DNA of 64,000 nt. Origin: Granulicella sp. S156. GTDB lineage: Bacteria > Acidobacteriota > Terriglobia > Terriglobales > Acidobacteriaceae. Shown here in pieces: positions 1 through 64,000 of the stretch (the stretch's first letter is position 1; each line of letters opens with the position of its first letter). The DNA lies in the NCBI RefSeq assembly GCF_009766105.1, contig NZ_LMUH01000022.1, positions 223,545 to 287,544 on the forward strand. Reading direction: 5' to 3'. The translations under genes and the position numbers were made by a program. The notes under the pieces are model-generated. The model had not been told where the DNA came from and made no database searches. It was given only the letters and a program-made list of their open reading frames with translations.

Positions 1-495
1 CTCGGCGCGCCAGGGCTTCTGGTCTTCCAGCCGCCAGAAGTCGAAGCAGCGAATGCGATCGGTGCCGAACGTCTTCGAGAGATCGATCAGCTTCTCCAGC
101 AACTCGTCCTGCGCCTTATAGGGGACGTCCGCGGCGTTGAAGGTATCATGATGCGGGCTTTCCCTGGATAGCGGCGCACCGGGCAGATCGGTCTTGAAGA
201 GCGGGCTGGCTAGATCCGTCACCTTCAGGTTGTACTTCGCGAGAATCTTTAGGGCCTCCGCCACCTGATCCGCGCTCGCGTCGGCGAGGCTCTTGCCCCA
301 CAGCGTACGAATCTCAATCCAGCTCAAACCGAAGTCATGCGCGGCGACGTAGCAGGCGTGGTCGAAGTCGGGAGAGATCTCGTCGTTGATCACGGCCAGA
401 TGGAAGGGACACGTCTGTGACTGCTGCGCCAGTAGCCTGGTGGACGCAGCTGCTGCCGCCATACCTATAACAAACTCTCGCCGCGAAACCGACAT
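1..495 (-). CDS. Sugar phosphate isomerase/epimerase-like TIM-barrel protein (3' end cut by window)
   Basis: The 165 visible codons begin with ATG at 495 and run off the left edge. The N-terminus MSVSRREFVIGMAAAAAS is a twin-arginine-type signal with a Ser-Arg-Arg-Glu-Phe motif. The region after it (AVINDEIS, then a repeated alpha/beta pattern with GLSWIEIRTLWGK and LKVTDLASP) resembles AP-endonuclease-2/xylose-isomerase-like sugar isomerases, often exported in Acidobacteria. It is divergent from a Tat-exported Gfo/Idh/MocA oxidoreductase, a common pairing in inositol or sugar catabolism. The substrate cannot be told. Family assignment is by resemblance only. Confidence 0.75.
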   Translation of the reverse strand, partial: MSVSRREFVIGMAAAAASTRLLAQQSQTCPFHLAVINDEISPDFDHACYVAAHDFGLSWIEIRTLWGKSLADASADQVAEALKILAKYNLKVTDLASPLFKTDLPGAPLSRESPHHDTFNAADVPYKAQDELLEKLIDLSKTFGTDRIRCFDFWRLEDQKPWRAE

Positions 496-762
496 ACACT
501 TCCCTCCAGGGCTTTAAAGAAATAACGATCCCAAGAATTCTGTCATAGAAGAGGGAGGCCTGTCTCCTGCAGCCGGCAGGGGAATCTATTTGTTTCCCAG
601 TTGAAAACCGCTTGAATGTATAGCCGTTTCTGAAAAGACCTTTGCACCAGCTACGGTGACTCATGTAACGTTATCCCGCAAGAAACTTTGCAACTCTCAC
701 AGCGCAGCCGCAATTTGTGCCGCGGCATTGACGACAACGGAACGAACTTCCAAGGAGGAGAC

Positions 763-2085
763 GTGATCTCTCGACGTGAATTTACCGGGACCCTGGCCGT
801 AGGAGCAGCGGGCCTCGCTGCCACCACCTCAGCGAAGAGCTATGCTCAGATCCTGGGATCGAATGACCGCGTGAACTTTGCCGTCATCGGCCTGCATAGC
901 CGCGCCTATGCTCACCTCTCTGCGCTCAAGGCGAATCAGAGCACCTCTCACGTTACGCATGTGTGCGACGTGGAGAGCAACATCCTCGCGAAGTTTGCGG
1001 GCGCCACGCAGAAGGAGCTGGGCTATGCGCCCGCGACTGAGAAGGACTTCCGCAAGGTGCTCGCCTCCAAAGACGTTGATGCGATCACCATCGCCGCACC
1101 CGACCACTGGCATGCGCCTATGGCCATCCTGGGCCTCGAAGCGGGCAAGCATGTGTACGTTGAGAAGCCGTGCAGCTATAACCCGCATGAGGGCGAGCTT
1201 CTGGTCACGGCGCAGAAGAAGTACGGCAAGCAGGCTCAGATGGGCAACCAGCAGCGCTCCTCGCCGCACACCATCAAGATCGTCGGCGAGATCCATGATG
1301 GGCTGATCGGCACGGCCTATATGGCTTCGGCGTGGTATGCGAACAACCGCAAGTCGATTGGGGTCGGCAAAGAAGTTCCCATTCCCGACACGCTGGACTG
1401 GGACCTCTGGCAGGGACCCGCGCCACGCAAGCCGTATCACGACAACTACCAGCCGTATAACTGGCACTGGTTCAAGCACTGGGGCACCGGCGAGACCCTG
1501 AACAACGGCACGCATGAGGTCGATGTCTGCCGCTGGGCTCTCGGAGCTGAGTTCCCCAACAGCGTGGAGGCCTCGGGTGGGCGTTACGCCTACAAGGACG
1601 ACTGGCAGTACTACGACACGCTCGAGGTCAACTGGAAGTACGACGACAAGCTGATCACGTGGGAAGGCCGCTGCTGCAACCCGATGAAGCGGTACGACCG
1701 TGACCGTGGTGCGCTCATCATCGGGACGAAGGGTTCGGTCATCGTCGATCGTGACGGCTACGAGGTCTATGACGACGGCGGCAAGAAGACAGATGAGTTC
1801 AAGGTCAACCATGAGAAGACTTCGTCCTCCGACCTTACGGGCAAGGACTCCATGACAGACGCGCACTTCGGCAATCTGATCGCGGCCATCCAGAAGGGCG
1901 AGGCGCTGCACTCGCCGGTCTCGGCCGGCAATGTGGCGGTCACCATGCTGCAGTTGGCCAACTATGCGTGGGAGACCAACCGTGTTCTGAAGCTCGACCC
2001 GGCCAATGGTCACATCGTCGGCGACCCTGCTGCTGCGGCCATGACTCGGCGCGAGTACGAAAAAGGATGGGAGCCAAAGGTGTAA
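763..2085 (+). CDS. Tat-exported Gfo/Idh/MocA family NAD(P)-dependent oxidoreductase
   Basis: Probable sugar or polyol dehydrogenase of 440 residues, exported folded. I chose the GTG at 763 because AAGGAGGAG lies just upstream and the protein then starts with a clean twin-arginine signal (VISRREFTGTLAVGAAG). A TTG start at 688 would put 25 extra residues before it and has no ribosome site. The N-terminal Rossmann region (NFAVIGLHSRAYAH) and the YVEKPCSYNPHEGE motif, with the conserved EKP lysine, mark the Gfo/Idh/MocA family. The C-terminal half has the beta-sheet substrate domain. The gene is divergent from a TIM-barrel isomerase-like gene. The substrate is unknown. Confidence 0.88.
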   Translation: MISRREFTGTLAVGAAGLAATTSAKSYAQILGSNDRVNFAVIGLHSRAYAHLSALKANQSTSHVTHVCDVESNILAKFAGATQKELGYAPATEKDFRKVLASKDVDAITIAAPDHWHAPMAILGLEAGKHVYVEKPCSYNPHEGELLVTAQKKYGKQAQMGNQQRSSPHTIKIVGEIHDGLIGTAYMASAWYANNRKSIGVGKEVPIPDTLDWDLWQGPAPRKPYHDNYQPYNWHWFKHWGTGETLNNGTHEVDVCRWALGAEFPNSVEASGGRYAYKDDWQYYDTLEVNWKYDDKLITWEGRCCNPMKRYDRDRGALIIGTKGSVIVDRDGYEVYDDGGKKTDEFKVNHEKTSSSDLTGKDSMTDAHFGNLIAAIQKGEALHSPVSAGNVAVTMLQLANYAWETNRVLKLDPANGHIVGDPAAAAMTRREYEKGWEPKV

Positions 2086-2087
2086 AT

Positions 2088-2117
2088 TTGGCGTGCGGGC
2101 CTATGCTGTCCTACACT
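2088..2117 (+). promoter_or_regulatory. Promoter of tRNA-Val
   Basis: TTGGCG at 2088-2093 and TACACT at 2112-2117 are separated by 18 bp, giving a predicted start near 2124, about 14 bp before the mature tRNA. The -35 box lies immediately after the stop codon of the oxidoreductase gene. Inference from consensus only. Confidence 0.5.
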
Positions 2118-2137
2118 AGATAGGTTCGCTCCAAAGC

Positions 2138-2214
<77 letters not shown>

Positions 2215-2280
2215 TTTTTTAGAAAACACCATGAGTGCTTGTAGTGACGAGCAGCAACGTCACTGCCTACTATTTCTAGC

Positions 2281-2323
2281 AACACGAAGGCCACCGGAAG
2301 AATCTTCCGGTGGCCTTCGTGTT
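2281..2323. terminator. Perfect 21-bp hairpin between convergent transcription units
   Basis: The arms 2281-2301 and 2303-2323 are perfectly complementary around a single base, with core CCACCGGAAGA/TCTTCCGGTGG. It lies between the tRNA (+) and the last tail-collar gene (-), so it can serve both strands. Neither side has a long T run, so termination efficiency is uncertain. Confidence 0.65.
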
Positions 2324-2347
2324 TCAGGTGAGTGCCCTGGTTTGCCG

Positions 2348-2875
2348 TTAACTGCGTGCCGGAAAGATACCGTACAGCGAGATGCAATAGTTTAAGGTGA
2401 GATACGGCATCATGTTGTTGTGAGGCAGGCTTCCGCCAGCGGTGCCTACGATGTTGGTATTCATGGTGGCTCCTGCGGTAGGCGCCGCTGCATAGGGCTC
2501 GGTTCCACGCTCCGTGACTCCCAGAACGGTCGCGGCAGAAGGCGTTTCGATTTTCCCTCCTACAGCAGAAGCCGCCAAATTATGAGCGTGGATCGGAATC
2601 TGATTGATGGTAAGGGTCACCGTCTCCGTACCGCCGGTTTCGCCCATGTTATAGTCGGAAAGCCCTGGACCTTGTCCCTGGCTGACGGGAATGGTGCCCT
2701 GCAGGTTGGGCAGCCCGAAGGTCGACTTGCCGTCACCTCCGTATTGCGTACCGAGGAGAGAAAACAAGGCCGTGTTCTGGGAGATAGGCAGCAACTGTCC
2801 CGCGCACAGGGCCCATCCTTGGGGAGCGAAGTTGAAGCCGAAGATTTCGATTTCACCGACAAATGATGAGGACAT
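2348..2875 (-). CDS. Phage tail collar domain protein (microcystin-dependent protein type), copy 1
   Basis: A 175-residue protein of the tail-collar/MdpB family, last of three tandem paralogues transcribed leftward. Family landmarks run in order: APQGWALCAGQLLPIS near residue 17, the LFSLLGTQYGGDG block, FGLPNLQG, a His-rich turn IPIHAHN, and a C-terminal PHNNMMPYLTLNYCI. AAGGAG lies 9 bp before the ATG. There is no signal peptide or membrane segment. The fold is shared with short tail fibre tips, but no other virion gene is nearby, so this is a cellular (non-prophage) copy. The cellular role is unknown. Confidence 0.88.
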   Translation of the reverse strand: MSSSFVGEIEIFGFNFAPQGWALCAGQLLPISQNTALFSLLGTQYGGDGKSTFGLPNLQGTIPVSQGQGPGLSDYNMGETGGTETVTLTINQIPIHAHNLAASAVGGKIETPSAATVLGVTERGTEPYAAAPTAGATMNTNIVGTAGGSLPHNNMMPYLTLNYCISLYGIFPARS

Positions 2876-2893
2876 GCGAAGACTCCTTGGAGA

Positions 2894-3415
2894 TTAGTTG
2901 CGCGAAGGAAAGATGCCGTTAAGGGCAATGCAGAAGTTGAGTACGAGATAAGGCGACTGGTTCGCATGTGGAGTACTTCCACCCGTGGAAGCGGTCCCAT
3001 TGCCCAGAGAGACTAATGAAGTGGGAGTGGATGGAAAGTAGGGAGCCTTTGTTAAGGACGCGGGGAAGGTATTGACGGGTGTCACTGCAGTACCTGTGGC
3101 GGTCGAACACGTAGGAGGCGTATGCACATGGGCAGGCAACTCAGTCAGGAGGAGTGTGTGGTTGGCTTCGCCTGCTAGTTGGCCTATCACGTAGGGCGTC
3201 CCAGACGGGGCGGTGCCAAAAGATAACGCGCATCGTCCCTGGAGATTGGGCAACTGGAAGTTATTGATCCCATTGCCTCCGTAGAAAGTGCCGATAAGCG
3301 AGAACAGCGCGGCATACTGGCTGATAGGCAAGGTCTGGCCGTTGCACACAGCCCAGCCTCTGGGCGCAAAGTTGTAGGGGAACGGCTGAATCTGTCCTAG
3401 ATAGGGTGTGCTCAT
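2894..3415 (-). CDS. Phage tail collar domain protein (microcystin-dependent protein type), copy 2
   Basis: Middle paralogue of the trio, 173 residues from the ATG at 3415. A GAGG-containing ribosome site precedes this ATG. A longer frame to 3475 would run into the upstream gene and lacks family similarity. It has the same order of landmarks: APRGWAVCNGQTLPIS, LFSLIGTFYGGNG, FQLPNLQGR, LPAHVHTP and PHANQSPYLVLNFCI. It is separated by 18 bp from copy 1 and 8 bp from copy 3, consistent with one transcript. The central variable region (roughly residues 95-145) differs from its neighbours, as expected if the three form related but distinct subunits. Function is not established. Confidence 0.88.
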   Translation of the reverse strand: MSTPYLGQIQPFPYNFAPRGWAVCNGQTLPISQYAALFSLIGTFYGGNGINNFQLPNLQGRCALSFGTAPSGTPYVIGQLAGEANHTLLLTELPAHVHTPPTCSTATGTAVTPVNTFPASLTKAPYFPSTPTSLVSLGNGTASTGGSTPHANQSPYLVLNFCIALNGIFPSRN

Positions 3416-3423
3416 AAGGTCCT

Positions 3424-3936
3424 CTAGTTCTGGGTCGGATAGACGCCATACAGGCTGATGATGTAGTTGACACAAAGAAATGGCTGGAGATTGTTGTGCG
3501 GCTGGCTCCCGCCCTGCTGACCTGTGACGGCGCCCATCGCGGATGTGCCGTTGGCGACGGGAGCATACTGGCCTGCGAGCGACCCCGCGAAGAACCCTCC
3601 AGCAGGCGAAGTTGAAGTGCCGGCGGCCCCCTGGGCCGCGATCGGATGCTTGTGGGCGGGTATCGTCGAAGTCGTCAGAGTCACGTTTTCAACACCCGAG
3701 AGTTGTCCTATGACGTACGTGCCTCCGCCTCCGCTGCCTTGATGGATCGGTGTCCGGCCGCGCAGATCGGGTAGCCCGAAGGTAGTTACCCCATCGCCGC
3801 CGTACGTAGTGCCGATGAGGTTGAACAGTACATCGTATTCTGCAATCGATAGAAGCGCTCCGTTACAAAAGAGCCAGCCCACAGGCTGGAAGTTGAAGCC
3901 TACGGCCCGTATTTCTCCGACATAAGATTGTGCCAT
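3424..3936 (-). CDS. Phage tail collar domain protein (microcystin-dependent protein type), copy 3
   Basis: First gene of the trio, 170 residues, starting at ATG 3936 after a GAGGAG site. Landmarks are QPVGWLFCNGALLSI, LFNLIGTTYGGDG, FGLPDLRGRTP, IPAHKHP and a C-terminal PHNNLQPFLCVNYII. The N-terminus (MAQSYVGEIR) matches copies 1 (MSSSFVGEIE) and 2 (MSTPYLGQIQ), so all three are full length and arose by duplication. Tandem triplets of this family occur in several free-living bacteria. Here they sit downstream of secreted beta-helix and NHL-repeat genes on the same strand. Confidence 0.88.
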   Translation of the reverse strand: MAQSYVGEIRAVGFNFQPVGWLFCNGALLSIAEYDVLFNLIGTTYGGDGVTTFGLPDLRGRTPIHQGSGGGGTYVIGQLSGVENVTLTTSTIPAHKHPIAAQGAAGTSTSPAGGFFAGSLAGQYAPVANGTSAMGAVTGQQGGSQPHNNLQPFLCVNYIISLYGVYPTQN

Positions 3937-3997
3937 CGTTTACTCCTCTATATAAGGCGTCGCCGATTCCGCGAGGACAACGCTTGTTCGTAGTTTT

Positions 3998-4025
3998 GTT
4001 CTTGCGGTTGTATCCCCACAAGAAC
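3998..4025. other. Hairpin in the leader between the lipoprotein gene and the tail-collar trio
   Basis: GTTCTTGCGG (3998-4007) pairs with CCACAAGAAC (4016-4025), with one wobble pair and an 8-nt loop. It falls in the 142-bp gap ahead of the tail-collar genes on their strand. No T run follows, so it is more likely a processing or regulatory hairpin than a strong terminator. Confidence 0.35.
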
Positions 4026-4078
4026 AGATTCCTGGATGCTGGCCATCACAAAGACAGCGTTAGGAACAGGCCCAAAGA

Positions 4079-5422
4079 TCAATGCGCGCTGACCGCGAGG
4101 CCAACCGGGGTTGTGAGACCGGATGGAGTGTAGTTAAAACCCACACCGGAGGTACTAAGAACGGTCACGCTGTTGTTGCTGCTATTGCTGACCCAGGCCC
4201 TGCCGGTGGTGTCGAAGGAGATGCCGGTGGGGGCGGAGAAGTATCCCGCGGTGTTGTACGGCGAACCGGTAACGACGCTGCCGGAAGAGGTGAGACGGCT
4301 CACCGAATTGCCTGTCGTGTTGGTGATCCACGGTCCGCCCGTGGTGTCGATCGCGATCGCCGAGGCGCCGGACAGGCTAGCTGCAAACGGCGAGCCGCTT
4401 ACAGGTTCGCCGCTGTGCGAGAGTTCCGTCACCGCAGCGCCGCTGCCATTGGCGATCCAGATGTTGCCAGAGGCGTCCGCAGCTAATGCCGCTGGAGCGC
4501 TGATGCCACCGCCTGTAAAGTTCACGGCGATCGTAAAGTCGTTAGGCTGCGAGCCCAACCCGGACGGAAAAGCCGCTCCGATAGCGGGTGGTATTGCATA
4601 GAGCGCAGCTACGTTGGATCCAGGGTGCTGCGCGATGTCCATGGCTGCGGCCACCGTGTCCGTAGGAGCCGAGCCGGTGCCAGGGTTGACATCGGAGAAG
4701 AGCTTTCCGCAGTTGGTTGTCGGGGTGCCGGCCACACCGCCGTTGGTATTGATGCAGGCCGCCAGAATATTGGCGAGGGTGTAGATCTCCGACGAAGGAA
4801 CTGTCGTTCCTGTTGGCAGAGAGGCCCCGGGAGCAGTACCAGTCGCGATGTTGACGAGCGTGTTCACGTCGGCAAAGGCGTTGGTCATGCCGGTGACGTT
4901 GGTCGCGGAAGAACCGACGTTGGCCAGGCCGGTCATAAAGGGTGAAAGAGCCCATACCGAAGCGACCGTGGTGACTTCATTCATCGTGACGAAGGATATG
5001 GAGGAGAGACCGATGCAAGGCCCCAGAGCCGCCATCAGGGCGAGGTTGGCGTTGTTGCCGGAACCTGCATCTCCCTGGGTTGCGGCGAGGTATACCAACT
5101 GAGCCCCCGAAGTGCAGGTATAGTCTCCAGCGATATTGAAGCTGCCGTCCGGTCCAGTTTTGATAACAGTCGAGATGAGCGGAGAAGCTGCCAAACCATA
5201 GCCCGTGACACCGGCTCCATAGAGCTGGATGGTGGCGCCGCTGATCGGTTGCTGGCCACCCATCACCTTGCCCTGCAAAGCGACGCCCGACATGGGAGTT
5301 GGGCCGGAAACTGTTCCCGCGCCCGTGCCGCAACCGGTGAGGACTCCACTGACCGCCAGGGTCAGGACCAGAGCAAGGACTGGGCTCTTCATCGTCTGTC
5401 GTGTTGTATGTAGGATTCGCAT
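4079..5422 (-). CDS. Secreted lipoprotein with C-terminal NHL-like repeats
   Basis: A 447-residue protein with a lipoprotein signal: hydrophobic stretch about 13-28 and lipobox LTGC with Cys31. The ATG at 5422 has AGGAG 7 bp upstream; the alternative ATG at 5392 has none. Residues about 45-110 resemble a carboxypeptidase-regulatory-like beta-sandwich (GVALQGKVMGGQQPISGATIQLYG). Residues about 305-445 hold at least three beta-propeller-type repeats with the pattern DxxGxxWIxNxxxxxVxxL. The same repeats end the large upstream gene, 22 bp away, so both probably act together at the cell surface. Function unknown. Confidence 0.8.
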   Translation of the reverse strand: MRILHTTRQTMKSPVLALVLTLAVSGVLTGCGTGAGTVSGPTPMSGVALQGKVMGGQQPISGATIQLYGAGVTGYGLAASPLISTVIKTGPDGSFNIAGDYTCTSGAQLVYLAATQGDAGSGNNANLALMAALGPCIGLSSISFVTMNEVTTVASVWALSPFMTGLANVGSSATNVTGMTNAFADVNTLVNIATGTAPGASLPTGTTVPSSEIYTLANILAACINTNGGVAGTPTTNCGKLFSDVNPGTGSAPTDTVAAAMDIAQHPGSNVAALYAIPPAIGAAFPSGLGSQPNDFTIAVNFTGGGISAPAALAADASGNIWIANGSGAAVTELSHSGEPVSGSPFAASLSGASAIAIDTTGGPWITNTTGNSVSRLTSSGSVVTGSPYNTAGYFSAPTGISFDTTGRAWVSNSSNNSVTVLSTSGVGFNYTPSGLTTPVGLAVSAH

Positions 5423-5444
5423 GGTATTCTCCTGCTTCTCGAGC

Positions 5445-8400
5445 TTAGGGCCGTGTTCCGAGCTTGTTGTTGGTGGTGCCGGTGACGGTGGGCGTCACAA
5501 CCGGAGCGGCCCCGCCGATGATCTTGGTCACAGAGTTATTGCCGCTGTTGGGTATCCATACCGAACCTGAGTTGTCGATAATGATGCCTCTCGGTGTGCT
5601 GATACTTCCGCCCTGGTATCCGGTAGTTGGTGTCACCGCCGTGCCGGTTGCGCTGAGGACGCTGACGGAGTTGTTGCCGTTGGCGACCCAGACCTGGCCC
5701 AGGCCATCGACGGCCAGGGACGTCGGAGTATTGACGCCTGCTGCCGCGTTGCCGGATACCGTGACCGCCGTGCCGGTGCTCGTGAACTCCTTGACGACAC
5801 TGGTTCCATTGGCGACTGCCCAGACATCGCCGGCGTTGTCGTAGGTCACTGCGCCGAGGGTGCCGATAGTGCCCGCCGTGCCTGCGGTCGTGACCAGCGT
5901 TCCGGCCTCGGAGAGGTGGGCGACCGTGCCGTTCGCGTTGATGACCCAGAGCGAGCCATCGACCGTAAGCATCGCGGAAGCCGATACACCCGTTCCACCG
6001 TTCGACGAGCTGGGTGCGCCGGTGTTATTGACATAGATTCCAGCCGCCGTGGCGATGATATCCAGGGAAAGAGTGCAGTTGGCGCCTGCCGCGACACTCG
6101 CTCCAATCAGGGTGATGAAATTACTCCCGGCCGCAGCGGTCACTGTACCGCCGCAGGTGTTGACCACCCCAGCCGGAGTAGAGATGACCAGTCCGGTTGG
6201 AAACACATCCACAACGCTGACCCCTGTGAGAGCGACTGTGGGGTTAGGATTCGTGAACTGGAAGGACAAGACCACGTTCTGGTTGAGAATCGTCGTGTTG
6301 GGAGTGTAGGCCTCAAGTAGCGTTGGCGGACCGACGACTATAGTCGAATCGGTTCCGGAGTTGGCAACAGCTCCGCCTCCGCTTACGGCAACACTATTGG
6401 TATACACACCGGCATCCGTGCTGCTAACGCTGACCGTGAGAGTGATCGCAGGCAGTGAGGAGCTGGTTGCGAGCGCGGTGCTGTTGGTGCAGGTTAGGGT
6501 TGCCAGAGTGCAACTCCATCCTGTGCCGCTGATAGCCGTCGCGGTAAAGCCGCTGGGCAGTGTATCCACCACCGTCACCGTACCCACGGTCGATGAGTTG
6601 CCACTGTTGGCTACAGATAGGGTGTAGGTATTGCCGGTCGAGCCCGCAATAAAATTGCCGGTGTGGGTGCTGGTGACCGCCAGGATCGGGGCGGTCACGG
6701 TAAAGGTCTTCGAAACACTGGTGCCATCCACTGTAACCTTCGCAGTACCAGAGGCGCTTGCTGTCGCAGTCGTCACGATCGCGGCGTTGGAGTTGAGCGC
6801 GGTCGCAGAAGAGTTCGTCGTGCTGGAGCCCTGCACAATGGTGAGGGTTGCAGGAACGTTCAAATAGGCTGCGTCCTGCGCCGTCGAATAGACGGTGGAA
6901 TTCGAGTCCTGCCCCAGACTGCCGGTTGCAGTGATAGTCGTGCCGGCTGTGGGCGTGGTGCTGTTGAGCGACAGCGTCAGGGTGGTGTAGGGCGATACGG
7001 TCAGCGTTCCCGACGTAACGCCTGCAATATCGCAGCCTGTACCCGTAGCCGCGCCGTTGCAGCCCCACCAGTTATCCGTGGCATTCACGGTGGGACCGGG
7101 GGTGACGCCGCCGATATCCCCAACACCAAGGCCCGAATGTGTGCTGTTGGTGTTGCCGTGAATGCGCGAGTAGTGCATATTCAAGATATTGCCGGGAGCA
7201 TCCGCACCTACCACGATCCCTCCGCCATCGGTCGTGGCACTGTTGTTGGTAAATGTTCCGGAGGTAATAGTGGCAGTCTGGCCATCGGGGTCCACAAACA
7301 GGCCGCCCCCCGAGTCGGAGGTATTGCCCGTAAACGACGAGGACGTGACGAGCAATCCCAAACCGCCCCAGACGCCGCCGCCCTCGTCTGTCGCCTGATT
7401 ACCAGAGATCACGCTTCCGTTGATGATCGCCGACTGTACGCTGGAGCCAGGCAGGAGATAGAGCCCGCCGCCCTCACAAATGTTAAGCCCATCACCATCT
7501 GCAGGGTTCACGGACTGAAGGGCCTTGTTATTGGAGATGGTTGTAGCGTTCAGAATCACCGCGGGAAAATCAGATTCAACCTCGATAGCGCCGCCCGCTT
7601 CAGGCGTGGAGTTCCCGGTCACCGTGGAACTATCCAGTTCGATTGTGCCGTTGCCTCCCCCGCCTGTGTTGAATCCCACAATCGCCCCGCCCGGCCCCCA
7701 CAAAATGGTGCTGTTCTGGAACGTGGAGTTGGTGATTGTGAGATAACCGCCGCCAAAGGAATCCCAATCCATGACGCCGCCAAAATTCTCATAGGCGCCG
7801 ACGGGAGTTGCGAGGAAGTTGTTAACGTTCTTTCCGTTCTGTAGCGTGACGCCGGATATAAAGGTGTCGAAGATTGCCTGGCTAACCAGAAGGCCATTGT
7901 TGACGGAAAATATCCTGTCGTTCTGTTTGCCATCGATAATCGTGCTCCCGACCCCCGCGCCAACGATGTTCACCGGCCCGGTGATCTCGATGTGGAAGGT
8001 AAGATCGGGGTCGCCGGGATCAAGAGGGGAGGAGACATAGTTGTAGCTGGTGCTGTCAGTCAAAGGATAGGTACCGGCTGGCACGATTACCTTGTCGATC
8101 TTGCCGGCGCTGATATTCGTTGCCGAATCGTTATTAGACAGATCGATAGCATCGCGCAGCGAGCAGGTAGGCCCCGCCGTCGTGCAGCGGCCTGCTGTGG
8201 CGAGGTTATCGAAGGTATCGGCGGTAGCATTTACCGTATACGTCTTATTGACCGTAGGCACCGGTGGAGCGACGTTCGGTTCTGCCGTGCCATCGGCGAT
8301 CACGACGCCCTGCCGAGCATCGGGACTCACTCGCACGGCAACAGCCGCCTTTACAGCGTTGCTCGTGGAGTCGAAGGTGACAGCGGGTGTCGTCTTCACG

Positions 8401-9590
8401 GTGGCGCTGGACGTATCGATGGCATGGCGCACGGTAACGTATTGCGAGCCGGAGAGTACGAGAAGGTCGTCGCCGCCACTGCCGCTCAAGCGGGCGCGCA
8501 GCATGAGCGGCGACGTGCCGCCGGAGCCCACGCTGTTCACAGTCTCCACCTCTGCCCAGCCAAGCCCGGAGGGGCTGGGTGGTGTGAACCCTTTGGAATG
8601 GCTGTGCCGAGACGTAACAATCTCAGCCTGCGTAAGAGCGCGGCTGTTGACACCGGGACGCGCCAGAACATGCAGCGTCGCAGCAGAGTCGAGCACGGCC
8701 AACTGCACATAGGGACGGCGGTCGTATACGAACGATCCGGCACTGATCGCAGCAGCGTTGCTCACCGGCAGGGTCTCGAACGTTGCCGTACCCGCTGCGA
8801 TCGAAGGGCCATCGGCCAACAGCAGTTGGCCACCAGCGATGACAACGAGGTCCGGGGTCATATGGCCATTGACCGCTACCGCTTCAACGGCACTGGCAGA
8901 CGCCGGCAAGGCCAACGAGGCATGCACGGTTCCGTCCTTGGCCATTACCTGCAAGGAGCAACCTGCCGCACCGCCGCATACGCCGGCGACGATAAAGCTG
9001 GGTCCATCGGCTGTACGCAAGGTATTCAGGGCGGTAATGGTTCCCTGCACCGGCAGAGCCTGCGGCTGAGAGAACCCGCCATTACCGTCGCCGAAGAGAA
9101 CGTAGGCAGAGTTGCCGCCACGGGCCGCGACTACGACATCGACCGTACCATTGCCATCGATGTCGGCGGCCTTCAGGAAGTCGGGCTGTACGGGCAGTTC
9201 GGTGACCTCTGCGTCCTGGGCAAAGGGGCTCACCAGTTCGCCGCGCTGCATAGCTGCCCAGTCGGAGGACGATGGAGCGATTGCCGCCGACGATCCGCGC
9301 TGGAGTGTGAACGCGCCTCCGCCAGAGGTTGAATAGCCCGTGATGAGGTCCGGGTTTCCGTCGCCGTCAACGTACGCCACCGCCAAGGAGATGCCGCTGC
9401 GCGATGCCGCGAGCTTTGCAAGCAGGGCTTTGCTCCCGCCGCTCAGGGTCTGCGGCAGCGTGCGCTGAGCGCTGCTGTGCGCCGAGCTGTATTGCACCTG
9501 CTGTGCGCCGGCGGCGCTTATCGAGAAGGAAAATAACCCTGAGATCGCAAGACTGAGAGACACAAAACGGGGCATCGAGACGGAGAACAT
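5445..9590 (-). CDS. Very large secreted protein: FG-GAP, CSLREA/beta-helix, DUF11-like and NHL-like repeats
   Basis: A 1381-residue exported protein. I chose the ATG at 9590 because GGAG lies 7 bp upstream and a signal peptide follows (cleavage near AGAQQ). Order of parts: FG-GAP/VCBS-type Ca-binding segments (YVDGDGNPDLI near 73, DIDGNGTVDVVV near 143), a CSLREA-type segment (TCSLRDAIDLSNND near 475), a right-handed parallel beta-helix about 540-845 with GGG turns ending in DNWWGC, two DUF11-like Ig-fold segments about 1030 and 1130 (VVDTLPSGFTA), then NHL-like repeats about 1200-1375. It has no enzyme motif and is low in Lys and Cys, as in adhesins or surface fibres. It heads the transcript running into the lipoprotein gene. 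Confidence 0.82.
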   Translation of the reverse strand: MFSVSMPRFVSLSLAISGLFSFSISAAGAQQVQYSSAHSSAQRTLPQTLSGGSKALLAKLAASRSGISLAVAYVDGDGNPDLITGYSTSGGGAFTLQRGSSAAIAPSSSDWAAMQRGELVSPFAQDAEVTELPVQPDFLKAADIDGNGTVDVVVAARGGNSAYVLFGDGNGGFSQPQALPVQGTITALNTLRTADGPSFIVAGVCGGAAGCSLQVMAKDGTVHASLALPASASAVEAVAVNGHMTPDLVVIAGGQLLLADGPSIAAGTATFETLPVSNAAAISAGSFVYDRRPYVQLAVLDSAATLHVLARPGVNSRALTQAEIVTSRHSHSKGFTPPSPSGLGWAEVETVNSVGSGGTSPLMLRARLSGSGGDDLLVLSGSQYVTVRHAIDTSSATVKTTPAVTFDSTSNAVKAAVAVRVSPDARQGVVIADGTAEPNVAPPVPTVNKTYTVNATADTFDNLATAGRCTTAGPTCSLRDAIDLSNNDSATNISAGKIDKVIVPAGTYPLTDSTSYNYVSSPLDPGDPDLTFHIEITGPVNIVGAGVGSTIIDGKQNDRIFSVNNGLLVSQAIFDTFISGVTLQNGKNVNNFLATPVGAYENFGGVMDWDSFGGGYLTITNSTFQNSTILWGPGGAIVGFNTGGGGNGTIELDSSTVTGNSTPEAGGAIEVESDFPAVILNATTISNNKALQSVNPADGDGLNICEGGGLYLLPGSSVQSAIINGSVISGNQATDEGGGVWGGLGLLVTSSSFTGNTSDSGGGLFVDPDGQTATITSGTFTNNSATTDGGGIVVGADAPGNILNMHYSRIHGNTNSTHSGLGVGDIGGVTPGPTVNATDNWWGCNGAATGTGCDIAGVTSGTLTVSPYTTLTLSLNSTTPTAGTTITATGSLGQDSNSTVYSTAQDAAYLNVPATLTIVQGSSTTNSSATALNSNAAIVTTATASASGTAKVTVDGTSVSKTFTVTAPILAVTSTHTGNFIAGSTGNTYTLSVANSGNSSTVGTVTVVDTLPSGFTATAISGTGWSCTLATLTCTNSTALATSSSLPAITLTVSVSSTDAGVYTNSVAVSGGGAVANSGTDSTIVVGPPTLLEAYTPNTTILNQNVVLSFQFTNPNPTVALTGVSVVDVFPTGLVISTPAGVVNTCGGTVTAAAGSNFITLIGASVAAGANCTLSLDIIATAAGIYVNNTGAPSSSNGGTGVSASAMLTVDGSLWVINANGTVAHLSEAGTLVTTAGTAGTIGTLGAVTYDNAGDVWAVANGTSVVKEFTSTGTAVTVSGNAAAGVNTPTSLAVDGLGQVWVANGNNSVSVLSATGTAVTPTTGYQGGSISTPRGIIIDNSGSVWIPNSGNNSVTKIIGGAAPVVTPTVTGTTNNKLGTRP

Positions 9591-9903
9591 GGGCACTCCA
9601 GACACAACAAAAAGTCGGGTCAAACACGACCACGGGCCCGGATGGAAGAAGAGACGCCGATTCATCCCCCGATCAAAGGGACAGCCAGAGTTCCCAGAAG
9701 GGCAGAACTATGGCAACACTTCTTCCACAAAACTTTGTCAACCTAGATTCGAAAGCAACTTTACTCTGGGATATTGATTTCAGCAAGCAATAAAGCGGGG
9801 ATTAATGAGAATTTATATGCCTTGTTCTTTTTTAAGGAGTAACTACGGCGATTGCGAGTAGGATTGAAAAACTTTCCAAGCTGTTCGTTTTTAGAGGTGT
9901 CCG
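9591..9903. other. Divergent intergenic region, 313 bp
   Basis: It separates the large beta-helix gene (-) from the DUF6916-like gene (+). The stretch about 9715-9850 is visibly more AT-rich than its surroundings, as expected for two back-to-back promoters. I could not fix -35/-10 pairs with confidence and saw no ORF or inverted repeat here. Confidence 0.4.
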
Positions 9904-10446
9904 ATGTCTAGCCGTCGTCATTTCCTTGCAGCTACTGCTGCGACTATTACCCTTGCTGCGCTGCCTAAATCGCTATTCGCCGAACGTCTGGGCGGGGATG
10001 TCTTCACCAATGCCAGTCTCGGCGCCTATGCCCAGGGACTTCTGACACAAGCCACTTTTGAAAAACACATAGGTTCCGTCTTTACCGCATTTCTGGAGGA
10101 CGATGCAGTGGGATATCTGACTCTGCAGAAGGTTGTTGCACAGCCGGCAGGCACAAGTGCGTTGTCGAACGCGTCCAGCCAACTCCGGCTGCCTGGCACC
10201 TCCGCGACGGTGCAGCAGCAGGTAACCAGCTTCCATCTCACCTTCGGCACGAAAGCCGTCTTCACCCAGGACACCTATCTACTCGATCACGGCATCCTCG
10301 GGCGGTTCGCCGCGTTCCTCGTTCCCGGAGATTCCGTGAAAGGTAATGGGAGTTGCGGTGCGACGTTTAGCTATCTTGAAAGCGCCGTGGCTCCGACGAC
10401 GAAGCTTCCGGTCTCGTTGCATATGAGCGTTGGCACGTTTAATTAG
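9904..10446 (+). CDS. Tat-exported DUF6916-like protein
   Basis: A 180-residue protein with a twin-arginine-type signal (MSSRRHFLAATAATITLAALP). GAGGTGT lies just before the ATG. The mature part has the pattern I associate with DUF6916: TFEKHIGSVFTAFLE at the start, a central FHLTFGT strand, then LDHGILGRFAAFLVPGD. The same pattern ends the GNAT protein at 11736-12584, so two related domains lie within 2.5 kb and next to a tail-collar trio. No catalytic motif is visible. Function unknown; the family name is from memory and should be checked with a profile search. Confidence 0.72.
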   Translation: MSSRRHFLAATAATITLAALPKSLFAERLGGDVFTNASLGAYAQGLLTQATFEKHIGSVFTAFLEDDAVGYLTLQKVVAQPAGTSALSNASSQLRLPGTSATVQQQVTSFHLTFGTKAVFTQDTYLLDHGILGRFAAFLVPGDSVKGNGSCGATFSYLESAVAPTTKLPVSLHMSVGTFN

Positions 10447-10574
10447 CTGGGCCGGGTTTATGGCGTGTCGTCAAACGGCTATCGAAGTTAAAGACAGAGC
10501 CGTGCAAATAAGTTCCTGTGACAAGCTCCGGAAGAGCCCGGCGTCAAAGGCCGTTACGAAACTCACCAGTGCTT

Positions 10575-10620
10575 CAGTCCCATAGGCTTGTCAATCAGTC
10601 CCGACAAGCCTATGGGACTG
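10575..10620. other. 18-bp inverted repeat with an alternative pairing at the 3' end of the deaminase gene
   Basis: The arms 10575-10592 and 10603-10620 are perfectly complementary (core CATAGGCTTGTC/GACAAGCCTATG). The 10-nt loop (10593-10602) is itself complementary to 10614-10623, so two exclusive hairpins are possible. The deaminase stop codon (10591-10593) lies inside. It could act as a terminator for the minus-strand gene, though no T run follows. Confidence 0.55.
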
Positions 10621-11640
10621 ATTGCTCGCCCAGAAAGTATCGAGATGATGATTGACCGCTACCACGGCCCTCTGAATCTCTTCCGGCGGCGCAAAAGAGC
10701 CCAGAAAACTGTTGCGCGCAAGGGCGGCAAGGTCCTCAGGCGATAGATTCAGAGCCTTCGAACACGCAAGCAGGTTCTCATTGACGTAACCCCCGAAGTA
10801 CGGTGGATCGTCAGAGTGGACGCTCACTCGCAGCCCGCGATCCAACATCTTCTTAAGCGGATGAACCTCGAGCGACGGAAATCCCTTCAGACGGAGGTTG
10901 GAGAGCGGGCAAACCGTGAGGGGCATCTGGTTCGCGGCAAGTCGATCCATCAACTCTTCATCGCCGTGCGCAGTAACCCCGTGGTCAATCCTATCGATGG
11001 GCAGCATATCCAGAGCCTCCCGAATATATGCCGGTGGGCCTTCTTCACCCGCATGAACCGTGGTCTTATATCCCAACGCTTTGGCCTTGAGATAGAACGG
11101 CCTGAATCGACCCGGTGGATAACCGACCTCGGGACCACCCATGCCGATACCGGCGACCTGCTCCGCCCATGGCGCAATAGCGTCGAGCACCTGCAGCGCG
11201 TCCTCAACGGACCTGTGGCGATGCACACTGACGACATAACCGGCGCTGATGCCTGTAGTGGAGTGAGCATCCTTGATAGCGCCAAGTATGCCGCCCATGA
11301 TCGCCTCGAGCGGGATGCCCCGCTCCGTGAAGCTCTGCGGGCCGAGAAAGATCTCCGCACGCCAGACGCCTTGCTCACTTGCTTTCGTCAAGTAGGCGGC
11401 GGTCACATCATAGAAATCCTGCTCGGTTACGAAGACCCGGCAGCCCTCGAAGTAAAGCGCAAGAAAGTCTTCCAGATTGGCAAATTCGTAGGCAGCGCGG
11501 AGCGCCTCGATAGATGGCCACCGCAACGAGATTCCGTTACGCTCCGCCAAAGAGAACAGCATCTCAGGTTCGAGGGAACCTTCGAGATGCATGTGTAGTT
11601 CTGCCTTCGGCAACCTTTGAATGAACTGTTCAATGTTCAT
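10591..11640 (-). CDS. Adenosine/adenine deaminase family protein (probably adenine deaminase)
   Basis: A 349-residue zinc amidohydrolase that deaminates a purine in salvage. The start is ATG 11640 with GGAGG about 6 bp upstream; a longer frame reaches 12024 but overlaps the neighbouring gene. Metal and catalytic motifs in order: HMHLEGS near residue 16, HAGEE (catalytic Glu), RIDHG, and SVHSDDPPYFGGY near the C-terminus. The SDDPxYFGGY form, rather than the NTDDP form of classic adenosine deaminases, is the one known from yeast-type and Pseudomonas adenine deaminases, so hypoxanthine production from adenine is favoured. It sits on the same strand just downstream of the GNAT-DUF6916 gene. Confidence 0.85.
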   Translation of the reverse strand: MNIEQFIQRLPKAELHMHLEGSLEPEMLFSLAERNGISLRWPSIEALRAAYEFANLEDFLALYFEGCRVFVTEQDFYDVTAAYLTKASEQGVWRAEIFLGPQSFTERGIPLEAIMGGILGAIKDAHSTTGISAGYVVSVHRHRSVEDALQVLDAIAPWAEQVAGIGMGGPEVGYPPGRFRPFYLKAKALGYKTTVHAGEEGPPAYIREALDMLPIDRIDHGVTAHGDEELMDRLAANQMPLTVCPLSNLRLKGFPSLEVHPLKKMLDRGLRVSVHSDDPPYFGGYVNENLLACSKALNLSPEDLAALARNSFLGSFAPPEEIQRAVVAVNHHLDTFWASNQSHRLVGTD

Positions 11641-11735
11641 CTCCACCTCCATCGATTCATTCCTACAAGGATATAGCCGTCTGATGTGCGAGAGCCCCTC
11701 GCGCAGCAACGCATTGACGGCACTAGAGGAGGTCC

Positions 11736-12584
11736 TTACACACGAGGCGTCATTCGATTGAAGATGGCTTCGTACTTCATACCGCCGGCATCGCACGCAA
11801 TCGGAACCAGAAAGATGCTCATGTCTTCGCCGTCCAGCGGCGTAAGATCGGCGCAGGCAGTGGGCAGAGCTGGACTCACAGGCCCACGAAAGTAGATGAC
11901 AAAGCTGTCCCCCACATCGACTGCCGGACCTCCTATTGGCGCCTGCATGGCCTTCACATCGTCCACGGCTAGATCGACCGCAACGCCCTCCAGACCGCGC
12001 GCCTTCACGGTGCGGCCAATCCATGTGCGGAAGTAGGCCCCGGTATATCCCTGTTCGACGTTCTCCGCCATCTCCGTTACAAGATGTGACTCGAGGTTTG
12101 CCACCTCGTCGATCGCTCCCGGCTCGCGGAGCTCCATCGTCACATAGATCCCGTCCCCGCCGGTGCGGACAAACCCCTGCCGAGCATAGAGCCGTTCAGC
12201 CGGGTTGCCGAAACGCACAGAAAGACGCAGCGGCAGCCCTGCCTGTAGGGCCCGAACGCGGAGGCCCTGGAGGAGCTGAGTTCCACGGCCCTGTCCTCGA
12301 TAGGCCGCCAGGAACGCTATATCCACCAAATGAATTCCGTTCGCGCTTTCGTCGACCAACATGCGACCGATCCGCGTCTTCCCGCTCCAGAGAATCCGGT
12401 CTACAGCCTGCGGGAACTGCGCCGCATACCCGCTCTGCTGCGCACGAAACTGCATCCCCAGCAGCTGCTCAAGCGCCAGCTGCGGAAGCCCCAGGGGAGC
12501 GAACTCCACGGAGCGGATCTCGTTGAATAGTTCAGAGAGAAACCCCTGGTCCTCAGGTGTCGCCAGCTTCAAGACAGTATCCAT
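11736..12584 (-). CDS. GNAT acetyltransferase fused to a DUF6916-like domain
   Basis: A 282-residue fusion. Residues 1-155 are a GNAT fold with the acetyl-CoA pyrophosphate loop RGQGRG at 96-101 and a typical NPAERLYARQGF segment. Residues about 180-282 match the neighbouring DUF6916-like protein: AYFRTWIGRTVKARG, then FVIYFRGP and a closing MSIFLVPIA. AAGG lies 6 bp before the ATG, and there is no signal peptide, so it acts in the cytoplasm. The fusion suggests that the DUF6916 fold recognises the target to be acetylated, or is modified itself. Substrate unknown. Confidence 0.78.
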   Translation of the reverse strand: MDTVLKLATPEDQGFLSELFNEIRSVEFAPLGLPQLALEQLLGMQFRAQQSGYAAQFPQAVDRILWSGKTRIGRMLVDESANGIHLVDIAFLAAYRGQGRGTQLLQGLRVRALQAGLPLRLSVRFGNPAERLYARQGFVRTGGDGIYVTMELREPGAIDEVANLESHLVTEMAENVEQGYTGAYFRTWIGRTVKARGLEGVAVDLAVDDVKAMQAPIGGPAVDVGDSFVIYFRGPVSPALPTACADLTPLDGEDMSIFLVPIACDAGGMKYEAIFNRMTPRV

Positions 12585-12774
12585 AACCTTATGAATGTAA
12601 CCCGACTTTCAAGGAGTAGCCTCTGTATTTTGCAGGGGTTGGGTCTCCAGCGATGAAGGAATCGACCCATCTTGCGGCTACAGAGTTCATCGTCAAACAT
12701 CTGTAACCTGCTGATACTAGATATTTATTTAACACAGACAACAACCACCGCACTCCATCCGACATCGTACAAGT

Positions 12775-12921
12775 ATGAAAAAATTTGCGCTCGGCCTACT
12801 GCTTCTGCTTTTCCTTGCACCGTTGGCAGTTCCAGCGGGTGCTCAAGTGGTGATTGCTGTTGGACATCGGCATCACCGTCATTACCGGCATCATTATCAT
12901 CATCATTACGATCGCCGCTAG
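12775..12921 (+). CDS. Small secreted His-rich peptide (48 aa)
   Basis: A 49-codon frame: ATG at 12775, a clean signal sequence (MKKFALGLLLLLFLAPLAVP, cleavage near AGA-Q), then a 24-residue tail with 12 histidines mixed with Arg and Tyr (HRHHRHYRHH followed by YHHHYDRR). A hairpin terminator follows at 12952-12981. There is no clear ribosome site. Such tails bind Ni, Zn or Cu in other proteins, so periplasmic metal buffering is possible. The signal peptide and the terminator make a real gene likely, but there is no homology evidence. Confidence 0.6.
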   Translation: MKKFALGLLLLLFLAPLAVPAGAQVVIAVGHRHHRHYRHHYHHHYDRR

Positions 12922-12951
12922 AAGCTTCGGGAAGATAACAGGGCCATCAAG

Positions 12952-12981
12952 GGAAACGCATGGGAATCCCCATGCGTTTCC
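12952..12981 (+). terminator. Hairpin terminator after the His-rich peptide
   Basis: GGAAACGCATGGG (12952-12964) pairs perfectly with CCCATGCGTTTCC (12969-12981) around a 4-nt loop. It also lies 48 bp beyond the convergent cysteine desulfurase stop codon and may serve both genes. Confidence 0.65.
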
Positions 12982-13029
12982 TGATGAATAAAAGAAGGAA
13001 TTTCGATCGCTACGCTCTGCGGGCTTCGC

Positions 13030-14169
13030 TCATGCTCTTCGCGTGAGAGCCTGAATCGCGTCACGTATGGTTCGCGCCACCTTGTTTAGCTCTTCCGCTG
13101 TCGTGCCTTCGCTCAAAGTAAATCTCACCGCAGTCTGAGCCACCTCGGGGGCCAGCCCCATCGCCAGAAGCACGTGCGAGGGACGATCCGCGCCCGCTGC
13201 ACAGGCCGATCCGCTGGAACAGATGATCTCGTGCTGTTCAAGATAGAGCAACACAGCCTCACCACTCGTTCCTGGAAAGCAGAAAGATGCGCTGCCCGGC
13301 AGACGCTGTATGGGATCACCGGTAAGGATCGCAGTCGGAACGGCGGTGAGCACGGCAGCGATGAAATCATCGCGAAGCTGGCTGAGACGCTGCGCGCTCT
13401 CAGGGCGCGAGGCTTCCGCCAGCTGAAGTGCCTTGGCCAGTGCCACTGCTCCGGCGACGCTCTCGGTTCCCGATCGGCGGCCGCGCTCCTGTCCTCCGCC
13501 ATGCAGTACCGGCTCAATCGTCAAACGGCCCCGCAGATACAACAGACCGGTTCCCTTGGGCGCCCCGAACTTGTGACCGGAGAGACTAAGGGCATCCACA
13601 CCGAGCTTGCCAATATTCAGGTCGAGAGCTCCGGCCGCCTGCACCGCATCCGTATGCAGAGGAACCCCCGCGGCATGAGCTATCTCCGCTAGTTCGCGGA
13701 TCGGCTGAATGGCGCCCACTTCATTGTTGGCCAGCATGATGGAACATAGTGTGGTGTCAGGACGAATCGCCGCAGTCGCTTGATCCAGGGAGATAAGTCC
13801 GTGGCGATCGACGGGAAGATAGGTGATCTCAAAGCCGTGATGACGATGCAGGTAGTCACACGATTCGAGCACGGCTTCATGCTCGATGGCGGAGGTTACG
13901 ATGTGACGGCCACGTGGAGCAGCCAGCGCGATGCCTTTGATCGCAAGGTTGTCGGCCTCTGTGCCACCGGAGGTAAAGATGATCTCACTGGCGCGGCAAC
14001 CGAGTATCTGAGCAATGGTGGCGCGTGCCTCTTTTAGCGCCTGGGCCGCGGCTTCGCCAAGTGAGTGATGGCTGGAGGGGTTACCAAACTCCGCGGTCAT
14101 GTAGGGCCACATCGCCTCAAGCACTTCACGGCGGACCGCCGTTGTCGCTGCTGAGTCGAGGTAGATCAC
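13030..14169 (-). CDS. nifS: Cysteine desulfurase (NifS/IscS type)
   Basis: A 379-residue PLP enzyme that takes sulfur from cysteine for Fe-S cluster assembly. I chose the GTG at 14169: AGGAG lies upstream and the protein then begins VIYLDSAATT, exactly as in the family. The PLP lysine is in SLSGHKFGAPKG and the catalytic cysteine in SSGSACAAG. It is the last gene of the panB-...-nadC run, 46 bp after nadC. Neighbouring nadA needs a 4Fe-4S cluster, so supplying that enzyme is the likely role, as known for NifS-like proteins beside nad genes in other bacteria. Confidence 0.93.
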   Translation of the reverse strand: MIYLDSAATTAVRREVLEAMWPYMTAEFGNPSSHHSLGEAAAQALKEARATIAQILGCRASEIIFTSGGTEADNLAIKGIALAAPRGRHIVTSAIEHEAVLESCDYLHRHHGFEITYLPVDRHGLISLDQATAAIRPDTTLCSIMLANNEVGAIQPIRELAEIAHAAGVPLHTDAVQAAGALDLNIGKLGVDALSLSGHKFGAPKGTGLLYLRGRLTIEPVLHGGGQERGRRSGTESVAGAVALAKALQLAEASRPESAQRLSQLRDDFIAAVLTAVPTAILTGDPIQRLPGSASFCFPGTSGEAVLLYLEQHEIICSSGSACAAGADRPSHVLLAMGLAPEVAQTAVRFTLSEGTTAEELNKVARTIRDAIQALTRRA

Positions 14170-14215
14170 GAGGGTGTGCTCCTGTTCGTTCGAGGATAAC
14201 GGGGCAGCCGTACGT

Positions 14216-15079
14216 TTAGGCGGATGCCTCAATCTCGATATCCAGGCCGAGATCCAACGCTCGCACACTATGCGTGAGCGCGCCTACCGAGATAATGTCG
14301 ACGCCCGTGCGGGCGATTTCGCCTACTGTGGTGAGATTGACGTTGCCACTGGCTTCCACCAGCGCACGGCCGGCGACGAGGGCGACTCCCTGCCGCAGTT
14401 CCTCGAGCGAGAAGTTGTCGAGCATGATCGTGTCGACACCAGCGGCGAGCACAGGCTCGATCTGATCGATGCGGTCTACTTCCACCTCAAAGTGGACCGT
14501 GTGCGGAAGCTTGGCACGTGCTTCGCGCAGGGCCGCAGTGACACCGAGCTTGCTGCTCGCTGTAAGCACTGCAAGATGGTTGTCCTTCACCATGACAGCG
14601 TCGGAGAGCGAGAAGCGGTGATTCGACCCTCCGCCGCAACGCACGGCGTAGCGCTCCAGCGCGCGGAGGCCCGGCGTGGTCTTGCGGGTGTCGACGATGC
14701 GGGCACGCGTTCCTGCGATCTCCGCTACATACTTTGCAGTCAGCGTGGCAATGCCGGACATCCGCTGGATAAAGTTCAGCGCGATGCGTTCCGCCTGCAG
14801 CACAGAGCGAGCCGAGCCGGTGACGGTGGCGAGGGTCTCGCCTGCGCTGAAGGATGCGCCGTCTTCGACAGGAAAGATCGTCGAGGTCTTCGCGTCGGTC
14901 GTCGACATCACTGTCGCGAAGACTTTGGCTCCACAGAAGATACCCGGCTCGCGCGCGACCAGATGGGCCGTGGCCGTTGCGGTCTCCGGGATAAAGTTCT
15001 GCGACGTGAGGTCGCCCCATGGGGCATCTTCGGCCAAGGCCATCTTTACGACCTGATCGATAAGACTCTGGGGAATCAT
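14216..15079 (-). CDS. nadC: Nicotinate-nucleotide pyrophosphorylase (quinolinate phosphoribosyltransferase)
   Basis: A 287-residue cytoplasmic enzyme converting quinolinate and PRPP to nicotinate mononucleotide, third step of de novo NAD synthesis. Diagnostic stretches are APWGDLTSQNFIP, GTRARIVDTRKTTPGLRALERYAVRCGGG, the SDAVMVKDNHLA segment and the VDTIMLDNFSLEE sheet. The start overlaps the nadB stop by 4 bp (ATGA), indicating translational coupling. Confidence 0.96.
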   Translation of the reverse strand: MIPQSLIDQVVKMALAEDAPWGDLTSQNFIPETATATAHLVAREPGIFCGAKVFATVMSTTDAKTSTIFPVEDGASFSAGETLATVTGSARSVLQAERIALNFIQRMSGIATLTAKYVAEIAGTRARIVDTRKTTPGLRALERYAVRCGGGSNHRFSLSDAVMVKDNHLAVLTASSKLGVTAALREARAKLPHTVHFEVEVDRIDQIEPVLAAGVDTIMLDNFSLEELRQGVALVAGRALVEASGNVNLTTVGEIARTGVDIISVGALTHSVRALDLGLDIEIEASA

Positions 15080-16608
15080 CGCGCGCTTCCCTCTCTGCGA
15101 AAGTACTGGTGGTGGTGAAAGTTCGGCGAGGTTTCAGGGAAGTCGTTGCGCCAGTGAGCGCCGCGCGACTCCTGCCGCATACTCGCCGCCGCAACCATGA
15201 CACGGGACAGATCGAGCAGGTTCGCGGTCTCATAGTCGCTCGCCGTCGTACCGTTAGGTTTCCAGAGACACAGTTGCTTCGCAGCACGCAGAAGCACGCT
15301 CTCTTCGCGATAGATGCCTACGGCCTCCCACATCAGTGTCTGCAACGCCTTGCGGTCTACCGGTGTCGCTGAGCCGACTTCCTGTTGCAGCGGAAGCACT
15401 GTGGCTTCATCGGTGAAGACGGGCCATGCCTTGCCACTGAAATCGTCATTCGACAGAAGGCTGGCGCAGCGCCATGCGAAGACGAGGCTTTCGAGCAGTG
15501 AGTTCGAGGCTAGACGATTAGCGCCGTGGACTCCGGTGCAGGCGACTTCGCCAACAGCAAACAAGCCCGGCAGCGAGGTGCGTCCCCATTCGTCGGTGCG
15601 TACGCCGCCCATCCAGTAGTGCGCTGCGGGCGTGACGGGAACAGGCTGACTCGCCCAGTCGAAGCCGTAAGTGCGGCAGGCTGCGTCGATGGTTGGAAAG
15701 CGCTCTTTGAGAAAGTCAGCACCTAACGCAGAGGCGTCCAGAAAGACAGGAGCTCCGTTCTGTGCTGCCATCTGCTCCGCGATACTGCGTGCGACGACAT
15801 CGCGCGGTGCGAGCTCTGCACCGGGATGCACTGCCTTCATGAAACGATGGCCCTCGGCATCGAGCAGCACAGCGCCGTCGCCACGCAGCGCCTCGGAGAT
15901 GAGAAAGTTGCCCGGCACGGCCAGCGTCGTCGGATGAAACTGATAGAATTCCAGGTCTGCAAGCTCAGCTCCGGCACGAAGCGCGATAGCGATTCCATCG
16001 CCGGTGGCGACGGCTGGGTTGGTCGTATGCAGATAGAGTTGACCTGCTCCGCCGCTGGCCAGGATCACGGCATCGGCACTCAGGGAACGAGGATTGCCGG
16101 TCGCATCCAGGATCTCTACGCCAACGACTCGGCCATCGTGCAGGATGAGGTCTTTGACAAAGGTGTGTTCCAGGATCGTGATGTTTCCAGTTGCGCGGAT
16201 CGTGTGAACCAGCGCCGACTCGATGGCAAAGCCCGTAGCGTCTCCGCCTGCGTGCAACACGCGTGGACGCGAGTGGGCTGCTTCGAGTCCGCGCGCAAGC
16301 TCTCCATTGTGCTGGTCGAACGCAACGCCGAGACGGATCAGATCGCGAACACGCGCTGGGCCTTCGGAGCAAAGCACCTCGACCACAGATTTGGAACTGA
16401 GACCCGCACCAGCGCGTAGTGTATCGGCGACGTGCTCGGCGACGCTGTCGTCCTCAAAGAGAGCCGCAGCGATACCACCTTGCGCGTAGCGCGTGTTGCT
16501 CTCGCTCAGCTCCGCCTTGGTGATCAGAGTGACTGCATATTTGCGGCTTGTTTCGATGGCTGCAATCAGACCCGCGATACCACTTCCTACAACAATGACT
16601 TCGCTCAC
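15076..16608 (-). CDS. nadB: L-aspartate oxidase
   Basis: A 510-residue FAD enzyme oxidising L-aspartate to iminoaspartate for NadA. The FAD-binding GSGIAGLIAAI is at the N-terminus, followed by SNTRYAQGGIAAAL, the active-site HTTNPAVATGDGIAIALRAG region, and HPT...LISEALRGDGAVL. The C-terminal helical domain is intact. It overlaps nadA and nadC by 4 bp each, so nadA-nadB-nadC are translated together. Confidence 0.96.
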   Translation of the reverse strand: MSEVIVVGSGIAGLIAAIETSRKYAVTLITKAELSESNTRYAQGGIAAALFEDDSVAEHVADTLRAGAGLSSKSVVEVLCSEGPARVRDLIRLGVAFDQHNGELARGLEAAHSRPRVLHAGGDATGFAIESALVHTIRATGNITILEHTFVKDLILHDGRVVGVEILDATGNPRSLSADAVILASGGAGQLYLHTTNPAVATGDGIAIALRAGAELADLEFYQFHPTTLAVPGNFLISEALRGDGAVLLDAEGHRFMKAVHPGAELAPRDVVARSIAEQMAAQNGAPVFLDASALGADFLKERFPTIDAACRTYGFDWASQPVPVTPAAHYWMGGVRTDEWGRTSLPGLFAVGEVACTGVHGANRLASNSLLESLVFAWRCASLLSNDDFSGKAWPVFTDEATVLPLQQEVGSATPVDRKALQTLMWEAVGIYREESVLLRAAKQLCLWKPNGTTASDYETANLLDLSRVMVAAASMRQESRGAHWRNDFPETSPNFHHHQYFRREGSAR

Positions 16609-17915
16609 TGGACGATTCTCGCAACAGGTGCTGGGGAAACATCGAGCATGCGCTGCAACGCCACACGCGCCGGCACGGTGATTGCAGCAGGCACCGCGAT
16701 GCGGTTGAGCACTTCACCGCGCTCGAAGGACTCCAGTACCCAGGCCAGATACGCAGGATGAATGCGATACATCGTGGAGCAGGGACAGATCACCGGATCG
16801 AGACAGAAGATGGTGTGCTGCGGATATTGATTAGCCAGCCGCTGCACCAGGTTGATCTCAGTGCCAATGGCGAAGGTTGTGCCTGCGGGTGCGGCAGCAA
16901 CGGCCTTCGCTATGTAGTCCGTGGAACCGGACTCATCCGCCGCATCGACTACCTCCATGGAGCACTCGGGATGAACGATCACTCGAACCCCGGGATGCTG
17001 AACACGAGCAGCTTCGATCTGTTCCACCGAGAACCGCTTGTGGACAGAACAGAACCCGTGCCACAGAATGACCTGCGCCGAGGCGAGGGCGTCCGGAGTG
17101 TTGCCTCCAAGCTGCTTGCGAGGGTCCCACATCGGCATCTGCTCCAGGGAAATGCCCATCGCCTTCGCCGTATTGCGGCCGAGGTGCTGGTCGGGAAAGA
17201 ACAGCACGCGCTGGCCCCGCTCAAACGCCCACTTCAGTACAGCAGCGGCGTTCGACGAGGTGCACACGATGCCGCCACGCTCTCCGCAGAAGGCCTTCAA
17301 CGCCGCGGACGAGTTCATGTAGGTAACGGGAATAACCGGCACACGGCCGCTGGCATCGGGAGCGGTGCCGTAGATCTCTTCCAGCTGCTCCCAGCATTCG
17401 CTGACGGAATCGATGTCGGCCATATCGGCCATCGAACATCCTGCGGCGAGGTTGGGGAGAATCACGGATTGCTTGGGGCCGGAGAGCATGTCGGCGGTCT
17501 CCGCCATGAAGTGCACACCGCAGAAGATGATGGCCTCAGCCGCGGGGCGCGATGTGGCAGCGCGCGCAAGCTGGAAGGAGTCGCCAACGAAGTCCGCGTA
17601 CTGGACGACTTCATCGCGCTGATAGAAGTGGCCGAGGATCACGACGCGATCCCCCAGCGAGTGCTTCGCCGCGCGAATGCGCAGGTCGAGTTCCGCATCG
17701 CTGGCCATGCGGTATTCCTTGGGGATCTGTCCCTGGCGGGGAGTGGCGGCAGGAATAAAATCTTCCATCGAGGCTCCCGGGCCGTACTCAGGAGTCTGGG
17801 TGTCAAAGAGCCACGGTGGACTCGCAAGCTTGGAACTGCAGGTCGTTGCGGCGGATGACTCCCCGCGATCTTCCTGGATCTGTATCAACTCGATGGTGCT
17901 GTTTACCGATGACAA
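16605..17915 (-). CDS. nadA: Quinolinate synthase
   Basis: A 436-residue 4Fe-4S enzyme condensing iminoaspartate with dihydroxyacetone phosphate. Cluster cysteines are visible in IIFCGVHFM, VHPECSM and ICPCSTMYR. I propose a TTG start at 17915, since AAGGAG lies 8 bp upstream; a GTG at 17939 precedes that ribosome site. About 75 residues precede the conserved core, more than in E. coli, so an internal start such as ATG 17766 or 17706 is possible. The gap to coaBC is 41 bp. Confidence 0.94.
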   Translation of the reverse strand: MSSVNSTIELIQIQEDRGESSAATTCSSKLASPPWLFDTQTPEYGPGASMEDFIPAATPRQGQIPKEYRMASDAELDLRIRAAKHSLGDRVVILGHFYQRDEVVQYADFVGDSFQLARAATSRPAAEAIIFCGVHFMAETADMLSGPKQSVILPNLAAGCSMADMADIDSVSECWEQLEEIYGTAPDASGRVPVIPVTYMNSSAALKAFCGERGGIVCTSSNAAAVLKWAFERGQRVLFFPDQHLGRNTAKAMGISLEQMPMWDPRKQLGGNTPDALASAQVILWHGFCSVHKRFSVEQIEAARVQHPGVRVIVHPECSMEVVDAADESGSTDYIAKAVAAAPAGTTFAIGTEINLVQRLANQYPQHTIFCLDPVICPCSTMYRIHPAYLAWVLESFERGEVLNRIAVPAAITVPARVALQRMLDVSPAPVARIVQ

Positions 17916-17956
17916 TGAAAACTCCTTCGTGCAACGCACCGAGGCCGGGTATTGGG

Positions 17957-19210
17957 TCAGACGCTCAGTGCTTCTTCTCTCTCTATGGAAGCAGCCGAGC
18001 CTCGTTGAGGAACCAAACCTCGCAGACGAAGCATCTCATCCAAAATCCGTTCCGCGAGTTGTCTCTTGGATGATTCAGGAAGGTCGATCGATTGCACCCT
18101 GGTTAATAGTGTCGCAGCATTTCGGTCAGAATCGAAACCCAGCCCCTCTTGTGTTATGTCATTGACAACAATCGCGTCCGCGCCTTTACGGAGCAGCTTC
18201 TCGCGGCCCCGCTCCAGATCCAGCCCCATCTCGGCGGCAAACGCGATAACCAGCGTTCCCGGGCGGCGGGCGTCCACGACTCGACGCACGATATCTTCGG
18301 TGGGCTCCAGTTCGAGCGTGAGCGGACCATTGCGCTCCAGCTTGCTCGGGGCGGCGTGCTTCATTCGAAAGTCGGCTACAGCGGCGGCCTTGATCACAGC
18401 GGTAGCACGCGGCAGATGGTTCAGAACTGCGTCCTGCATCTCCGCAGCGGTCGTTACTCGTACGACCTCGCAACCTTCCGGAACAGGAAGAGCCGTCGGA
18501 GCGGTCACGAGGATGACTCGCGCACCGCGGTGCTGCGCGGCGGCGGCGAGCGCGTAGCCCATCTTGCCGCTGGAACGGTTGCCGAGAAAGCGAACAGGAT
18601 CGATCGGCTCGCGGGTGCCGCCTGCGGTAATCAGGATGGTCTCCGCAGCAAGATCGCGGGAGATCTGCAGCTCACTGAGTACAGATTCCACAATCGCGTC
18701 GATCTCAGGGAACCTGCCACTGCCTGTCATGCCGCAAGCGAGGTATCCGCTCTCCGGCTCGACGATATGATGTCCGCGCTGCCGCAGTGTAAGCAGATTC
18801 GCTTGCGTGGCAGGATGGTTCCACATGTTCACGTTCATCGCCGGAGCAAAGATAACGGGCGCTGTGTTCGCGAGGTAGGTTGCGGAAAGAAAGTCATCGG
18901 CGATGCCATGAGCCAACTTCGCCATCGTGTTGGCTGTTGCCGGGGCGATGAGCAGCAGGTCAGCCCACTGGGCCTGGGTGATGTGCTCGATTAAGAGTTC
19001 GTCATCTACCGTCTCTACCTGCGAGTCCCACAAGCTGGTGAAGACCTTGTGCGAGGTTAGCGAAGCGAAGGTCAGCGGCCGGATAAACTCCTCGGCTGCC
19101 TTCGTCATCACGACGCGCACCTGCATGCTCTGCCGTTGCAGAGCTCGCACGAGTTCGGCGGACTTGTAAGCTGCAATACCGCCGCAAACACCGAGCAGAA
19201 TGTTAGGCAT
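17957..19210 (-). CDS. coaBC: Bifunctional phosphopantothenoylcysteine decarboxylase/phosphopantothenate-cysteine ligase
   Basis: A 417-residue fusion making 4'-phosphopantetheine for CoA. The CoaC half has the flavin-binding LGVCGGIAAYKS start and the PAMNVNMW motif; the CoaB half begins near ILITAGGTREPIDPVRFLGNRSSGKMG and has the KAAAVADF and NDI motifs. I chose ATG 19210 with GGGAG upstream; a longer frame runs into panC. It overlaps panC by 8 bp, so it belongs to the same operon. Confidence 0.95.
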   Translation of the reverse strand: MPNILLGVCGGIAAYKSAELVRALQRQSMQVRVVMTKAAEEFIRPLTFASLTSHKVFTSLWDSQVETVDDELLIEHITQAQWADLLLIAPATANTMAKLAHGIADDFLSATYLANTAPVIFAPAMNVNMWNHPATQANLLTLRQRGHHIVEPESGYLACGMTGSGRFPEIDAIVESVLSELQISRDLAAETILITAGGTREPIDPVRFLGNRSSGKMGYALAAAAQHRGARVILVTAPTALPVPEGCEVVRVTTAAEMQDAVLNHLPRATAVIKAAAVADFRMKHAAPSKLERNGPLTLELEPTEDIVRRVVDARRPGTLVIAFAAEMGLDLERGREKLLRKGADAIVVNDITQEGLGFDSDRNAATLLTRVQSIDLPESSKRQLAERILDEMLRLRGLVPQRGSAASIEREEALSV

Positions 19211-20117
19211 GGGACAACTCCCTTGCAGGTGCCTGCGAAAGATCAGGGTTTGCACGTTGCGCCACCGGCTCAATCACAACGTTGTCGATCAGGCGCGTCT
19301 TGCCGAACCAGGCAGCGATTGCAATCAGGGCTCCGTTATCGATGTTCTCGATGGGCTCCAGCGTGCCGGGATCGACGACGGCCACATAGTCGATCTGCAG
19401 CAGTGGATCAGCAGCGAGCGCTTCCGGCAGCGCATCGCGTAACACCTGCGCGCCACGAACCTCTGTCTTCACCAGATGCTGCGCGGCTTCCAGCGTGCGA
19501 GAAAGAATGAGAGCGCGACGGCGCTCGTCGGCAGAGAGATAGCGATTGCGCGAACTCATCGCGAGGCCGTCTTCTTCGCGAACGGTCGGGCAGGCAACGA
19601 GGTTCACGGGAAAGTTTAAGTCACGCACCATCGCCCGCAGCACCGCAACCTGCGCTGCATCCTTCTGGCCGAAGTACGCGCGGTCGGGGCCGACGATGTT
19701 GAACAGCTTGGCGACTACCGTAGCCACTCCACGAAAGTGGCCCGGCCGTGAAGCTCCGTCGAGCCGATTCCCTATGCCCTCTACCTCAACAAAAGTAGTT
19801 GCACCGGAGGGATACATATCGTCTGGCGCGGGGGCGAAAAGAATCTCTACGCCGGCGGACTCCAGCTTGCGGCAGTCCTCTTCAAACTCGCGGGGATAGA
19901 CCGCGAAGTCCTCTCCCGCAGCAAACTGACGAGGATTGACGAAGATCGAAGCGACTACGACATCACACTCCGCTCGAGCCAACGCAATTAACGAGAGGTG
20001 CCCGGCATGCAGGGCACCCATGGTAGGAACAAAACCCAGGCCCCGCTCCGGAACAGTATTCTTCTTCAGCTCCCGGCACGCTTGCTGCATCTCGCTACTG
20101 GTGCGACAGATTCTCAT
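19203..20117 (-). CDS. panC: Pantothenate synthetase
   Basis: A 304-residue enzyme joining pantoate and beta-alanine with ATP. Diagnostic motifs are FVPTMGALHAGHLSL (HxGH nucleotidyl-transferase motif), VNPRQF, the pantoate-binding VEGIGNRLDGASRPGHFRGV region and AMSSRNRYLS (KMSKS-like). A GTG at 20120 directly follows the panB stop codon; I prefer the ATG at 20117, one codon later. Confidence 0.95.
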   Translation of the reverse strand: MRICRTSSEMQQACRELKKNTVPERGLGFVPTMGALHAGHLSLIALARAECDVVVASIFVNPRQFAAGEDFAVYPREFEEDCRKLESAGVEILFAPAPDDMYPSGATTFVEVEGIGNRLDGASRPGHFRGVATVVAKLFNIVGPDRAYFGQKDAAQVAVLRAMVRDLNFPVNLVACPTVREEDGLAMSSRNRYLSADERRRALILSRTLEAAQHLVKTEVRGAQVLRDALPEALAADPLLQIDYVAVVDPGTLEPIENIDNGALIAIAAWFGKTRLIDNVVIEPVAQRANPDLSQAPARELSHA

Positions 20118-20120
20118 CAC

Positions 20121-21029
20121 CTATGCCTTACACAGATGCTTCTCTTCGGCATCCGATTCAATCCGTTCCGCCTGAACTTCGCGCGGGAGGTGGTAGCTCT
20201 CAGCGTCGCTCGGGAAGTAACGTCCAGCGACATCGTCCCGATACTGCTCGATGGCACGCGAGAAGAATGCGGCGCCATCGGCGTACTGTCGCGAAAACTT
20301 CGCAGCTGGCGAGAACGTCAGGTTGAACAGGTCGTGGAAGACCAGAATCTGCCCATCGCAGTCAGGGCCCGCGCCGATGCCGATCGTCGGCACAGCACTC
20401 CTGGCGGTAATCACGGCAGCAAGCTCGCGCGGAATTCCTTCCAGCACAATGGCAATCGCTCCCGCGGCTTCGAGCGCCACGGCATCCGCACAGAGGATAT
20501 CCATGGCCTCGGTGGATCGTCCCTGAACGCGATAGCCTCCCATGCGATGCACCGATTGCGGCGTCAGGCCAATATGGCCGATGACTGGAATTTCGGCATC
20601 CCTCAGGCGTGCGACGAGGTCGGCGTGCTTGTGGCCGCCTTCGATCTTTACCGCCTGCGCGCCGGACTCCTTCATGAAACGAGTGGCGTTCCTGATCCCG
20701 TCCTCGATAGAAGCCTGGTACGAGCCATAGGGCATGTCCGCCACTAGAAGCGCATGCCGCACACCGCGCGAGACAGCTCGAGTGTGATGCAGCATCTCTT
20801 CCATCGTGACAGGCAATGTGTTCTCGTAGCCGAGAACGGCCATTCCGACAGAATCGCCGACCAATACGAGGTCGATACCCGCCTCATCGACAAGGCGTGC
20901 TGTGGGAAAGTCATACGCGGTCAACGCCGTAATGGGCTGGCCTGCACGTTTTTTCTGTAGGAGGACATCCGCCGTAACTCTTGGCAGGGACGTCGGTGCT
21001 CCGCGGTCGCGAAGTTGGGTGAGACTCAT
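20121..21029 (-). CDS. panB: 3-methyl-2-oxobutanoate hydroxymethyltransferase
   Basis: A 302-residue enzyme making ketopantoate, first in the pantothenate branch and first gene of the seven-gene cofactor operon. Seen: ITALTAYDFPTARLVDEAGIDLVLVGDSVGM, the HHTRAV segment, the Mg-binding VKIEGG, and VIGHIGLTPQSV. A GGAG-containing site precedes ATG 21029. The promoter should lie in the 123-bp gap shared with the divergent deacetylase gene; a TATACT box on the minus strand (plus-strand 21094-21099) is the best -10 candidate. Confidence 0.96.
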   Translation of the reverse strand: MSLTQLRDRGAPTSLPRVTADVLLQKKRAGQPITALTAYDFPTARLVDEAGIDLVLVGDSVGMAVLGYENTLPVTMEEMLHHTRAVSRGVRHALLVADMPYGSYQASIEDGIRNATRFMKESGAQAVKIEGGHKHADLVARLRDAEIPVIGHIGLTPQSVHRMGGYRVQGRSTEAMDILCADAVALEAAGAIAIVLEGIPRELAAVITARSAVPTIGIGAGPDCDGQILVFHDLFNLTFSPAAKFSRQYADGAAFFSRAIEQYRDDVAGRYFPSDAESYHLPREVQAERIESDAEEKHLCKA

Positions 21030-21152
21030 AACTCTTCTTCTCCAGTGCCACTCCGCCTAAGCTACTGGCAGATGCCGCCCGAATCTGACTACTAGTATAC
21101 CGTGTTACAACCGGAAGAGCATGGATGTTGCCGTTGCTACAGAAATTCCTTC

Positions 21153-22025
21153 ATGACCACCCGCCTCATCATCAACGCAGACGACTTCGGACTCACGCGC
21201 GGAATCAATCGCGCCATTCTCGAACTGCATCAGGCAGGGGCACTTACGTCCGCCACGCTGATGGCCAATGGCCCAGCCTTCGACGATGCCATCGCCATCG
21301 CTCGCGCCCATCCCACGCTGGGCGTTGGCTGCCATGTTGTGCTCACCGACGGCGTTCCGCTTTCGCCGCCGCAGAGTATTCCCACGCTCCTCGGCCCCGA
21401 CGGCAAAAGCTTTCGGCCTACGCTCTCCAGCTTCCTCAGCGCCGTCCTGCGCGGCAAGATCAACGAAGACGAGATCGCACGCGAGGCCCTGGCGCAGATT
21501 CAGCGCATTCAGCAGGCAGGCATTCCGCTCACGCACCTCGACACCCACAAGCACACGCATATCTTCCCCAGTGTCGCCCGCCCGCTTCTTTCCATCGCAG
21601 AGAAGACCGGGATCGGCGCTATCCGCAGTCCCTTTGAAGAACCCTGGAGTCTCGCGCTCGGCCACAGCAGCTTAATGCGCGGCCTGCAGATCAGGCTGAT
21701 CCAACCTCTTCGCAAACGATTCAAAGCCCTGCCGCAGATTCGCGAGGGACGCATCCTTACGACAGACGGCACCATCGGCATCTCGGCGACGGGGCATCTG
21801 GATGCCGCAGCCCTGCGTGACCTGCTCACAACCATGCCGGAGGGCGTCTGGGAGCTTGTCTGTCATCCGGGCTACAACGACAGCGACCTCGACGCCATCA
21901 CCACTCGGCTTCGCGCCACACGCGAGATCGAATACGCGGCTCTGCTCTCCGCCTTCGATTCCCTGCATCCTTCACGACCTGAGCTCATCCACTATGGGGA
22001 GATCACCTCCGAGAGAGCTGAGTAG
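21153..22025 (+). CDS. YdjC/ChbG family carbohydrate deacetylase
   Basis: A 290-residue metal-dependent deacetylase of the ChbG/HpnK family. Motifs are IINADDFGLTRGIN (metal Asp pair) near residue 6, HLDTHKHTHIFP (metal His residues) near 125 and ELVCHPGYND near 240. I chose ATG 21153 because the conserved N-terminus starts there; the frame is open to a TTG at 21102. Known members deacetylate chitooligosaccharides or acetylglucosaminyl hopanoids. It lies 189 bp before bshA on the same strand, but a palindromic repeat separates them, so co-transcription is uncertain. Substrate not determined. Confidence 0.85.
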   Translation: MTTRLIINADDFGLTRGINRAILELHQAGALTSATLMANGPAFDDAIAIARAHPTLGVGCHVVLTDGVPLSPPQSIPTLLGPDGKSFRPTLSSFLSAVLRGKINEDEIAREALAQIQRIQQAGIPLTHLDTHKHTHIFPSVARPLLSIAEKTGIGAIRSPFEEPWSLALGHSSLMRGLQIRLIQPLRKRFKALPQIREGRILTTDGTIGISATGHLDAAALRDLLTTMPEGVWELVCHPGYNDSDLDAITTRLRATREIEYAALLSAFDSLHPSRPELIHYGEITSERAE

Positions 22026-22034
22026 ATGCAAACA

Positions 22035-22135
22035 AAAAGCCTTGACGCAAAGGTCGCGAAGGAAGCCAAGTTTCGCCACGGCAGCCGTGGCGAAACTTGG
22101 CTCTTTATCTTGGCGAACTTTGCGTCAAGGCTTTT
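22035..22135. repeat. Palindromic repeat, family 1 (GACGCAAAG type), copy at 22035
   Basis: The ends AAAAGCCTTGACGCAAAG and CTTTGCGTCAAGGCTTTT are perfect inverted repeats of 18 bp. Inside, a second palindrome of 18 bp per arm (core TTTCGCCACGGC/GCCGTGGCGAAA) surrounds one base. The same ends recur near 27401, 37119 and, in a variant with AACGCAGAGG, near 35896, 51582 and 59620. Confidence 0.85.
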
Positions 22136-22214
22136 CTCCCGTACGAGCACAGAGACTTAACCAGCTAACGGTACGTACAGTTCTAGGATGTCTGCGGAGA
22201 AACGCGAGCGAGCT

Positions 22215-23360
22215 ATGAAGATCGGTATCACCTGTTATCCCACCTACGGCGGTTCTGGCGTGGTCGCCACTGAGTTGGGCATCGAGCTCGCCACGCGGGG
22301 GCATGAGGTCCACTTCATCACCTATTCGCAGCCCTTCCGGCTCACCGGCCGCGAGGCCAACATCTACTATCACGAGGTCCCGGTCTCGAACTATCCGCTG
22401 TTCGAATACCCTCCCTACGATCTCGCTCTGGCTACGCGCATGGCCGAAGTCGCGGAGTTTCACTCGCTCGACCTGCTGCATGTTCACTATGCGATTCCGC
22501 ATAGCGTCAGTGCCCTGCTGGCTCGCCAGATGCTCGCCGCGCGTGGTCGCCATCTGCCCTTTATCACCACGCTCCACGGCACTGACATTACGCTGGTTGG
22601 ACTCGACCGCTCGTACTTGCCTATTACGCGTTTCGGGATCGAAGAGTCTGACGGCGTCACCGCCATCTCCAGCTATCTGCGCGACCGCACCTATGAGGCC
22701 TTCGAGATCAAGCGCGACATCGAAGTCATACGCAACTTCGTCAACTGCGACTTCTACACGCGCGACCCGGAGCTCGTGGCCAAACAGCGCCCTCGCTTCG
22801 CCGCCGCAAACGAACGCATCCTCGTTCATCTCTCCAACTTCCGCCCCGTCAAACGCGTGCTTGATGTTGTGGAAGTCTTCGCCCGCATTGCGCCGCAGAT
22901 CCCTTCGCGGCTGCTGCTCATCGGAGACGGCCCCGAGCGCTCTGCCGCCGAGTTTCTCGCCCTGCGCCACGGCATCGCCGACCGCGTTGAATTTCTCGGC
23001 AAGCAGGAGAACGTCAACGAGCTCCTCGGCCTCTCCGACCTCATGCTGATGCCGAGCGAGATGGAGTCCTTCGGCCTCGCCGCACTGGAGGCGATGGCCT
23101 GCCGCGTTCCTGCTATCGCTACCCGCGTAGGCGGTGTCCCCGAACTCATCGACGACGGTGAGAACGGCTTGCTCTACGAGGTCGGCGACATCGATGGCAT
23201 GGCCGCCGGTGCACTCTCGCTCCTCACCGACCCTGCGCGTCTCGAAGCCATGTCCTCGGCTGCCCGGCGGACAGCGCAGGATAAGTTCTGCGCCACCCGC
23301 ATCATTCCTCATTACGAGGAGTACTACGAGAGTGTGATTGCTGCCGGACCGCGCAAGTAG
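22215..23360 (+). CDS. bshA: N-acetyl-alpha-D-glucosaminyl L-malate synthase (bacillithiol GT4 glycosyltransferase)
   Basis: A 381-residue cytoplasmic glycosyltransferase that joins GlcNAc to L-malate, first step of bacillithiol synthesis. The N-terminus MKIGITCYPTYGGSGVVATELG is characteristic of BshA, followed by HYAIPHS, the LHGTDIT motif and the GT4 nucleotide-sugar ExxE-type region ESFGLAALEAMA. The length fits the family (about 377). An ATG at 22188 in frame also has a TACAGT box 6 bp before it, so a start nine codons upstream from a leaderless mRNA is possible. Other bsh genes are not in the window. Confidence 0.9.
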   Translation: MKIGITCYPTYGGSGVVATELGIELATRGHEVHFITYSQPFRLTGREANIYYHEVPVSNYPLFEYPPYDLALATRMAEVAEFHSLDLLHVHYAIPHSVSALLARQMLAARGRHLPFITTLHGTDITLVGLDRSYLPITRFGIEESDGVTAISSYLRDRTYEAFEIKRDIEVIRNFVNCDFYTRDPELVAKQRPRFAAANERILVHLSNFRPVKRVLDVVEVFARIAPQIPSRLLLIGDGPERSAAEFLALRHGIADRVEFLGKQENVNELLGLSDLMLMPSEMESFGLAALEAMACRVPAIATRVGGVPELIDDGENGLLYEVGDIDGMAAGALSLLTDPARLEAMSSAARRTAQDKFCATRIIPHYEEYYESVIAAGPRK

Positions 23361-23379
23361 GGCGTTGTAAGTGCCGCCG

Positions 23380-23611
23380 CAAATCCGGGTGCCCCATCTT
23401 CGGCGCGCTTTTTGCGCCTAAGGTGGGCATCGGGCGAACGCCCGACCGCTCCAGCCTATGACTATTTCACCCATGATGTTCGTACCATTACACTGGGGCT
23501 ACTGCCACTTAAGCCTGAGGAAGAAGAAAAATGGGCAGGAGCGGTTCGCTTCGCGAATGCCCACCTTAGCCGCGCAAAGAACGCGCGCCGAAGATGGGGC
23601 ACCCGGATTTG
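23380..23611. repeat. Long inverted repeat, family 4 (GGGTGCCCCATC type)
   Basis: The arms 23380-23408 and 23583-23611 match perfectly over 29 bp (outer ends CAAATCCGGGTGCCCC and GGGGCACCCGGATTTG). Inside, a further imperfect arm pairs CCTAAGGTGGGCAT with ATGCCCACCTTAG. It fills most of the 379-bp gap after bshA and has no coding potential of its own, so it looks like a MITE-like element. It is the only copy in the window. Confidence 0.8.
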
Positions 23612-23739
23612 TGGTGATACGCACAACACTTTCCGTGTTAACCCGCCGGATGCCTCGCAGCACGATAGTTACGAATAGCCCCTGTCCGAAGTCCTATCCT
23701 AAGCACAAGCGCTTTTGCGCCTGATCCGAGGACCGGCCC

Positions 23740-24651
23740 ATGAAGCTCACGATTCCAAGTCTTACTACCGCTGCCTCCCTTCTGCTTGCCGCGCCGCTGT
23801 TCGCGCAGACAGCAGGTGTTTCGCACCCAGAAGACCTCAGCGACCCCATTACCGCTACGACTCCGGCTCCGGCCCAGCACTACCAAAAGCCCTCTCCGGC
23901 CATCCCTGTTGATAATTCAGCGTCATCCGCTCCTGTATTGCACGAGCGCGACGCCGCAGTGTCTGGACCTTCGGCGTCCGATGGGTATCAAGAGCCCCCC
24001 ATCCAGACCGCACAGATCGTTCGCCGTGATCCATCGTTGACTGTTACGGACGATGTCAACAGCGGTGTCGTGATCGACGTTCCCAGCTCCGGCAATGAGC
24101 TGCCTCAAGGGACCCTGTTGCGGGCACGTCTCGATAGCGAGATTTCGACGCAGGCGACCCAGCGCGGCGCGGCCTTCCACGCGGAGCTCACACAGAACAT
24201 CGAGCACCATGGCCGAGTCATCATCCCGGCCGGCTCCATTCTCAGTGGCCGCGTCACTAGCCTCCACGAAGGCCGCCGAATCAATGGCTCGGCTTACATT
24301 CATCTTCAACCGGAGTTCGTTACTCTGCCGGATGGTGTCACCTACCGGATGGATGCCCAGGTCGTCGACCTCGCCCACGTTCGCAACTCGCATGTGTCCG
24401 GAGAAGGCACCATTGTAGGCAACGACCACAGCAAGGGCACGATGACGACCCTCGGCCTCACCACAGGCGCTGCCGCGGTTACGGGTGCGGTGGTAGGTGG
24501 TGGCGTAGGCGCGGTGGTTGGCGCAGGCATCGGCGCTGGCGTGGGCACGGTCGTGTGGTTGAGGCAGGAGAACCAGGAGACGCTGCATGCAGGCACCGAG
24601 ATTATCTTCAGCCTCAACCAGCCTATGCCGCTCGAACCTTCCTCTCGCTGA
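23740..24651 (+). CDS. Secreted protein with TrbI/VirB10-like region and glycine zipper
   Basis: A 303-residue exported protein (signal peptide ending near PLFAQT). GAGGA precedes the ATG. After a Pro/Ala-rich linker, residues about 115-230 (LPQGTLLRARLDSEIS..., GRVIIPAGSILSGRV, INGSAYIHLQPEFVTLPDG) resemble the beta-barrel of VirB10/TrbI-type envelope proteins. Residues about 240-275 form a Gly/Ala/Val zipper (VGGGVGAVVGAGIGAGVG) able to insert in a membrane. No conjugation genes are nearby, so a stand-alone envelope role is likely. A strong terminator follows. Confidence 0.72.
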   Translation: MKLTIPSLTTAASLLLAAPLFAQTAGVSHPEDLSDPITATTPAPAQHYQKPSPAIPVDNSASSAPVLHERDAAVSGPSASDGYQEPPIQTAQIVRRDPSLTVTDDVNSGVVIDVPSSGNELPQGTLLRARLDSEISTQATQRGAAFHAELTQNIEHHGRVIIPAGSILSGRVTSLHEGRRINGSAYIHLQPEFVTLPDGVTYRMDAQVVDLAHVRNSHVSGEGTIVGNDHSKGTMTTLGLTTGAAAVTGAVVGGGVGAVVGAGIGAGVGTVVWLRQENQETLHAGTEIIFSLNQPMPLEPSSR

Positions 24652-24672
24652 TCTCTGACTGGCGCTAAAAAC

Positions 24673-24700
24673 AAACGGCCCTCGCGAGCGAGGGCCGTTT
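24673..24700 (+). terminator. Rho-independent terminator
   Basis: AAACGGCCCTCGC (24673-24685) pairs perfectly with GCGAGGGCCGTTT (24688-24700), followed by the T-rich TTTAGTTGCTTTTGTTTTTC. It ends the glycine-zipper gene. Confidence 0.85.
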
Positions 24701-24714
24701 TAGTTGCTTTTGTT

Positions 24715-24755
24715 TTTCTGGTTTGTCATTCCCGTAGGGAATGACAAACCAGAAA
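24715..24755. repeat. Short palindrome, family 3 (TTGTCATTCC type)
   Basis: A perfect 19-bp stem (TTTCTGGTTTGTCATTCCC with its complement) around GTA. The core TTTGTCATTCC recurs at the ends of the longer elements at 41771 and 54211, and in a half copy at 63181. This copy lacks the interior. It lies between the convergent glycine-zipper and kinase genes and may also stop transcription. Confidence 0.75.
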
Positions 24756-24803
24756 GGCAAGAGAAAAGACAACAACTGCAAACTTCAAACTTGCAGCCGC
24801 GCC

Positions 24804-27278
24804 CTAATGCATCACCTGCGCCAACAGGCGTTTCCAATTCTTCTGGTTTCGCCGGTAGCTCTTCTTCAGGTCGTCGAGCGCGCGCTGAAAATCTCCGTGC
24901 TCGCTCATACCGCGCCATGCCGGGTTCTTGCTGAACCACGGATAGTTTTCATTGCCCAGATAGATCGCGCGGCGTAGCCAGTGCAAAGCTTCTGACTCGT
25001 CGCCTTCCACCGCAAAATACGTCGCCAACCTGTAGGCCATCTCACTGTCGGCCTCAGCCGCAGCCAGTGTCTCTTCCAGGATGAACTCCGCGGCCTTGTG
25101 CCGGTCGCCGAGCTGCACGTAGCACATCGCAATCGTCGGGAACACGATGCGCATCGTCGCGTCGTCGCGAATGACACCCTCGAGCGTGTCGACCGCACGC
25201 GACAGTTGGCCCTCGCGCATCTGCTGGTATCCCTGCGAGATGCGCAGCAGCGGCTGTCGCGGTTCGAGCGTAAGCCCCTTCTCAATCTCGTCCGCAGCCA
25301 GCTCCAGCTGGTTCTGATACTGATAGACCCTGGCGCGATGGTTGTAGATCATCGCCGCATTCGACGGATTCAACCGCAGCGATGTATTGAACTGATCGAG
25401 CGCCTCTTCATACATGCCGTCGATGCGCAGCGTAAGGCCCGCTACCAGGTGCACGTTCCAATCGTTGCTCGCCTGCTGCAGCAGATGTTCGATGCCATGG
25501 CGCGCACTCTCTTTTTCACCGCGCGACAGCAGCATGTACACGCGATAGAGGTTCGCTTCCACCGACCCCGGATCGAGCTCCAGCGCGCGATCGAAGGCGC
25601 GCCGCGCCTCCAGCACATGCATCTGGCCGCCCAGGCCGTGCCGCGCATACTGCAGGTGCGTAATGCCAAGGCCTGACCACCCCGGCGCATAAGCCGCATC
25701 CTGCAAAACAACGCTGGCAAAGAGTTCGCGTGCGTAATCAAGCTCCTCGCGATTCCCGGTCCGCGACATAAACGAGGACAGCAGCGCGCGCGCCTGCAGG
25801 TAATCCTCAGAAACGTTGTCTCCCAGCGAGTCCCGGCGCTGCGGTTCTCCCATGCCACCCTGCAGGGCGCCAAAACCATGCAGTTCGCCAAAGACCTCGT
25901 CGCAGATCTCGGTCTGCACCGAGATCAGATCGAAGCTCTGCACGCTGATCGCGCCGCCAGTCCGCACGCTCTGGCCTTCGACATCCAGCAGCTGCCAGTT
26001 CAGGTCGAAGCCGCTCTCCGAACGCAGGAAGCTGCCCGCCAGAACGTAGTTCACCATCAGCTTGCGCCCGATGCTGAGCGGATCGAGCTGTTGCGTCGGA
26101 ACATTCATCAACGCGCTCGAAGGCCGCACGACCAGCGATGGAACCTTCGCCAGCCGCGCCGCCAACGCATCCGCCAGCGCATAGCCGTAGAACGGTGTTG
26201 CAGCCGTCGTTCCAAGGTTCACAAACGGCAGCACCACAATGTTGGTTCCCTTGCTGGCCGTGGTGGAGACGCTATCGCGAAAACGCTCGGCCAGCATGGA
26301 GAGGATGCCTGTCGTCCGCTTCTCTTCCTCGGGCGTCTCCATGTCCAGGCGTTGTTGCGCTGGCATGTTGATCGCGCCTTCGCCGGGCATGACGACTGAA
26401 TCGAGCTGCAGCGTCTTGACGATCGTCTTCAGGCTCTCCCGGACTTCGGCGGCCGAAGCATAGCGCTCTGAAGGCTGCTTGGCGAGACAGCGGAGAATCA
26501 CGCTCTCCAGCTCTATCGACATGTCCGGAATAATCTCGCGCAGCGGCGGCGGCTCTGCGAACTGGATCGCACGAATGCTCTGCAGCTCCTGCGCGTCGGG
26601 CCGGTGGAACGGGTGCCGCCCACTGACCATCTCGTAGAGAATCAGCCCCAGGGCGAAGATGTCGCTCTGGATGCTGCTCTGCCCAGTCACGAACTGCTCT
26701 GGCGCCATGTAGGCGATGGTTCCACCGCGCGCTGTGTAAGTTTGCCCAGCCAGGGCAGGTGTCTGCAGCTGCGCCGGGCCAGCGGGATCGAAGTCCAAAT
26801 TCTCACGCTTCAATTGCCGGGCCAAGCCGAAGTCGAGGATTTTAATCAGCCCGCCATCGGTCAGCATGACGTTCGCAGGCTTCAGGTCGCGATGGAAGAT
26901 GCCGAGATTGTGCGCCGCGGCCAGACCGTCGGAGATCTGCATGCCGCTCGAAAGCACGAGCTGCGCGTTCGCCGGGCCCTCCTCGATGACCTTATCCAGC
27001 GACTTGCCCGGAATGTACTGCATCACGATGTAGGCTTCGTCGTCCGACTCGCCGACCTCATAGATGGCGCAGACGTTGGGATGGTCGATGGCCGAGGCCA
27101 GCCGCGCCTCGCGCAACTGGGTAGCGCGCACCTGTTCAGGGGTCTGCGAACCGCGCTTCAGCAGCTTGAGCACCACCGGACGCTGCAGCAGGGTGTCGTT
27201 GGCCAGAAACACAACGCCACTGCCGCCCGCGCCGATCTTGCGTATGAACTCATATTGCCTGATAACGCGGCGCTTCAT
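24804..27278 (-). CDS. Serine/threonine protein kinase with TolB-like and TPR regions
   Basis: An 824-residue Hanks-type kinase. Catalytic motifs: glycine loop GAGGSG at 16-21, Lys38, HRD at 129-131 with DLKPANV, DFG at 149-151, and a MAPEQ segment. After the kinase domain (to about 285) comes a region resembling the TolB-N/FlgO-like domain of adenylate cyclases (NIVVLPFVNL...YALADALAARLAKVPSL), then several TPR repeats from about 590 to 800. No membrane segment is visible, so it is a soluble kinase. I chose ATG 27278 next to the kinase domain; the frame is open much further upstream, across a repeat element, without similarity. Confidence 0.88.
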   Translation of the reverse strand: MKRRVIRQYEFIRKIGAGGSGVVFLANDTLLQRPVVLKLLKRGSQTPEQVRATQLREARLASAIDHPNVCAIYEVGESDDEAYIVMQYIPGKSLDKVIEEGPANAQLVLSSGMQISDGLAAAHNLGIFHRDLKPANVMLTDGGLIKILDFGLARQLKRENLDFDPAGPAQLQTPALAGQTYTARGGTIAYMAPEQFVTGQSSIQSDIFALGLILYEMVSGRHPFHRPDAQELQSIRAIQFAEPPPLREIIPDMSIELESVILRCLAKQPSERYASAAEVRESLKTIVKTLQLDSVVMPGEGAINMPAQQRLDMETPEEEKRTTGILSMLAERFRDSVSTTASKGTNIVVLPFVNLGTTAATPFYGYALADALAARLAKVPSLVVRPSSALMNVPTQQLDPLSIGRKLMVNYVLAGSFLRSESGFDLNWQLLDVEGQSVRTGGAISVQSFDLISVQTEICDEVFGELHGFGALQGGMGEPQRRDSLGDNVSEDYLQARALLSSFMSRTGNREELDYARELFASVVLQDAAYAPGWSGLGITHLQYARHGLGGQMHVLEARRAFDRALELDPGSVEANLYRVYMLLSRGEKESARHGIEHLLQQASNDWNVHLVAGLTLRIDGMYEEALDQFNTSLRLNPSNAAMIYNHRARVYQYQNQLELAADEIEKGLTLEPRQPLLRISQGYQQMREGQLSRAVDTLEGVIRDDATMRIVFPTIAMCYVQLGDRHKAAEFILEETLAAAEADSEMAYRLATYFAVEGDESEALHWLRRAIYLGNENYPWFSKNPAWRGMSEHGDFQRALDDLKKSYRRNQKNWKRLLAQVMH

Positions 27279-27400
27279 AGCTGTATTATCAAGCATTTTG
27301 GAAAACAATTCGTGTGGAAGAGTGGCTGGGCGTACAAACGCACTGCTCTGACAAGGGCTTTCGGACCCCCGTGCACTGCCATCGTTCCACTGCGGGGTGT

Positions 27401-27531
27401 CGTAAAACCTTGACGCAACGGTTCGCAACGATGCGCGACGGTATTCGTACCAGGGAGGCATCTTTCCATAAGCACTGCTGCCGTCGCGTGCCGTTGCGAA
27501 CCGCCGCGCTCGTTGCGTCAAGGCTTTTACG
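27401..27531. repeat. Palindromic repeat, family 1, copy at 27401
   Basis: The ends CGTAAAACCTTGACGCAACG and CGTTGCGTCAAGGCTTTTACG are inverted repeats with one mismatch. Inside, GGTTCGCAACG...GCGACGG pairs with CCGTCGCG...CGTTGCGAACC. It lies in the 578-bp divergent gap upstream of the kinase gene. Confidence 0.8.
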
Positions 27532-27856
27532 GCTCCTCGCAGTATCGGGGACGAATTGCAACTGCTTAATGACAGACACGTGACAACTTCGGTGGCAGGA
27601 GTTGCTAGGCTTGCCAAAGATCGAGCACTTCTTCGTGCTGGGTCCGATTTCATAAACAGGCAGGTGTACTTTGGAGAGGCGCCCCTCCCCATTCCTCTCC
27701 CCTCGGCAACTTCATCTTTCACCTATACCGAAGACAGAGACAGCCTTTATTCTAAAATTCGCATCCACTAACTAAATAGATCCAGATTTTTGCTGGTAGC
27801 CCGAGGTGCAGATATCAAGGCATCGGTTACACCACCAGGACCTGGATGAGGAATGC
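27532..27856. other. Gap between the repeat and the response regulator
   Basis: No ORF with a believable start or family similarity was seen. The stretch about 27740-27790 is AT-rich (TTATTCTAAAATTC, TAACTAAATAGAT) and is the likeliest place for the promoter of the response regulator at 27857. Confidence 0.35.
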
Positions 27857-28228
27857 ATGCCCGCAACCATCTTGCTCATTGACGATAACGCTGTACAGGC
27901 TGCCACCCGGCAGACGATTCTCAAGCGAGCAGGTTATTTTGTGATCGCGGTCCTCAACCCTGAACGTGCTCTAGAGCAGTTCCGCAGCGACGAATTTCCA
28001 GCCCCCATCGACCTGATCCTTACCGACCACGTCATGCCTTGCATGAACGGCTCCGAGTTCGTCCGTAAGCTGCGCGAGTTCCAGCCCCGCATCCCCATCC
28101 TCGTCATCAGCGGCATGATCGAGGCCGAGGAGGAGTACGAGGGCCTCGACATCCACTTCCGGCTCAAGCCTCTGCTGCCCGATCATCTCCTCGCCAGCGT
28201 CCATCGGCTCGTCACCCACGCCGAATAA
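27857..28228 (+). CDS. Single-domain response regulator (receiver only)
   Basis: A 123-residue CheY-like receiver without output domain. Acidic pair Asp9-Asp10 (LLIDDN), phosphoacceptor Asp57 (ILTDHVMP), a Ser in the LVISGM strand at the position of the conserved Thr/Ser, and the Lys in FRLKP. I chose ATG 27857 after GATGAGG; a frame from 27806 adds 17 residues without similarity. No sensor kinase is adjacent; the nearest histidine kinase is at 41996. Confidence 0.85.
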   Translation: MPATILLIDDNAVQAATRQTILKRAGYFVIAVLNPERALEQFRSDEFPAPIDLILTDHVMPCMNGSEFVRKLREFQPRIPILVISGMIEAEEEYEGLDIHFRLKPLLPDHLLASVHRLVTHAE

Positions 28229-28363
28229 TTCAGTTTCACAGTTGCTGCGTCCTGCCCCTCTCCTTATCGCCTGTAAAACCGAATAGCGCACGTCTCTTCG
28301 CCAATCTCCGCCTCCATCCCCGGAAGTTTGAGAGAATGAAAGCGAAAGCGAAGGACGCCTACA

Positions 28364-30475
28364 ATGCCCCATCCCATGCCGTCGTTCGGCAGCTTCTCAC
28401 TGCTTCTGGCCCTGGTGCTAGGCGCTTACACCTTCCTGTCTGGAACCTTCGCGCTTTGGGCGATCTCCACAGGCCGGCAACTCGCCATCTCCGCCGAGCA
28501 TCTGCGCGAGAGTTCGCGCCGTGCCGGTCTCATGAGCTTCGTCGCGGTGTCCTGTGCGGCCTTCGCGCTCATCTGGGCGGCTTTTACCAACGACTACTCG
28601 GTCGACTACATCCTGCACCACACCAACCGTGCGCTGGCTCCTGCCTACAAATTCTCCGCGCTCTGGTCCGGTCAGGAAGGCTCCTTGCTGCTCTGGGCGT
28701 GGCTACTAGCCGCCTACGGCTTTGTGCTGCGCCTGCGCCATAAAGTCGACATCACGCTGAGCGCCTACGCCTCAACCATCCTCTCCGCCATCCAGGTCTT
28801 CTTCCTTCTGATCCTGGTCTTCGCCGCGCCGCCGTTCGCCGGCGTACCCGGAGGCGTCGTCCCCGCCGATGGTTTCGGCCTCAATCCTCTCCTGCAGTAT
28901 CCCGAGATGGTCATCCATCCGCCGATGCTCTATCTCGGCTACGTTGGCTTCTCGGTCCCCTTCGCCTTCGCACTCGGCGCTCTGATGATGCGCTACCCCG
29001 GCGAGAAGTGGATCCACATCACCCGCCGCTGGACGATGGTCACCTGGCTCTTCCTCACCTGCGGCATCTGCCTCGGCATGCACTGGGCCTACGCCGTGCT
29101 CGGCTGGGGCGGCTACTGGGCCTGGGATCCGGTCGAGAACGCCAGCTTCCTGCCATGGCTCACAGGCACCGCCTTTCTGCACTCCGTGATGATGCAGGAA
29201 AAACGCGGCATGATGAAGGGCTGGAACGTTTGGCTCATCTTCACGACATTTCTGCTCACCATTCTCGGCACGGATCTTACGCGCTCCGGCCTCGTCAGCT
29301 CCGTACACGCCTTCGCGCAGAGCTCCATCGGCTCCTGGTTCACGACCTTCATGGTGATCGTCTTCGTCGTGTGCCTGTTCACCTTCCTGTATCAGCGCGA
29401 CCACCTCAAGGCCGAAAACAGGCTGGAATCGCTGGTCTCGCGCGAGTCGAGCTTCCTGTTCAACAACCTCATCCTGCTGGCGGCCTGCTTCACCGTCCTC
29501 TGGGGCACGCTGTTCCCGGTGCTGAGCGAGTTCGTGCAAGGCTCGAAGGTCACTATGGGGCCGCCGTTCTTCAACCGCGTCGCCGTTCCCGTCGGCCTGG
29601 CACTGGTCTTTCTCACCGGCATTGGGCCTCTGCTGTCGTGGCGGTCTACGTCGCTGCGCGCTATCCGCCGCAACTTCATCCTGCCCTGCATCGCCATCCT
29701 CGCCACGGCTATCGTGCTGATGGCCTGCGGCGTTCGTCCCTGGAAGGACGATGACTCCACCTCCAGCATCTATGCGCTGGTCTGCTTCGCGCTGGGAGCA
29801 GGTGTCATTACCGCCATCTTCTCCGAGTTTCTCCGCGGTGCAGGCGTCGTTCGTACGCAGACAGGCAAGAACCTCGCGACCTCCATATTTCTGCTCGTGC
29901 GCCGCAACACACGCCGCTACGGCGGCTACTTTATCCACTTCGGCGTGATCGTGATGTTCATCGGGCTTGCAGGCTCTGCGTTCAACCAGTCCAAAGAGGT
30001 GGAGATGGGCTTTGGTGACTCCGTCCAGCTCAACGGCTACAAGATCGTCTGCCAGAGCTACTCGCAGGACTCCAACGCGAACTACGACACCGACTTCGCC
30101 CTGCTTGACGTCTTCCACGGCGCCAAGAAAATAACTCAGCTCACTCCGGAAAAACGCTTCTATACAGCCAGCCAGCAGAGTTCGACCATCGTTGCGATCC
30201 ACTCCACGCTCGCGCACGATCTCTACGTCGTGTTTATGGGCCGCAATCCCGAGACCGACCGGCCCATCATCAAGATCATCCTCAATCCTCTGGTGAACTG
30301 GATCTGGATCGGCGTCGGCATCATCATCTTCGGCACCTTCATCGCGCTGGTTCCACCGCTGAAACCTGGAGCTCGTCGCGTAGAAGCCACGGAAAATTCA
30401 CCACTCGAAGCTCCTAATCCAAAGCTCGAAGCACACCCCGCCTTCGCCGCCGTCGATGGAAGCTCCCATGCCTAG
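28364..30475 (+). CDS. ccmF: Cytochrome c-type biogenesis protein CcmF (heme lyase subunit)
   Basis: A 703-residue polytopic inner-membrane protein of system I cytochrome c maturation. The WWD heme-handling signature is visible as WGGYWAWDPVENASFLPWL, with the preceding YNPLLQ-like GLNPLLQYPEMVIHPP loop and the C-terminal periplasmic domain before a last membrane helix. AAGGA precedes the ATG. The last 8 bp overlap ccmH, so the two are coupled. Other ccm genes are not adjacent. Confidence 0.93.
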   Translation: MPHPMPSFGSFSLLLALVLGAYTFLSGTFALWAISTGRQLAISAEHLRESSRRAGLMSFVAVSCAAFALIWAAFTNDYSVDYILHHTNRALAPAYKFSALWSGQEGSLLLWAWLLAAYGFVLRLRHKVDITLSAYASTILSAIQVFFLLILVFAAPPFAGVPGGVVPADGFGLNPLLQYPEMVIHPPMLYLGYVGFSVPFAFALGALMMRYPGEKWIHITRRWTMVTWLFLTCGICLGMHWAYAVLGWGGYWAWDPVENASFLPWLTGTAFLHSVMMQEKRGMMKGWNVWLIFTTFLLTILGTDLTRSGLVSSVHAFAQSSIGSWFTTFMVIVFVVCLFTFLYQRDHLKAENRLESLVSRESSFLFNNLILLAACFTVLWGTLFPVLSEFVQGSKVTMGPPFFNRVAVPVGLALVFLTGIGPLLSWRSTSLRAIRRNFILPCIAILATAIVLMACGVRPWKDDDSTSSIYALVCFALGAGVITAIFSEFLRGAGVVRTQTGKNLATSIFLLVRRNTRRYGGYFIHFGVIVMFIGLAGSAFNQSKEVEMGFGDSVQLNGYKIVCQSYSQDSNANYDTDFALLDVFHGAKKITQLTPEKRFYTASQQSSTIVAIHSTLAHDLYVVFMGRNPETDRPIIKIILNPLVNWIWIGVGIIIFGTFIALVPPLKPGARRVEATENSPLEAPNPKLEAHPAFAAVDGSSHA

Positions 30476-30944
30476 ACGTCTGCTCCAGATTGCGCTCGTC
30501 TGCCTTCTCGCCGTGACCATGCTCGGCGCAGGTACGCCCTCCACCAGCTTCGACAAGATCGGGCACAAGCTCATGTGCCAGTGCGGCTGCGGTCAGATTC
30601 TGCTGGAGTGCAACCACGTCGGCTGCCCCGTCTCCGGCCCGATGATCGACGAGCTGCACACCCAGATCGCTACCGGCCTGCCGGAGGCCGGAGTCCTCAA
30701 CTGGTTCATCGGCAAGTACGGCCCGATCGTCCTAGCCGAGCCCATTCGCGGAGGCTTCGACAACGTCGCCTGGATCGTTCCGTTCGCCGCCTTGGTATTG
30801 GCAACCTTAGGAGTTGCTCTGCTGATCCGGATGTGGCACCGTCGCTATGCCCGGATGCAACCGGCAGCCACAGCGCCACCATCGGATACCACCACCAACG
30901 CGATGCGGGACCGTATACGGCGCGATATCGACTTCGACAGCTAA
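30468..30944 (+). CDS. ccmH: Cytochrome c-type biogenesis protein CcmH/CycL-like
   Basis: A 158-residue membrane-anchored thiol protein that reduces apocytochrome c for heme attachment. After a signal or anchor helix come the cysteines of LMCQCGCGQILLECNHVGC (Cys37, 39, 41, 48 and a fifth), richer than the LRCxxCQ of E. coli. A second membrane helix lies about 99-120. I chose ATG 30468; an ATG four codons upstream is possible. The Cys-rich form may bind a metal or act as a variant redox site. Confidence 0.88.
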   Translation: MPRRLLQIALVCLLAVTMLGAGTPSTSFDKIGHKLMCQCGCGQILLECNHVGCPVSGPMIDELHTQIATGLPEAGVLNWFIGKYGPIVLAEPIRGGFDNVAWIVPFAALVLATLGVALLIRMWHRRYARMQPAATAPPSDTTTNAMRDRIRRDIDFDS

Positions 30945-30977
30945 ACAGTGTGGTGCATGAATGAATCACCACAGAAC

Positions 30978-31336
30978 TGTCATCTCGACCGGAGCATGAT
31001 GGTTTTATCGTCATGCGTAGTGGAGAGACCTGCAGCTTGCATGCGCAGACGGTAGTGCTGGCACAGGCAAACTGCAGGTCTTGACGCAAAGCGCGCCACA
31101 AACATTTGCACCGCGCTCTGCAACATGCAGGTCTTTCCGCAAAGCGCGCCACAAACATTTGCACCGCGCTCTGCAACATGCAGGTCTTTCCGCAGAGCGC
31201 GCCACAAACATTCGCATCGCGCTCTGCAACATGCAGGTCTTGACGCAGAGCGCGCCACAAACATTCGCATCGCGCTCTGCAACATGCAGGTCTTTCCGCT
31301 ACGGCGGCAAAAGCGCCGCCTTCGGTCGAGATGACA
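30978..31336. repeat. Inverted-repeat element, family 2 (TGTCATCTCGACCGGA ends), expanded copy
   Basis: The left end TGTCATCTCGACCGGA at 30978 and the right end TCGGTCGAGATGACA finishing at 31336 are inverted. Subterminal GTGGAGAGACCTG on the left and GCAGGTCTTTCCGC on the right match the compact copy at 38928. The interior carries the 53-bp tandem array. Predicted ORFs here on both strands are only translations of the repeats. Confidence 0.8.
31074..31299. repeat. 53-bp tandem repeat, 4 full copies plus a 14-bp partial copy
   Basis: Units start at 31074, 31127, 31180, 31233 and 31286 (partial). Each begins GCAGGTCTT and ends CTCTGCAACAT, with core GCGCGCCACAAACATT. Copies differ at few sites (TGACGC or TTCCGC; CAAAG or CAGAG; TTTGCACC or TTCGCATC), and the variants are combined as in recent unequal exchange. 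53 is not a multiple of 3, so the array does not encode a repeated peptide. Confidence 0.92.
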
Positions 31337-31402
31337 CGGTAGGAGTGGCATCAAAAACAGCCTCACCACGCTATTCGTGAAAATGCTATAAAACGACAGC
31401 CC

Positions 31403-32164
31403 TTACGACCCGGACATCTCCTTCAAAGCTTCCTGCGACGCTTTCTTCTGCTTCGGGATCGGATCCAGCTCGAGGCAACGCTTGTATTCCTTAACAGCTT
31501 CGTCAAGTTTGCCCAGCTTCCGTGCAAACTCGGCCAGCGAGAAGTGCGCGTTCGGATCGTCATCCGCAAACGACACCGCATCCTTCGACCGCAGATACGC
31601 CCCGCGAAAGTTCCCATCATCCGCATAGTACTGCGCTACCTTCAGGTCTTCGTCGACACGCTCCGTAGGAGACTGCCGCGGAACCGCCGGCAGCTTTCTG
31701 CGCGGCTTCTTCGGCTCCGGCGGAGGATCGTCTAACGGAGACTTACTATCCGGATCCGGCCCTAGCCCATTGAGATCACTCGAACTGCTGGAGCTTGAGC
31801 TGCTGGAGCTTGAGCTACTGGAGCTCGAACTACTCGAGCTGCTGGAATCATCGGGCTTGGTCGAACTGCCGGAGCTGCCCGCATCCTTCAGCCCTCCGGG
31901 GTTCGGCAGCGGGACATTGGGGTTCGCCGCGCTGGGCGTTGTCTCCCCTGGGTAGGGAAACTGCTGCGCCGCGCTGGGCGGAGGCGTTGCCGGTGTCGGC
32001 GTCGCGCACTTCGGATCGGTAACTGAGTTTCCCTGCGCGTCTTTCGTGGTGCAGTTGGCCTGCGGAGTCTGCTGGGTCTGTGGAGTCTGCGCCCAAACCA
32101 TCGAACTGACGGTCAGCGCCCCGATAGCCAGTCCCAACCGAACTGTTGTCCTCTTTCCGCTCAT
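31403..32164 (-). CDS. Secreted TPR protein with a 23-serine tract
   Basis: A 253-residue exported protein: signal peptide ending near VWAQT, then a Thr/Pro/Gln-rich linker, 23 consecutive serines near residues 107-129, a Pro/Lys-rich stretch, and a C-terminal TPR pair about 170-245 (VAQYYADDGNFRGAYLRSKDA, FARKLGKLDEAVKEYKRCLELDP). The serine codons mix TCC, AGC, TCG, AGT and TCA, so the tract is kept at protein level, although short DNA repeats are visible. Probably a periplasmic or surface tether with a protein-binding end. Function unknown. Confidence 0.75.
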   Translation of the reverse strand: MSGKRTTVRLGLAIGALTVSSMVWAQTPQTQQTPQANCTTKDAQGNSVTDPKCATPTPATPPPSAAQQFPYPGETTPSAANPNVPLPNPGGLKDAGSSGSSTKPDDSSSSSSSSSSSSSSSSSSSSSSSDLNGLGPDPDSKSPLDDPPPEPKKPRRKLPAVPRQSPTERVDEDLKVAQYYADDGNFRGAYLRSKDAVSFADDDPNAHFSLAEFARKLGKLDEAVKEYKRCLELDPIPKQKKASQEALKEMSGS

Positions 32165-32252
32165 ATCCCCTATTAGACGACATTCCCGGCCTCCCGATAA
32201 CCTCCCTTCCCTGCAAAAATGCTTTCATCCCTGCTTTCATCACCCTGGGTCT

Positions 32253-32261
32253 TGCTATACT
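32253..32261 (+). promoter_or_regulatory. Extended -10 box just before the SET-domain gene
   Basis: TTGCTATACT contains TGnTATACT, with TATACT at 32256-32261 and the ATG only 7 bp later, so the transcript probably starts at the ATG (leaderless). No clear -35 box was seen. Confidence 0.45.
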
Positions 32262-32268
32262 CCGGCCA

Positions 32269-32766
32269 ATGCCGCGCGCAAAAACTACCAATTCCCCCCG
32301 CCTCCTCATCCGCTCCTCCTCCATCCACGCCGCTGGATGCTACACGCTGGACGCCATTCCGCGCGGCCGCCGCATCATCGAGTACGACGGCCCCCGCCTC
32401 TCCAAAGAGCTCGCCGACGAGCGCTATGCCGACCGCATCGTCACCTACATCTTCGGCTTCGGAGACAACGGTGCCGTGATCGACGGCTTTGGAACCGCGA
32501 TGTTCCTCAACCACTCCTGCGCGCCCAACTGCGAGAGCGAAGAGAGGGGCGGCCGCGTCTTCGTTCGCGCCATCCGCAACATTGCCGCCGGCGAAGAGCT
32601 GCTCTACGAGTACAACCTCTACGACGCCGACGAAGCAGACAAAGCCGATTGCTACTGCGGCGCTCCGCAGTGCCGCGGCACGATGTTCTCCGACACCGAG
32701 CTCGAGCGCCGCGCCCGGCTGGCGAAGCGGAAGCAGGCCAAAAAGGCTGAAACGGCAAAGGCATAG
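32269..32766 (+). CDS. SET-domain protein-lysine methyltransferase-like protein
   Basis: A 165-residue protein made of a single SET fold. Seen: GCYTLDAIPRGRRIIEYDG (SET-N), FLNHSCAPNCES at 80-90 (NHS motif binding S-adenosylmethionine), GEELLYEYNL at 108-117 with the catalytic tyrosine, and a post-SET CYCGAPQCRG whose Cys128, 130 and 135 together with Cys84 could hold a zinc. The C-terminal tail is Lys/Arg rich. I chose ATG 32269 because the frame upstream lacks similarity and a -10 box lies 7 bp before it. A bacterial target protein is unknown. Confidence 0.85.
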   Translation: MPRAKTTNSPRLLIRSSSIHAAGCYTLDAIPRGRRIIEYDGPRLSKELADERYADRIVTYIFGFGDNGAVIDGFGTAMFLNHSCAPNCESEERGGRVFVRAIRNIAAGEELLYEYNLYDADEADKADCYCGAPQCRGTMFSDTELERRARLAKRKQAKKAETAKA

Positions 32767-32816
32767 CTCCTGTCCTCGAAACCCACACCCCCGGACGATA
32801 CAATCAAGTTCGCCCG

Positions 32817-34925
32817 ATGGCCTATCAAGTTCTAGCCCGCAAATACCGCCCCCAGCGCTTCAGTGACGTCGTTGGGCAGGACCATGTCACCCGAACGCTG
32901 CTCAACGCGCTCGCGCAGAACCGCATCGCGCACGGCTACATCTTCTCCGGCCATCGCGGTATCGGTAAGACGACCATCGCGCGCATCCTTGCCTCCGCGC
33001 TCAACTGCCGCACGGCCATCGGCTCCCCCGAGCGCCCCACGCCCGAGCCTTGCGAGGTCTGCGATAGCTGCCTCGAGATCCGCTCCGGCAGCGCCGTCGA
33101 CGTCATCGAGATCGACGCCGCCACCAACCGCGGCATCGACGAGATCCGCGAGCTGCGCGACGCCGCCCGCTATCGCCCCTCGCGCGACAAGTACAAGATC
33201 TACATCCTCGACGAGGCGCACCAGATCACCGACGCCGCCTTCAATGCCCTGCTCAAGACCCTCGAGGAGCCGCCTGACCACATCGTCTTCATGATGGCGA
33301 CCACGCAGCCCGAGGACATCCCCCAGACCATCCGCTCGCGCTGCCAGCACTTCAGCTTTCACGCCGTCAAACTCGACGACATCGTCGGCCAGCTCACCTC
33401 CATCTCCAAGCAGGAGAACATCGTCGTCGACGAGGCCACGCTCGCACTGCTGGCCGAGGCCGGCGACGGCTCCATGCGCGACGCGCTCTCAATCATGGAC
33501 CAGGCCATCGCCAGCGCACCGCTGGTCGAGGGCCGTCCGGCACTCGAGCTCGGACAGGTACGCGAGCTCATGGGCTCGGTCTCGAACGTCGTCTACGAGG
33601 ACGTTCTGCAGGCCGTCCACGCCAACTCCAGCGCCGACGTGCTCGCCATCGTCAATCGCCTGCTCGACGCCGGCAACGGCGCACCGCAACTCGCGCGCCA
33701 GTTCGTACGCTATATCCGCAACTGCATCGTCGCCAAGATCACGGGGTTGGCTCCAGGCACGGATGCCACCGGCGTCGCCGCCGACCTGCTGCAGATCTCG
33801 CCCGAAGAGCGCCACCGCGCCGCCCGTTCCGCCACACTCTTTACCGAGGAAGAGCTCTCACGCTTCCTCGGGATCATGCTTCGCACCTTCGACGAGCTTG
33901 GCTATCGCCAGGAACAGCGCTTCCATCTCGAGCTTGGCCTGCTGAAGCTCGTCCACGTCCAGCGCCTCATCCCTATCGAAGACCTGCTCAGCCAGCTCGG
34001 TGCCCCCGCAAAGAATCCAGGCACTCCATCGACTCCGGGGACCACCTCTGCGACGACGGCTCCCAAGGCCGCCGCTCCAGCGCCAACTCCCAGCGCCCCG
34101 GTTGCGCCCAGGGTAAGCCCTCCAGCAACTCAGGCACAGGCCGCGAATCCGCCCGCCTTCCCCTCCTCGCCCTTCGAAGCCGACCACACGCGGAAGGTCC
34201 CAACCGCCTCTTCGCCAGCAGCTTCGACCGCGATCAACACCACAACCGAAGGTGCCCTCGCACTGGCCGACCGCCCCGCACCGGCACCACAGCCTGAGAG
34301 CATCACTCCGCAGCCGAACTCTCGCCCGCACCTCGTTGTGTCTCCGCCTGAAGCTGCCCCTGTCTCAGCCGCCATCGCGGCACCTCCCGTCGCGGTCATT
34401 ACTCCTCCTGCCACTGTGATTGCTCCTCCAGCCACGGTGGCTGCTCCTCCGGCCGCAGCGATCACACCTCCTGTCGCGGCAGTCCCACCTCCTCCTCCAG
34501 CGGCAGTCGCTGCACCCGCCGACACAGGCCTCGACCTCGCTGCCCTTCAACAGGCCTTTGTCACAGCGCTGGCCAATACCAAGGGCCAGCAGTCGGCCTC
34601 CGAGCAGGTGGAGGACGCGCATCTCTCGCTGAACGGCGATACGCTCGAACTCCATACCACGCTCTCCGCGACGATGCTTCCCATCCTGCTCAACGCCGAC
34701 GCCGACCGCATTCTGAAGACCGTGATGCGAGCGCAGAACGCGGGCACACTGAAGCTCAAGTTCATCCCTGGAACACCCTCAGCCTCGCCCACCAAGAAGT
34801 CTTCCCGGCCGGCAGCAGAGGGCAGCGCCGCCGATCTCGCCTCAAAGCATCCTATCGTCCAGCAGGCGCAGCAGCTCTTCTCCGCCGAGATCAGTAGAGT
34901 CATCGACCTCCGCGGCAAAGATTAA
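32817..34925 (+). CDS. dnaX: DNA polymerase III subunit gamma/tau
   Basis: A 702-residue clamp-loader ATPase. Walker A GHRGIGKT at 45-52, zinc cysteines Cys64, 79, 82 and 85, DExx box ILDEAHQ, sensor-1 region and the SRC arginine-finger-type motif RSRCQHF are intact. A Pro/Ala-rich linker about 400-570 joins the C-terminal tau-like domain. I see no slippery A-run with a hairpin for a programmed gamma frameshift. It is followed 17 bp later by ybaB and then recR, the usual trio. Confidence 0.95.
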   Translation: MAYQVLARKYRPQRFSDVVGQDHVTRTLLNALAQNRIAHGYIFSGHRGIGKTTIARILASALNCRTAIGSPERPTPEPCEVCDSCLEIRSGSAVDVIEIDAATNRGIDEIRELRDAARYRPSRDKYKIYILDEAHQITDAAFNALLKTLEEPPDHIVFMMATTQPEDIPQTIRSRCQHFSFHAVKLDDIVGQLTSISKQENIVVDEATLALLAEAGDGSMRDALSIMDQAIASAPLVEGRPALELGQVRELMGSVSNVVYEDVLQAVHANSSADVLAIVNRLLDAGNGAPQLARQFVRYIRNCIVAKITGLAPGTDATGVAADLLQISPEERHRAARSATLFTEEELSRFLGIMLRTFDELGYRQEQRFHLELGLLKLVHVQRLIPIEDLLSQLGAPAKNPGTPSTPGTTSATTAPKAAAPAPTPSAPVAPRVSPPATQAQAANPPAFPSSPFEADHTRKVPTASSPAASTAINTTTEGALALADRPAPAPQPESITPQPNSRPHLVVSPPEAAPVSAAIAAPPVAVITPPATVIAPPATVAAPPAAAITPPVAAVPPPPPAAVAAPADTGLDLAALQQAFVTALANTKGQQSASEQVEDAHLSLNGDTLELHTTLSATMLPILLNADADRILKTVMRAQNAGTLKLKFIPGTPSASPTKKSSRPAAEGSAADLASKHPIVQQAQQLFSAEISRVIDLRGKD

Positions 34926-34942
34926 CAAACCGAAAGGCCCCT

Positions 34943-35254
34943 ATGGATCTCGACAAGATGCAGCAGATGCTCTCGCAAGTGCAGGCGATGAAGTCGCAGA
35001 TGGACGATCGCCTCGCCGAGACCGTCGTCGAAGCCACTTCGGGCGGCGGCGCAGTCATCGTTCGCATGAACGGCAAGAAAGAGTTGCTCAAGCTCACCAT
35101 AGCCCCCGCTGCCGCAAGTGCGGCTACAAGCGACATCACCATGCTCGAAGACCTCATCCTCGGCGCCGTCAATGAAGCCTCGCGCAAGGCCGACGACGCG
35201 GCCCAATCAAATGCCGCAGGCATGCTTGGAGGCCTCGGCCTCCCGGGCTTCTAA
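34943..35254 (+). CDS. ybaB: YbaB/EbfC family nucleoid-associated protein
   Basis: A 103-residue DNA-binding protein. The N-terminal helix MDLDKMQQMLSQVQAMKSQM, the GGGAVIVRMNGKKELLKLTI sheet and the EDLILGAVNEA helix define the family. Its place between dnaX and recR is conserved in many bacteria and suggests a link with replication restart or recombination. Confidence 0.93.
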   Translation: MDLDKMQQMLSQVQAMKSQMDDRLAETVVEATSGGGAVIVRMNGKKELLKLTIAPAAASAATSDITMLEDLILGAVNEASRKADDAAQSNAAGMLGGLGLPGF

Positions 35255-35291
35255 GTCTCTTACCTGTTTGCTGTTTCCTGTTTGCTACCTT

Positions 35292-35894
35292 ATGGCTACC
35301 CGTTTCGCCGAGCCTATGGCCCGGCTCATCGACGAACTCCGCAAGCTGCCCGGCGTCGGCACCAAGTCCGCGCAGCGCTATGCCTTCCACATTCTGCGGG
35401 CATCGGATCATGACGCCACCACGCTCGCCGACGCCATCCGCGCTCTGAAGCAGCACCTTCGTCTCTGCTCGGTGTGCAACAACATCACCGACGTCGACCC
35501 CTGCGCCTACTGCACCAACCCCGCGCGCAATCAGCGCCTGATCTGCGTCGTCGAAGAGCCTACCAACATCAACGCCATCGAAAAGACCCGCACCTACAGC
35601 GGCGTCTATCACGTGCTCCACGGCACACTCTCGCCGGTGAACGGCGTCGGCCCCGAGCAGCTACGCCTGCGCAACCTCTGGCCACGCCTTAGCGATGCCG
35701 AAGAGCTTATCCTCGCAACCAGTCCCACCGTAGAAGGCGAAGCCACCGCGCGCTACCTGCTCGACGACATCCGCAAAACCCATCCCACGCTGCACATCAG
35801 CCGCATCGCTACCGGCGTCCCCGCCGGCAGCGATATCGAGTACGCCGACGAAGTCACTATGACCCGCGCCCTCGAAGGCCGCCGCGACCTTTAA
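35292..35894 (+). CDS. recR: Recombination mediator protein RecR
   Basis: A 200-residue RecFOR-pathway protein. Helix-hairpin-helix LRKLPGVGTKSAQRYAF, zinc cysteines CSVCNNITDVDPCAYC, Toprim ICVVEEPTNINAIEKT and the C-terminal Walker-like region are present. I chose ATG 35292 because it gives the usual 200-residue length; the frame is open back to 35118 inside ybaB. The stop codon abuts a palindromic repeat. Confidence 0.95.
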   Translation: MATRFAEPMARLIDELRKLPGVGTKSAQRYAFHILRASDHDATTLADAIRALKQHLRLCSVCNNITDVDPCAYCTNPARNQRLICVVEEPTNINAIEKTRTYSGVYHVLHGTLSPVNGVGPEQLRLRNLWPRLSDAEELILATSPTVEGEATARYLLDDIRKTHPTLHISRIATGVPAGSDIEYADEVTMTRALEGRRDL

Positions 35895-35895
35895 A

Positions 35896-35989
35896 GCCTT
35901 TAACGCAGAGGGCGCGGAGGTTTCGCAGAGGACGCCATGGAGCCCTCTGCGCTCTCCGCGTTTCCCTCCGCGCCCTCTGCGTTAAAGGC
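35896..35989. repeat. Palindromic repeat, family 1 variant (AACGCAGAGG type), copy at 35896
   Basis: The arms 35896-35920 and 35965-35989 are perfect complements over 25 bp (GCCTTTAACGCAGAGGG and its complement at the ends). It begins two bases after the recR stop codon. Confidence 0.85.
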
Positions 35990-36091
35990 TGTTGCTTTTG
36001 TTAAACCTCAGCAAAGTTTCCCCGGGCAAACCTTGCGGGTAGCGTCTTTTGCACCACAAAACCCGTAACCTTAGCACCAGGAGTTTTCCCC

Positions 36092-37105
36092 GTGCCCCCT
36101 TCAAAGAACGCCCTCAATCGCCGCGAGTTCCTGCTCCAGAGCTTTGCCTTCAGCGCTCTTGTCGCTGGCCTCGGCACAAGCAACGCCTTCGCTCTAGCAC
36201 CTGACCAGAAGGCCAAACACATCCTGATGATCGGCGACTGGGGCTGGGAGGGCGACACCGCCGCGCAAGCCAGCGTAGCCTCCGCCATGGCCAAATACGC
36301 GCAGGCGCACGCCCTGCAGACCGAGGCCCTCTTCATGCTGGGCGACAGCTGGTACGGCCCGCTGCCGGGCGGAGCCGACGACCCACGCTGGAAGGCCCAG
36401 TTCGAGGACATGTACCCGAAGAGCGCGTTCGACTGCCCTGCCTACTCCATCATGGGCAACCACGATTACCAGAAGATGCCGCACAGCAAGGTGGACGCGG
36501 AACTCGCCTACGCGCGCAAAGGCAATACCCGCTGGACGCAGCCCTCGCTCTGGTACACCTTCGACCTGCCCCACGCCGAGACGCCGCTCATCAAAGTCAT
36601 AGCGCTCGACAGCAATGTCCCCATGGGACACTTTCCCAACGGCGTTGACTTCACACTCAGCCACGACCAGCAGGCCGCGCAGTTATCCTGGTTTGCCGCC
36701 GAGTTGGAGAAGCCCCGCCAAGCTCCTTTCCTCGTCGTCATCGCGCACCACCCCATCTTCTCGAACGGTCCGCACGGCGACCACAAAGTGCTCATCCAGG
36801 AGTGGGAGCCGCTGCTGCGCAAACATGGCGCGCATCTCTACCTCGCCGGACACGACCACGATCTGCAACACCTCGAGTTCGAAGGCCACCCAACGTCATT
36901 CGTATCGTCAGGCGCAGGCGGCGCCGATCTCTACGACCTCAAGATCGCCGAAGCCAAACGCGGCCCCTACGCCCACAAGGTCTATGGCTTCACCCACCTC
37001 GAAGCCACACCCGACAAGCTGACCCTGCGGCATATCGACGCCGATGGCCGCGTCGTGCATAGCTTCTCTAAGTCGAAGGATGGCGTGGTGACGGTGCTGG
37101 GCTAA
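36092..37105 (+). CDS. Tat-exported calcineurin-like phosphoesterase (acid phosphatase type)
   Basis: A 337-residue exported metallophosphatase. The start is GTG 36092, with AGGAG 9 bp upstream and a twin-arginine signal NRREFLLQSFAFSALVAGLG. Metal motifs in order: MIGDWGW, MLGDSWYG, MGNHDY, IAHHPIFSNGPHGD and LAGHDHDLQHLE. The layout follows tartrate-resistant (type 5) purple acid phosphatases, where a dinuclear metal site cleaves phosphomonoesters in the periplasm or outside. Confidence 0.88.
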   Translation: MPPSKNALNRREFLLQSFAFSALVAGLGTSNAFALAPDQKAKHILMIGDWGWEGDTAAQASVASAMAKYAQAHALQTEALFMLGDSWYGPLPGGADDPRWKAQFEDMYPKSAFDCPAYSIMGNHDYQKMPHSKVDAELAYARKGNTRWTQPSLWYTFDLPHAETPLIKVIALDSNVPMGHFPNGVDFTLSHDQQAAQLSWFAAELEKPRQAPFLVVIAHHPIFSNGPHGDHKVLIQEWEPLLRKHGAHLYLAGHDHDLQHLEFEGHPTSFVSSGAGGADLYDLKIAEAKRGPYAHKVYGFTHLEATPDKLTLRHIDADGRVVHSFSKSKDGVVTVLG

Positions 37106-37118
37106 GCCGCTGCGAAAA

Positions 37119-37220
37119 GAAAACCTCGACGCAAAGTTCGCTAAGGGAGCAAAGGTTCGCCACGACAACCGTAGCGAACCTTTGCGTTTTTCCTTTGCGA
37201 ACTTTGCGTCAAGGCTTTTC
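37119..37220. repeat. Palindromic repeat, family 1, copy overlapping the gpmI 3' end
   Basis: The ends GAAAACCTCGACGCAAAGTTCGC and GCGAACTTTGCGTCAAGGCTTTTC are inverted with two mismatches; an inner pair (GCAAAGGTTCGC/GCGAACCTTTGC) surrounds a CACGACAACCGTA loop. The last codons and the TGA stop of gpmI lie within the right arm. Confidence 0.85.
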
Positions 37221-38834
37221 GGGTGCAGCTCCAGCCACCACCCGCAGATCCCCACCCGTCATCTGCTTCGGCAACTCCAGGTCCATCAACGAAAGAATCG
37301 TCGGCGAAATATCCCGCAACGATCCACCCTCCCTCACACCAATCTTCTTGCCTTGATCGGTCACAAGAATAAACGGCACGGGATTCGTCGTATGTGCGGT
37401 ATGCGGCCCACCGGTCGCAGGATCGATCAGCATCTCCGCGTTGCCGTGGTCAGCAGTGATAATCCAGCTCGCCCCATGCGCACGAACGGCATCGTAGATC
37501 CGCCCCAGGCAGGCATCGACAACTTCCACCGCCTTCACCGTCGGCTCAATCTTGCCCGAGTGCCCCACCATATCCGCATTTGCAAAGTTCACGATGATCA
37601 CGTCGAACGCGGTGTCTGTAATCGACTTCACCACCACATCCGCAATCCCGTTGGCCGACATCTCCGGCGCAAGATCATACGTCGCCACCTTCTGCGACTG
37701 CACCAGTTCACGCTCTTCTCCCGCAAACGGCTTCTCGATACCGCCGTTGAAGAAGTACGTCACATGCGCGTACTTCTCCGTCTCGGCGACGCGCAGGTTG
37801 CGCAGGTCATGCACGCCCATCACGTTCGCCAGCAGGTTATCCATGCTCTCCGGCGGAATCACCATTGGCAGAGCAAACTTGGGGTCGTACTGCGTCATCG
37901 TTACGTAATGCAACTGGCTCGGCACACTCGCAAACGGAATCTCCAGCTCAAGCTCTGCCGCCTTCGGCAGACTCATCCCACGGTCCGCCGTGATCCCGCT
38001 GTTGCGTGCCAGCACACGCGTAACCTGCCGCACACGATCGGCCCGGTAGTTGAAACAGATCACCGCGTCATGATCCGCGATGCGTCCAATCGGCGCGCCC
38101 AGTTCGTCGACGCACACAAACGGTTCTATAAATTCATCGGTAACGCCATTGTTGTAGCTCTCACGAACCCGCTCGATCGCGTCGGAATAGGCGCCCCCCT
38201 CAGCCTGCGCGGTCACCATCGCGCGAAACGCCTTGGCTTCCTTCTCCCAGCGCAGATCGCGGTCCATCGCAAAATAACGCCCGCTCACGCTGGCGAGTCT
38301 GCCCACACCATACTCGACAAACTTCTGCCGCAGCTCCTCGATGTAGCCCGCGCCGCTGGTCGGCATGGTGTCGCGTCCATCCATGAACGCATGCACATAC
38401 ACACGCTCCAGCTTGTGCGCCGCGGCCATCCGCAGTAGTGCATGCAGATGCCGCTGCTGCGAGTGCACGCCACCATCCGATACCAGACCGATCAGGTGCA
38501 GCGCGCGTCCGCCCTCGGCAGCGTGGTGCATGGCCTTCACAAGCGTCGGGTCTTTAAAGAAATCACCGCTCGCAATCGCCGCATCGATGCGCGAGATATC
38601 CATGCGCACCACACGCCCCGCGCCAAGGTTGAGATGCCCCACCTCGGAGTTACCCATCTGCCCATCCGGCAGGCCTACAAAGTGTTCGCTCGCCCGAATC
38701 AGCGTGTTCGGATACTCACGCAACAGGCGGTCGTAGGTGGGCTTGCGCGCCAGCGCAATCGCATTGGCGTTGGTCTCGGCCCGGTAACCCCAGCCGTCAA
38801 GAATGGTCAGAATGACAGGTGACTTGCTTCTCAT
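37209..38834 (-). CDS. gpmI: 2,3-bisphosphoglycerate-independent phosphoglycerate mutase
   Basis: A 541-residue glycolytic Mn-dependent mutase. Metal Asp in ILDGWG, active-site Ser in [26 protein letters not shown], the ICFNYRADR motif and the C-terminal [12 protein letters not shown] and ITADHGNAE metal sites are all present. The final residues PEKP and the stop codon come from a family-1 repeat. A promoter with its -10 box 6 bp before the ATG suggests a leaderless mRNA. Confidence 0.95.
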
Positions 38835-38840
38835 TCTCTT

Positions 38841-38868
38841 AGCTTACCGGGTCAGGAGTGTGTCTCAA
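38841..38868 (-). promoter_or_regulatory. Promoter of gpmI (leaderless)
   Basis: On the minus strand TTGAGA (38868-38863) and TAAGCT (38846-38841) are 16 bp apart. The -10 box ends 6 bp before the gpmI ATG, so transcription should begin at or next to the start codon. Confidence 0.5.
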
Positions 38869-38927
38869 AGAACCTGTTCCGCAGGCACGCAGAACATTTC
38901 TAGTGATGGTTTGAATCATCTCAGAAT

Positions 38928-39074
38928 TGTCATCTCGACCGGAGGCGGCGGTTTTTGCCGCCGCAGTGGAGAGACCCCTGTATTTTGCTCGAAGCCGCAG
39001 TGCTGCTACAGGCGAATACAGCGGTCTCTCCACTGCGCATGACATAAAGCCGTCATGCTCCGGTCGAGATGACA
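38928..39074. repeat. Inverted-repeat element, family 2, compact copy
   Basis: TGTCATCTCGACCGGA at 38928 and TCCGGTCGAGATGACA ending at 39074 are perfect inverted ends; CAGTGGAGAGACC and GGTCTCTCCACTG form a second inverted pair inside. Similarity with the copy at 30978 extends a little beyond the ends on both sides (for example GAATCAnCnCAGAAnTGTCAT). Confidence 0.82.
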
Positions 39075-39130
39075 AGGGATAGGAATGACTTAAAGGATCC
39101 TGTCGCCGCACTCCGAAAAGTTCAAAATCG

Positions 39131-40033
39131 CTAGTTTGCTGACGGCATCTCGAGGTGATCGATGACGACCGTGTCCACCGTAGTTTTGGTCTGCTTCAAT
39201 CGCAAACCAAGCTGCTCTTCGAGCGCGGTAGAAAGCGATGGTCCGGTTGTGTCCGACGCATCCCATTGCAGGGCCACATCGTATCGCCCCGTGAGCCCGG
39301 TATGATCCACAACGATGGAACCGGCGTTGCCTTGCAACATATTAATCAACATGGGAAATGGCATCGCGTGGCCGCTGATCTTTCCATCCGATGACTGCCA
39401 ATCTGTCGCGGGCTGCACACCCTCCTGCCATGGATTCCCGTCCCTATCGGTCTTCGCGTTATCTTCTTTCATTCTCACGCCGCCCTTTGCGAGGATCAGC
39501 TCATACGTCGTCCGTATCTCGGTTGCACGGTGAACCTTCACCTTGAATCGATCGACCAGCAACGACCGCAGCATCAACTGGCGCTGCTCGTCCTGCTGTT
39601 GCTTGGGAAGCTTGCCCAGGGCCTCCGCCGTCTCCATGTCCATCTTCGCTTCAATATCGAAAGACATAGAGCCCGCCCATCCTGGCCAACCCGAAACCGC
39701 GTCGCCCCGGACCCCGTACGCATCTGGAACCAGAGCACTCAATTTGAGATTTCGCATCCAAAATCCGTCCGGCGTGTCTCCGTATCCGGCTGAATCTGAA
39801 TCGCCTTTCGATCGCCTGATCACAACGACTTCATACGTCGGGGTATGAGCGGCGGCCCCGGCTTCGGCCTGCGATCTCGTGGCATTGCTTTGGCCACTCC
39901 CTTGGCCAATCGCGAGCATACATACTGTGGCTGCCACGACGACACGTATCGAACGCCCCATCCCGCGGCGCCCTGCGGACCTCTTCGCAAGACGTTCTCC
40001 GACACACTCCGGCTCCCACGCACCCCACATCAT
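39131..40033 (-). CDS. TIGR03435-type acidobacterial secreted protein, copy 1
   Basis: About 300 residues. Family features: a PTYEVVVIRRSKGD start to the mature part, the LLVDRFKVKVHRATEIRTTYELILAKGG core, VVDHTGLTGRYDVAL, and the C-terminal VVIDHLEMPSAN. GGAGG lies upstream of paired ATGs at 40033/40030; the signal peptide would begin only at an internal MGRSIRVVVAA about 25 residues later (ATG 39961), so that start is also possible. The family is expanded in Acidobacteria and its function is unknown. Confidence 0.83.
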   Translation of the reverse strand: MMWGAWEPECVGERLAKRSAGRRGMGRSIRVVVAATVCMLAIGQGSGQSNATRSQAEAGAAAHTPTYEVVVIRRSKGDSDSAGYGDTPDGFWMRNLKLSALVPDAYGVRGDAVSGWPGWAGSMSFDIEAKMDMETAEALGKLPKQQQDEQRQLMLRSLLVDRFKVKVHRATEIRTTYELILAKGGVRMKEDNAKTDRDGNPWQEGVQPATDWQSSDGKISGHAMPFPMLINMLQGNAGSIVVDHTGLTGRYDVALQWDASDTTGPSLSTALEEQLGLRLKQTKTTVDTVVIDHLEMPSAN

Positions 40034-40172
40034 CCGAACCTCCACGCGTCACCAGCTTAGTTCGACTCCTGCTGGTCGTCCACAATCGCCGCCTGCAAAA
40101 TCACCACTTCGGAAACTTTACGTCGCCGTAAAAGACCCTGATACATGCACGTAGTCCGGCATAACGACGAAC

Positions 40173-40200
40173 GCGTGCAAGGCAAATATGCCTTGCACGC
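40173..40200 (-). terminator. Terminator hairpin after eno
   Basis: GCGTGCAAGGCA (40173-40184) pairs perfectly with TGCCTTGCACGC (40189-40200) around AATA. It lies 33 bp beyond the eno stop codon. The T run is weak. Confidence 0.65.
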
Positions 40201-40232
40201 GATACGTAACCTACTGCTCGAAGGTTGGCCTT

Positions 40233-41770
<1,538 letters not shown>

Positions 41771-41979
41771 TGCTTTTCTGTTTGTCATTCCGAGGCGCAG
41801 CCGAGCGAACCTGCTGTCTCCCGTTCTCTCCCGTGCGGCCTCAAACCTTACGAGGTAATGCGAATTATGGCTTTCCAGTTTTGTCCTGCACATTTTCTGG
41901 GAACTGCGAACGGAAAACGGGAGGAAGCAGGTTCGCTCGGCTGCGCCTCGGAATGACAACCAGAAAAACAAGAAAAGCA
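41771..41979. repeat. Inverted-repeat element, family 3 (TTGTCATTCCGAGG type), copy at 41771
   Basis: The left end TGCTTTTCTGTTTGTCATTC with CGAGGCGCAGCCGAGCGAACCTGCT, and its near-perfect complement ending at 41979, give arms of about 45 bp. The interior has a second pair TCTCCCGTT/AACGGGAGG. No transposase lies inside; it is MITE-like. Confidence 0.85.
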
Positions 41980-41995
41980 GCTTAGCAAGCCATCC

Positions 41996-43339
41996 TCACC
42001 GAACCAGCTCACCCCATCGCTCCCGTCCCTCTACCCCATGCACCGGCATCACTAGCCGCACCTTCGTCCCCCGGCCTGGCCGGCTGACCATCTCCACCTG
42101 CGCCGCACCTCCGTAGAGCACCTGCATACGCTCGCGGACATTCTTCATCCCAATGCCCGACCCCTCACGCACCAGTCCACTCACCGGAGCCGTCACCGCG
42201 CCGCACGGCTCAATCCCTACCCCATCGTCTTCGATCTCTATTACTAGCCGGCCGTCTTCGATCCGGCTGCGCAAAGTCACCGTCCCGCCGCTGATGCGCG
42301 GTTCGAGCCCATGCTTGATGCTGTTCTCTATCAACGGCTGCAGCAGCATGCTCGGCACCGCCACGTCCAGGGTGTCGGCAGCAATCTCTTTCACCACCCG
42401 CAGCTTCTCGCCAAACCGGACCACCTCGATGTCCAGATAGTCGTCGGTAAAGGTCAGCTCTTCGCCCAGGGCCACAAACGCCTCGCCCTCCCGCAGCAGC
42501 ATGCGCAGAATGTTGCCCAGCTTCACGATCATCTCGCGCGCCAACTCGGGCTTCGACCGGATCAAGGACGCTATCGAGTTCAGCGTGTTGAACAGAAAGT
42601 GCGGATTGATCTGCCGCTGCAAGGCATCCAGCCGCGCCTCCAGCAACAGACGTCCCTGCTCTTCAAGCTTTTGCTCAATGCGCACCGCGTTCCAGATCTT
42701 CAGCGGAATCCCCACCACCACCGGCGCACACGCACAGATCGCCAGCTCAACCAGCCAGGAGTTCGAATAAAGCTCGAAGTATCGATGCGGATAGAGATGA
42801 GATAAAAGGCTTGTACCGAACTGTACCGCCATCAACAGCACCAGCAGGAAGATCTGCCGGTCCAGGTGCGGGTGAGTTACCGTCCGCCGCACCCATCGAT
42901 AGATGCTCAGGTCGATCAGCGGCGAAAACGACCAGATGTCTTCCTCTTCCGCAAACTGTCCGAACGCTCCGAAGATCAACGCGATGGCGACGTTCACAAC
43001 CAGCGCCAGATACTCGTGGTGTAACAGGGCGGGGAGCGCCAGCGCTACGCCGCCCACCACCGCAGCGACAGGGCCCAGCAGCAGCCCCAGCACCGCAGTG
43101 GCCTCAAAGGAGAGATCGGCAGCCAGGAAGTTGGGCACTTTCACGCGCACCATCACACCCAGCATCAGCGGAACACAGATCCAGGCCAGCAGTTGCAGCG
43201 TCTCGCGGCGGCTCCGCTCGCGCAGAAGCAGCAGCCGCTTGAAGTGCGTCGACCGCGCCAGCGAACTGGCCACCGCCGCAGCGACGCCCAGCTCCACCAG
43301 CAGAGAGATAAGAAGTAGTTTCGGATCGTTCTCGTGCAC
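41996..43339 (-). CDS. LytS/YehU-type sensor histidine kinase
   Basis: A 447-residue membrane sensor. The N-terminal 210 residues hold about six hydrophobic segments, including a 5TM_LYT-like part (LGLLLGPVAAVVGGVALALPAL). The His_kinase domain follows with LQRQINPHFLFNTLNSI (phospho-His), and an HATPase domain with PLIENSIKHGL and GSGIGMKNVRERM. The start is GTG 43339 after GAGG. A LytTR response regulator would be expected as partner, but none is adjacent. Confidence 0.88.
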   Translation of the reverse strand: MHENDPKLLLISLLVELGVAAAVASSLARSTHFKRLLLLRERSRRETLQLLAWICVPLMLGVMVRVKVPNFLAADLSFEATAVLGLLLGPVAAVVGGVALALPALLHHEYLALVVNVAIALIFGAFGQFAEEEDIWSFSPLIDLSIYRWVRRTVTHPHLDRQIFLLVLLMAVQFGTSLLSHLYPHRYFELYSNSWLVELAICACAPVVVGIPLKIWNAVRIEQKLEEQGRLLLEARLDALQRQINPHFLFNTLNSIASLIRSKPELAREMIVKLGNILRMLLREGEAFVALGEELTFTDDYLDIEVVRFGEKLRVVKEIAADTLDVAVPSMLLQPLIENSIKHGLEPRISGGTVTLRSRIEDGRLVIEIEDDGVGIEPCGAVTAPVSGLVREGSGIGMKNVRERMQVLYGGAAQVEMVSRPGRGTKVRLVMPVHGVEGRERWGELVR

Positions 43340-43406
43340 GCCTCTACTCTACGCGTGCCGCGTCCAGATTCAGACCTGTTTCCTGTTCGCTGTTTCCTGT
43401 TCCTGA

Positions 43407-43664
43407 TTACCGCGCTCGGGCCACGGGCTTCTTCTTGGAGGGGTCGACATTGTGGGCCGGCGGCCTTACGCCACTCTTTTCATCCATCCAGGCATCCAGC
43501 AGGCTCTTCCGGAAACGCCAGCGATTGCCCAGCTTGAACGCCGGCACAAAGCCTTCGGACGCGTAGCGGTACAACGTGTCGCCGCTAATCCCCAGATACT
43601 CCGCTGCCTGGCGGATGTCCATTACTTCGCGCAATACTACCTGTGCGTTCGCTGCCGCTGCCAT
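43407..43664 (-). CDS. Small excisionase-like helix-turn-helix DNA-binding protein
   Basis: An 85-residue protein with a MerR/Xis-type winged helix: REVMDIRQAAEYLGISGDTLYRYASEGFVPAFKLGNRWRFRKSLLDAWM. The ATG at 43664 has GGAG 10 bp upstream; a TTG four codons earlier overlaps that site. A basic Lys/Arg tail ends the protein. No integrase or phage gene is close, so it is more likely a regulator than a true excisionase. Confidence 0.82.
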   Translation of the reverse strand: MAAAANAQVVLREVMDIRQAAEYLGISGDTLYRYASEGFVPAFKLGNRWRFRKSLLDAWMDEKSGVRPPAHNVDPSKKKPVARAR

Positions 43665-43870
43665 GCGTGTCTCCAATTCTCCGCGTATCGTCGGTTATTC
43701 CCGGCGCTGTTCCCTTGTACCCCCTTTTCCACAGGGTTACAAGGGGAATCCTCAGCATGCCGCATCCAGTTGCTAACTCGTTACAACTTCGCCAACGCCA
43801 CTGCCAGATAGCAGGCAAATCATGAACTCAAACATTCACAAGCTCAAACATCTCTATCTTATAAATCGGT

Positions 43871-44905
43871 TTACCGATTATCCCACCACATGGAAAGCAG
43901 ACTGTCTCCCGGCGTGACCTCTGCCGGAACACCCGGCTGAGGCGACCAAAGCGGAAGCCCTCCAGTACGTGCCAGCTCTGTCATACGCTTCATCGGCTGA
44001 CGCCATCCGTGCAGGGCCAGATTGAACAGCCCCCAATGAATAGGCATCAGAAGGCCTGCCTTCTCCGGTCCGCCCAGATCCTGATAGGCCCTCGCGGCTC
44101 CATCCGGCCCCATGTGGATATCCGCCCACAACGTGCTAAAAGCGCCGATCTCCAGCATGGTCAGGTCGAAGCGGTCATACTGCGCAGCGATCTCCGCAAA
44201 CCCCTCCCACCAACCCGAATCACCCCCGAAGTAAACGCGATGCCGTGGCCCTTCGAGCACAAACGAGCTCCACAGGGTCGTGAAGCGGTCAAGCATTCCG
44301 CGCCCCGAGAAGTGCTTGGACGGCCACGCCGTGATCTTTAGCGCAGCCTCGCCCTGTTTACTGCAAACCCCAACACTCTGCGTCCAGTCGAGCTCCTCGA
44401 TCCGGCTCGCATCCACGCCAAACCCGCGCAGCCGCTCACCAACGCCCAGAGACGTCACCCACCTGGTATCCGGGTTCAGAGTAGCCAGACGACGGATCGT
44501 ATGCGCTCCCAGATGGTCGTAGTGATCATGAGAGATCAGCACGACATCGATCGCCGGCAGATCTTCCAGCGCCAGAGTCGGAGCAAAGAAACGCTTCGGC
44601 CCAAACCACTGGGCCGGACTCGCGCGTTGCTCCCAGATGGGGTCAATCAGGACGCGCACCCCATCGATCTCGATCAGCAGCGACGAATGCCCAAACCACG
44701 TTACCCGTAGGCCGCTCTCCGGGGCAGCCGCGTAGATCGCCGAATCCGTGCGGAACGGACCAATCGGGCTCTTCGGCTCAGTCTCTTCTTTGTTGCTCAG
44801 ATACTGTGGAAGCACCTTCCACATCGTGCTAAATCCACCCACCGCTGCCGGCACAGGGTTTAAAAACCTGCGCCCGTCTTTTTCCGCTCGTTTCAATAAA
44901 CCCAT
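43871..44905 (-). CDS. MBL-fold metal-dependent hydrolase (NAPE-PLD/UlaG-like)
   Basis: A 344-residue metallo-beta-lactamase-fold enzyme. Motifs: VTWFGHSSLLIEIDGVRVLIDPIW, the metal ligands ISHDHYDHLG (HxHxDH), then KHFSGRG, VYFGGDSGWW and MPIHWGLFNLALHGW. These are typical of the NAPE-PLD-like group of lipid or lactone hydrolases. I chose ATG 44905; the frame is open to 45025 without similarity. Substrate unknown. Confidence 0.87.
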   Translation of the reverse strand: MGLLKRAEKDGRRFLNPVPAAVGGFSTMWKVLPQYLSNKEETEPKSPIGPFRTDSAIYAAAPESGLRVTWFGHSSLLIEIDGVRVLIDPIWEQRASPAQWFGPKRFFAPTLALEDLPAIDVVLISHDHYDHLGAHTIRRLATLNPDTRWVTSLGVGERLRGFGVDASRIEELDWTQSVGVCSKQGEAALKITAWPSKHFSGRGMLDRFTTLWSSFVLEGPRHRVYFGGDSGWWEGFAEIAAQYDRFDLTMLEIGAFSTLWADIHMGPDGAARAYQDLGGPEKAGLLMPIHWGLFNLALHGWRQPMKRMTELARTGGLPLWSPQPGVPAEVTPGDSLLSMWWDNR

Positions 44906-44949
44906 GTGATTTGGATGTCCTGGCCGGTGTTTCAGGCTCAAAGACAACT

Positions 44950-45795
44950 CTACGGCAAGAAATAAAACGGATTCGGCAATTTTACGCTGACCTCCGCCCT
45001 CGGTTCGCCCAGCAGGTCGCTCCACTGGTCGCCCACGCTCATCACGATGCGATACCCCTTGTCCGCAATCTTGTGGCGTTCCTCAGACTTGTACTCGATG
45101 GTCGACATCGCGTTCTCACTACCGTTGCGCAGCAGCAGCCCGTCCCAGCCGCGATAGCCCGCCGCTTCAAGATTGTTTGCCGTCGCCTCGGTCTGGTTCA
45201 CCGCAGGCTTGCTCGCAGAATAGTCCGGAATGCCGGATCTCCCCGTGATGAAGAACACCGCCACTCCCGTCCCTTTCGCCTTATGGAAGAACCGCAAGGC
45301 TCCGGGAATCGCCACCGACGCATCCGGCGACACGATCCATGCATTGAACAACGAGCCGACGTATCCGAAGTCCTCGCGCTTCATCTCGCAGTAGCTTGAA
45401 AGCGACGTCTCGTCGATGTCCATCACCACGGCGAGCTTTTCGCCGGGCTTCTTCGCGGAGACAGCCGTATCCAGTGCGGCTTCCGCCCGCTTGTACTGCG
45501 CATCGAGATCGGCCCAGTAACAGCCGCTCGTACCCACGCAGTCGGCATAGTCCGCCAGCCGATAACGGGAGAGGGCGAAGTTCTCCATCGGCTCCGCCGC
45601 CAGCAACGCACGCGGATCGTTCGCTCCCAGCTCCTGCTCGGCCTTCGCAGCCTCCGCCGTCATGCGGTGCGCTGGAGATGCAGCCGTCGAACACACCGGA
45701 GGCCCGTAGTGATCGACAGGAACCACCGGAGCCTGAGCTCCTGCGACTCCCACCGACAACAACACAGCCAGCCAGCGCCAGGAACTACTCGCCAT
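44950..45795 (-). CDS. Secreted HAD-family acid phosphatase (class B/e(P4)-like)
   Basis: A 281-residue exported phosphatase: signal peptide to about AGAQA, then a helical region and the HAD motif I VVMDIDETSLSSY, motif II FFITGRS, and the closing acidic motif MSVGDQWSDLLG. This is the plant-VSP/e(P4) acid phosphatase type that removes phosphate from nucleotides outside the cytoplasm. The ATG overlaps the stop of the acyl-CoA synthetase gene by 11 bp, implying one transcript. Confidence 0.86.
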   Translation of the reverse strand: MASSSWRWLAVLLSVGVAGAQAPVVPVDHYGPPVCSTAASPAHRMTAEAAKAEQELGANDPRALLAAEPMENFALSRYRLADYADCVGTSGCYWADLDAQYKRAEAALDTAVSAKKPGEKLAVVMDIDETSLSSYCEMKREDFGYVGSLFNAWIVSPDASVAIPGALRFFHKAKGTGVAVFFITGRSGIPDYSASKPAVNQTEATANNLEAAGYRGWDGLLLRNGSENAMSTIEYKSEERHKIADKGYRIVMSVGDQWSDLLGEPRAEVSVKLPNPFYFLP

Positions 45796-47542
45796 AGAAC
45801 TTCTCGATCTGGGATTTGTACTTCTCCAGGATCACTCGGCGCTTGAGCTTCATGCTTGGCGTCAACTCCCCGTCGTCAACGCTCCACTCCTCCGGCACGA
45901 CCCCGATCTTCTTGATCGCCTCATAGGGAGCGAGACTGACATTCACCTTCTTCACGATCTCCGAGTAGGCCTTCTGGACCTTGGGATCACTCACTAGCGC
46001 AGCGCGATCCTCGGTTGCAACACCGTTCTGCTTGGCCCAGCTCTCCAGGTTCTGGAAGTTCGGCGAGATGAGCACGCTGATGAACTTTTTCTTGTCGCCG
46101 ATCACGGCCGCCTGCGCTACCAGGCTGTTTGCCTTCAGCTTGTTCTCGATCGGCTGTGGCGCAACCATCTTTCCGCCGCTGGTCTTTATCACCTCTTTTT
46201 TGCGATCGGTGATAGAGAGAAACCCATCTTCGATCTTGCCGATGTCGCCGGTCTTGAACCAGCCATCCTCGGTGAACTCGCTTTTGGTCGCTTCCTCGTT
46301 CTGCCAGTAGCCAATAAAGACCGCCGGGCCGCGCACCTCGAGTTCTCCGTCCTCCGCGATGCGTGTCTCCATGTTCGGAACCATCGCTCCCACCGTGCCG
46401 ATGCGGTAGCTCTCAAACATGTTGCGCGCAATTACCGGCGAGGTCTCGGTCATGCCGTAGCCCTCGAAGATGCGAATGCCCACGTCGAGAAACCACTCCG
46501 CCGAATCCATGCCCAGCGGCGCGCCACCGGCGATGTAGATCCGCGCTTTGCCTCCGAAGGCCTCGCGAATCTTGCCATAGACAAGCTTGTTCGCAAGCTG
46601 CCAACCCGGCCCCTTCGGTTCTTCTCCAAGCAGAAGTTTCTTGCGGTTCGCCTTACCGCGGCCGATGGCCCACTCCAGAATCCGCTTCTTCATCCCGGTG
46701 GACTTATTCTCGACCGACTGCCGGATCTTCTCGTAGACGCGCGGCACGGCCAGAAAGATCGTCGGCTGTACGGCCTTCATCGCCGCAGGAAGCGCGTCGA
46801 TCTTCGGGCAATAGGCCAGCACCACCTCGAGCTTGTACAGCGCATAGTCCAGATGCCGCGCCGTCACATGCGACAGCGGCAAGAACGAGATGGAGACATC
46901 TTTCTTCTTAATACCGAAGCCGTCGGTCGAGTAGCGCAGATTGCTGGCGAGATTCCCGTGCGTCAGCATCACACCCTTCGGATCGCCCGTCGTGCCCGAG
47001 GTGTAGATGATCGTCGCCAGATCTTCCGGCTTTACCTCTTTCACCATCGCATCGAATGCCGCATCCGGCGTTTCGAGTTCCGTACCCCGCTTTACGATAT
47101 CCGCAAAGCTATCAGCACCCTCGAAGCTGCCCTCGTCGAAGACCACGACATGTTCGAGCGACGGAATCTCTCCCGCGGCAACCACCTTTTGATACTGGGC
47201 CTTGGTGGAGACAAAGATCGCCTTCACGCCGGAGTTCCTGAGCATGTATCCCATCTGATCGGGAGTCAGCGTTTGATAGAGCGGCACATCGACAGCCCCT
47301 ATCCCGAGCACGGCGAAGTCCGTAGCGGCCCACTCCCAGCGGTTCTCGCTCACCAGCGCCACGCGGTCGCCTTTGACGATGCCCCAGCTCTTGAGCGTCT
47401 CTGCCACAGCGCGCACGCGACCGTAAAACGTCTTGGAGGTAATCGGCTTCCACTCGCCGCCCGCCTGCTGCAAGGCGACTGTTTCATCGCCGCGGCTGCT
47501 CATGCTCACGAACACATCGTTTACTGTCTGCAGATCCAGCAT
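45785..47542 (-). CDS. Long-chain acyl-CoA synthetase (AMP-forming)
   Basis: A 585-residue adenylate-forming enzyme activating fatty acids. P-loop IIYTSGTTGDPKGVMLTHGN, the FEGYGMTETSPV motif, WFKTGDIGKI and the C-terminal DRKKEVIKTSGGK hinge identify the long-chain (FAA1-like) group. AGGAG lies 8 bp before the ATG. It heads a pair with the HAD phosphatase. Confidence 0.92.
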   Translation of the reverse strand: MLDLQTVNDVFVSMSSRGDETVALQQAGGEWKPITSKTFYGRVRAVAETLKSWGIVKGDRVALVSENRWEWAATDFAVLGIGAVDVPLYQTLTPDQMGYMLRNSGVKAIFVSTKAQYQKVVAAGEIPSLEHVVVFDEGSFEGADSFADIVKRGTELETPDAAFDAMVKEVKPEDLATIIYTSGTTGDPKGVMLTHGNLASNLRYSTDGFGIKKKDVSISFLPLSHVTARHLDYALYKLEVVLAYCPKIDALPAAMKAVQPTIFLAVPRVYEKIRQSVENKSTGMKKRILEWAIGRGKANRKKLLLGEEPKGPGWQLANKLVYGKIREAFGGKARIYIAGGAPLGMDSAEWFLDVGIRIFEGYGMTETSPVIARNMFESYRIGTVGAMVPNMETRIAEDGELEVRGPAVFIGYWQNEEATKSEFTEDGWFKTGDIGKIEDGFLSITDRKKEVIKTSGGKMVAPQPIENKLKANSLVAQAAVIGDKKKFISVLISPNFQNLESWAKQNGVATEDRAALVSDPKVQKAYSEIVKKVNVSLAPYEAIKKIGVVPEEWSVDDGELTPSMKLKRRVILEKYKSQIEKFYGE

Positions 47543-47636
47543 TCAAATTCTCCTAAAATGGGGCACCGCTGACGTACGCAGTCATCCTACCTGCTTTCGA
47601 TGCGCACGCGCAGCAAAGAGCAGTAGCCTACTACCC

Positions 47637-48554
47637 TTAATCGTCCAGAATCCCCTTCGAGAGATACCGCTCCGCCGAATCCGGCACTAGCGTTATCACT
47701 CGCTTGCCTGTTCCAAGCTCACGAGCCACATCGAGCGCCGCAAACATCATCGCACCGGAACTCGATCCTCCCAGGATGCCCTCTTCCCGTGCCATTCTCC
47801 GCACCGTCGCAAACGCATCATCGTCGGTTACCTGCACAATGCGGTCGCAGACGCTGCGGTCGAAGGTCGACGGCACAAATGACACACCGATGCCCTCTAC
47901 CCGATGGTGCCCCGGCACGCCGCCCTGTAGGACACTGCCCTGAGTCTCCACCGCAACCGTGAGCACATGCGGCAGCTTCTTCTTCATGAATCGCGCGATA
48001 CCCGTAAACGTCCCAGCCGATCCCACACCGAGCACAATCGCGTCGACGTGACCCTCCATCTGCTCGAAGATCTCCACCGCGGTCGTCTCTTCATGAAAAT
48101 CGGGATTCGCGGGATTCTCGAACTGCAGCGCCGCAAACGCGCCCGGGGTCTCACGCTCGAAGTCCAGCGCCCGGCGAATCGCGCCCGCCACCATCTCGCT
48201 CTCCGGAGTACGCTCCACCTCCGCGCCCAGGCCGCGCATGATGATGCACTTCTCTTCCGCAAAGCCCTCCGGCACAAACATGCGCACGCGATAGCCCCGC
48301 TGCACCCCAATCAGAGCCAGGCCGACGCCCGTGTTCCCCGCTGTGGCTTCGCAGATTGTGCCCCCCGGCTTGAGCACACCCCGCCGCTCCGCATCGAGCA
48401 CAATGCCCAACGCTGCGCGGTCCTTGATGCTGCCGCCAGGGTTCATCATCTCCAGCTTGGCCCAAACCTCAGCGGAACCGGCAGTCACCAGCCGATTGAT
48501 CCGCACCATGGGAGTATGTCCCACCAACTCCGTTACATTGTTTCCAATCCGCAT
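47637..48554 (-). CDS. cysK: Cysteine synthase family PLP enzyme
   Basis: A 305-residue beta-replacement enzyme. The PLP Lys is in NPGGSIKDRAAL, with the phosphate cradle GVGSAGTFTG and substrate loop EATAGNTGVG (close to the TSGNTG of CysK). The C-terminal GGSSSGAM motif is intact. O-acetylserine sulfhydrylase is the likely activity; a CysM-like or phosphoserine-using variant cannot be excluded. It lies alone between the acyl-CoA synthetase and VWA genes. Confidence 0.88.
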   Translation of the reverse strand: MRIGNNVTELVGHTPMVRINRLVTAGSAEVWAKLEMMNPGGSIKDRAALGIVLDAERRGVLKPGGTICEATAGNTGVGLALIGVQRGYRVRMFVPEGFAEEKCIIMRGLGAEVERTPESEMVAGAIRRALDFERETPGAFAALQFENPANPDFHEETTAVEIFEQMEGHVDAIVLGVGSAGTFTGIARFMKKKLPHVLTVAVETQGSVLQGGVPGHHRVEGIGVSFVPSTFDRSVCDRIVQVTDDDAFATVRRMAREEGILGGSSSGAMMFAALDVARELGTGKRVITLVPDSAERYLSKGILDD

Positions 48555-48631
48555 TCAAAAATCATCCTCGGCACTTTCAGTTTCCTGGCCAACAATCCTT
48601 CGAGCCAACCAAGGAGCCTACCTCATCCTGC

Positions 48632-49774
48632 TCAATTACCGCCAGGAGCGCCGGAGGCTGGTTTCTCAGGGGCTGCAGGCTTCGGGAAATATCCCGTCCT
48701 CGTCCTGACCTGGAGGCCGTGGTATCCCTTTTCCTTAGCCTCCACGTGAATCTGCCGGTAGCCTCCCAGTGAAGGCGACTTCGTCGAGTGATACTCGATC
48801 GTGTACTGCGTACGAATATCCTGCGCGACCTCGCGAGTGAGACCGTCGACCTCTTTCAGCGACTTCGGAAAGTACGCCTGCCCGCCGGTCTGCTCGGCGA
48901 GCTCCTGCAGCACCTCCCTGGCGTGCTTGGCCTCGTTTCGGCTCACATCGTCGCCGAACAACAGCCCGATGCAATAGATCGCCGGCCCGTCGAGGTCCTG
49001 CACGCGCCGGATAGCCGATTCCAGCGAGGCACTGGATGCGTTGTCCTCACCATCGGTCACGATGAGCAGCACCTGCTTCGGGTGCTTCGCATTCTTGCTC
49101 AAATAATCCGCCGACGCGACCACCGCGTCATAGAGCGCCGTGCCGCCGCTGGTGTGAATATAGGCCAGCCCCTGCTGCAGCTTGGTGATGTTGTTGGTGA
49201 AGTCCTGGTCGATGTAAGCCTCTGAGCTGAAGTCCACCAGGAACGCTTCGTCCGCTGGATTGGACAGCTTCACCAGATCGAGCGACGCCTCATTCACAGC
49301 CGCGGTCTTCTCATACATCGACCCAGAGCTATCGATCAGAATGCCCAGCGATACCGGGAGATCCTCATGCTTGAAGCCGACGACCGTCTGCGGAACGCCA
49401 TCTTCGTAGACGTGAAACGCATCCTGCGGAAGCGAATCCACGGTGCGCCCCGAACTATCGATAACGGAGGCATTCAGCCGGACCTCATACGCATTCGTGC
49501 GTAGCGTGTAGTGGCCGTCTTGCCGCGTGATCACGCCACCGGAAGTTCCGGGAGCCTGCTGTGGCGCTTTGGCTGGCGTGCTTTCATCCGGCGAAGGCAC
49601 AGGATCGGAGTCCACCGTCAACGGCGGCGTTGGCCGTGGCTGTGTGGCCTGTGGCTGCGCAGGCTGTGGCTGTGCGGGCTGCGCCGTCTGGGCCGCCAGC
49701 TGCACGCAAGGCAGTCCGCAACTCAACACCAGAAAACCCGCTAATCTCCCTAACGCTTTACTGCGATGGTGCAT
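48632..49774 (-). CDS. Secreted VWFA-related protein (TIGR03436 type)
   Basis: A 380-residue exported protein: signal peptide ending near LAAQT, a Pro/Gln/Ala-rich linker, then a short beta domain (VRLNASVIDSSGRTVDSLPQDAFHVYEDG) and a von Willebrand A domain with intact MIDAS (LIDSSGSM, a Thr in SGGTALYDAV, TDGEDN). This architecture is typical of Acidobacteria. It probably binds a protein partner through a divalent cation outside the cytoplasm. Confidence 0.87.
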   Translation of the reverse strand: MHHRSKALGRLAGFLVLSCGLPCVQLAAQTAQPAQPQPAQPQATQPRPTPPLTVDSDPVPSPDESTPAKAPQQAPGTSGGVITRQDGHYTLRTNAYEVRLNASVIDSSGRTVDSLPQDAFHVYEDGVPQTVVGFKHEDLPVSLGILIDSSGSMYEKTAAVNEASLDLVKLSNPADEAFLVDFSSEAYIDQDFTNNITKLQQGLAYIHTSGGTALYDAVVASADYLSKNAKHPKQVLLIVTDGEDNASSASLESAIRRVQDLDGPAIYCIGLLFGDDVSRNEAKHAREVLQELAEQTGGQAYFPKSLKEVDGLTREVAQDIRTQYTIEYHSTKSPSLGGYRQIHVEAKEKGYHGLQVRTRTGYFPKPAAPEKPASGAPGGN

Positions 49775-49948
49775 AGTACCTCTCGCGACTATAAATACCC
49801 ATCTCTGGAGCCCCCGGCGAAGACACCAGCCGCACTCTCAATTTACGCCACGCGCCACTGTCTTCGCGCATAAGATACCCCTAGTGCCCTCTGTACTTCT
49901 CCATGGCTGTAGCCTCCACCCAAATCTTCGCCTGACGGAGCACGGCCT

Positions 49949-51562
49949 GTGACGGCAAACAAAGCTGACTCCGCGGCATTGAAGCACATCTTCACCATCC
50001 TCACCTTCGCTGCCGCCGGCATGGCGGCGCTGCTCGCTCTGCTTCCAGCCGGAGGTCACGACCAGCTCTGGTTTCTTTTGATGGCGCGACGCTGGCTTGG
50101 GGGTGCCCAGATCTATGGGCCAATCATCTTCGACTCCAATCCACCGGGCATCCTGTGGTTGTCTGCGCTTCCAATTTTTCTCGGTCGGCTCCTCCATCTC
50201 CCCACCACCTTCGCGGCCAAGCTGCTCGTGTCTCTCACCGAAGCCGCCTCTGCCTGGTTGAGTTACCGGTTTCTTAGACACGCGTGGCGTCCGCTCGTTA
50301 CATACGAACGCTGGGCGCTGCTATTTAGTTTCATCGTGCTCTTCGCCGTGGTTCCCGCACGCGATTTCGGGCAGCGCGACCAGATGCTCGCGTTCCTGGT
50401 GCTGCCCTATGTGTTAGCCGCTGCTGTCGATCCTCGCGAACACCGCCTGACTTCCCTTCGATGCGCGGCGGGCGTTATGGCAGCCATAGGCATCTGCCTC
50501 AAACCGCATCATGCACTGCTGGTCATCGCTGTCGAACTCTCGCTGCTGTTTCTCCCCTCGGCTACAACATTTCCGCATCGGCTGCGCAGGCTCTTCCGCC
50601 CCGAACCTCTGTTGATCGCTCTGCTGGGCGGGATGTTTCTCGCGGCGGTCCACAGGCTCACACCTCTGTACTTCACCTTCGCACTGCCGGTTCTGCACGA
50701 TACCTACTGGGCTATCGGGCATCTCTCGCTTGGCGGACTCGCGCTGGAGGCCATCGAACTCTGCGTGCTCGCCGCCGGAACCATCCTGCTCTACACGATC
50801 ACCAAGCCGCGCTCACCTCTCGTTCGTCTACTTCTCATCGCGGGTGCAGCCTCGTCGCTCGCGTATTTTCTTCAAGGCACAGGCTGGTACTACCAACAGA
50901 TTCCCGCCATCAATCTCTTCGGAGCCGCGCTTGCGCTGCAGATGCTCGACCTGGCCCAACGCAAAGCCCAACACAAAGAAGGAACCGTGCCCCGGTGGGC
51001 CACGTCCGCCGTTGCCGGACTCTGCCTTCTGGCCCTTGCGCTCACCACCCACTTCACCGGCTACCCCTTCACAGCGGACCGAGCCTTCGCCATCGAGTCG
51101 CCCGATCCCGCGTTCTTCAAAGACCTGCCCCCCGGCACCCCAGTCGCCACCCTGACGACCTCCGTGGATGAGGCGATGATGCCCATCGAGCGCTATCACC
51201 TGACCTGGGCGCAGCGGACCAATAATCTCTGGCTGCTGCCGGCCATCCTGCGCAATGAAACTCCGGGAGCCGGCAAGCCTCCGAGCCGCATCCTGCCACC
51301 CGAGCACCTGGCCAACCTCGAAGCGCTGCAACATCGTTTTATGGTGGAAGACCTCAACCGCTGGCATCCGCAACTGGTGCTGGTCGAACGCTGCCAGAAG
51401 GCCAATATCCACTGTCAGGTGCTCGAAGACCGCGACGACGACCTGCTGGCGTGGTTTCTCCGCGATCCTGCGTTTGCTGCGATCTGGCAGAACTACACCT
51501 ATCAGGGCTCACGTGGCGCATTCGACGCCTATACCCTCATCTCATCCGCCACAAACAAATAG
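49949..51562 (+). CDS. Polytopic membrane protein resembling GT-C (family 39-like) glycosyltransferases
   Basis: A 537-residue integral membrane protein with about ten hydrophobic segments up to residue 370 and a C-terminal soluble part. The first loop contains GGHDQLWFLLMARR and IIFDSNPPGILW, the acidic and NPPG pattern found in dolichyl- or polyprenyl-phosphate sugar transferases such as ArnT. The start is GTG 49949 with GGAG upstream. Donor and acceptor are unknown. Confidence 0.68.
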   Translation: MTANKADSAALKHIFTILTFAAAGMAALLALLPAGGHDQLWFLLMARRWLGGAQIYGPIIFDSNPPGILWLSALPIFLGRLLHLPTTFAAKLLVSLTEAASAWLSYRFLRHAWRPLVTYERWALLFSFIVLFAVVPARDFGQRDQMLAFLVLPYVLAAAVDPREHRLTSLRCAAGVMAAIGICLKPHHALLVIAVELSLLFLPSATTFPHRLRRLFRPEPLLIALLGGMFLAAVHRLTPLYFTFALPVLHDTYWAIGHLSLGGLALEAIELCVLAAGTILLYTITKPRSPLVRLLLIAGAASSLAYFLQGTGWYYQQIPAINLFGAALALQMLDLAQRKAQHKEGTVPRWATSAVAGLCLLALALTTHFTGYPFTADRAFAIESPDPAFFKDLPPGTPVATLTTSVDEAMMPIERYHLTWAQRTNNLWLLPAILRNETPGAGKPPSRILPPEHLANLEALQHRFMVEDLNRWHPQLVLVERCQKANIHCQVLEDRDDDLLAWFLRDPAFAAIWQNYTYQGSRGAFDAYTLISSATNK

Positions 51563-51581
51563 CATCGGCACATCGAGCCAG

Positions 51582-51680
51582 AGCAAAAGCCTTAACGCAG
51601 AGGTTTCGCAGAGGTCGCCACGGAACCTCTTTGCGTCCTTTGCGTTTTTCCTCTGCGCCCTCTGCGTCAAGGCTTTTGCT
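51582..51680. repeat. Palindromic repeat, family 1 variant, copy at 51582
   Basis: The ends AGCAAAAGCCTTAACGCAGAGG and CCTCTGCGTCAAGGCTTTTGCT are inverted with few mismatches; inside are further CGCAGAGG/CCTCTGCG units. It lies 20 bp after the GT-C-like gene. Confidence 0.82.
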
Positions 51681-51833
51681 TTAGGAACCTGCGCCGTCAT
51701 TGACCCTGCGGCACGCGTGTGCTTTAATTCGCCCGTCTCTTGGGTGGGTGTTTCTCACGTCGTCTAATCTGGCCCGCGGTTCGTTCACCCGCTATCTCAA
51801 CCTCAACTGGAATCACCAGGAGGAACACACTTC

Positions 51834-54155
51834 ATGCACCTCGGCGCACTTACAGCAGTGTTCTTTAATTTTCAAGATTCAACAACACCCTTCATACCCA
51901 ACCCAGCAAATAGCAGTGACAGTATCTGGCTCTGGATCGCCATGGGCGTCGGCGTGCTTGCGCTTATAGCCGCCTTTGTCCTCGCCAAGATTGTTCTCTC
52001 CGCTGATACCGGAACTGTCGAGATGCAAGCCATCTCCAACGCCATTCGAGAGGGCGCGGAAGCCTTCCTCTCGCGCCAGTACCGCACCATCGGGATTCTC
52101 GCCGTCGTCATCGCGGTGGTCGTCTTCTTCGGCTACTACCTGTCGCCGCGCACACAGGATGTCGCGCTCAAGACCGTCATCGCCTTCCTGGTCGGCGCCA
52201 TCTGCTCCGGCCTCGCCGGCTTCACCGGCATGTACGTCTCCATCCGCGCCAACATCCGCACCGCTTCAGCCGCGCGCCATTCGCTGAACGGCGCGTTGCA
52301 GGCCGCACTTCGCGGCGGAGCTGTTACCGGCCTGGTGGTCGTTGCGCTCTCGCTGCTCGGCGTAGGCTCTCTCTTCTTCTTCTTCGGCGGCCTCGACCAT
52401 CCGCAACAGGTTCCCTACCAGCTCGTCGGCTTCGGCTTCGGAGCTTCGCTCGTCGCGCTCTTCGCCCAGCTCGGCGGAGGCATCTACACAAAGGCAGCCG
52501 ACGTTGGCGCAGACCTCGTCGGCAAGGTAGAAGCCGGCATCCCCGAGGACGACCCCCGCAACCCCGCAGTCATCGCCGATCTCGTCGGCGACAACGTCGG
52601 CGACTGCGCCGGCCGCGGCGCGGATATCTTCGAGTCCACCGCCGCCGAGAACGTCGGCGCCATGATCCTCGGAGCGGCGCTCTATCCCGTCTTCGGAATC
52701 AAAGGCATTCTCTTTCCGCTGATCGTCCATGCCATCAATCTCGTTGCCTCCATCATCGGAGTCGCCATCGTCAAGACCAACGACACCGAAGACCCGATGA
52801 GCGCGCTCAACCGAGGTTTCTACGTAACCTCGGCCCTCGCGCTCGCCGGCTTCGCCGTCGCCGTCTACCAGATGCTCAACGGTACAAACGTCCATCCCGG
52901 CTGGCTGCTCTCCTGCGGTGTGGTCGGCATGGTCACCGCCTTCCTCTTCGTGTGGATCACGCAGTACTACACCGAGAGCAAGTACCGCCCTGTCCAATCC
53001 ATCGCGGAAGCCTCACTCACCGGACCGGCCACCAACATCATCAGCGGCATCGCCGTCGGCATGGAGACGCCTGCACTTCCGGTCATCGTCATCTCTGCCG
53101 CGCTTTTGCTGAGCTACTACTTCGGCGTGCGCGGTCTGGCTGACGTCCACATCCCAGGTATCGCGGCCTATGCCAAAGGCATCTACGGCACGGCTATCGC
53201 CACCATGGGCATGCTCTCCTGCGCGGCCTACATTCTGGCGATGGACACCTTCGGGCCTATCACCGACAACGCCGGCGGCATCATCGAGATGTCCAACCAG
53301 CCCGACTCCGTGCGCGACAAGACTGACAAGCTCGACTCTGCCGGAAACACCACCAAGGCACTAACCAAGGGCTATGCCATTGGCTCCGCCTCACTCGCGG
53401 CCTTCCTGCTCTTCTCGGCGTATCTCGAAGAGATCAAGACCATCGTCACCGCGAAGGTCAATGTTCCCGGAGGCTTCATGCCCCCCGGCTGGTCGTTCAC
53501 CAACATCAACCTCGCGGAGATTCCGGTCTTCGTCGGCGCTCTGCTCGGTGCGATGCTGACGTATCTCTTCTCATCACTCGCGATCAAAGCCGTAGGCCGC
53601 ACCGCGCAGATGGTGGTCAAGGATGTTCGCGATCAGTTCCGCGAGAACCCCGGCATCATGGAGGGCACCTCCAAGCCCGACTACGCGCGCTGCGTCAGCA
53701 TCGTGACCGGAGCAGCCCTGAAGGAGATGGTGCTCCCCGGCATTCTGGCGGTAGGTCTGCCGGTTGCCGTCGGCCTCATCTTCCGTAACTTCAGCTCCAG
53801 CTACGGCAGCGGCTCGGAAGGCCTTGCCGGTGGGGTCAATCATCTGGTGCCCTCAATCAATGGCGTCCCGGTCAACCTCGCCGGAGCCTCCGCCGTCGCA
53901 GGCTTGCTGATGGTCGGTACGATCTCCGGCATCCTGCTCGCCATGCTGATGAACAATGGTGGCGGCGCCTGGGATAACGCCAAAAAGTGGATCGAGACCG
54001 GCCAGTACGGCGGTAAGAAGTCCGACGCCCACAAAGCCGCCGTCGTCGGCGATACCGTCGGCGATCCCTTCAAGGACACGGCCGGCCCCTCACTGCATGT
54101 GCTGATCAAACTGCTCGCGACGATCACGCTGGTGCTCGCACCGTTGTTTCTGTAA
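51834..54155 (+). CDS. hppA: Membrane-bound proton-translocating pyrophosphatase
   Basis: A 773-residue, roughly 16-helix pump that couples pyrophosphate hydrolysis to ion export. The PPi site DVGADLVGKVEAGIPEDDPRNP and DLVGDNVGDCAGRGAD, and a C-terminal second acidic site, are intact. The GNTTKA motif has Lys where K+-dependent enzymes have Ala, indicating the K+-independent H+-pumping type. A strong AGGAGG lies 10 bp before the ATG. Confidence 0.95.
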   Translation: MHLGALTAVFFNFQDSTTPFIPNPANSSDSIWLWIAMGVGVLALIAAFVLAKIVLSADTGTVEMQAISNAIREGAEAFLSRQYRTIGILAVVIAVVVFFGYYLSPRTQDVALKTVIAFLVGAICSGLAGFTGMYVSIRANIRTASAARHSLNGALQAALRGGAVTGLVVVALSLLGVGSLFFFFGGLDHPQQVPYQLVGFGFGASLVALFAQLGGGIYTKAADVGADLVGKVEAGIPEDDPRNPAVIADLVGDNVGDCAGRGADIFESTAAENVGAMILGAALYPVFGIKGILFPLIVHAINLVASIIGVAIVKTNDTEDPMSALNRGFYVTSALALAGFAVAVYQMLNGTNVHPGWLLSCGVVGMVTAFLFVWITQYYTESKYRPVQSIAEASLTGPATNIISGIAVGMETPALPVIVISAALLLSYYFGVRGLADVHIPGIAAYAKGIYGTAIATMGMLSCAAYILAMDTFGPITDNAGGIIEMSNQPDSVRDKTDKLDSAGNTTKALTKGYAIGSASLAAFLLFSAYLEEIKTIVTAKVNVPGGFMPPGWSFTNINLAEIPVFVGALLGAMLTYLFSSLAIKAVGRTAQMVVKDVRDQFRENPGIMEGTSKPDYARCVSIVTGAALKEMVLPGILAVGLPVAVGLIFRNFSSSYGSGSEGLAGGVNHLVPSINGVPVNLAGASAVAGLLMVGTISGILLAMLMNNGGGAWDNAKKWIETGQYGGKKSDAHKAAVVGDTVGDPFKDTAGPSLHVLIKLLATITLVLAPLFL

Positions 54156-54210
54156 TCCCGCGGCCGGCTAGAAAGGTGTTTTTGCTTTTGTCTTTGCCTT
54201 TCTAGTCGTC

Positions 54211-54412
54211 TTTGTTTTCTTGCTTGTCATTCCGAGCGGAGTGAGGAACCTGCTTTCTCCCGCTTTTTGTTCGTACCACCCAAAAGATGTGCACTCCAGA
54301 ACCAGAACAACCTGGTTGGAGCTGGCGCACAACGTCTGAGGTGGCACTAGCGAAAAACGGGAGAAAGCAGGTTCCTCTTTTCATTCGGAAGGACAAGCAA
54401 GAAAAAGCAAAG
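54211..54412. repeat. Inverted-repeat element, family 3, copy at 54211
   Basis: The left end TTGTTTTCTTGCTTGTCATT with CCGAGCGGAGTGAGGAACCTGCTTTCTCCCG pairs with an imperfect complement ending near 54412 (CGGGAGAAAGCAGGTTCCTC...CAAGCAAGAAAA). The middle carries an inverted CCAGAACCAGAACAACCTGG-like stretch. It occupies most of the gap after hppA. Confidence 0.82.
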
Positions 54413-54528
54413 ACACCCGTGCCAGACACAAACTCGTTCTAAAAGTCTGGGTGGCGCTAAGTGACCGGGTTCTTGTAGAGTGCAGAAAATATGCCGTGCA
54501 GCATCGCTTCACTACGAGGAGAGCCGTG

Positions 54529-55338
54529 ATGATGGGGCTTGTCGAGCTAAACCGCAGACGATTTGTGTTTCTGGCCGGAGCCATGCTAGCCCTTGCCACT
54601 TTGCCCAGAGCGTTTGGACAGGAGCAGGAAGTGGCGCCGATGGCAAAGGATGCGCATCCCTCGTATGAGGTCGCCACGATCAAGCCCACTGATCCTGATG
54701 ATGGCAGCTCGGGGTTTCATACCATGGGACATCGGCTGTTCATTGAGAACCAGACGATGAATAGCCTTATCGCGTTTGCCTATGCCGTTCATCCGAAGCA
54801 AATTGTGGATGCGCCGGATTGGTTCACCAAGGACCATTTTGATATCAAGGGCGTACCCGATATCGAAGGCCAGCCGAACTTACAACAGCAGCAGGAGATG
54901 CTCCAGAAGCTGCTGAATGATCGGTTCAAGCTGAAATTTCATCGCGACAAGCGGGACCTTTCGATCTTTGCGATGACCGTTGCGAAAGGTGGCCCGAAGC
55001 TGGCGGTAAGCAAGTCAGATCCTGGCAGCCTGCTGGACCAGACGGGCAACGGAAATGGCGCTCAGCAGACCTGGAAGTTTACGAACAACTCGATGGCGGA
55101 TTTTGCCCAGCTGCTGGGGTACTTCCTGGACCGGCCAGTGGTGAACGAAACGGCGCTCAAGGGTAAGTTTGACTTTGCGTTGGAATGGACGGTGGATGGT
55201 TCGCTGAACAACGATCCGAAGGCGCCGCCGGGACTCTTTACGGCAATTCAGGAGCAGCTAGGACTGAAGGTCGAGGGGACGCGAGGGCCCGCGGATGTTC
55301 TTGTGATTGAGCACGCCGAGCGGCCATCGGCGAACTGA
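54529..55338 (+). CDS. TIGR03435-type acidobacterial secreted protein, copy 2
   Basis: A 269-residue protein with a signal carrying NRRRFVFLAGAMLALA (Tat-like). GAGGAG lies upstream of the ATG at 54529; the frame is open back to a GTG at 54451 without similarity. Family features: PSYEVATIKPTDPD, LLNDRFKLKFHRDKRDLSIFAMTVAKGG, LGYFLDRPVVNETALKGKFDFALEW, and the ending VLVIEHAERPSAN. It is clearly related to the protein at 39131, but too divergent at the ends to be a recent duplicate. Function unknown. Confidence 0.88.
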   Translation: MMGLVELNRRRFVFLAGAMLALATLPRAFGQEQEVAPMAKDAHPSYEVATIKPTDPDDGSSGFHTMGHRLFIENQTMNSLIAFAYAVHPKQIVDAPDWFTKDHFDIKGVPDIEGQPNLQQQQEMLQKLLNDRFKLKFHRDKRDLSIFAMTVAKGGPKLAVSKSDPGSLLDQTGNGNGAQQTWKFTNNSMADFAQLLGYFLDRPVVNETALKGKFDFALEWTVDGSLNNDPKAPPGLFTAIQEQLGLKVEGTRGPADVLVIEHAERPSAN

Positions 55339-55346
55339 CGTTACGC

Positions 55347-55373
55347 CGCGCCCGTTGCGTCAGAGCTTTTTTG
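55347..55373. repeat. Half copy of a family-1 repeat
   Basis: CGCCCGTTGCGTCAGAGC followed by TTTTTT resembles the right arm of family-1 elements. No matching left arm is visible, so it is a fragment. Its T run may end the preceding TIGR03435 gene. Confidence 0.45.
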
Positions 55374-55398
55374 CCGTTGCCTCTTCACTCCGTACAAT
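55371..55398 (+). promoter_or_regulatory. Promoter of the DUF1015 gene (leaderless)
   Basis: TTGCCG (55371-55376) and TACAAT (55393-55398) are 16 bp apart; the ATG follows 6 bp after the -10 box, so the mRNA probably starts at the initiation codon. Confidence 0.5.
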
Positions 55399-55404
55399 GA
55401 AGAC

Positions 55405-56757
55405 ATGGCACGTCTGTACCCCTTCCGCGCACTCCGCTTCGATCCAACCCGCGTCAATATGACCGACGTCGTAACCCAGCCCTATGACAAGATCTCCCCG
55501 GCCATGCAGGAACGCTACTACGAGGTCAGCCCCTACAACCTGATCCGCGTGATCCTCGGCAAGCAGAAGCCCCGCGATACCGAGACAGAGAACGTCTATA
55601 CCCGCGCCGCCGCTACCCTCAACGACTGGCGCACCGAAGGAATCCTGAAGGAAGAGGCCGAGCCCGCACTCTACGGCTACTCCCAGACCTACAAGGTTCC
55701 CGGCACCGAAGAGGTGCGCGAGCGCCGCGGCTTCATCGCCCTCGCTCAGCTCTCCGACTACGCCGACCAGGTCGTCTACCGTCACGAGCAGACCTTCCCC
55801 AAGCACAAGTCCGACAGACTCGCACTCTTCAAGGCGACGCGTGCGTACTGCGAGCAGATCTATATGCTCTACTCCGATCCCACGTTCACCGCAGAGAAGG
55901 CGATCTTCGAGTCCGGCGCTGCGCCTGAGCTGGAGATCACCGACGAGTACGGGGTCCTGCACCGTGTCTGGAAGCTCACCGACCCCGCGCTCATTCAGCG
56001 CGTTCTGACGGCGATGGAAGACAAGAAGCTCATCATCGCCGACGGGCACCACCGCTACGAGACCTCCACCGGCTACATGCATGAACGCGCCGCGGAGTTG
56101 GGCGTCGACGAAAAGGCCGCGCCCACTAAGACTGCCAGCGGCCTGCCGCAGCCTGCCTTTCCCGAACAGGCGATGATGATGACCTTCGTCAACATGGACG
56201 CGCCCGGCATCACCATCCTGCCCACGCACCGTGTCGCCTTCGGCCTCATCGGCTTTCATGGCCGCGAATTCGCCAGAAAGGCCGAGCCCTTCTTCGAGAT
56301 CGAAGAGATTCCCAGCACTCCCGAAGGGCACTTCCCCGGCGATGCCGCGCTGCTGAAGCGCCTGAACGACACCCCTGGTGTGGCCTTCATCGCGGCGACC
56401 CGCGACGGAGATTTTCTCCTCAAGCCCAAACCCGAAGCCATCGCCCCCCTGCTCGCCAGCCTGTCACCACGCCAGCAGCAGCTCGACGTGACTCAGCTTC
56501 ACAAGGTTGTGCTGGAAAAACTTCTCGGCCTGAACGAAGAGACCGTGCGCGCAGGCTCCAACGTGCGCTACCTGCGTGAAGCCTCCGAGGCGCTTGCCCA
56601 AGTAGGCAGCGGCAACGCTGACGTTGCTTTCCTGATCAAACCCGTCACGCTGGAACAGATGAAGGACATCTCGCTGAACCTGGAAGTGATGCCGCAGAAG
56701 TCGACAGACTTCTATCCGAAGCTGCTCAGCGGCCTGGCGATGTATACGCTGGACTAG
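55405..56757 (+). CDS. DUF1015 family protein
   Basis: A 450-residue soluble protein of the conserved DUF1015 family. Seen: the N-terminal MARLYPFRALRFDP and VVTQPYDKISPAMQ, the SPYNLIRVIL segment, and the strongly conserved IIADGHHRYETS near residue 215, which looks like a catalytic or metal-binding site. Members occur widely, often near serine-pathway genes, but the biochemical role is not established. There is no ribosome site; a -10 box lies 6 bp before the ATG. Confidence 0.88.
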   Translation: MARLYPFRALRFDPTRVNMTDVVTQPYDKISPAMQERYYEVSPYNLIRVILGKQKPRDTETENVYTRAAATLNDWRTEGILKEEAEPALYGYSQTYKVPGTEEVRERRGFIALAQLSDYADQVVYRHEQTFPKHKSDRLALFKATRAYCEQIYMLYSDPTFTAEKAIFESGAAPELEITDEYGVLHRVWKLTDPALIQRVLTAMEDKKLIIADGHHRYETSTGYMHERAAELGVDEKAAPTKTASGLPQPAFPEQAMMMTFVNMDAPGITILPTHRVAFGLIGFHGREFARKAEPFFEIEEIPSTPEGHFPGDAALLKRLNDTPGVAFIAATRDGDFLLKPKPEAIAPLLASLSPRQQQLDVTQLHKVVLEKLLGLNEETVRAGSNVRYLREASEALAQVGSGNADVAFLIKPVTLEQMKDISLNLEVMPQKSTDFYPKLLSGLAMYTLD

Positions 56758-56787
56758 TTTGATTTCGTCGTCTTGAAAGACTCAGAG

Positions 56788-56840
56788 GGGCGAAGGCCCG
56801 ACTCATCCGTGCAGCTACCGATTGAGTCGGACTTCGGCCC
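56788..56840. terminator. Imperfect hairpin after the DUF1015 gene
   Basis: GGGCGAAGGCCCGACTCA (56788-56805) pairs with TGAGTCGGACTTCGGCCC (56823-56840): an 8-bp inner stem, some mismatches, and an outer GGGC/GCCC, followed by TTTG. It probably serves the convergent DUF1015 and SDR genes. Confidence 0.5.
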
Positions 56841-56948
56841 TTTGTACTGTGGCTAACATCTAAGTCATGGCACAGGCACTAACTTTATCTCTATGCCCCC
56901 CCATAAACCGTCATTCTGCGGGAATGCATAAAACAACAAAGCCCCCGT

Positions 56949-57752
56949 TCAGCGCTGCAACCCATACCGTGCCGCGGCATCTTGGCGCGAGAGGCCGGGC
57001 CCGAGCGCCTTGCGAGCCTCGTCGTACCGCTGCCACTCAGCGACATTCTCCAACGCCGGGATCGTGATGAGTTCGTGCTGATCGAAGCCCGCGAGCGAGG
57101 CGTCAACCATGTCCTCGGCAGTCATGACGGTCCCTCCCGGCAGGTGATGCACGGCAAGACCCGCGCGGTCCCAGAACTCAGTGCTGGTAGCACCCGGCAA
57201 GACGGCCTGTACCTGAATCCCCTTGTCCTTCACCTCGTTGTGCAGGGACTGCGTGAAGTTCACCACATAAGCCTTGGTGCCGCTGTAGGTGCCGTTGAGC
57301 AGCTCCGGCGCCAGCGCGACGATCGAAGAAATGTTGATGATGGTGCCTGTTCCGCGCGCAATCAGGCCCGGCAGGACGGCGGAGGTCAGGCGGGTGAGCG
57401 CCGTTACATTCAGGTCGATCATGTTCTCCAGGTCATCAACCTTGGAGTCGATCAACTTGGAGGTCGCACCGAAGCCGGCGTTGTTCACCAACGCTGTGAT
57501 GGCCTTATCGGAGGCAAGACGCTGCTCCACCTTCAGCCGGTCGGCCTTGACCGTGAGATCGGCGGGGAGGATATCGACCTTGCGGCCGGTCTTTGCGGTC
57601 AGCGATGCCGCCAGGGTGGAGAGGCGAGACTGGTCGCGGGCCACAAGAATCAAGTCATAGCCGCGCTGAGCGAGACGATCGGCATAGACTGCGCCGATAC
57701 CGGTGGATGCGCCCGTGATAAGGGCAGTGCCTTTGTTGATTTGCGTCGTCAT
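56949..57752 (-). CDS. Short-chain dehydrogenase/reductase
   Basis: A 267-residue classical SDR. Cofactor motif GASTGIG near residue 15, Arg in ILVARD favouring NADP(H), NNAGFG, and catalytic Ser (ISSIVAL), Tyr and Lys (YSGTKAYV). I chose ATG 57752 after GAGG; the frame is open to 57785. It follows the TetR gene on the same strand, with an operator-like site at 57808-57823 that matches one in front of tetR. Substrate unknown, probably a xenobiotic aldehyde or ketone. Confidence 0.9.
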   Translation of the reverse strand: MTTQINKGTALITGASTGIGAVYADRLAQRGYDLILVARDQSRLSTLAASLTAKTGRKVDILPADLTVKADRLKVEQRLASDKAITALVNNAGFGATSKLIDSKVDDLENMIDLNVTALTRLTSAVLPGLIARGTGTIINISSIVALAPELLNGTYSGTKAYVVNFTQSLHNEVKDKGIQVQAVLPGATSTEFWDRAGLAVHHLPGGTVMTAEDMVDASLAGFDQHELITIPALENVAEWQRYDEARKALGPGLSRQDAAARYGLQR

Positions 57753-57807
57753 GGAAAACCTCGGTGGAGCTGAAATGGGAACCATTGAGTGCGTTCATGG
57801 ATATGAG

Positions 57808-57823
57808 TAGACCAGTCTGTCTA
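57808..57823. promoter_or_regulatory. Putative TetR operator before the SDR gene
   Basis: TAGACCAGTCTGTCTA has palindromic ends (TAGAC/GTCTA) and shares 12 of 16 positions with the complement of 58456-58471. It is 56 bp upstream of the SDR start. Confidence 0.6.
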
Positions 57824-57863
57824 GTGATTCAGAATCTTTTCCACACCTCACAAAAACCTGTGA

Positions 57864-58445
57864 TTACTTCTTGAGCAGAGCCTTGAAGGTGAAGTGCAGG
57901 AAGAGCTCCAGGGGCTGATCGCTTCTCTCCACCTTCGAGCGGATCAGAGCACCTTCCCAGTTATTCAGGAGAAACGCTGCCAGCTCCTTCGGTTTCGCCG
58001 AATGATCCAGTTCCCCCTTCGCGACAGCTTCGCGAAGCACCTCGGCAATGGCCTCATTCCACGCGCTGAAGGTCCCCTGCAGCACTGGCTGGAGTTTATC
58101 GCTATGGTCGGCGACCTCCAGGGCCATGTTGCCAAGAAGACAACCGCTGATCGGCCCGGTCCTCCCATAGGTAGCCATCAGATCCTCAAAGTAAAGGCGA
58201 AGTCGCTTAAGAGGAGCGATGCTCTTATCGCCTAGCAGCCTCTCCCAACGAGCTTTCTCCCCCGCGCCATAGCGTTCCAGCACTGCCTCGGCGAAGGCTT
58301 CCTTGCTCGGAAAGTGATGGTAGAACGAACCCTTTGGGATATCGGCCAGTTGGAGAATCTCGTTCACGCCCGTAGCCCCATACCCCGCGGCGTGAATCCG
58401 CTGGAGGCCAACCTCAATGAGTTGTTCGCGAGTCTTGTGGGCCAT
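57864..58445 (-). CDS. TetR/AcrR family transcriptional regulator
   Basis: A 193-residue repressor. The N-terminal helix-turn-helix GATGVNEILQLADIPKGSFYHHFPSKEAFAEAVL is typical; the C-terminal ligand domain includes GPISGCLLGNMALEVADHS, a Cys-containing segment found in the YxaF/AcuR-like group. GAGG lies 9 bp before ATG. It probably represses itself and the downstream SDR through the two matching sites and responds to a small electrophile or organic compound. Confidence 0.9.
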   Translation of the reverse strand: MAHKTREQLIEVGLQRIHAAGYGATGVNEILQLADIPKGSFYHHFPSKEAFAEAVLERYGAGEKARWERLLGDKSIAPLKRLRLYFEDLMATYGRTGPISGCLLGNMALEVADHSDKLQPVLQGTFSAWNEAIAEVLREAVAKGELDHSAKPKELAAFLLNNWEGALIRSKVERSDQPLELFLHFTFKALLKK

Positions 58446-58455
58446 AGCAAACCTC

Positions 58456-58471
58456 TGGACAGACCGGTCGC
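58456..58471. promoter_or_regulatory. Putative TetR operator before its own gene
   Basis: TGGACAGACCGGTCGC contains, on the minus strand, the GACCGGTCTGTC core also seen at 57808-57823 (GACCAGTCTGTC). It begins 11 bp upstream of the tetR start codon, well placed for autorepression. Confidence 0.6.
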
Positions 58472-58517
58472 TTCACGATCTACAGAAGTTTGATGATATC
58501 GAGTTAAGGGCGATTCA

Positions 58518-59288
58518 TCAGCGAGAGATCCCTTCCAGCGGAGAGCTGGCCGTAGCATACAGCTTCTTCCCCATGCGGCCCGCGAGAAACGCCTCGCGTC
58601 CGGCTTCCACGCCCTTCTTCATCGCAGACGACATCAGCACCGGGTCCCTGGACGCGGCCATCGCCGTATTCAGCAGCACGGCGTCGAAGCCCATCTCCAT
58701 GGCCAGCGCAGCATCGCTGGCCGTACCCAACCCGGCGTCCACCACCAGCGGGACCTCGGTAATCAGCTCGCGCATCATGCGCAGCGTGTAAGTGTTCGCG
58801 ATACCCAACCCCGTACCGATAGGCGCTCCCAGCGGCATCACCGCTGCGGCGCCGACATCGATCAGCCGTTTGGCGAACACAATGTCGTCGGTGGTGTAGG
58901 GCAGCACGGTGAAGCCCTCTTTCACCAGAACGCGCGTAGCTTCCACTGTCGCCTGGACGTCGGGGTACAGCGTAGCCTGATCGCCGATCACTTCAATCTT
59001 GACCCAGTCCGACAGACCCACCTCGCGAGCCAGCCGTGCAGCGCGGATGGCCTCCTCGGCGGTGTAACAGCCCGCAGTGTTGGGCAGCAGAAAATATTTC
59101 TTCGGATCGATAAAGTCCAGCAAACTCTCTTTGGTCCGGTCGAGGTTCACCCTGCGCACCGCAACCGTCACCAGCTCCGCACCCGAGGCCTCAATCGAAG
59201 CCTTGGTCTCTGCGCCATCCTTGTACTTCCCCGTACCCACAATCAACCGCGACGAAAACGATCGCCCCGCAATTACCAACTCATCCAT
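58518..59288 (-). CDS. thiG: Thiazole synthase
   Basis: A 256-residue TIM-barrel enzyme forming the thiazole ring of thiamine from deoxyxylulose phosphate, dehydroglycine and ThiS-thiocarboxylate. The Schiff-base Lys97 is in [35 protein letters not shown] and [13 protein letters not shown] are conserved. AGGA lies before the ATG. No thiS or other thi gene is adjacent. A hairpin and a structured stretch precede it. Confidence 0.94.
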
Positions 59289-59337
59289 ACTTCAATCCTA
59301 CCGCTCTTGCTCTACCTGTTTCCTGCTCCACAAACAC

Positions 59338-59371
59338 AAACGGCCCGCCCCAGCGAGGGAACGGACCGTTT
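59338..59371 (-). terminator. Terminator-like hairpin ahead of thiG
   Basis: On the minus strand AAACGGTCC pairs with GGGCCGTTT (one wobble), enclosing an inner TCCC/GGGG pair, and is followed by GTGTTTG. It lies 50 bp upstream of the thiG start on the same strand, so it would stop or attenuate a transcript entering thiG. Confidence 0.55.
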
Positions 59372-59560
59372 TGCGGTGATCTGTTGGGATTGACCTGAGG
59401 CATCCGTTCTCGGATGGGCCTCGGCGAAGACTTGTCAGTGCTACGAAAAGCCGCCAGGACTAGAGCAACGAATGCTCTAAGCCTCAGTCACCTCACGTTG
59501 GGTACTGCAACTGGAACAATCAATTTTCATAGGTTTGGACCATCCTCCTTTCCCGTGTTG
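59372..59560 (-). ncRNA. Candidate structured leader or small RNA of unknown type
   Basis: Reading the minus strand there are strong local hairpins: AGAGCA-TTCGT-TGCTCT and GAGGCCCATCCG-AGAA-CGGATGCCTC, followed by the terminator-like hairpin above. A strong AAAGGAGG lies at the 5' end, and a 17-codon frame MKIDCSSCSTQREVTEA with a CxxC motif begins at ATG 59533, 13 bp after it. I could not match TPP, glycine or other common riboswitch consensus sequences. It may be a leader controlling thiG, a separate small RNA or a tiny gene. Confidence 0.3.
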
Positions 59561-59619
59561 AAAAGAAAATAACAGTCTTCGCGATTGCAAGCAAGTCGGA
59601 GGAAGTGGTGGGGGACAGG

Positions 59620-59772
59620 AAAATCTTTAACGCAGCGGGCGCAGAGGTTTTGCGGAGTCCGCCACGGATGCCATCGCAACCTCTGCGAAACCTCCTCGGA
59701 TGCAAAGCGGGTTACAAATGTTTGTGTCGCGCTTTGCGTCAAAACCTCCGCGCCCGCTGCGTTAAAGATTTT
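59620..59772. repeat. Palindromic repeat, family 1 variant, copy at 59620
   Basis: AAAATCTTTAACGCAGCGGG at the left and CCCGCTGCGTTAAAGATTTT at the right (ending 59772) are perfect inverted ends. The interior has CGCAGAGG/CCTCTGCG and a GCAAAGCG...CGCTTTGC pair, so it looks like two nested units. Confidence 0.85.
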
Positions 59773-59831
59773 GCCATTGCTTGTTCTACCCCAAGCACAA
59801 GCAATAGATAGGCCATCAACACCTACCGTCC

Positions 59832-59837
59832 TATACT
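59832..59837 (+). promoter_or_regulatory. -10 box directly before the prepilin peptidase gene
   Basis: TATACT ends 7 bp before the ATG at 59845, and no ribosome site is present, so a leaderless mRNA is likely. The -35 region is poor. Confidence 0.45.
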
Positions 59838-59844
59838 CGAATTC

Positions 59845-60777
59845 ATGCTGTCGCCACTAGCCTTCGAGCTTCCTGTCTTCGTCCTGGGTCTGCTCTTCGG
59901 CAGCTTTTTGAACGTCTGCATCTCGCGTCTGCCCGACCATCGCAGCATCATCAAGCCGCGCTCTCACTGCCCCAAATGCAAACAGACGATCCGCTGGTAT
60001 GACAACATCCCGCTACTAAGCTGGGTTCTCCTGCGCGCTCGTTGCCGCCATTGCAAGACGCCTATCTCATGGCAATATCCGTTGGTTGAACTGGCGATGG
60101 GATTGTGGTTCCTGGAGATTCTTTCGCTGGTATTTACGCTGGAGATGGACAACGTACATGGACTGCCCGGCCCGACGACCAACGATTTCATCGGCATAGC
60201 CGCCTTCGCCATTCTCGGCTTCCTGCTGATCGGCCTGATCGTCATGGACTGGCAGACCCACACGCTCCCCGACGCCTTCACCCTCACCGGTACAGCCATC
60301 GGCTTCTTCCTGGTCTGCGTGCAGGCGATCTTCCTCGCGCCCGGCGAAGATGACATCAAGCTCACTCCAAGGCACGACCTGCGCATATCGAGCCCCGGCT
60401 CCTTCGCCGCCAAAGGAAATGTCTTCCTCACCGGCCCGGAACACCTGGTCTTCGGCCGCCTCGCCGCTATCGTGGGAGCCGCGCTGCTTCTGCTCGCGAT
60501 TCGCGCGATCTACAAAGCCGTTCGCCATCGCGAAGGCCTGGGCCTCGGCGATGTGAAGCTGCTCGCCATGATCGCGGCCTTCCTCGGCTTCTGGCCGGCG
60601 ATACTTGCGCTCTTCCTGGGAGTGATTCTTACTTCGGTCTATGCCGTCATACTGCTCGCCCGTCGCAAGGCCGACGCCACAACCCATCTGCCGCTTGGCA
60701 CCTTCCTCAGTATCGGAGGGTTAATCGCCGCGCTCTTCGGCGGACCGGTTATCGCCTGGTATAGCTCGCTGCTCTGA
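59845..60777 (+). CDS. pilD: Type IV prepilin peptidase (A24 family)
   Basis: A 310-residue membrane aspartic protease that cleaves and methylates prepilins. GSFLNVCISRLP, the zinc cysteines CPKC and CRHC, the first catalytic Asp in MDWQTHTLPD and the second in GLGDVKLLAMI are all present. About 60 residues between the two Asp sites (residues about 155-215) form an inserted loop longer than in E. coli GspO. No other pilus genes are in the window. Confidence 0.94.
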   Translation: MLSPLAFELPVFVLGLLFGSFLNVCISRLPDHRSIIKPRSHCPKCKQTIRWYDNIPLLSWVLLRARCRHCKTPISWQYPLVELAMGLWFLEILSLVFTLEMDNVHGLPGPTTNDFIGIAAFAILGFLLIGLIVMDWQTHTLPDAFTLTGTAIGFFLVCVQAIFLAPGEDDIKLTPRHDLRISSPGSFAAKGNVFLTGPEHLVFGRLAAIVGAALLLLAIRAIYKAVRHREGLGLGDVKLLAMIAAFLGFWPAILALFLGVILTSVYAVILLARRKADATTHLPLGTFLSIGGLIAALFGGPVIAWYSSLL

Positions 60778-60890
60778 GAGTAGCTCGGCAAAGGATGACA
60801 ACGAAAAGCACGCAGCAACATTGGTGAAAGGCGAATAACAACTCATCTCCACTATTCACCCCGTTGCAAACCCTTATCCCCGTTCGCTGC

Positions 60891-60919
60891 TTGACCCTTG
60901 ACCAACTCACTCCTACACT
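60891..60919 (+). promoter_or_regulatory. Promoter of the nuo operon (leaderless)
   Basis: TTGACC (60891-60896), a 17-bp spacer and TACACT (60914-60919) form a good sigma70-type promoter. The -10 box ends 5 bp before the ATG at 60925, so the first nuo mRNA would begin at the start codon. Confidence 0.6.
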
Positions 60920-60924
60920 TAAAA

Positions 60925-61338
60925 ATGCCCATGCAGAGCTACCCATACATCTGGCAATATCTTCCTCTCGTGCTTCAGATTCTCGTCGCCGTAGGTCTGG
61001 CCGGCGGCATGGTGGGAGCGTCCTTCCTTATCGGCAAGCACAAACGCTCGCGCACCAAGCTCGGAGCCTACGAGTGCGGCATGGATCCGGTCGGCGACGC
61101 CCGCGGCCGCTTCTCCGTCCGCTTCTACATGGTCGCGATGCTCTTCATCCTCTTCGACGTCGAAGCTGTCTTCATGCTTCCGTGGGCCGTGATCTACCGT
61201 CGGCTACCCGGCATTACCGGTTCCCGCCTCTTCGGCTTCTGGGAGATGCTGGTGTACATCGGCTTCGTAGCCGTCGGCCTCTTCTATGTCTGGAAGAAGG
61301 GCATTCTCAACTGGTCGAACGATAAGGCGGATCTCTAG
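60925..61338 (+). CDS. nuoA: NADH-quinone oxidoreductase subunit A
   Basis: A 137-residue three-helix membrane subunit of complex I. The conserved loop YECGMDPVGDARGRFSVRFYMVAMLFILFDVEAVF is intact, including the Glu-Cys-Gly. Start ATG 60925, or ATG 60931 two codons later. nuoC follows after 6 bp; nuoB, normally between them, is absent here. Confidence 0.95.
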   Translation: MPMQSYPYIWQYLPLVLQILVAVGLAGGMVGASFLIGKHKRSRTKLGAYECGMDPVGDARGRFSVRFYMVAMLFILFDVEAVFMLPWAVIYRRLPGITGSRLFGFWEMLVYIGFVAVGLFYVWKKGILNWSNDKADL

Positions 61339-61344
61339 GAACTT

Positions 61345-61851
61345 ATGGCTGACGAAATCACTAATCCTGCGACCCCAGAGGCCTGTTTCGGCAAAGAAGC
61401 CGTCGCTGCCGCCCTCGCCGACCACGCCGCGATCAAAGGGCTCGACACTCTCATCGTCGACGCCAAGTGGGACCGCAAAGAACTCACCCTCACCGTAGCG
61501 CCTGAAACCATCGTCGCCGCCGCCAAAGCCGCTCAGGCAGCCGGGTACAACTTCCTCGAAGACGTCACCGCTGTTGACTGGTACCCGACAGAGCCGCGCT
61601 TTCAGATCAGCTACTCTATCCTCAGCTTTGGACTGAAGCAGCGCATCCGGTTGGTTGCCCGCATCGCGGAAGGCCAAAGCATCGACTCCATCACCTCTGT
61701 CTGGCCCTCGGCCAACTTCTACGAGCGCGAAGTCTTCGACCTCTTCGGCGTTCACTTCGGCGGCCACCCGCGCCTGACCCGCATCATGATGCCGGACAAC
61801 TGGGAAGGCCACCCACTCCGCAAGGACTACCCCGTGGAAGGTTACCGCTAA
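61345..61851 (+). CDS. nuoC: NADH-quinone oxidoreductase subunit C
   Basis: A 168-residue peripheral-arm subunit (30-kDa type). The family signature is seen as SVWPSANFYEREVFDLFGVHFGGHPRLTRIMMPDNWEGHPLRKDYP. AGGA lies before ATG. Its stop codon overlaps the nuoD start by 1 bp (TAATG). Confidence 0.95.
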   Translation: MADEITNPATPEACFGKEAVAAALADHAAIKGLDTLIVDAKWDRKELTLTVAPETIVAAAKAAQAAGYNFLEDVTAVDWYPTEPRFQISYSILSFGLKQRIRLVARIAEGQSIDSITSVWPSANFYEREVFDLFGVHFGGHPRLTRIMMPDNWEGHPLRKDYPVEGYR

Positions 61852-63176
61852 TGGCATTTGTAGAAGATCTCGAAAAACCCGCCGTACGCGATACGACCGG
61901 AGCTACGCTCGCTGGTTTTCGCAACGCCGAAGACCTCATCATCCCTGACGTGAAGGATGTCGTCGAAGAGTCCGTCTCAGGCCACCATCCGCACGGCAGC
62001 GACCCCGTCTCCGACCGCACGATGGTCCTGAACATGGGCCCGCAACACCCCTCCACCCATGGCGTCTTGCGCCTGGTCCTCGAGATCGATGGCGAAACCG
62101 TCGTCTCCCTCGCACCCGACATCGGCTACCTGCACACCGGCATCGAGAAGACCTGCGAGGCCAAGTTCTACCAGCAGGTCGTGCCGATGACCGACCGCAT
62201 CGACTACCTCTGTCCCATGACCAACAACCTGGCCTACGCGCTGGCTGTTGAAAAGCTGCTGCAACTCGAGATCCCCGAACGCGCCCAATACCTGCGCGTG
62301 CTGTTCAACGAGTTGACCCGCATCCAGTCGCACCTGGTCTGGCTGGGCACGCACGCCATGGATATCGGCGCGCTCACCGTCTTCCTCTACTGCTTCCGCG
62401 AGCGCGAGCAGCTGCTGCGTATCTTCGAGGCCGTTAGCGGCCAGCGCATGATGACCAGCTACATCCGCGTCGGCGGCCTGGCGCTGGAGCCGCCACTCGA
62501 CATCTACAAGCAGATTCGCACCTTCCTCAAGGACTTCCCCTCCAAGATCGAAGAGTACGAAGGCCTGCTAAACAGCAATCCGATCTGGATGGCACGCCTC
62601 AAGGGTGTGGGCTATCTCTCTGCCGCAGACGCCATCGCACTCGGCGTTACCGGACCGCCTCTGCGCGCGTCAGGAGTGGACTTCGACGTCCGCCGCGACA
62701 TGCCCTACTCCGGCTACGAGAAGTTCCAGTTCAACGTTCCGACCTCGACGGTCGGTGATGTGTGGGCGCGTTATATCGTCCGCATGCAGGAGTTTCGCGA
62801 GAGCGTAAAGATCTGCCTGCAGGCTCTGGACGGCCTGCCGGAAGGCCGCATCACCGCCGACGCGCCGAAGATTGTTCTGCCCGACCGCGAGCAGATGAAG
62901 ACCCAGATGGAGTCGCTCATCCATCACTTCAAGATCGTGACGGAAGGCTTCCAGGTCCCAGCCGGTGAGGCCACCAGCTCGGTCGAAGCGCCGCACGGCA
63001 TGATGAACTACTACGTCGTCTCGGACGGCACGGCCAAACCGTACCGCGTGCATATGCGCAACCCCGGATTCGCTACGCTACAGGCTCTTGAAACGATGTG
63101 CAAAGGCAAGCTGCTTGCCGATGTTGTCGCTGTCATTGGATCTATCGACATTGTGCTCGGAGAGATCGACCGCTAA
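61851..63176 (+). CDS. nuoD: NADH-quinone oxidoreductase subunit D
   Basis: A 441-residue 49-kDa-type subunit that helps form the quinone site. Seen: MVLNMGPQHPSTHGVLRLVLEIDGE, the DIGYLHTGIEK and QVVPMTDRIDYL loops, HLVWLGTHAMDIGA, and the C-terminal SIDIVLGEIDR. About 55 residues precede the conserved start and include an acidic, His-containing stretch; this N-terminal extension is longer than in E. coli-type split NuoD. Confidence 0.95.
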   Translation: MAFVEDLEKPAVRDTTGATLAGFRNAEDLIIPDVKDVVEESVSGHHPHGSDPVSDRTMVLNMGPQHPSTHGVLRLVLEIDGETVVSLAPDIGYLHTGIEKTCEAKFYQQVVPMTDRIDYLCPMTNNLAYALAVEKLLQLEIPERAQYLRVLFNELTRIQSHLVWLGTHAMDIGALTVFLYCFREREQLLRIFEAVSGQRMMTSYIRVGGLALEPPLDIYKQIRTFLKDFPSKIEEYEGLLNSNPIWMARLKGVGYLSAADAIALGVTGPPLRASGVDFDVRRDMPYSGYEKFQFNVPTSTVGDVWARYIVRMQEFRESVKICLQALDGLPEGRITADAPKIVLPDREQMKTQMESLIHHFKIVTEGFQVPAGEATSSVEAPHGMMNYYVVSDGTAKPYRVHMRNPGFATLQALETMCKGKLLADVVAVIGSIDIVLGEIDR

Positions 63177-63180
63177 CCGC

Positions 63181-63225
63181 TTTTGTTTTTCTTGTTGTCA
63201 TCCCCGTAGGGGATCTGCTTCACCG
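63181..63225. repeat. Half copy of a family-3 repeat
   Basis: TTTTGTTTTTCTTGTTGTCA followed by TCCCCGTAGGGGATCTGCTT resembles one end of the family-3 elements (TTGTCATTCC...ACCTGCTT). No matching arm follows. It ends about 26 bp before the probable start of the next gene. Confidence 0.6.
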
Positions 63226-63251
63226 TAGTTGCACTGAACCCGGAGGCCACA

Positions 63252-63557
63252 ATCAACGAACGCCTCCACACCGAACTCTGGACCTCCTGGGCGTCTCTGC
63301 TCCGCAGTTACGCAGCCGCCCACGGACTCAACGCACCGCAGCATGCCGTAGTCGAAGTCAGCGCCGAAGAGATCACACTCCGCGTTGGCAGCAGATGGCT
63401 CCGGTTTACACAGCACGAGATGCAGCACAGCGACGAAGCGGCCGTTCCCTTCGCGCTCCAGGAAAACGGCAGCGTAAGCATCAACCACGCCGCTGAAGAA
63501 GAGATGGATCTCGCCGCCGAGCGGCTGGCACGCGAGATGATGTACCCGCCGCAGTAG
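63252..63557 (+). CDS. Unknown protein of about 101 aa within the nuo operon, apparent non-AUG (ATC) start
   Basis: An open frame of 101 codons ends at TAG 63555-63557, between nuoD and nuoE. No ATG, GTG or TTG lies between the upstream in-frame TAG (63207-63209) and codon 57. GGAGG at 63242-63246 sits exactly 5 bp before ATC 63252, which would give a start INERLHTELWTSWASLLRSY. An in-frame CTG at 63234 is an alternative. The content is protein-like: amphipathic helices, a short beta region VVEVSAEEITLRVG and an acidic C-terminus. No family recognised. It may be a live gene with a rare start, or one whose start was lost when the repeat at 63181 inserted. Confidence 0.55.
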   Translation: MNERLHTELWTSWASLLRSYAAAHGLNAPQHAVVEVSAEEITLRVGSRWLRFTQHEMQHSDEAAVPFALQENGSVSINHAAEEEMDLAAERLAREMMYPPQ

Positions 63558-63559
63558 TC

Positions 63560-63622
63560 TTTGCTTTACTCCGCGCCCTTCGCGTTCACCTCTGCGAACT
63601 CCGCGTCAAGGTTTTTGCTTTT
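63560..63622. repeat. Half copy of a family-1 repeat between the unknown gene and nuoE
   Basis: CTCCGCGCCCTTCGCG, then CTCTGCGAACTCCGCGTCAA and GGTTTTTGCTTTTG, resembles the right arm of family-1 elements (CTCTGCGTCAAGGCTTTTGCT). No left arm is visible. Confidence 0.55.
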
Positions 63623-63647
63623 GCAGTTCTTCAGGAACAGGATCAAA

Positions 63648-64000
63648 ATGGCCGTCGTCCCCAACACGATCTTCTCTCCCGAGACCGCCGCCCGCTTCGA
63701 CAAGCTGGCCTCGATCTATCCCGTCAAGCGCTCGGCGCTCATCCCCATGCTGCTCTATGCGCAGGATGAGGTCGGCTATGTCAGCGATGAAGTCGTAGCG
63801 GAATTAGCCAAGCGCCTCGACCTGCTCGAGCTCGACGTTCGCGGCGTACTCAGCTACTACTCGATGCTGCGCACCAAGCCCGCGGGCAAGTATAACGTGC
63901 AGGTCTGCACCAACATCTCCTGCATGCTGCGCGGCGGCTTCGAGCTGCTGGACCACTGCAAGAAGACCCTCGGCATCGGCCACAAAGGCGTCACCCCCGA
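63648..64000 (+). CDS. nuoE: NADH-quinone oxidoreductase subunit E (3' end cut by window)
   Basis: The first 117 codons of the 24-kDa-type 2Fe-2S subunit. N-terminal helices (FDKLASIYPVKRSALIPMLLYAQDEVGYVSDEVV) and GVLSYYSMLRTKPAGKYNVQVCTNISCML, with the first two cluster cysteines, match the family; the other two lie beyond the edge. AGGA precedes the ATG. Confidence 0.94.
   Translation, partial: MAVVPNTIFSPETAARFDKLASIYPVKRSALIPMLLYAQDEVGYVSDEVVAELAKRLDLLELDVRGVLSYYSMLRTKPAGKYNVQVCTNISCMLRGGFELLDHCKKTLGIGHKGVTP

Follow-up and report, generated by a model that had tools for sequence, protein, structure and literature searches.

How can a gene be translated when no ATG, GTG or TTG stands at its beginning? 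The interval between nuoD and nuoE of Granulicella sp. S156 raises this question. It lies near the end of the window, the whole 64,000-nucleotide stretch of DNA analysed here, and holds the following features.

61851-63176, plus strand: nuoD (TIGR01962, E 2.5e-171)
63187-63221, plus strand: REP-like repeat copy in the gap between nuoD and the gene (homology to other copies; it reaches 63232 in one copy)
63198-63488, minus strand: antisense ORF of 96 aa with GTG start, judged not to be a gene (frame stopped in most relatives)
63242-63246, plus strand: Shine-Dalgarno sequence GGAGG (sequence; enriched at ATC loci)
63252-63254, plus strand: proposed AUC start codon (same codon behind GGAGG in relatives)
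63252-63557, plus strand: gene of 101 codons, stop included, for a predicted frataxin-fold protein outside known families (homologues, dN/dS, AlphaFold2 pLDDT 94.5)
63648-63998, plus strand: nuoE, running off the window end (TIGR01958, E 3.4e-28)

An open reading frame between nuoD and nuoE

Read directly in the sequence, the frame is open from 63210 to 63554, between the stop codon TAG at 63207-63209 and the stop codon TAG at 63555-63557. From the upstream stop onward, the first in-frame ATG, GTG or TTG is at codon 57 of the gene. An earlier note on this DNA had described a 101-codon frame with a spaced GGAGG before ATC 63252 and no standard start, and rereading of the coordinates bears this out; the spacer between the Shine-Dalgarno sequence (SD) and the ATC is 5 nt long (63247-63251). 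NuoC and NuoA are identified by NCBIfam upstream of NuoD in the window. The nuoE match is below the TIGR01958 cut-off because the gene is cut by the window end. The genome belongs to GTDB genus g1, as does Granulicella mallensis X5P3. At 60955-61848 of the window nuoC directly follows nuoA with no nuoB in between, and both nuoB matches of this genome are on contig C19.

Since the gene has no ATG, GTG or TTG to begin with, ordinary gene finders would probably overlook it. The antisense ORF that the earlier note reported is present in the sequence (96 aa, 63198-63488, GTG). Its frame meets a stop inside the gene's first 240 nt in 72 of 121 relatives; the window, L002-L005, L012 and L071 keep it open.

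Homologues and selection

Homologues are found in 178 of the 398 genomes of the family and in 28 of the 61 near genomes. The other 220 family genomes give no match, nor do two genomes of genus g1, G012 and G013, and G350 carries only a 57-codon remnant. The gene is common in the family yet dispensable. In a coarse first look, matches occur in 120 of 200 order genomes and 38 of 396 phylum genomes, and all of those listed are in GTDB family f1.

The nine full-length ATC homologues, including that of the window, are 97-110 codons long and unbroken to the stop. In the six ATC-ATC pairs computed, dN/dS is 0.06-0.17 (first 8 codons excluded). Over codons 2-55 alone, seven pairs, five of which are ATC-ATC, give pN/pS values of 0.07-0.25; these codons are under purifying selection, and therefore the window gene would be translated ahead of the codon-57 ATG. 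Residues E8, W10, S12 and Y20 are invariant across 98 sequences. Judged by these comparisons, the frame is a genuine, functional gene of the nuo operon.

The start codon among relatives

The start codons were compared in 124 homologous rows, consisting of 122 loci plus one truncated first copy each from L005 and L014. The 122 loci come from 119 of the 178 matching family genomes and from the named records L040, L044 and L046. Excluded before the count were 12 named loci on contigs already among the G-numbered genomes (L031-L039, L042, L047 and L051), the overlapping L029 and L030, and the duplicates L041, L043, L045, L048, L049 and L050. Among the other 59 matching family genomes, 47 are outside the sample, and 12 make up, with 6 order-level ones, the 18 divergent loci that were viewed separately. 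The trees exclude the two truncated copies and L028, and the NuoD tree has 109 rows.

In 112 of the 124 rows a canonical start is found between codon -12 and codon +2 relative to the aligned start (ATG 38, GTG 43, TTG 31). In 94 of these 112 it is no more than 3 codons away from the aligned position, and in 73 it is exactly there or one codon earlier, so the alignment of the nuoD-nuoE gap that the earlier note had proposed places ATG, GTG or TTG mostly at or near the aligned ATC position. The remaining 12 rows have no nearby ATG, GTG or TTG and show ATC (9), CTG (1), CTC (1) or CAG (1) at the aligned start. As ATC makes up 25 of 1240 in-frame upstream triplets, its presence at nine of the 12 non-canonical loci is more than chance. 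For the SD counts that follow, L070 was shifted from TTG to ATC by judgement, because its TTG overlaps the GGAGG; unshifted, the count is 8 of 9 ATC loci.

The ATC loci also share a strong SD. GGAGG lies 4-10 nt 5' of the start in 9 of 10 ATC loci versus 2 of 111 canonical loci (L008 and L089), with L070 taken as ATC. The association gives a Fisher p of 5e-11 when kinship is ignored; in a kinship-aware test with 6 independent pairs on supported branches, a mean of 4.4 go in the expected direction and 0 in the opposite one, and with a sign test p of 0.06-0.25 the association is not significant. Besides the window, GGAGG is followed by ATC in L002, L012, L014 (first, truncated copy), L044, L055, L070, L071 and L096. 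These nine loci, one of them a truncated copy, belong to GTDB genera g1 and g51 and to Edaphobacter modestus (L044), and are a minority of the 124. None has an ATG, GTG, TTG or CTG in any frame within 16 nt past the SD. L026 has ATC without GGAGG. The pattern GGAGG-N4-9-ATCAANGANMGNCTNCA matches in 12 of the 398 genomes, and its control in 0; nine of these matches are at the nuo-operon gene, where one genome (G005) has an ATG before the ATC, and three are elsewhere.

Some of the neighbouring states speak against an AUC start. The sister genome L003, whose contig is that of G. mallensis X5P3 (L031), starts with ATG. The isoleucine at the ATC position may be left over from an M-I-N-E-R start that lay one codon to the 5' side, as it does in L004 (ATG ATC) and L097 (TTG ATT). 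ATC is also a minority state, and it changes 8 times on the gene tree and 8 times on the NuoD tree. Either it is ancient and has been exchanged many times, or it arose repeatedly; the trees cannot separate gain from loss.

Translation might begin at another codon, either at the in-frame CTG at 63234, which is 6 codons 5' of the ATC in the window, or internally at the codon-57 ATG; L070, L096 and L026 have an in-frame TTG or ATG at codon 16, so that in these three the frame would allow a later start. The CTG is, however, not present in L002, the nearest ATC relative, and a 1-nt indel (CCC/CC) between the window locus L001 and L002 falls between CTG and SD, immediately 5' of GGAGG, so that the stretch upstream of the SD is non-coding. 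An internal start would drop part of the most conserved stretch, that of E8, W10, S12 and Y20. We consider a start at either codon quite unlikely. Of the two explanations in the earlier note, the rare AUC start is strongly supported, by ATC at nine of the 12 non-canonical loci, by GGAGG upstream and by the purifying selection. On these comparisons AUC 63252 is very likely the translation start, directed by the strong GGAGG. The predicted RNA fold of the start region is unremarkable (z 0.64).

The repeat and the spacing behind nuoD

The 23-mer core of the repeat has 50 matches in the genome at ≤2 mismatches, the window's own included, and the reversed control has 0. The half repeat that the earlier note saw ending 26 bp upstream is therefore real, and its measured end is 19-30 bp before the ATC. 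The word "half" is apt because at least 4 other copies occur as inverted pairs. With its end at 63221-63232, the repeat supplies neither the SD nor the ATC. Nor do homologues place an ATG at the site now occupied by the repeat, a placement that the earlier note would, if no peptides were detected, have taken as a sign of a pseudogene; canonical starts cluster at the aligned ATC, and the window repeat is at least six codons upstream.

The gap between nuoD and the gene is 63-137 nt in the GGAGG-ATC loci. By eye, seven of them hold a clear REP-like element in this gap, and in L012 and L044 the element is degenerate. Gaps of similar size also occur with other starts, e.g. in L073, L074, L075 and L097. 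In the repeat-free L004 and L008 the gap measures 13 nt and the gene has GGAGG and ATG (GGAGGCC-ATG-ATC in L004). In many relatives the gene is 0-25 nt behind the nuoD stop or slightly overlaps it, and such close spacing is consistent with coupled translation. It could suggest that the window gene, too, has no initiation of its own and that ribosomes leaving nuoD re-initiate or slip into its frame. The gaps of the GGAGG-ATC loci are, however, long for coupling, and these loci have their own strong SD; re-initiation is quite unlikely here.

A further reading, which the earlier note had set beside the AUC start, is a decaying gene whose start was removed or split off when the repeat was inserted; the repeat in the gap, the short gap and ATG of repeat-free L004 and L008, the truncated first copies of G016 and G021 and the remnant in G350 could be cited for it, but it is rejected as very unlikely because the ATC homologues show purifying selection (dN/dS 0.06-0.17 in all six pairs) and intact frames (nine of full length), GGAGG-ATC occurs with an intact frame in several lineages of g1 and g51 and in Edaphobacter modestus, and both SD and ATC are outside the repeat.

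infC and other non-canonical starts

The textbook non-AUG gene is infC, and it serves as a positive control for the AUC start at 63252. It was located in 26 of the 28 genus genomes. By eye, 9 of these loci have ATC as the conserved start codon and 17 have ATT; L154 also has an in-frame GTG four codons upstream. In the window's genome infC (G000:C4:54423-54917) reads GGAGG-N6-ATC, with 20 open codons upstream that hold no canonical start; the check by script for such upstream starts covered this genome only. The organism's own infC thus appears to start at ATC, not ATT, and ATC initiation behind GGAGG is very probably usable in this organism. To our knowledge, natural AUC starts beyond infC are rarely documented, and a literature search found no paper contradicting this.

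According to the available text of PMC5472188, infC starts with ATT in E. coli and with ATC in Streptomyces, and its product IF3 autoregulates. The nuo-operon gene shares GGAGG and ATC with infC of the same genome. It differs in that its product is no translation factor, and it therefore has no autoregulatory logic. The same source describes sigR of Streptomyces, which starts with GTC, is repressed by IF3 and is in this way held below the amount of its partner protein (PMC5472188, in part). Here the likeness is a non-canonical start on an operon gene; the start is GTC rather than ATC, and the demonstrated IF3 effect is that on sigR. In Staphylococcus aureus, cvfC1 and ccpN have AUU/AUA starts with extended SDs, shown by ribosome profiling and reporters, and the pairing of weak start and strong SD at ccpN is conserved in B. 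subtilis (PMC13009471, available text). The nuo-operon gene likewise joins a weak start codon to a strong SD; the S. aureus cases are experimental and ours is comparative. In general, IF3 destabilises initiation at non-canonical starts and strong SDs go with weak starts (available parts of PMC5472188, PMC13009471 and PMC5622118). Switches to non-canonical codons are very rare; 2 switches to AUU are given for about 68,900 reconstructed ancestral starts, and no switch to AUC is found in the available part of that source (PMC5622118). Like infC, pcnB and sigR, the nuo-operon gene has no usable canonical start, a strong and well spaced SD, and an odd start codon shared with some relatives.

Predicted fold of the protein

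For the window protein, Pfam and NCBIfam return matches below cut-off only. Pfam matches among 98 homologues are scattered, with ≤3 members each (best E 8e-5), and 10 divergent homologues give a best E of 0.036. A PDB sequence profile search returned two viral chains (E 0.35 and 0.43), considered chance matches. AlphaFold2, run with the 98-sequence alignment, predicts a helix, six strands and a helix with a pLDDT of 94.5. Foldseek alone finds nothing at E ≤0.001 for this model, and its top row is yeast frataxin (E 0.19). When its candidates are aligned with VIA-align, CyaY comes first with Z 8.2. CapZ (actin-capping, Z 8.0) and a Mediator subunit (Z 7.8) also outrank Nqo15 (2fug_7); for Nqo15, Z is 7.5 and rmsd 2.7 across 91 residues, and no listed row exceeds its 22% identity; by the program's own warning, Z <8 may reflect just a common arrangement. 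The model of the divergent homologue L239 (pLDDT 91.3) is closer to CyaY (Z 10.1, rmsd 2.5, 96 residues), with CapZ at Z 8.6 and Mediator at 8.5; Nqo15 (2fug_7) is not found in the best 50 rows for this model. The frataxin-like fold, an alpha-beta sandwich, is well supported by these predicted models.

Nqo15 is a subunit of Thermus complex I with a frataxin-like fold (PMC10855754 and PMC10703789, available text). The window protein resembles it in its predicted fold. It differs from Nqo15 in having no PF11497 match, and its gene is inside the nuo operon, unlike the Thermus gene, which is placed outside the nqo operon in the available text of PMC10855754. PF11497 is over cut-off in 0 of the 28 genus genomes, and its 5 weak matches, in 4 genomes, lie elsewhere. 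An hhalign comparison with Nqo15 gives a probability of 11%, with a score beaten by 1 of 150 shuffles. By sequence, homology to Nqo15 is suggestive, not decisive, and a special kinship to it is not supported. The protein resembles CyaY/frataxin in fold, with Z 8.2 and, for the homologue L239, 10.1 (both predicted models). It differs in that frataxin, PF01491, is absent from its Pfam matches up to E 1, and the genome's single PF01491 match is a separate CyaY on contig C24. With neither PF11497 nor PF01491 matching, we assign the protein to neither family.

Proposed mechanism and significance

We propose that the SD would position the 30S ribosome and that initiator tRNA would accept AUC inefficiently. 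IF3 would discriminate against the pairing of initiator tRNA with AUC, as at infC, pcnB and sigR. With this discrimination and a weak AUC, synthesis is expected to be low and IF3-sensitive, and the protein level would be so relative to NuoD and NuoE, made from the same mRNA. The idea in the earlier note that AUC keeps expression low is plausible. Given its gene's place within the nuo operon, the product most likely acts on complex I; by location, predicted fold and analogy with Thermus Nqo15 it would be an accessory subunit or an assembly/Fe-S helper of the complex. We put forward only tentatively, as a doubtful if possible reading, that an old or recurrent AUC start in Granulicella/Edaphobacter keeps a complex I accessory or assembly factor with the frataxin fold under IF3 control. 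If true, translation-initiation status (the IF3:ribosome ratio) would govern how much of this factor there is relative to the core subunits.

What is new is an SD-supported non-canonical start in a nuo-operon family of predicted frataxin fold, to which searches of Pfam and NCBIfam assigned no model; this type of start is already known. The literature search found no paper naming the nuo-operon gene and none pairing Nqo15 with Acidobacteri. One codon position alternates among ATG, GTG, TTG and ATC in relatives, with a strong SD going with ATC, so that the locus offers a natural experiment in how start codons are replaced and SDs compensate. With this gene the nuo operon of Acidobacteriaceae gains an overlooked protein of predicted frataxin fold that lacks a Pfam model, which bears on why frataxin-like proteins associate with complex I.

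Possible insertions between nuoD and the gene

In g51 relatives (L074, L075, L077, L073, L093, L097 and L247) another short repeat, GGGGC-TTTA/ATTT-GCCCCTGAGGTA and its variants, abuts the gene. By eye it appears to donate both an SD (GAGG) and the TTG or CTG start. Two genomes have a truncated copy, with the gene's first codons, 5' of a full copy (L014 728-1492 and L005 1144-1501). These truncated first copies belong to G016 and G021, the latter being L014, where GGAGG-ATC is on the truncated copy and ATG on the full copy, with a HepT-like gene between the two. L003, L010 and L011 have a second small protein between nuoD and the gene; that of L003 is a divergent paralogue (hhalign probability 97.7%, E 2e-12), and those of L010 and L011 look alike by eye. 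The gap is about 300 nt or more in 33 loci and holds varied small ORFs (the longest ORF was taken mechanically). It looks like a hot spot where small ORFs insert, and two of the four gap ORFs scanned match a Pfam family, Uma2 in L113 and HepT-like in L014.
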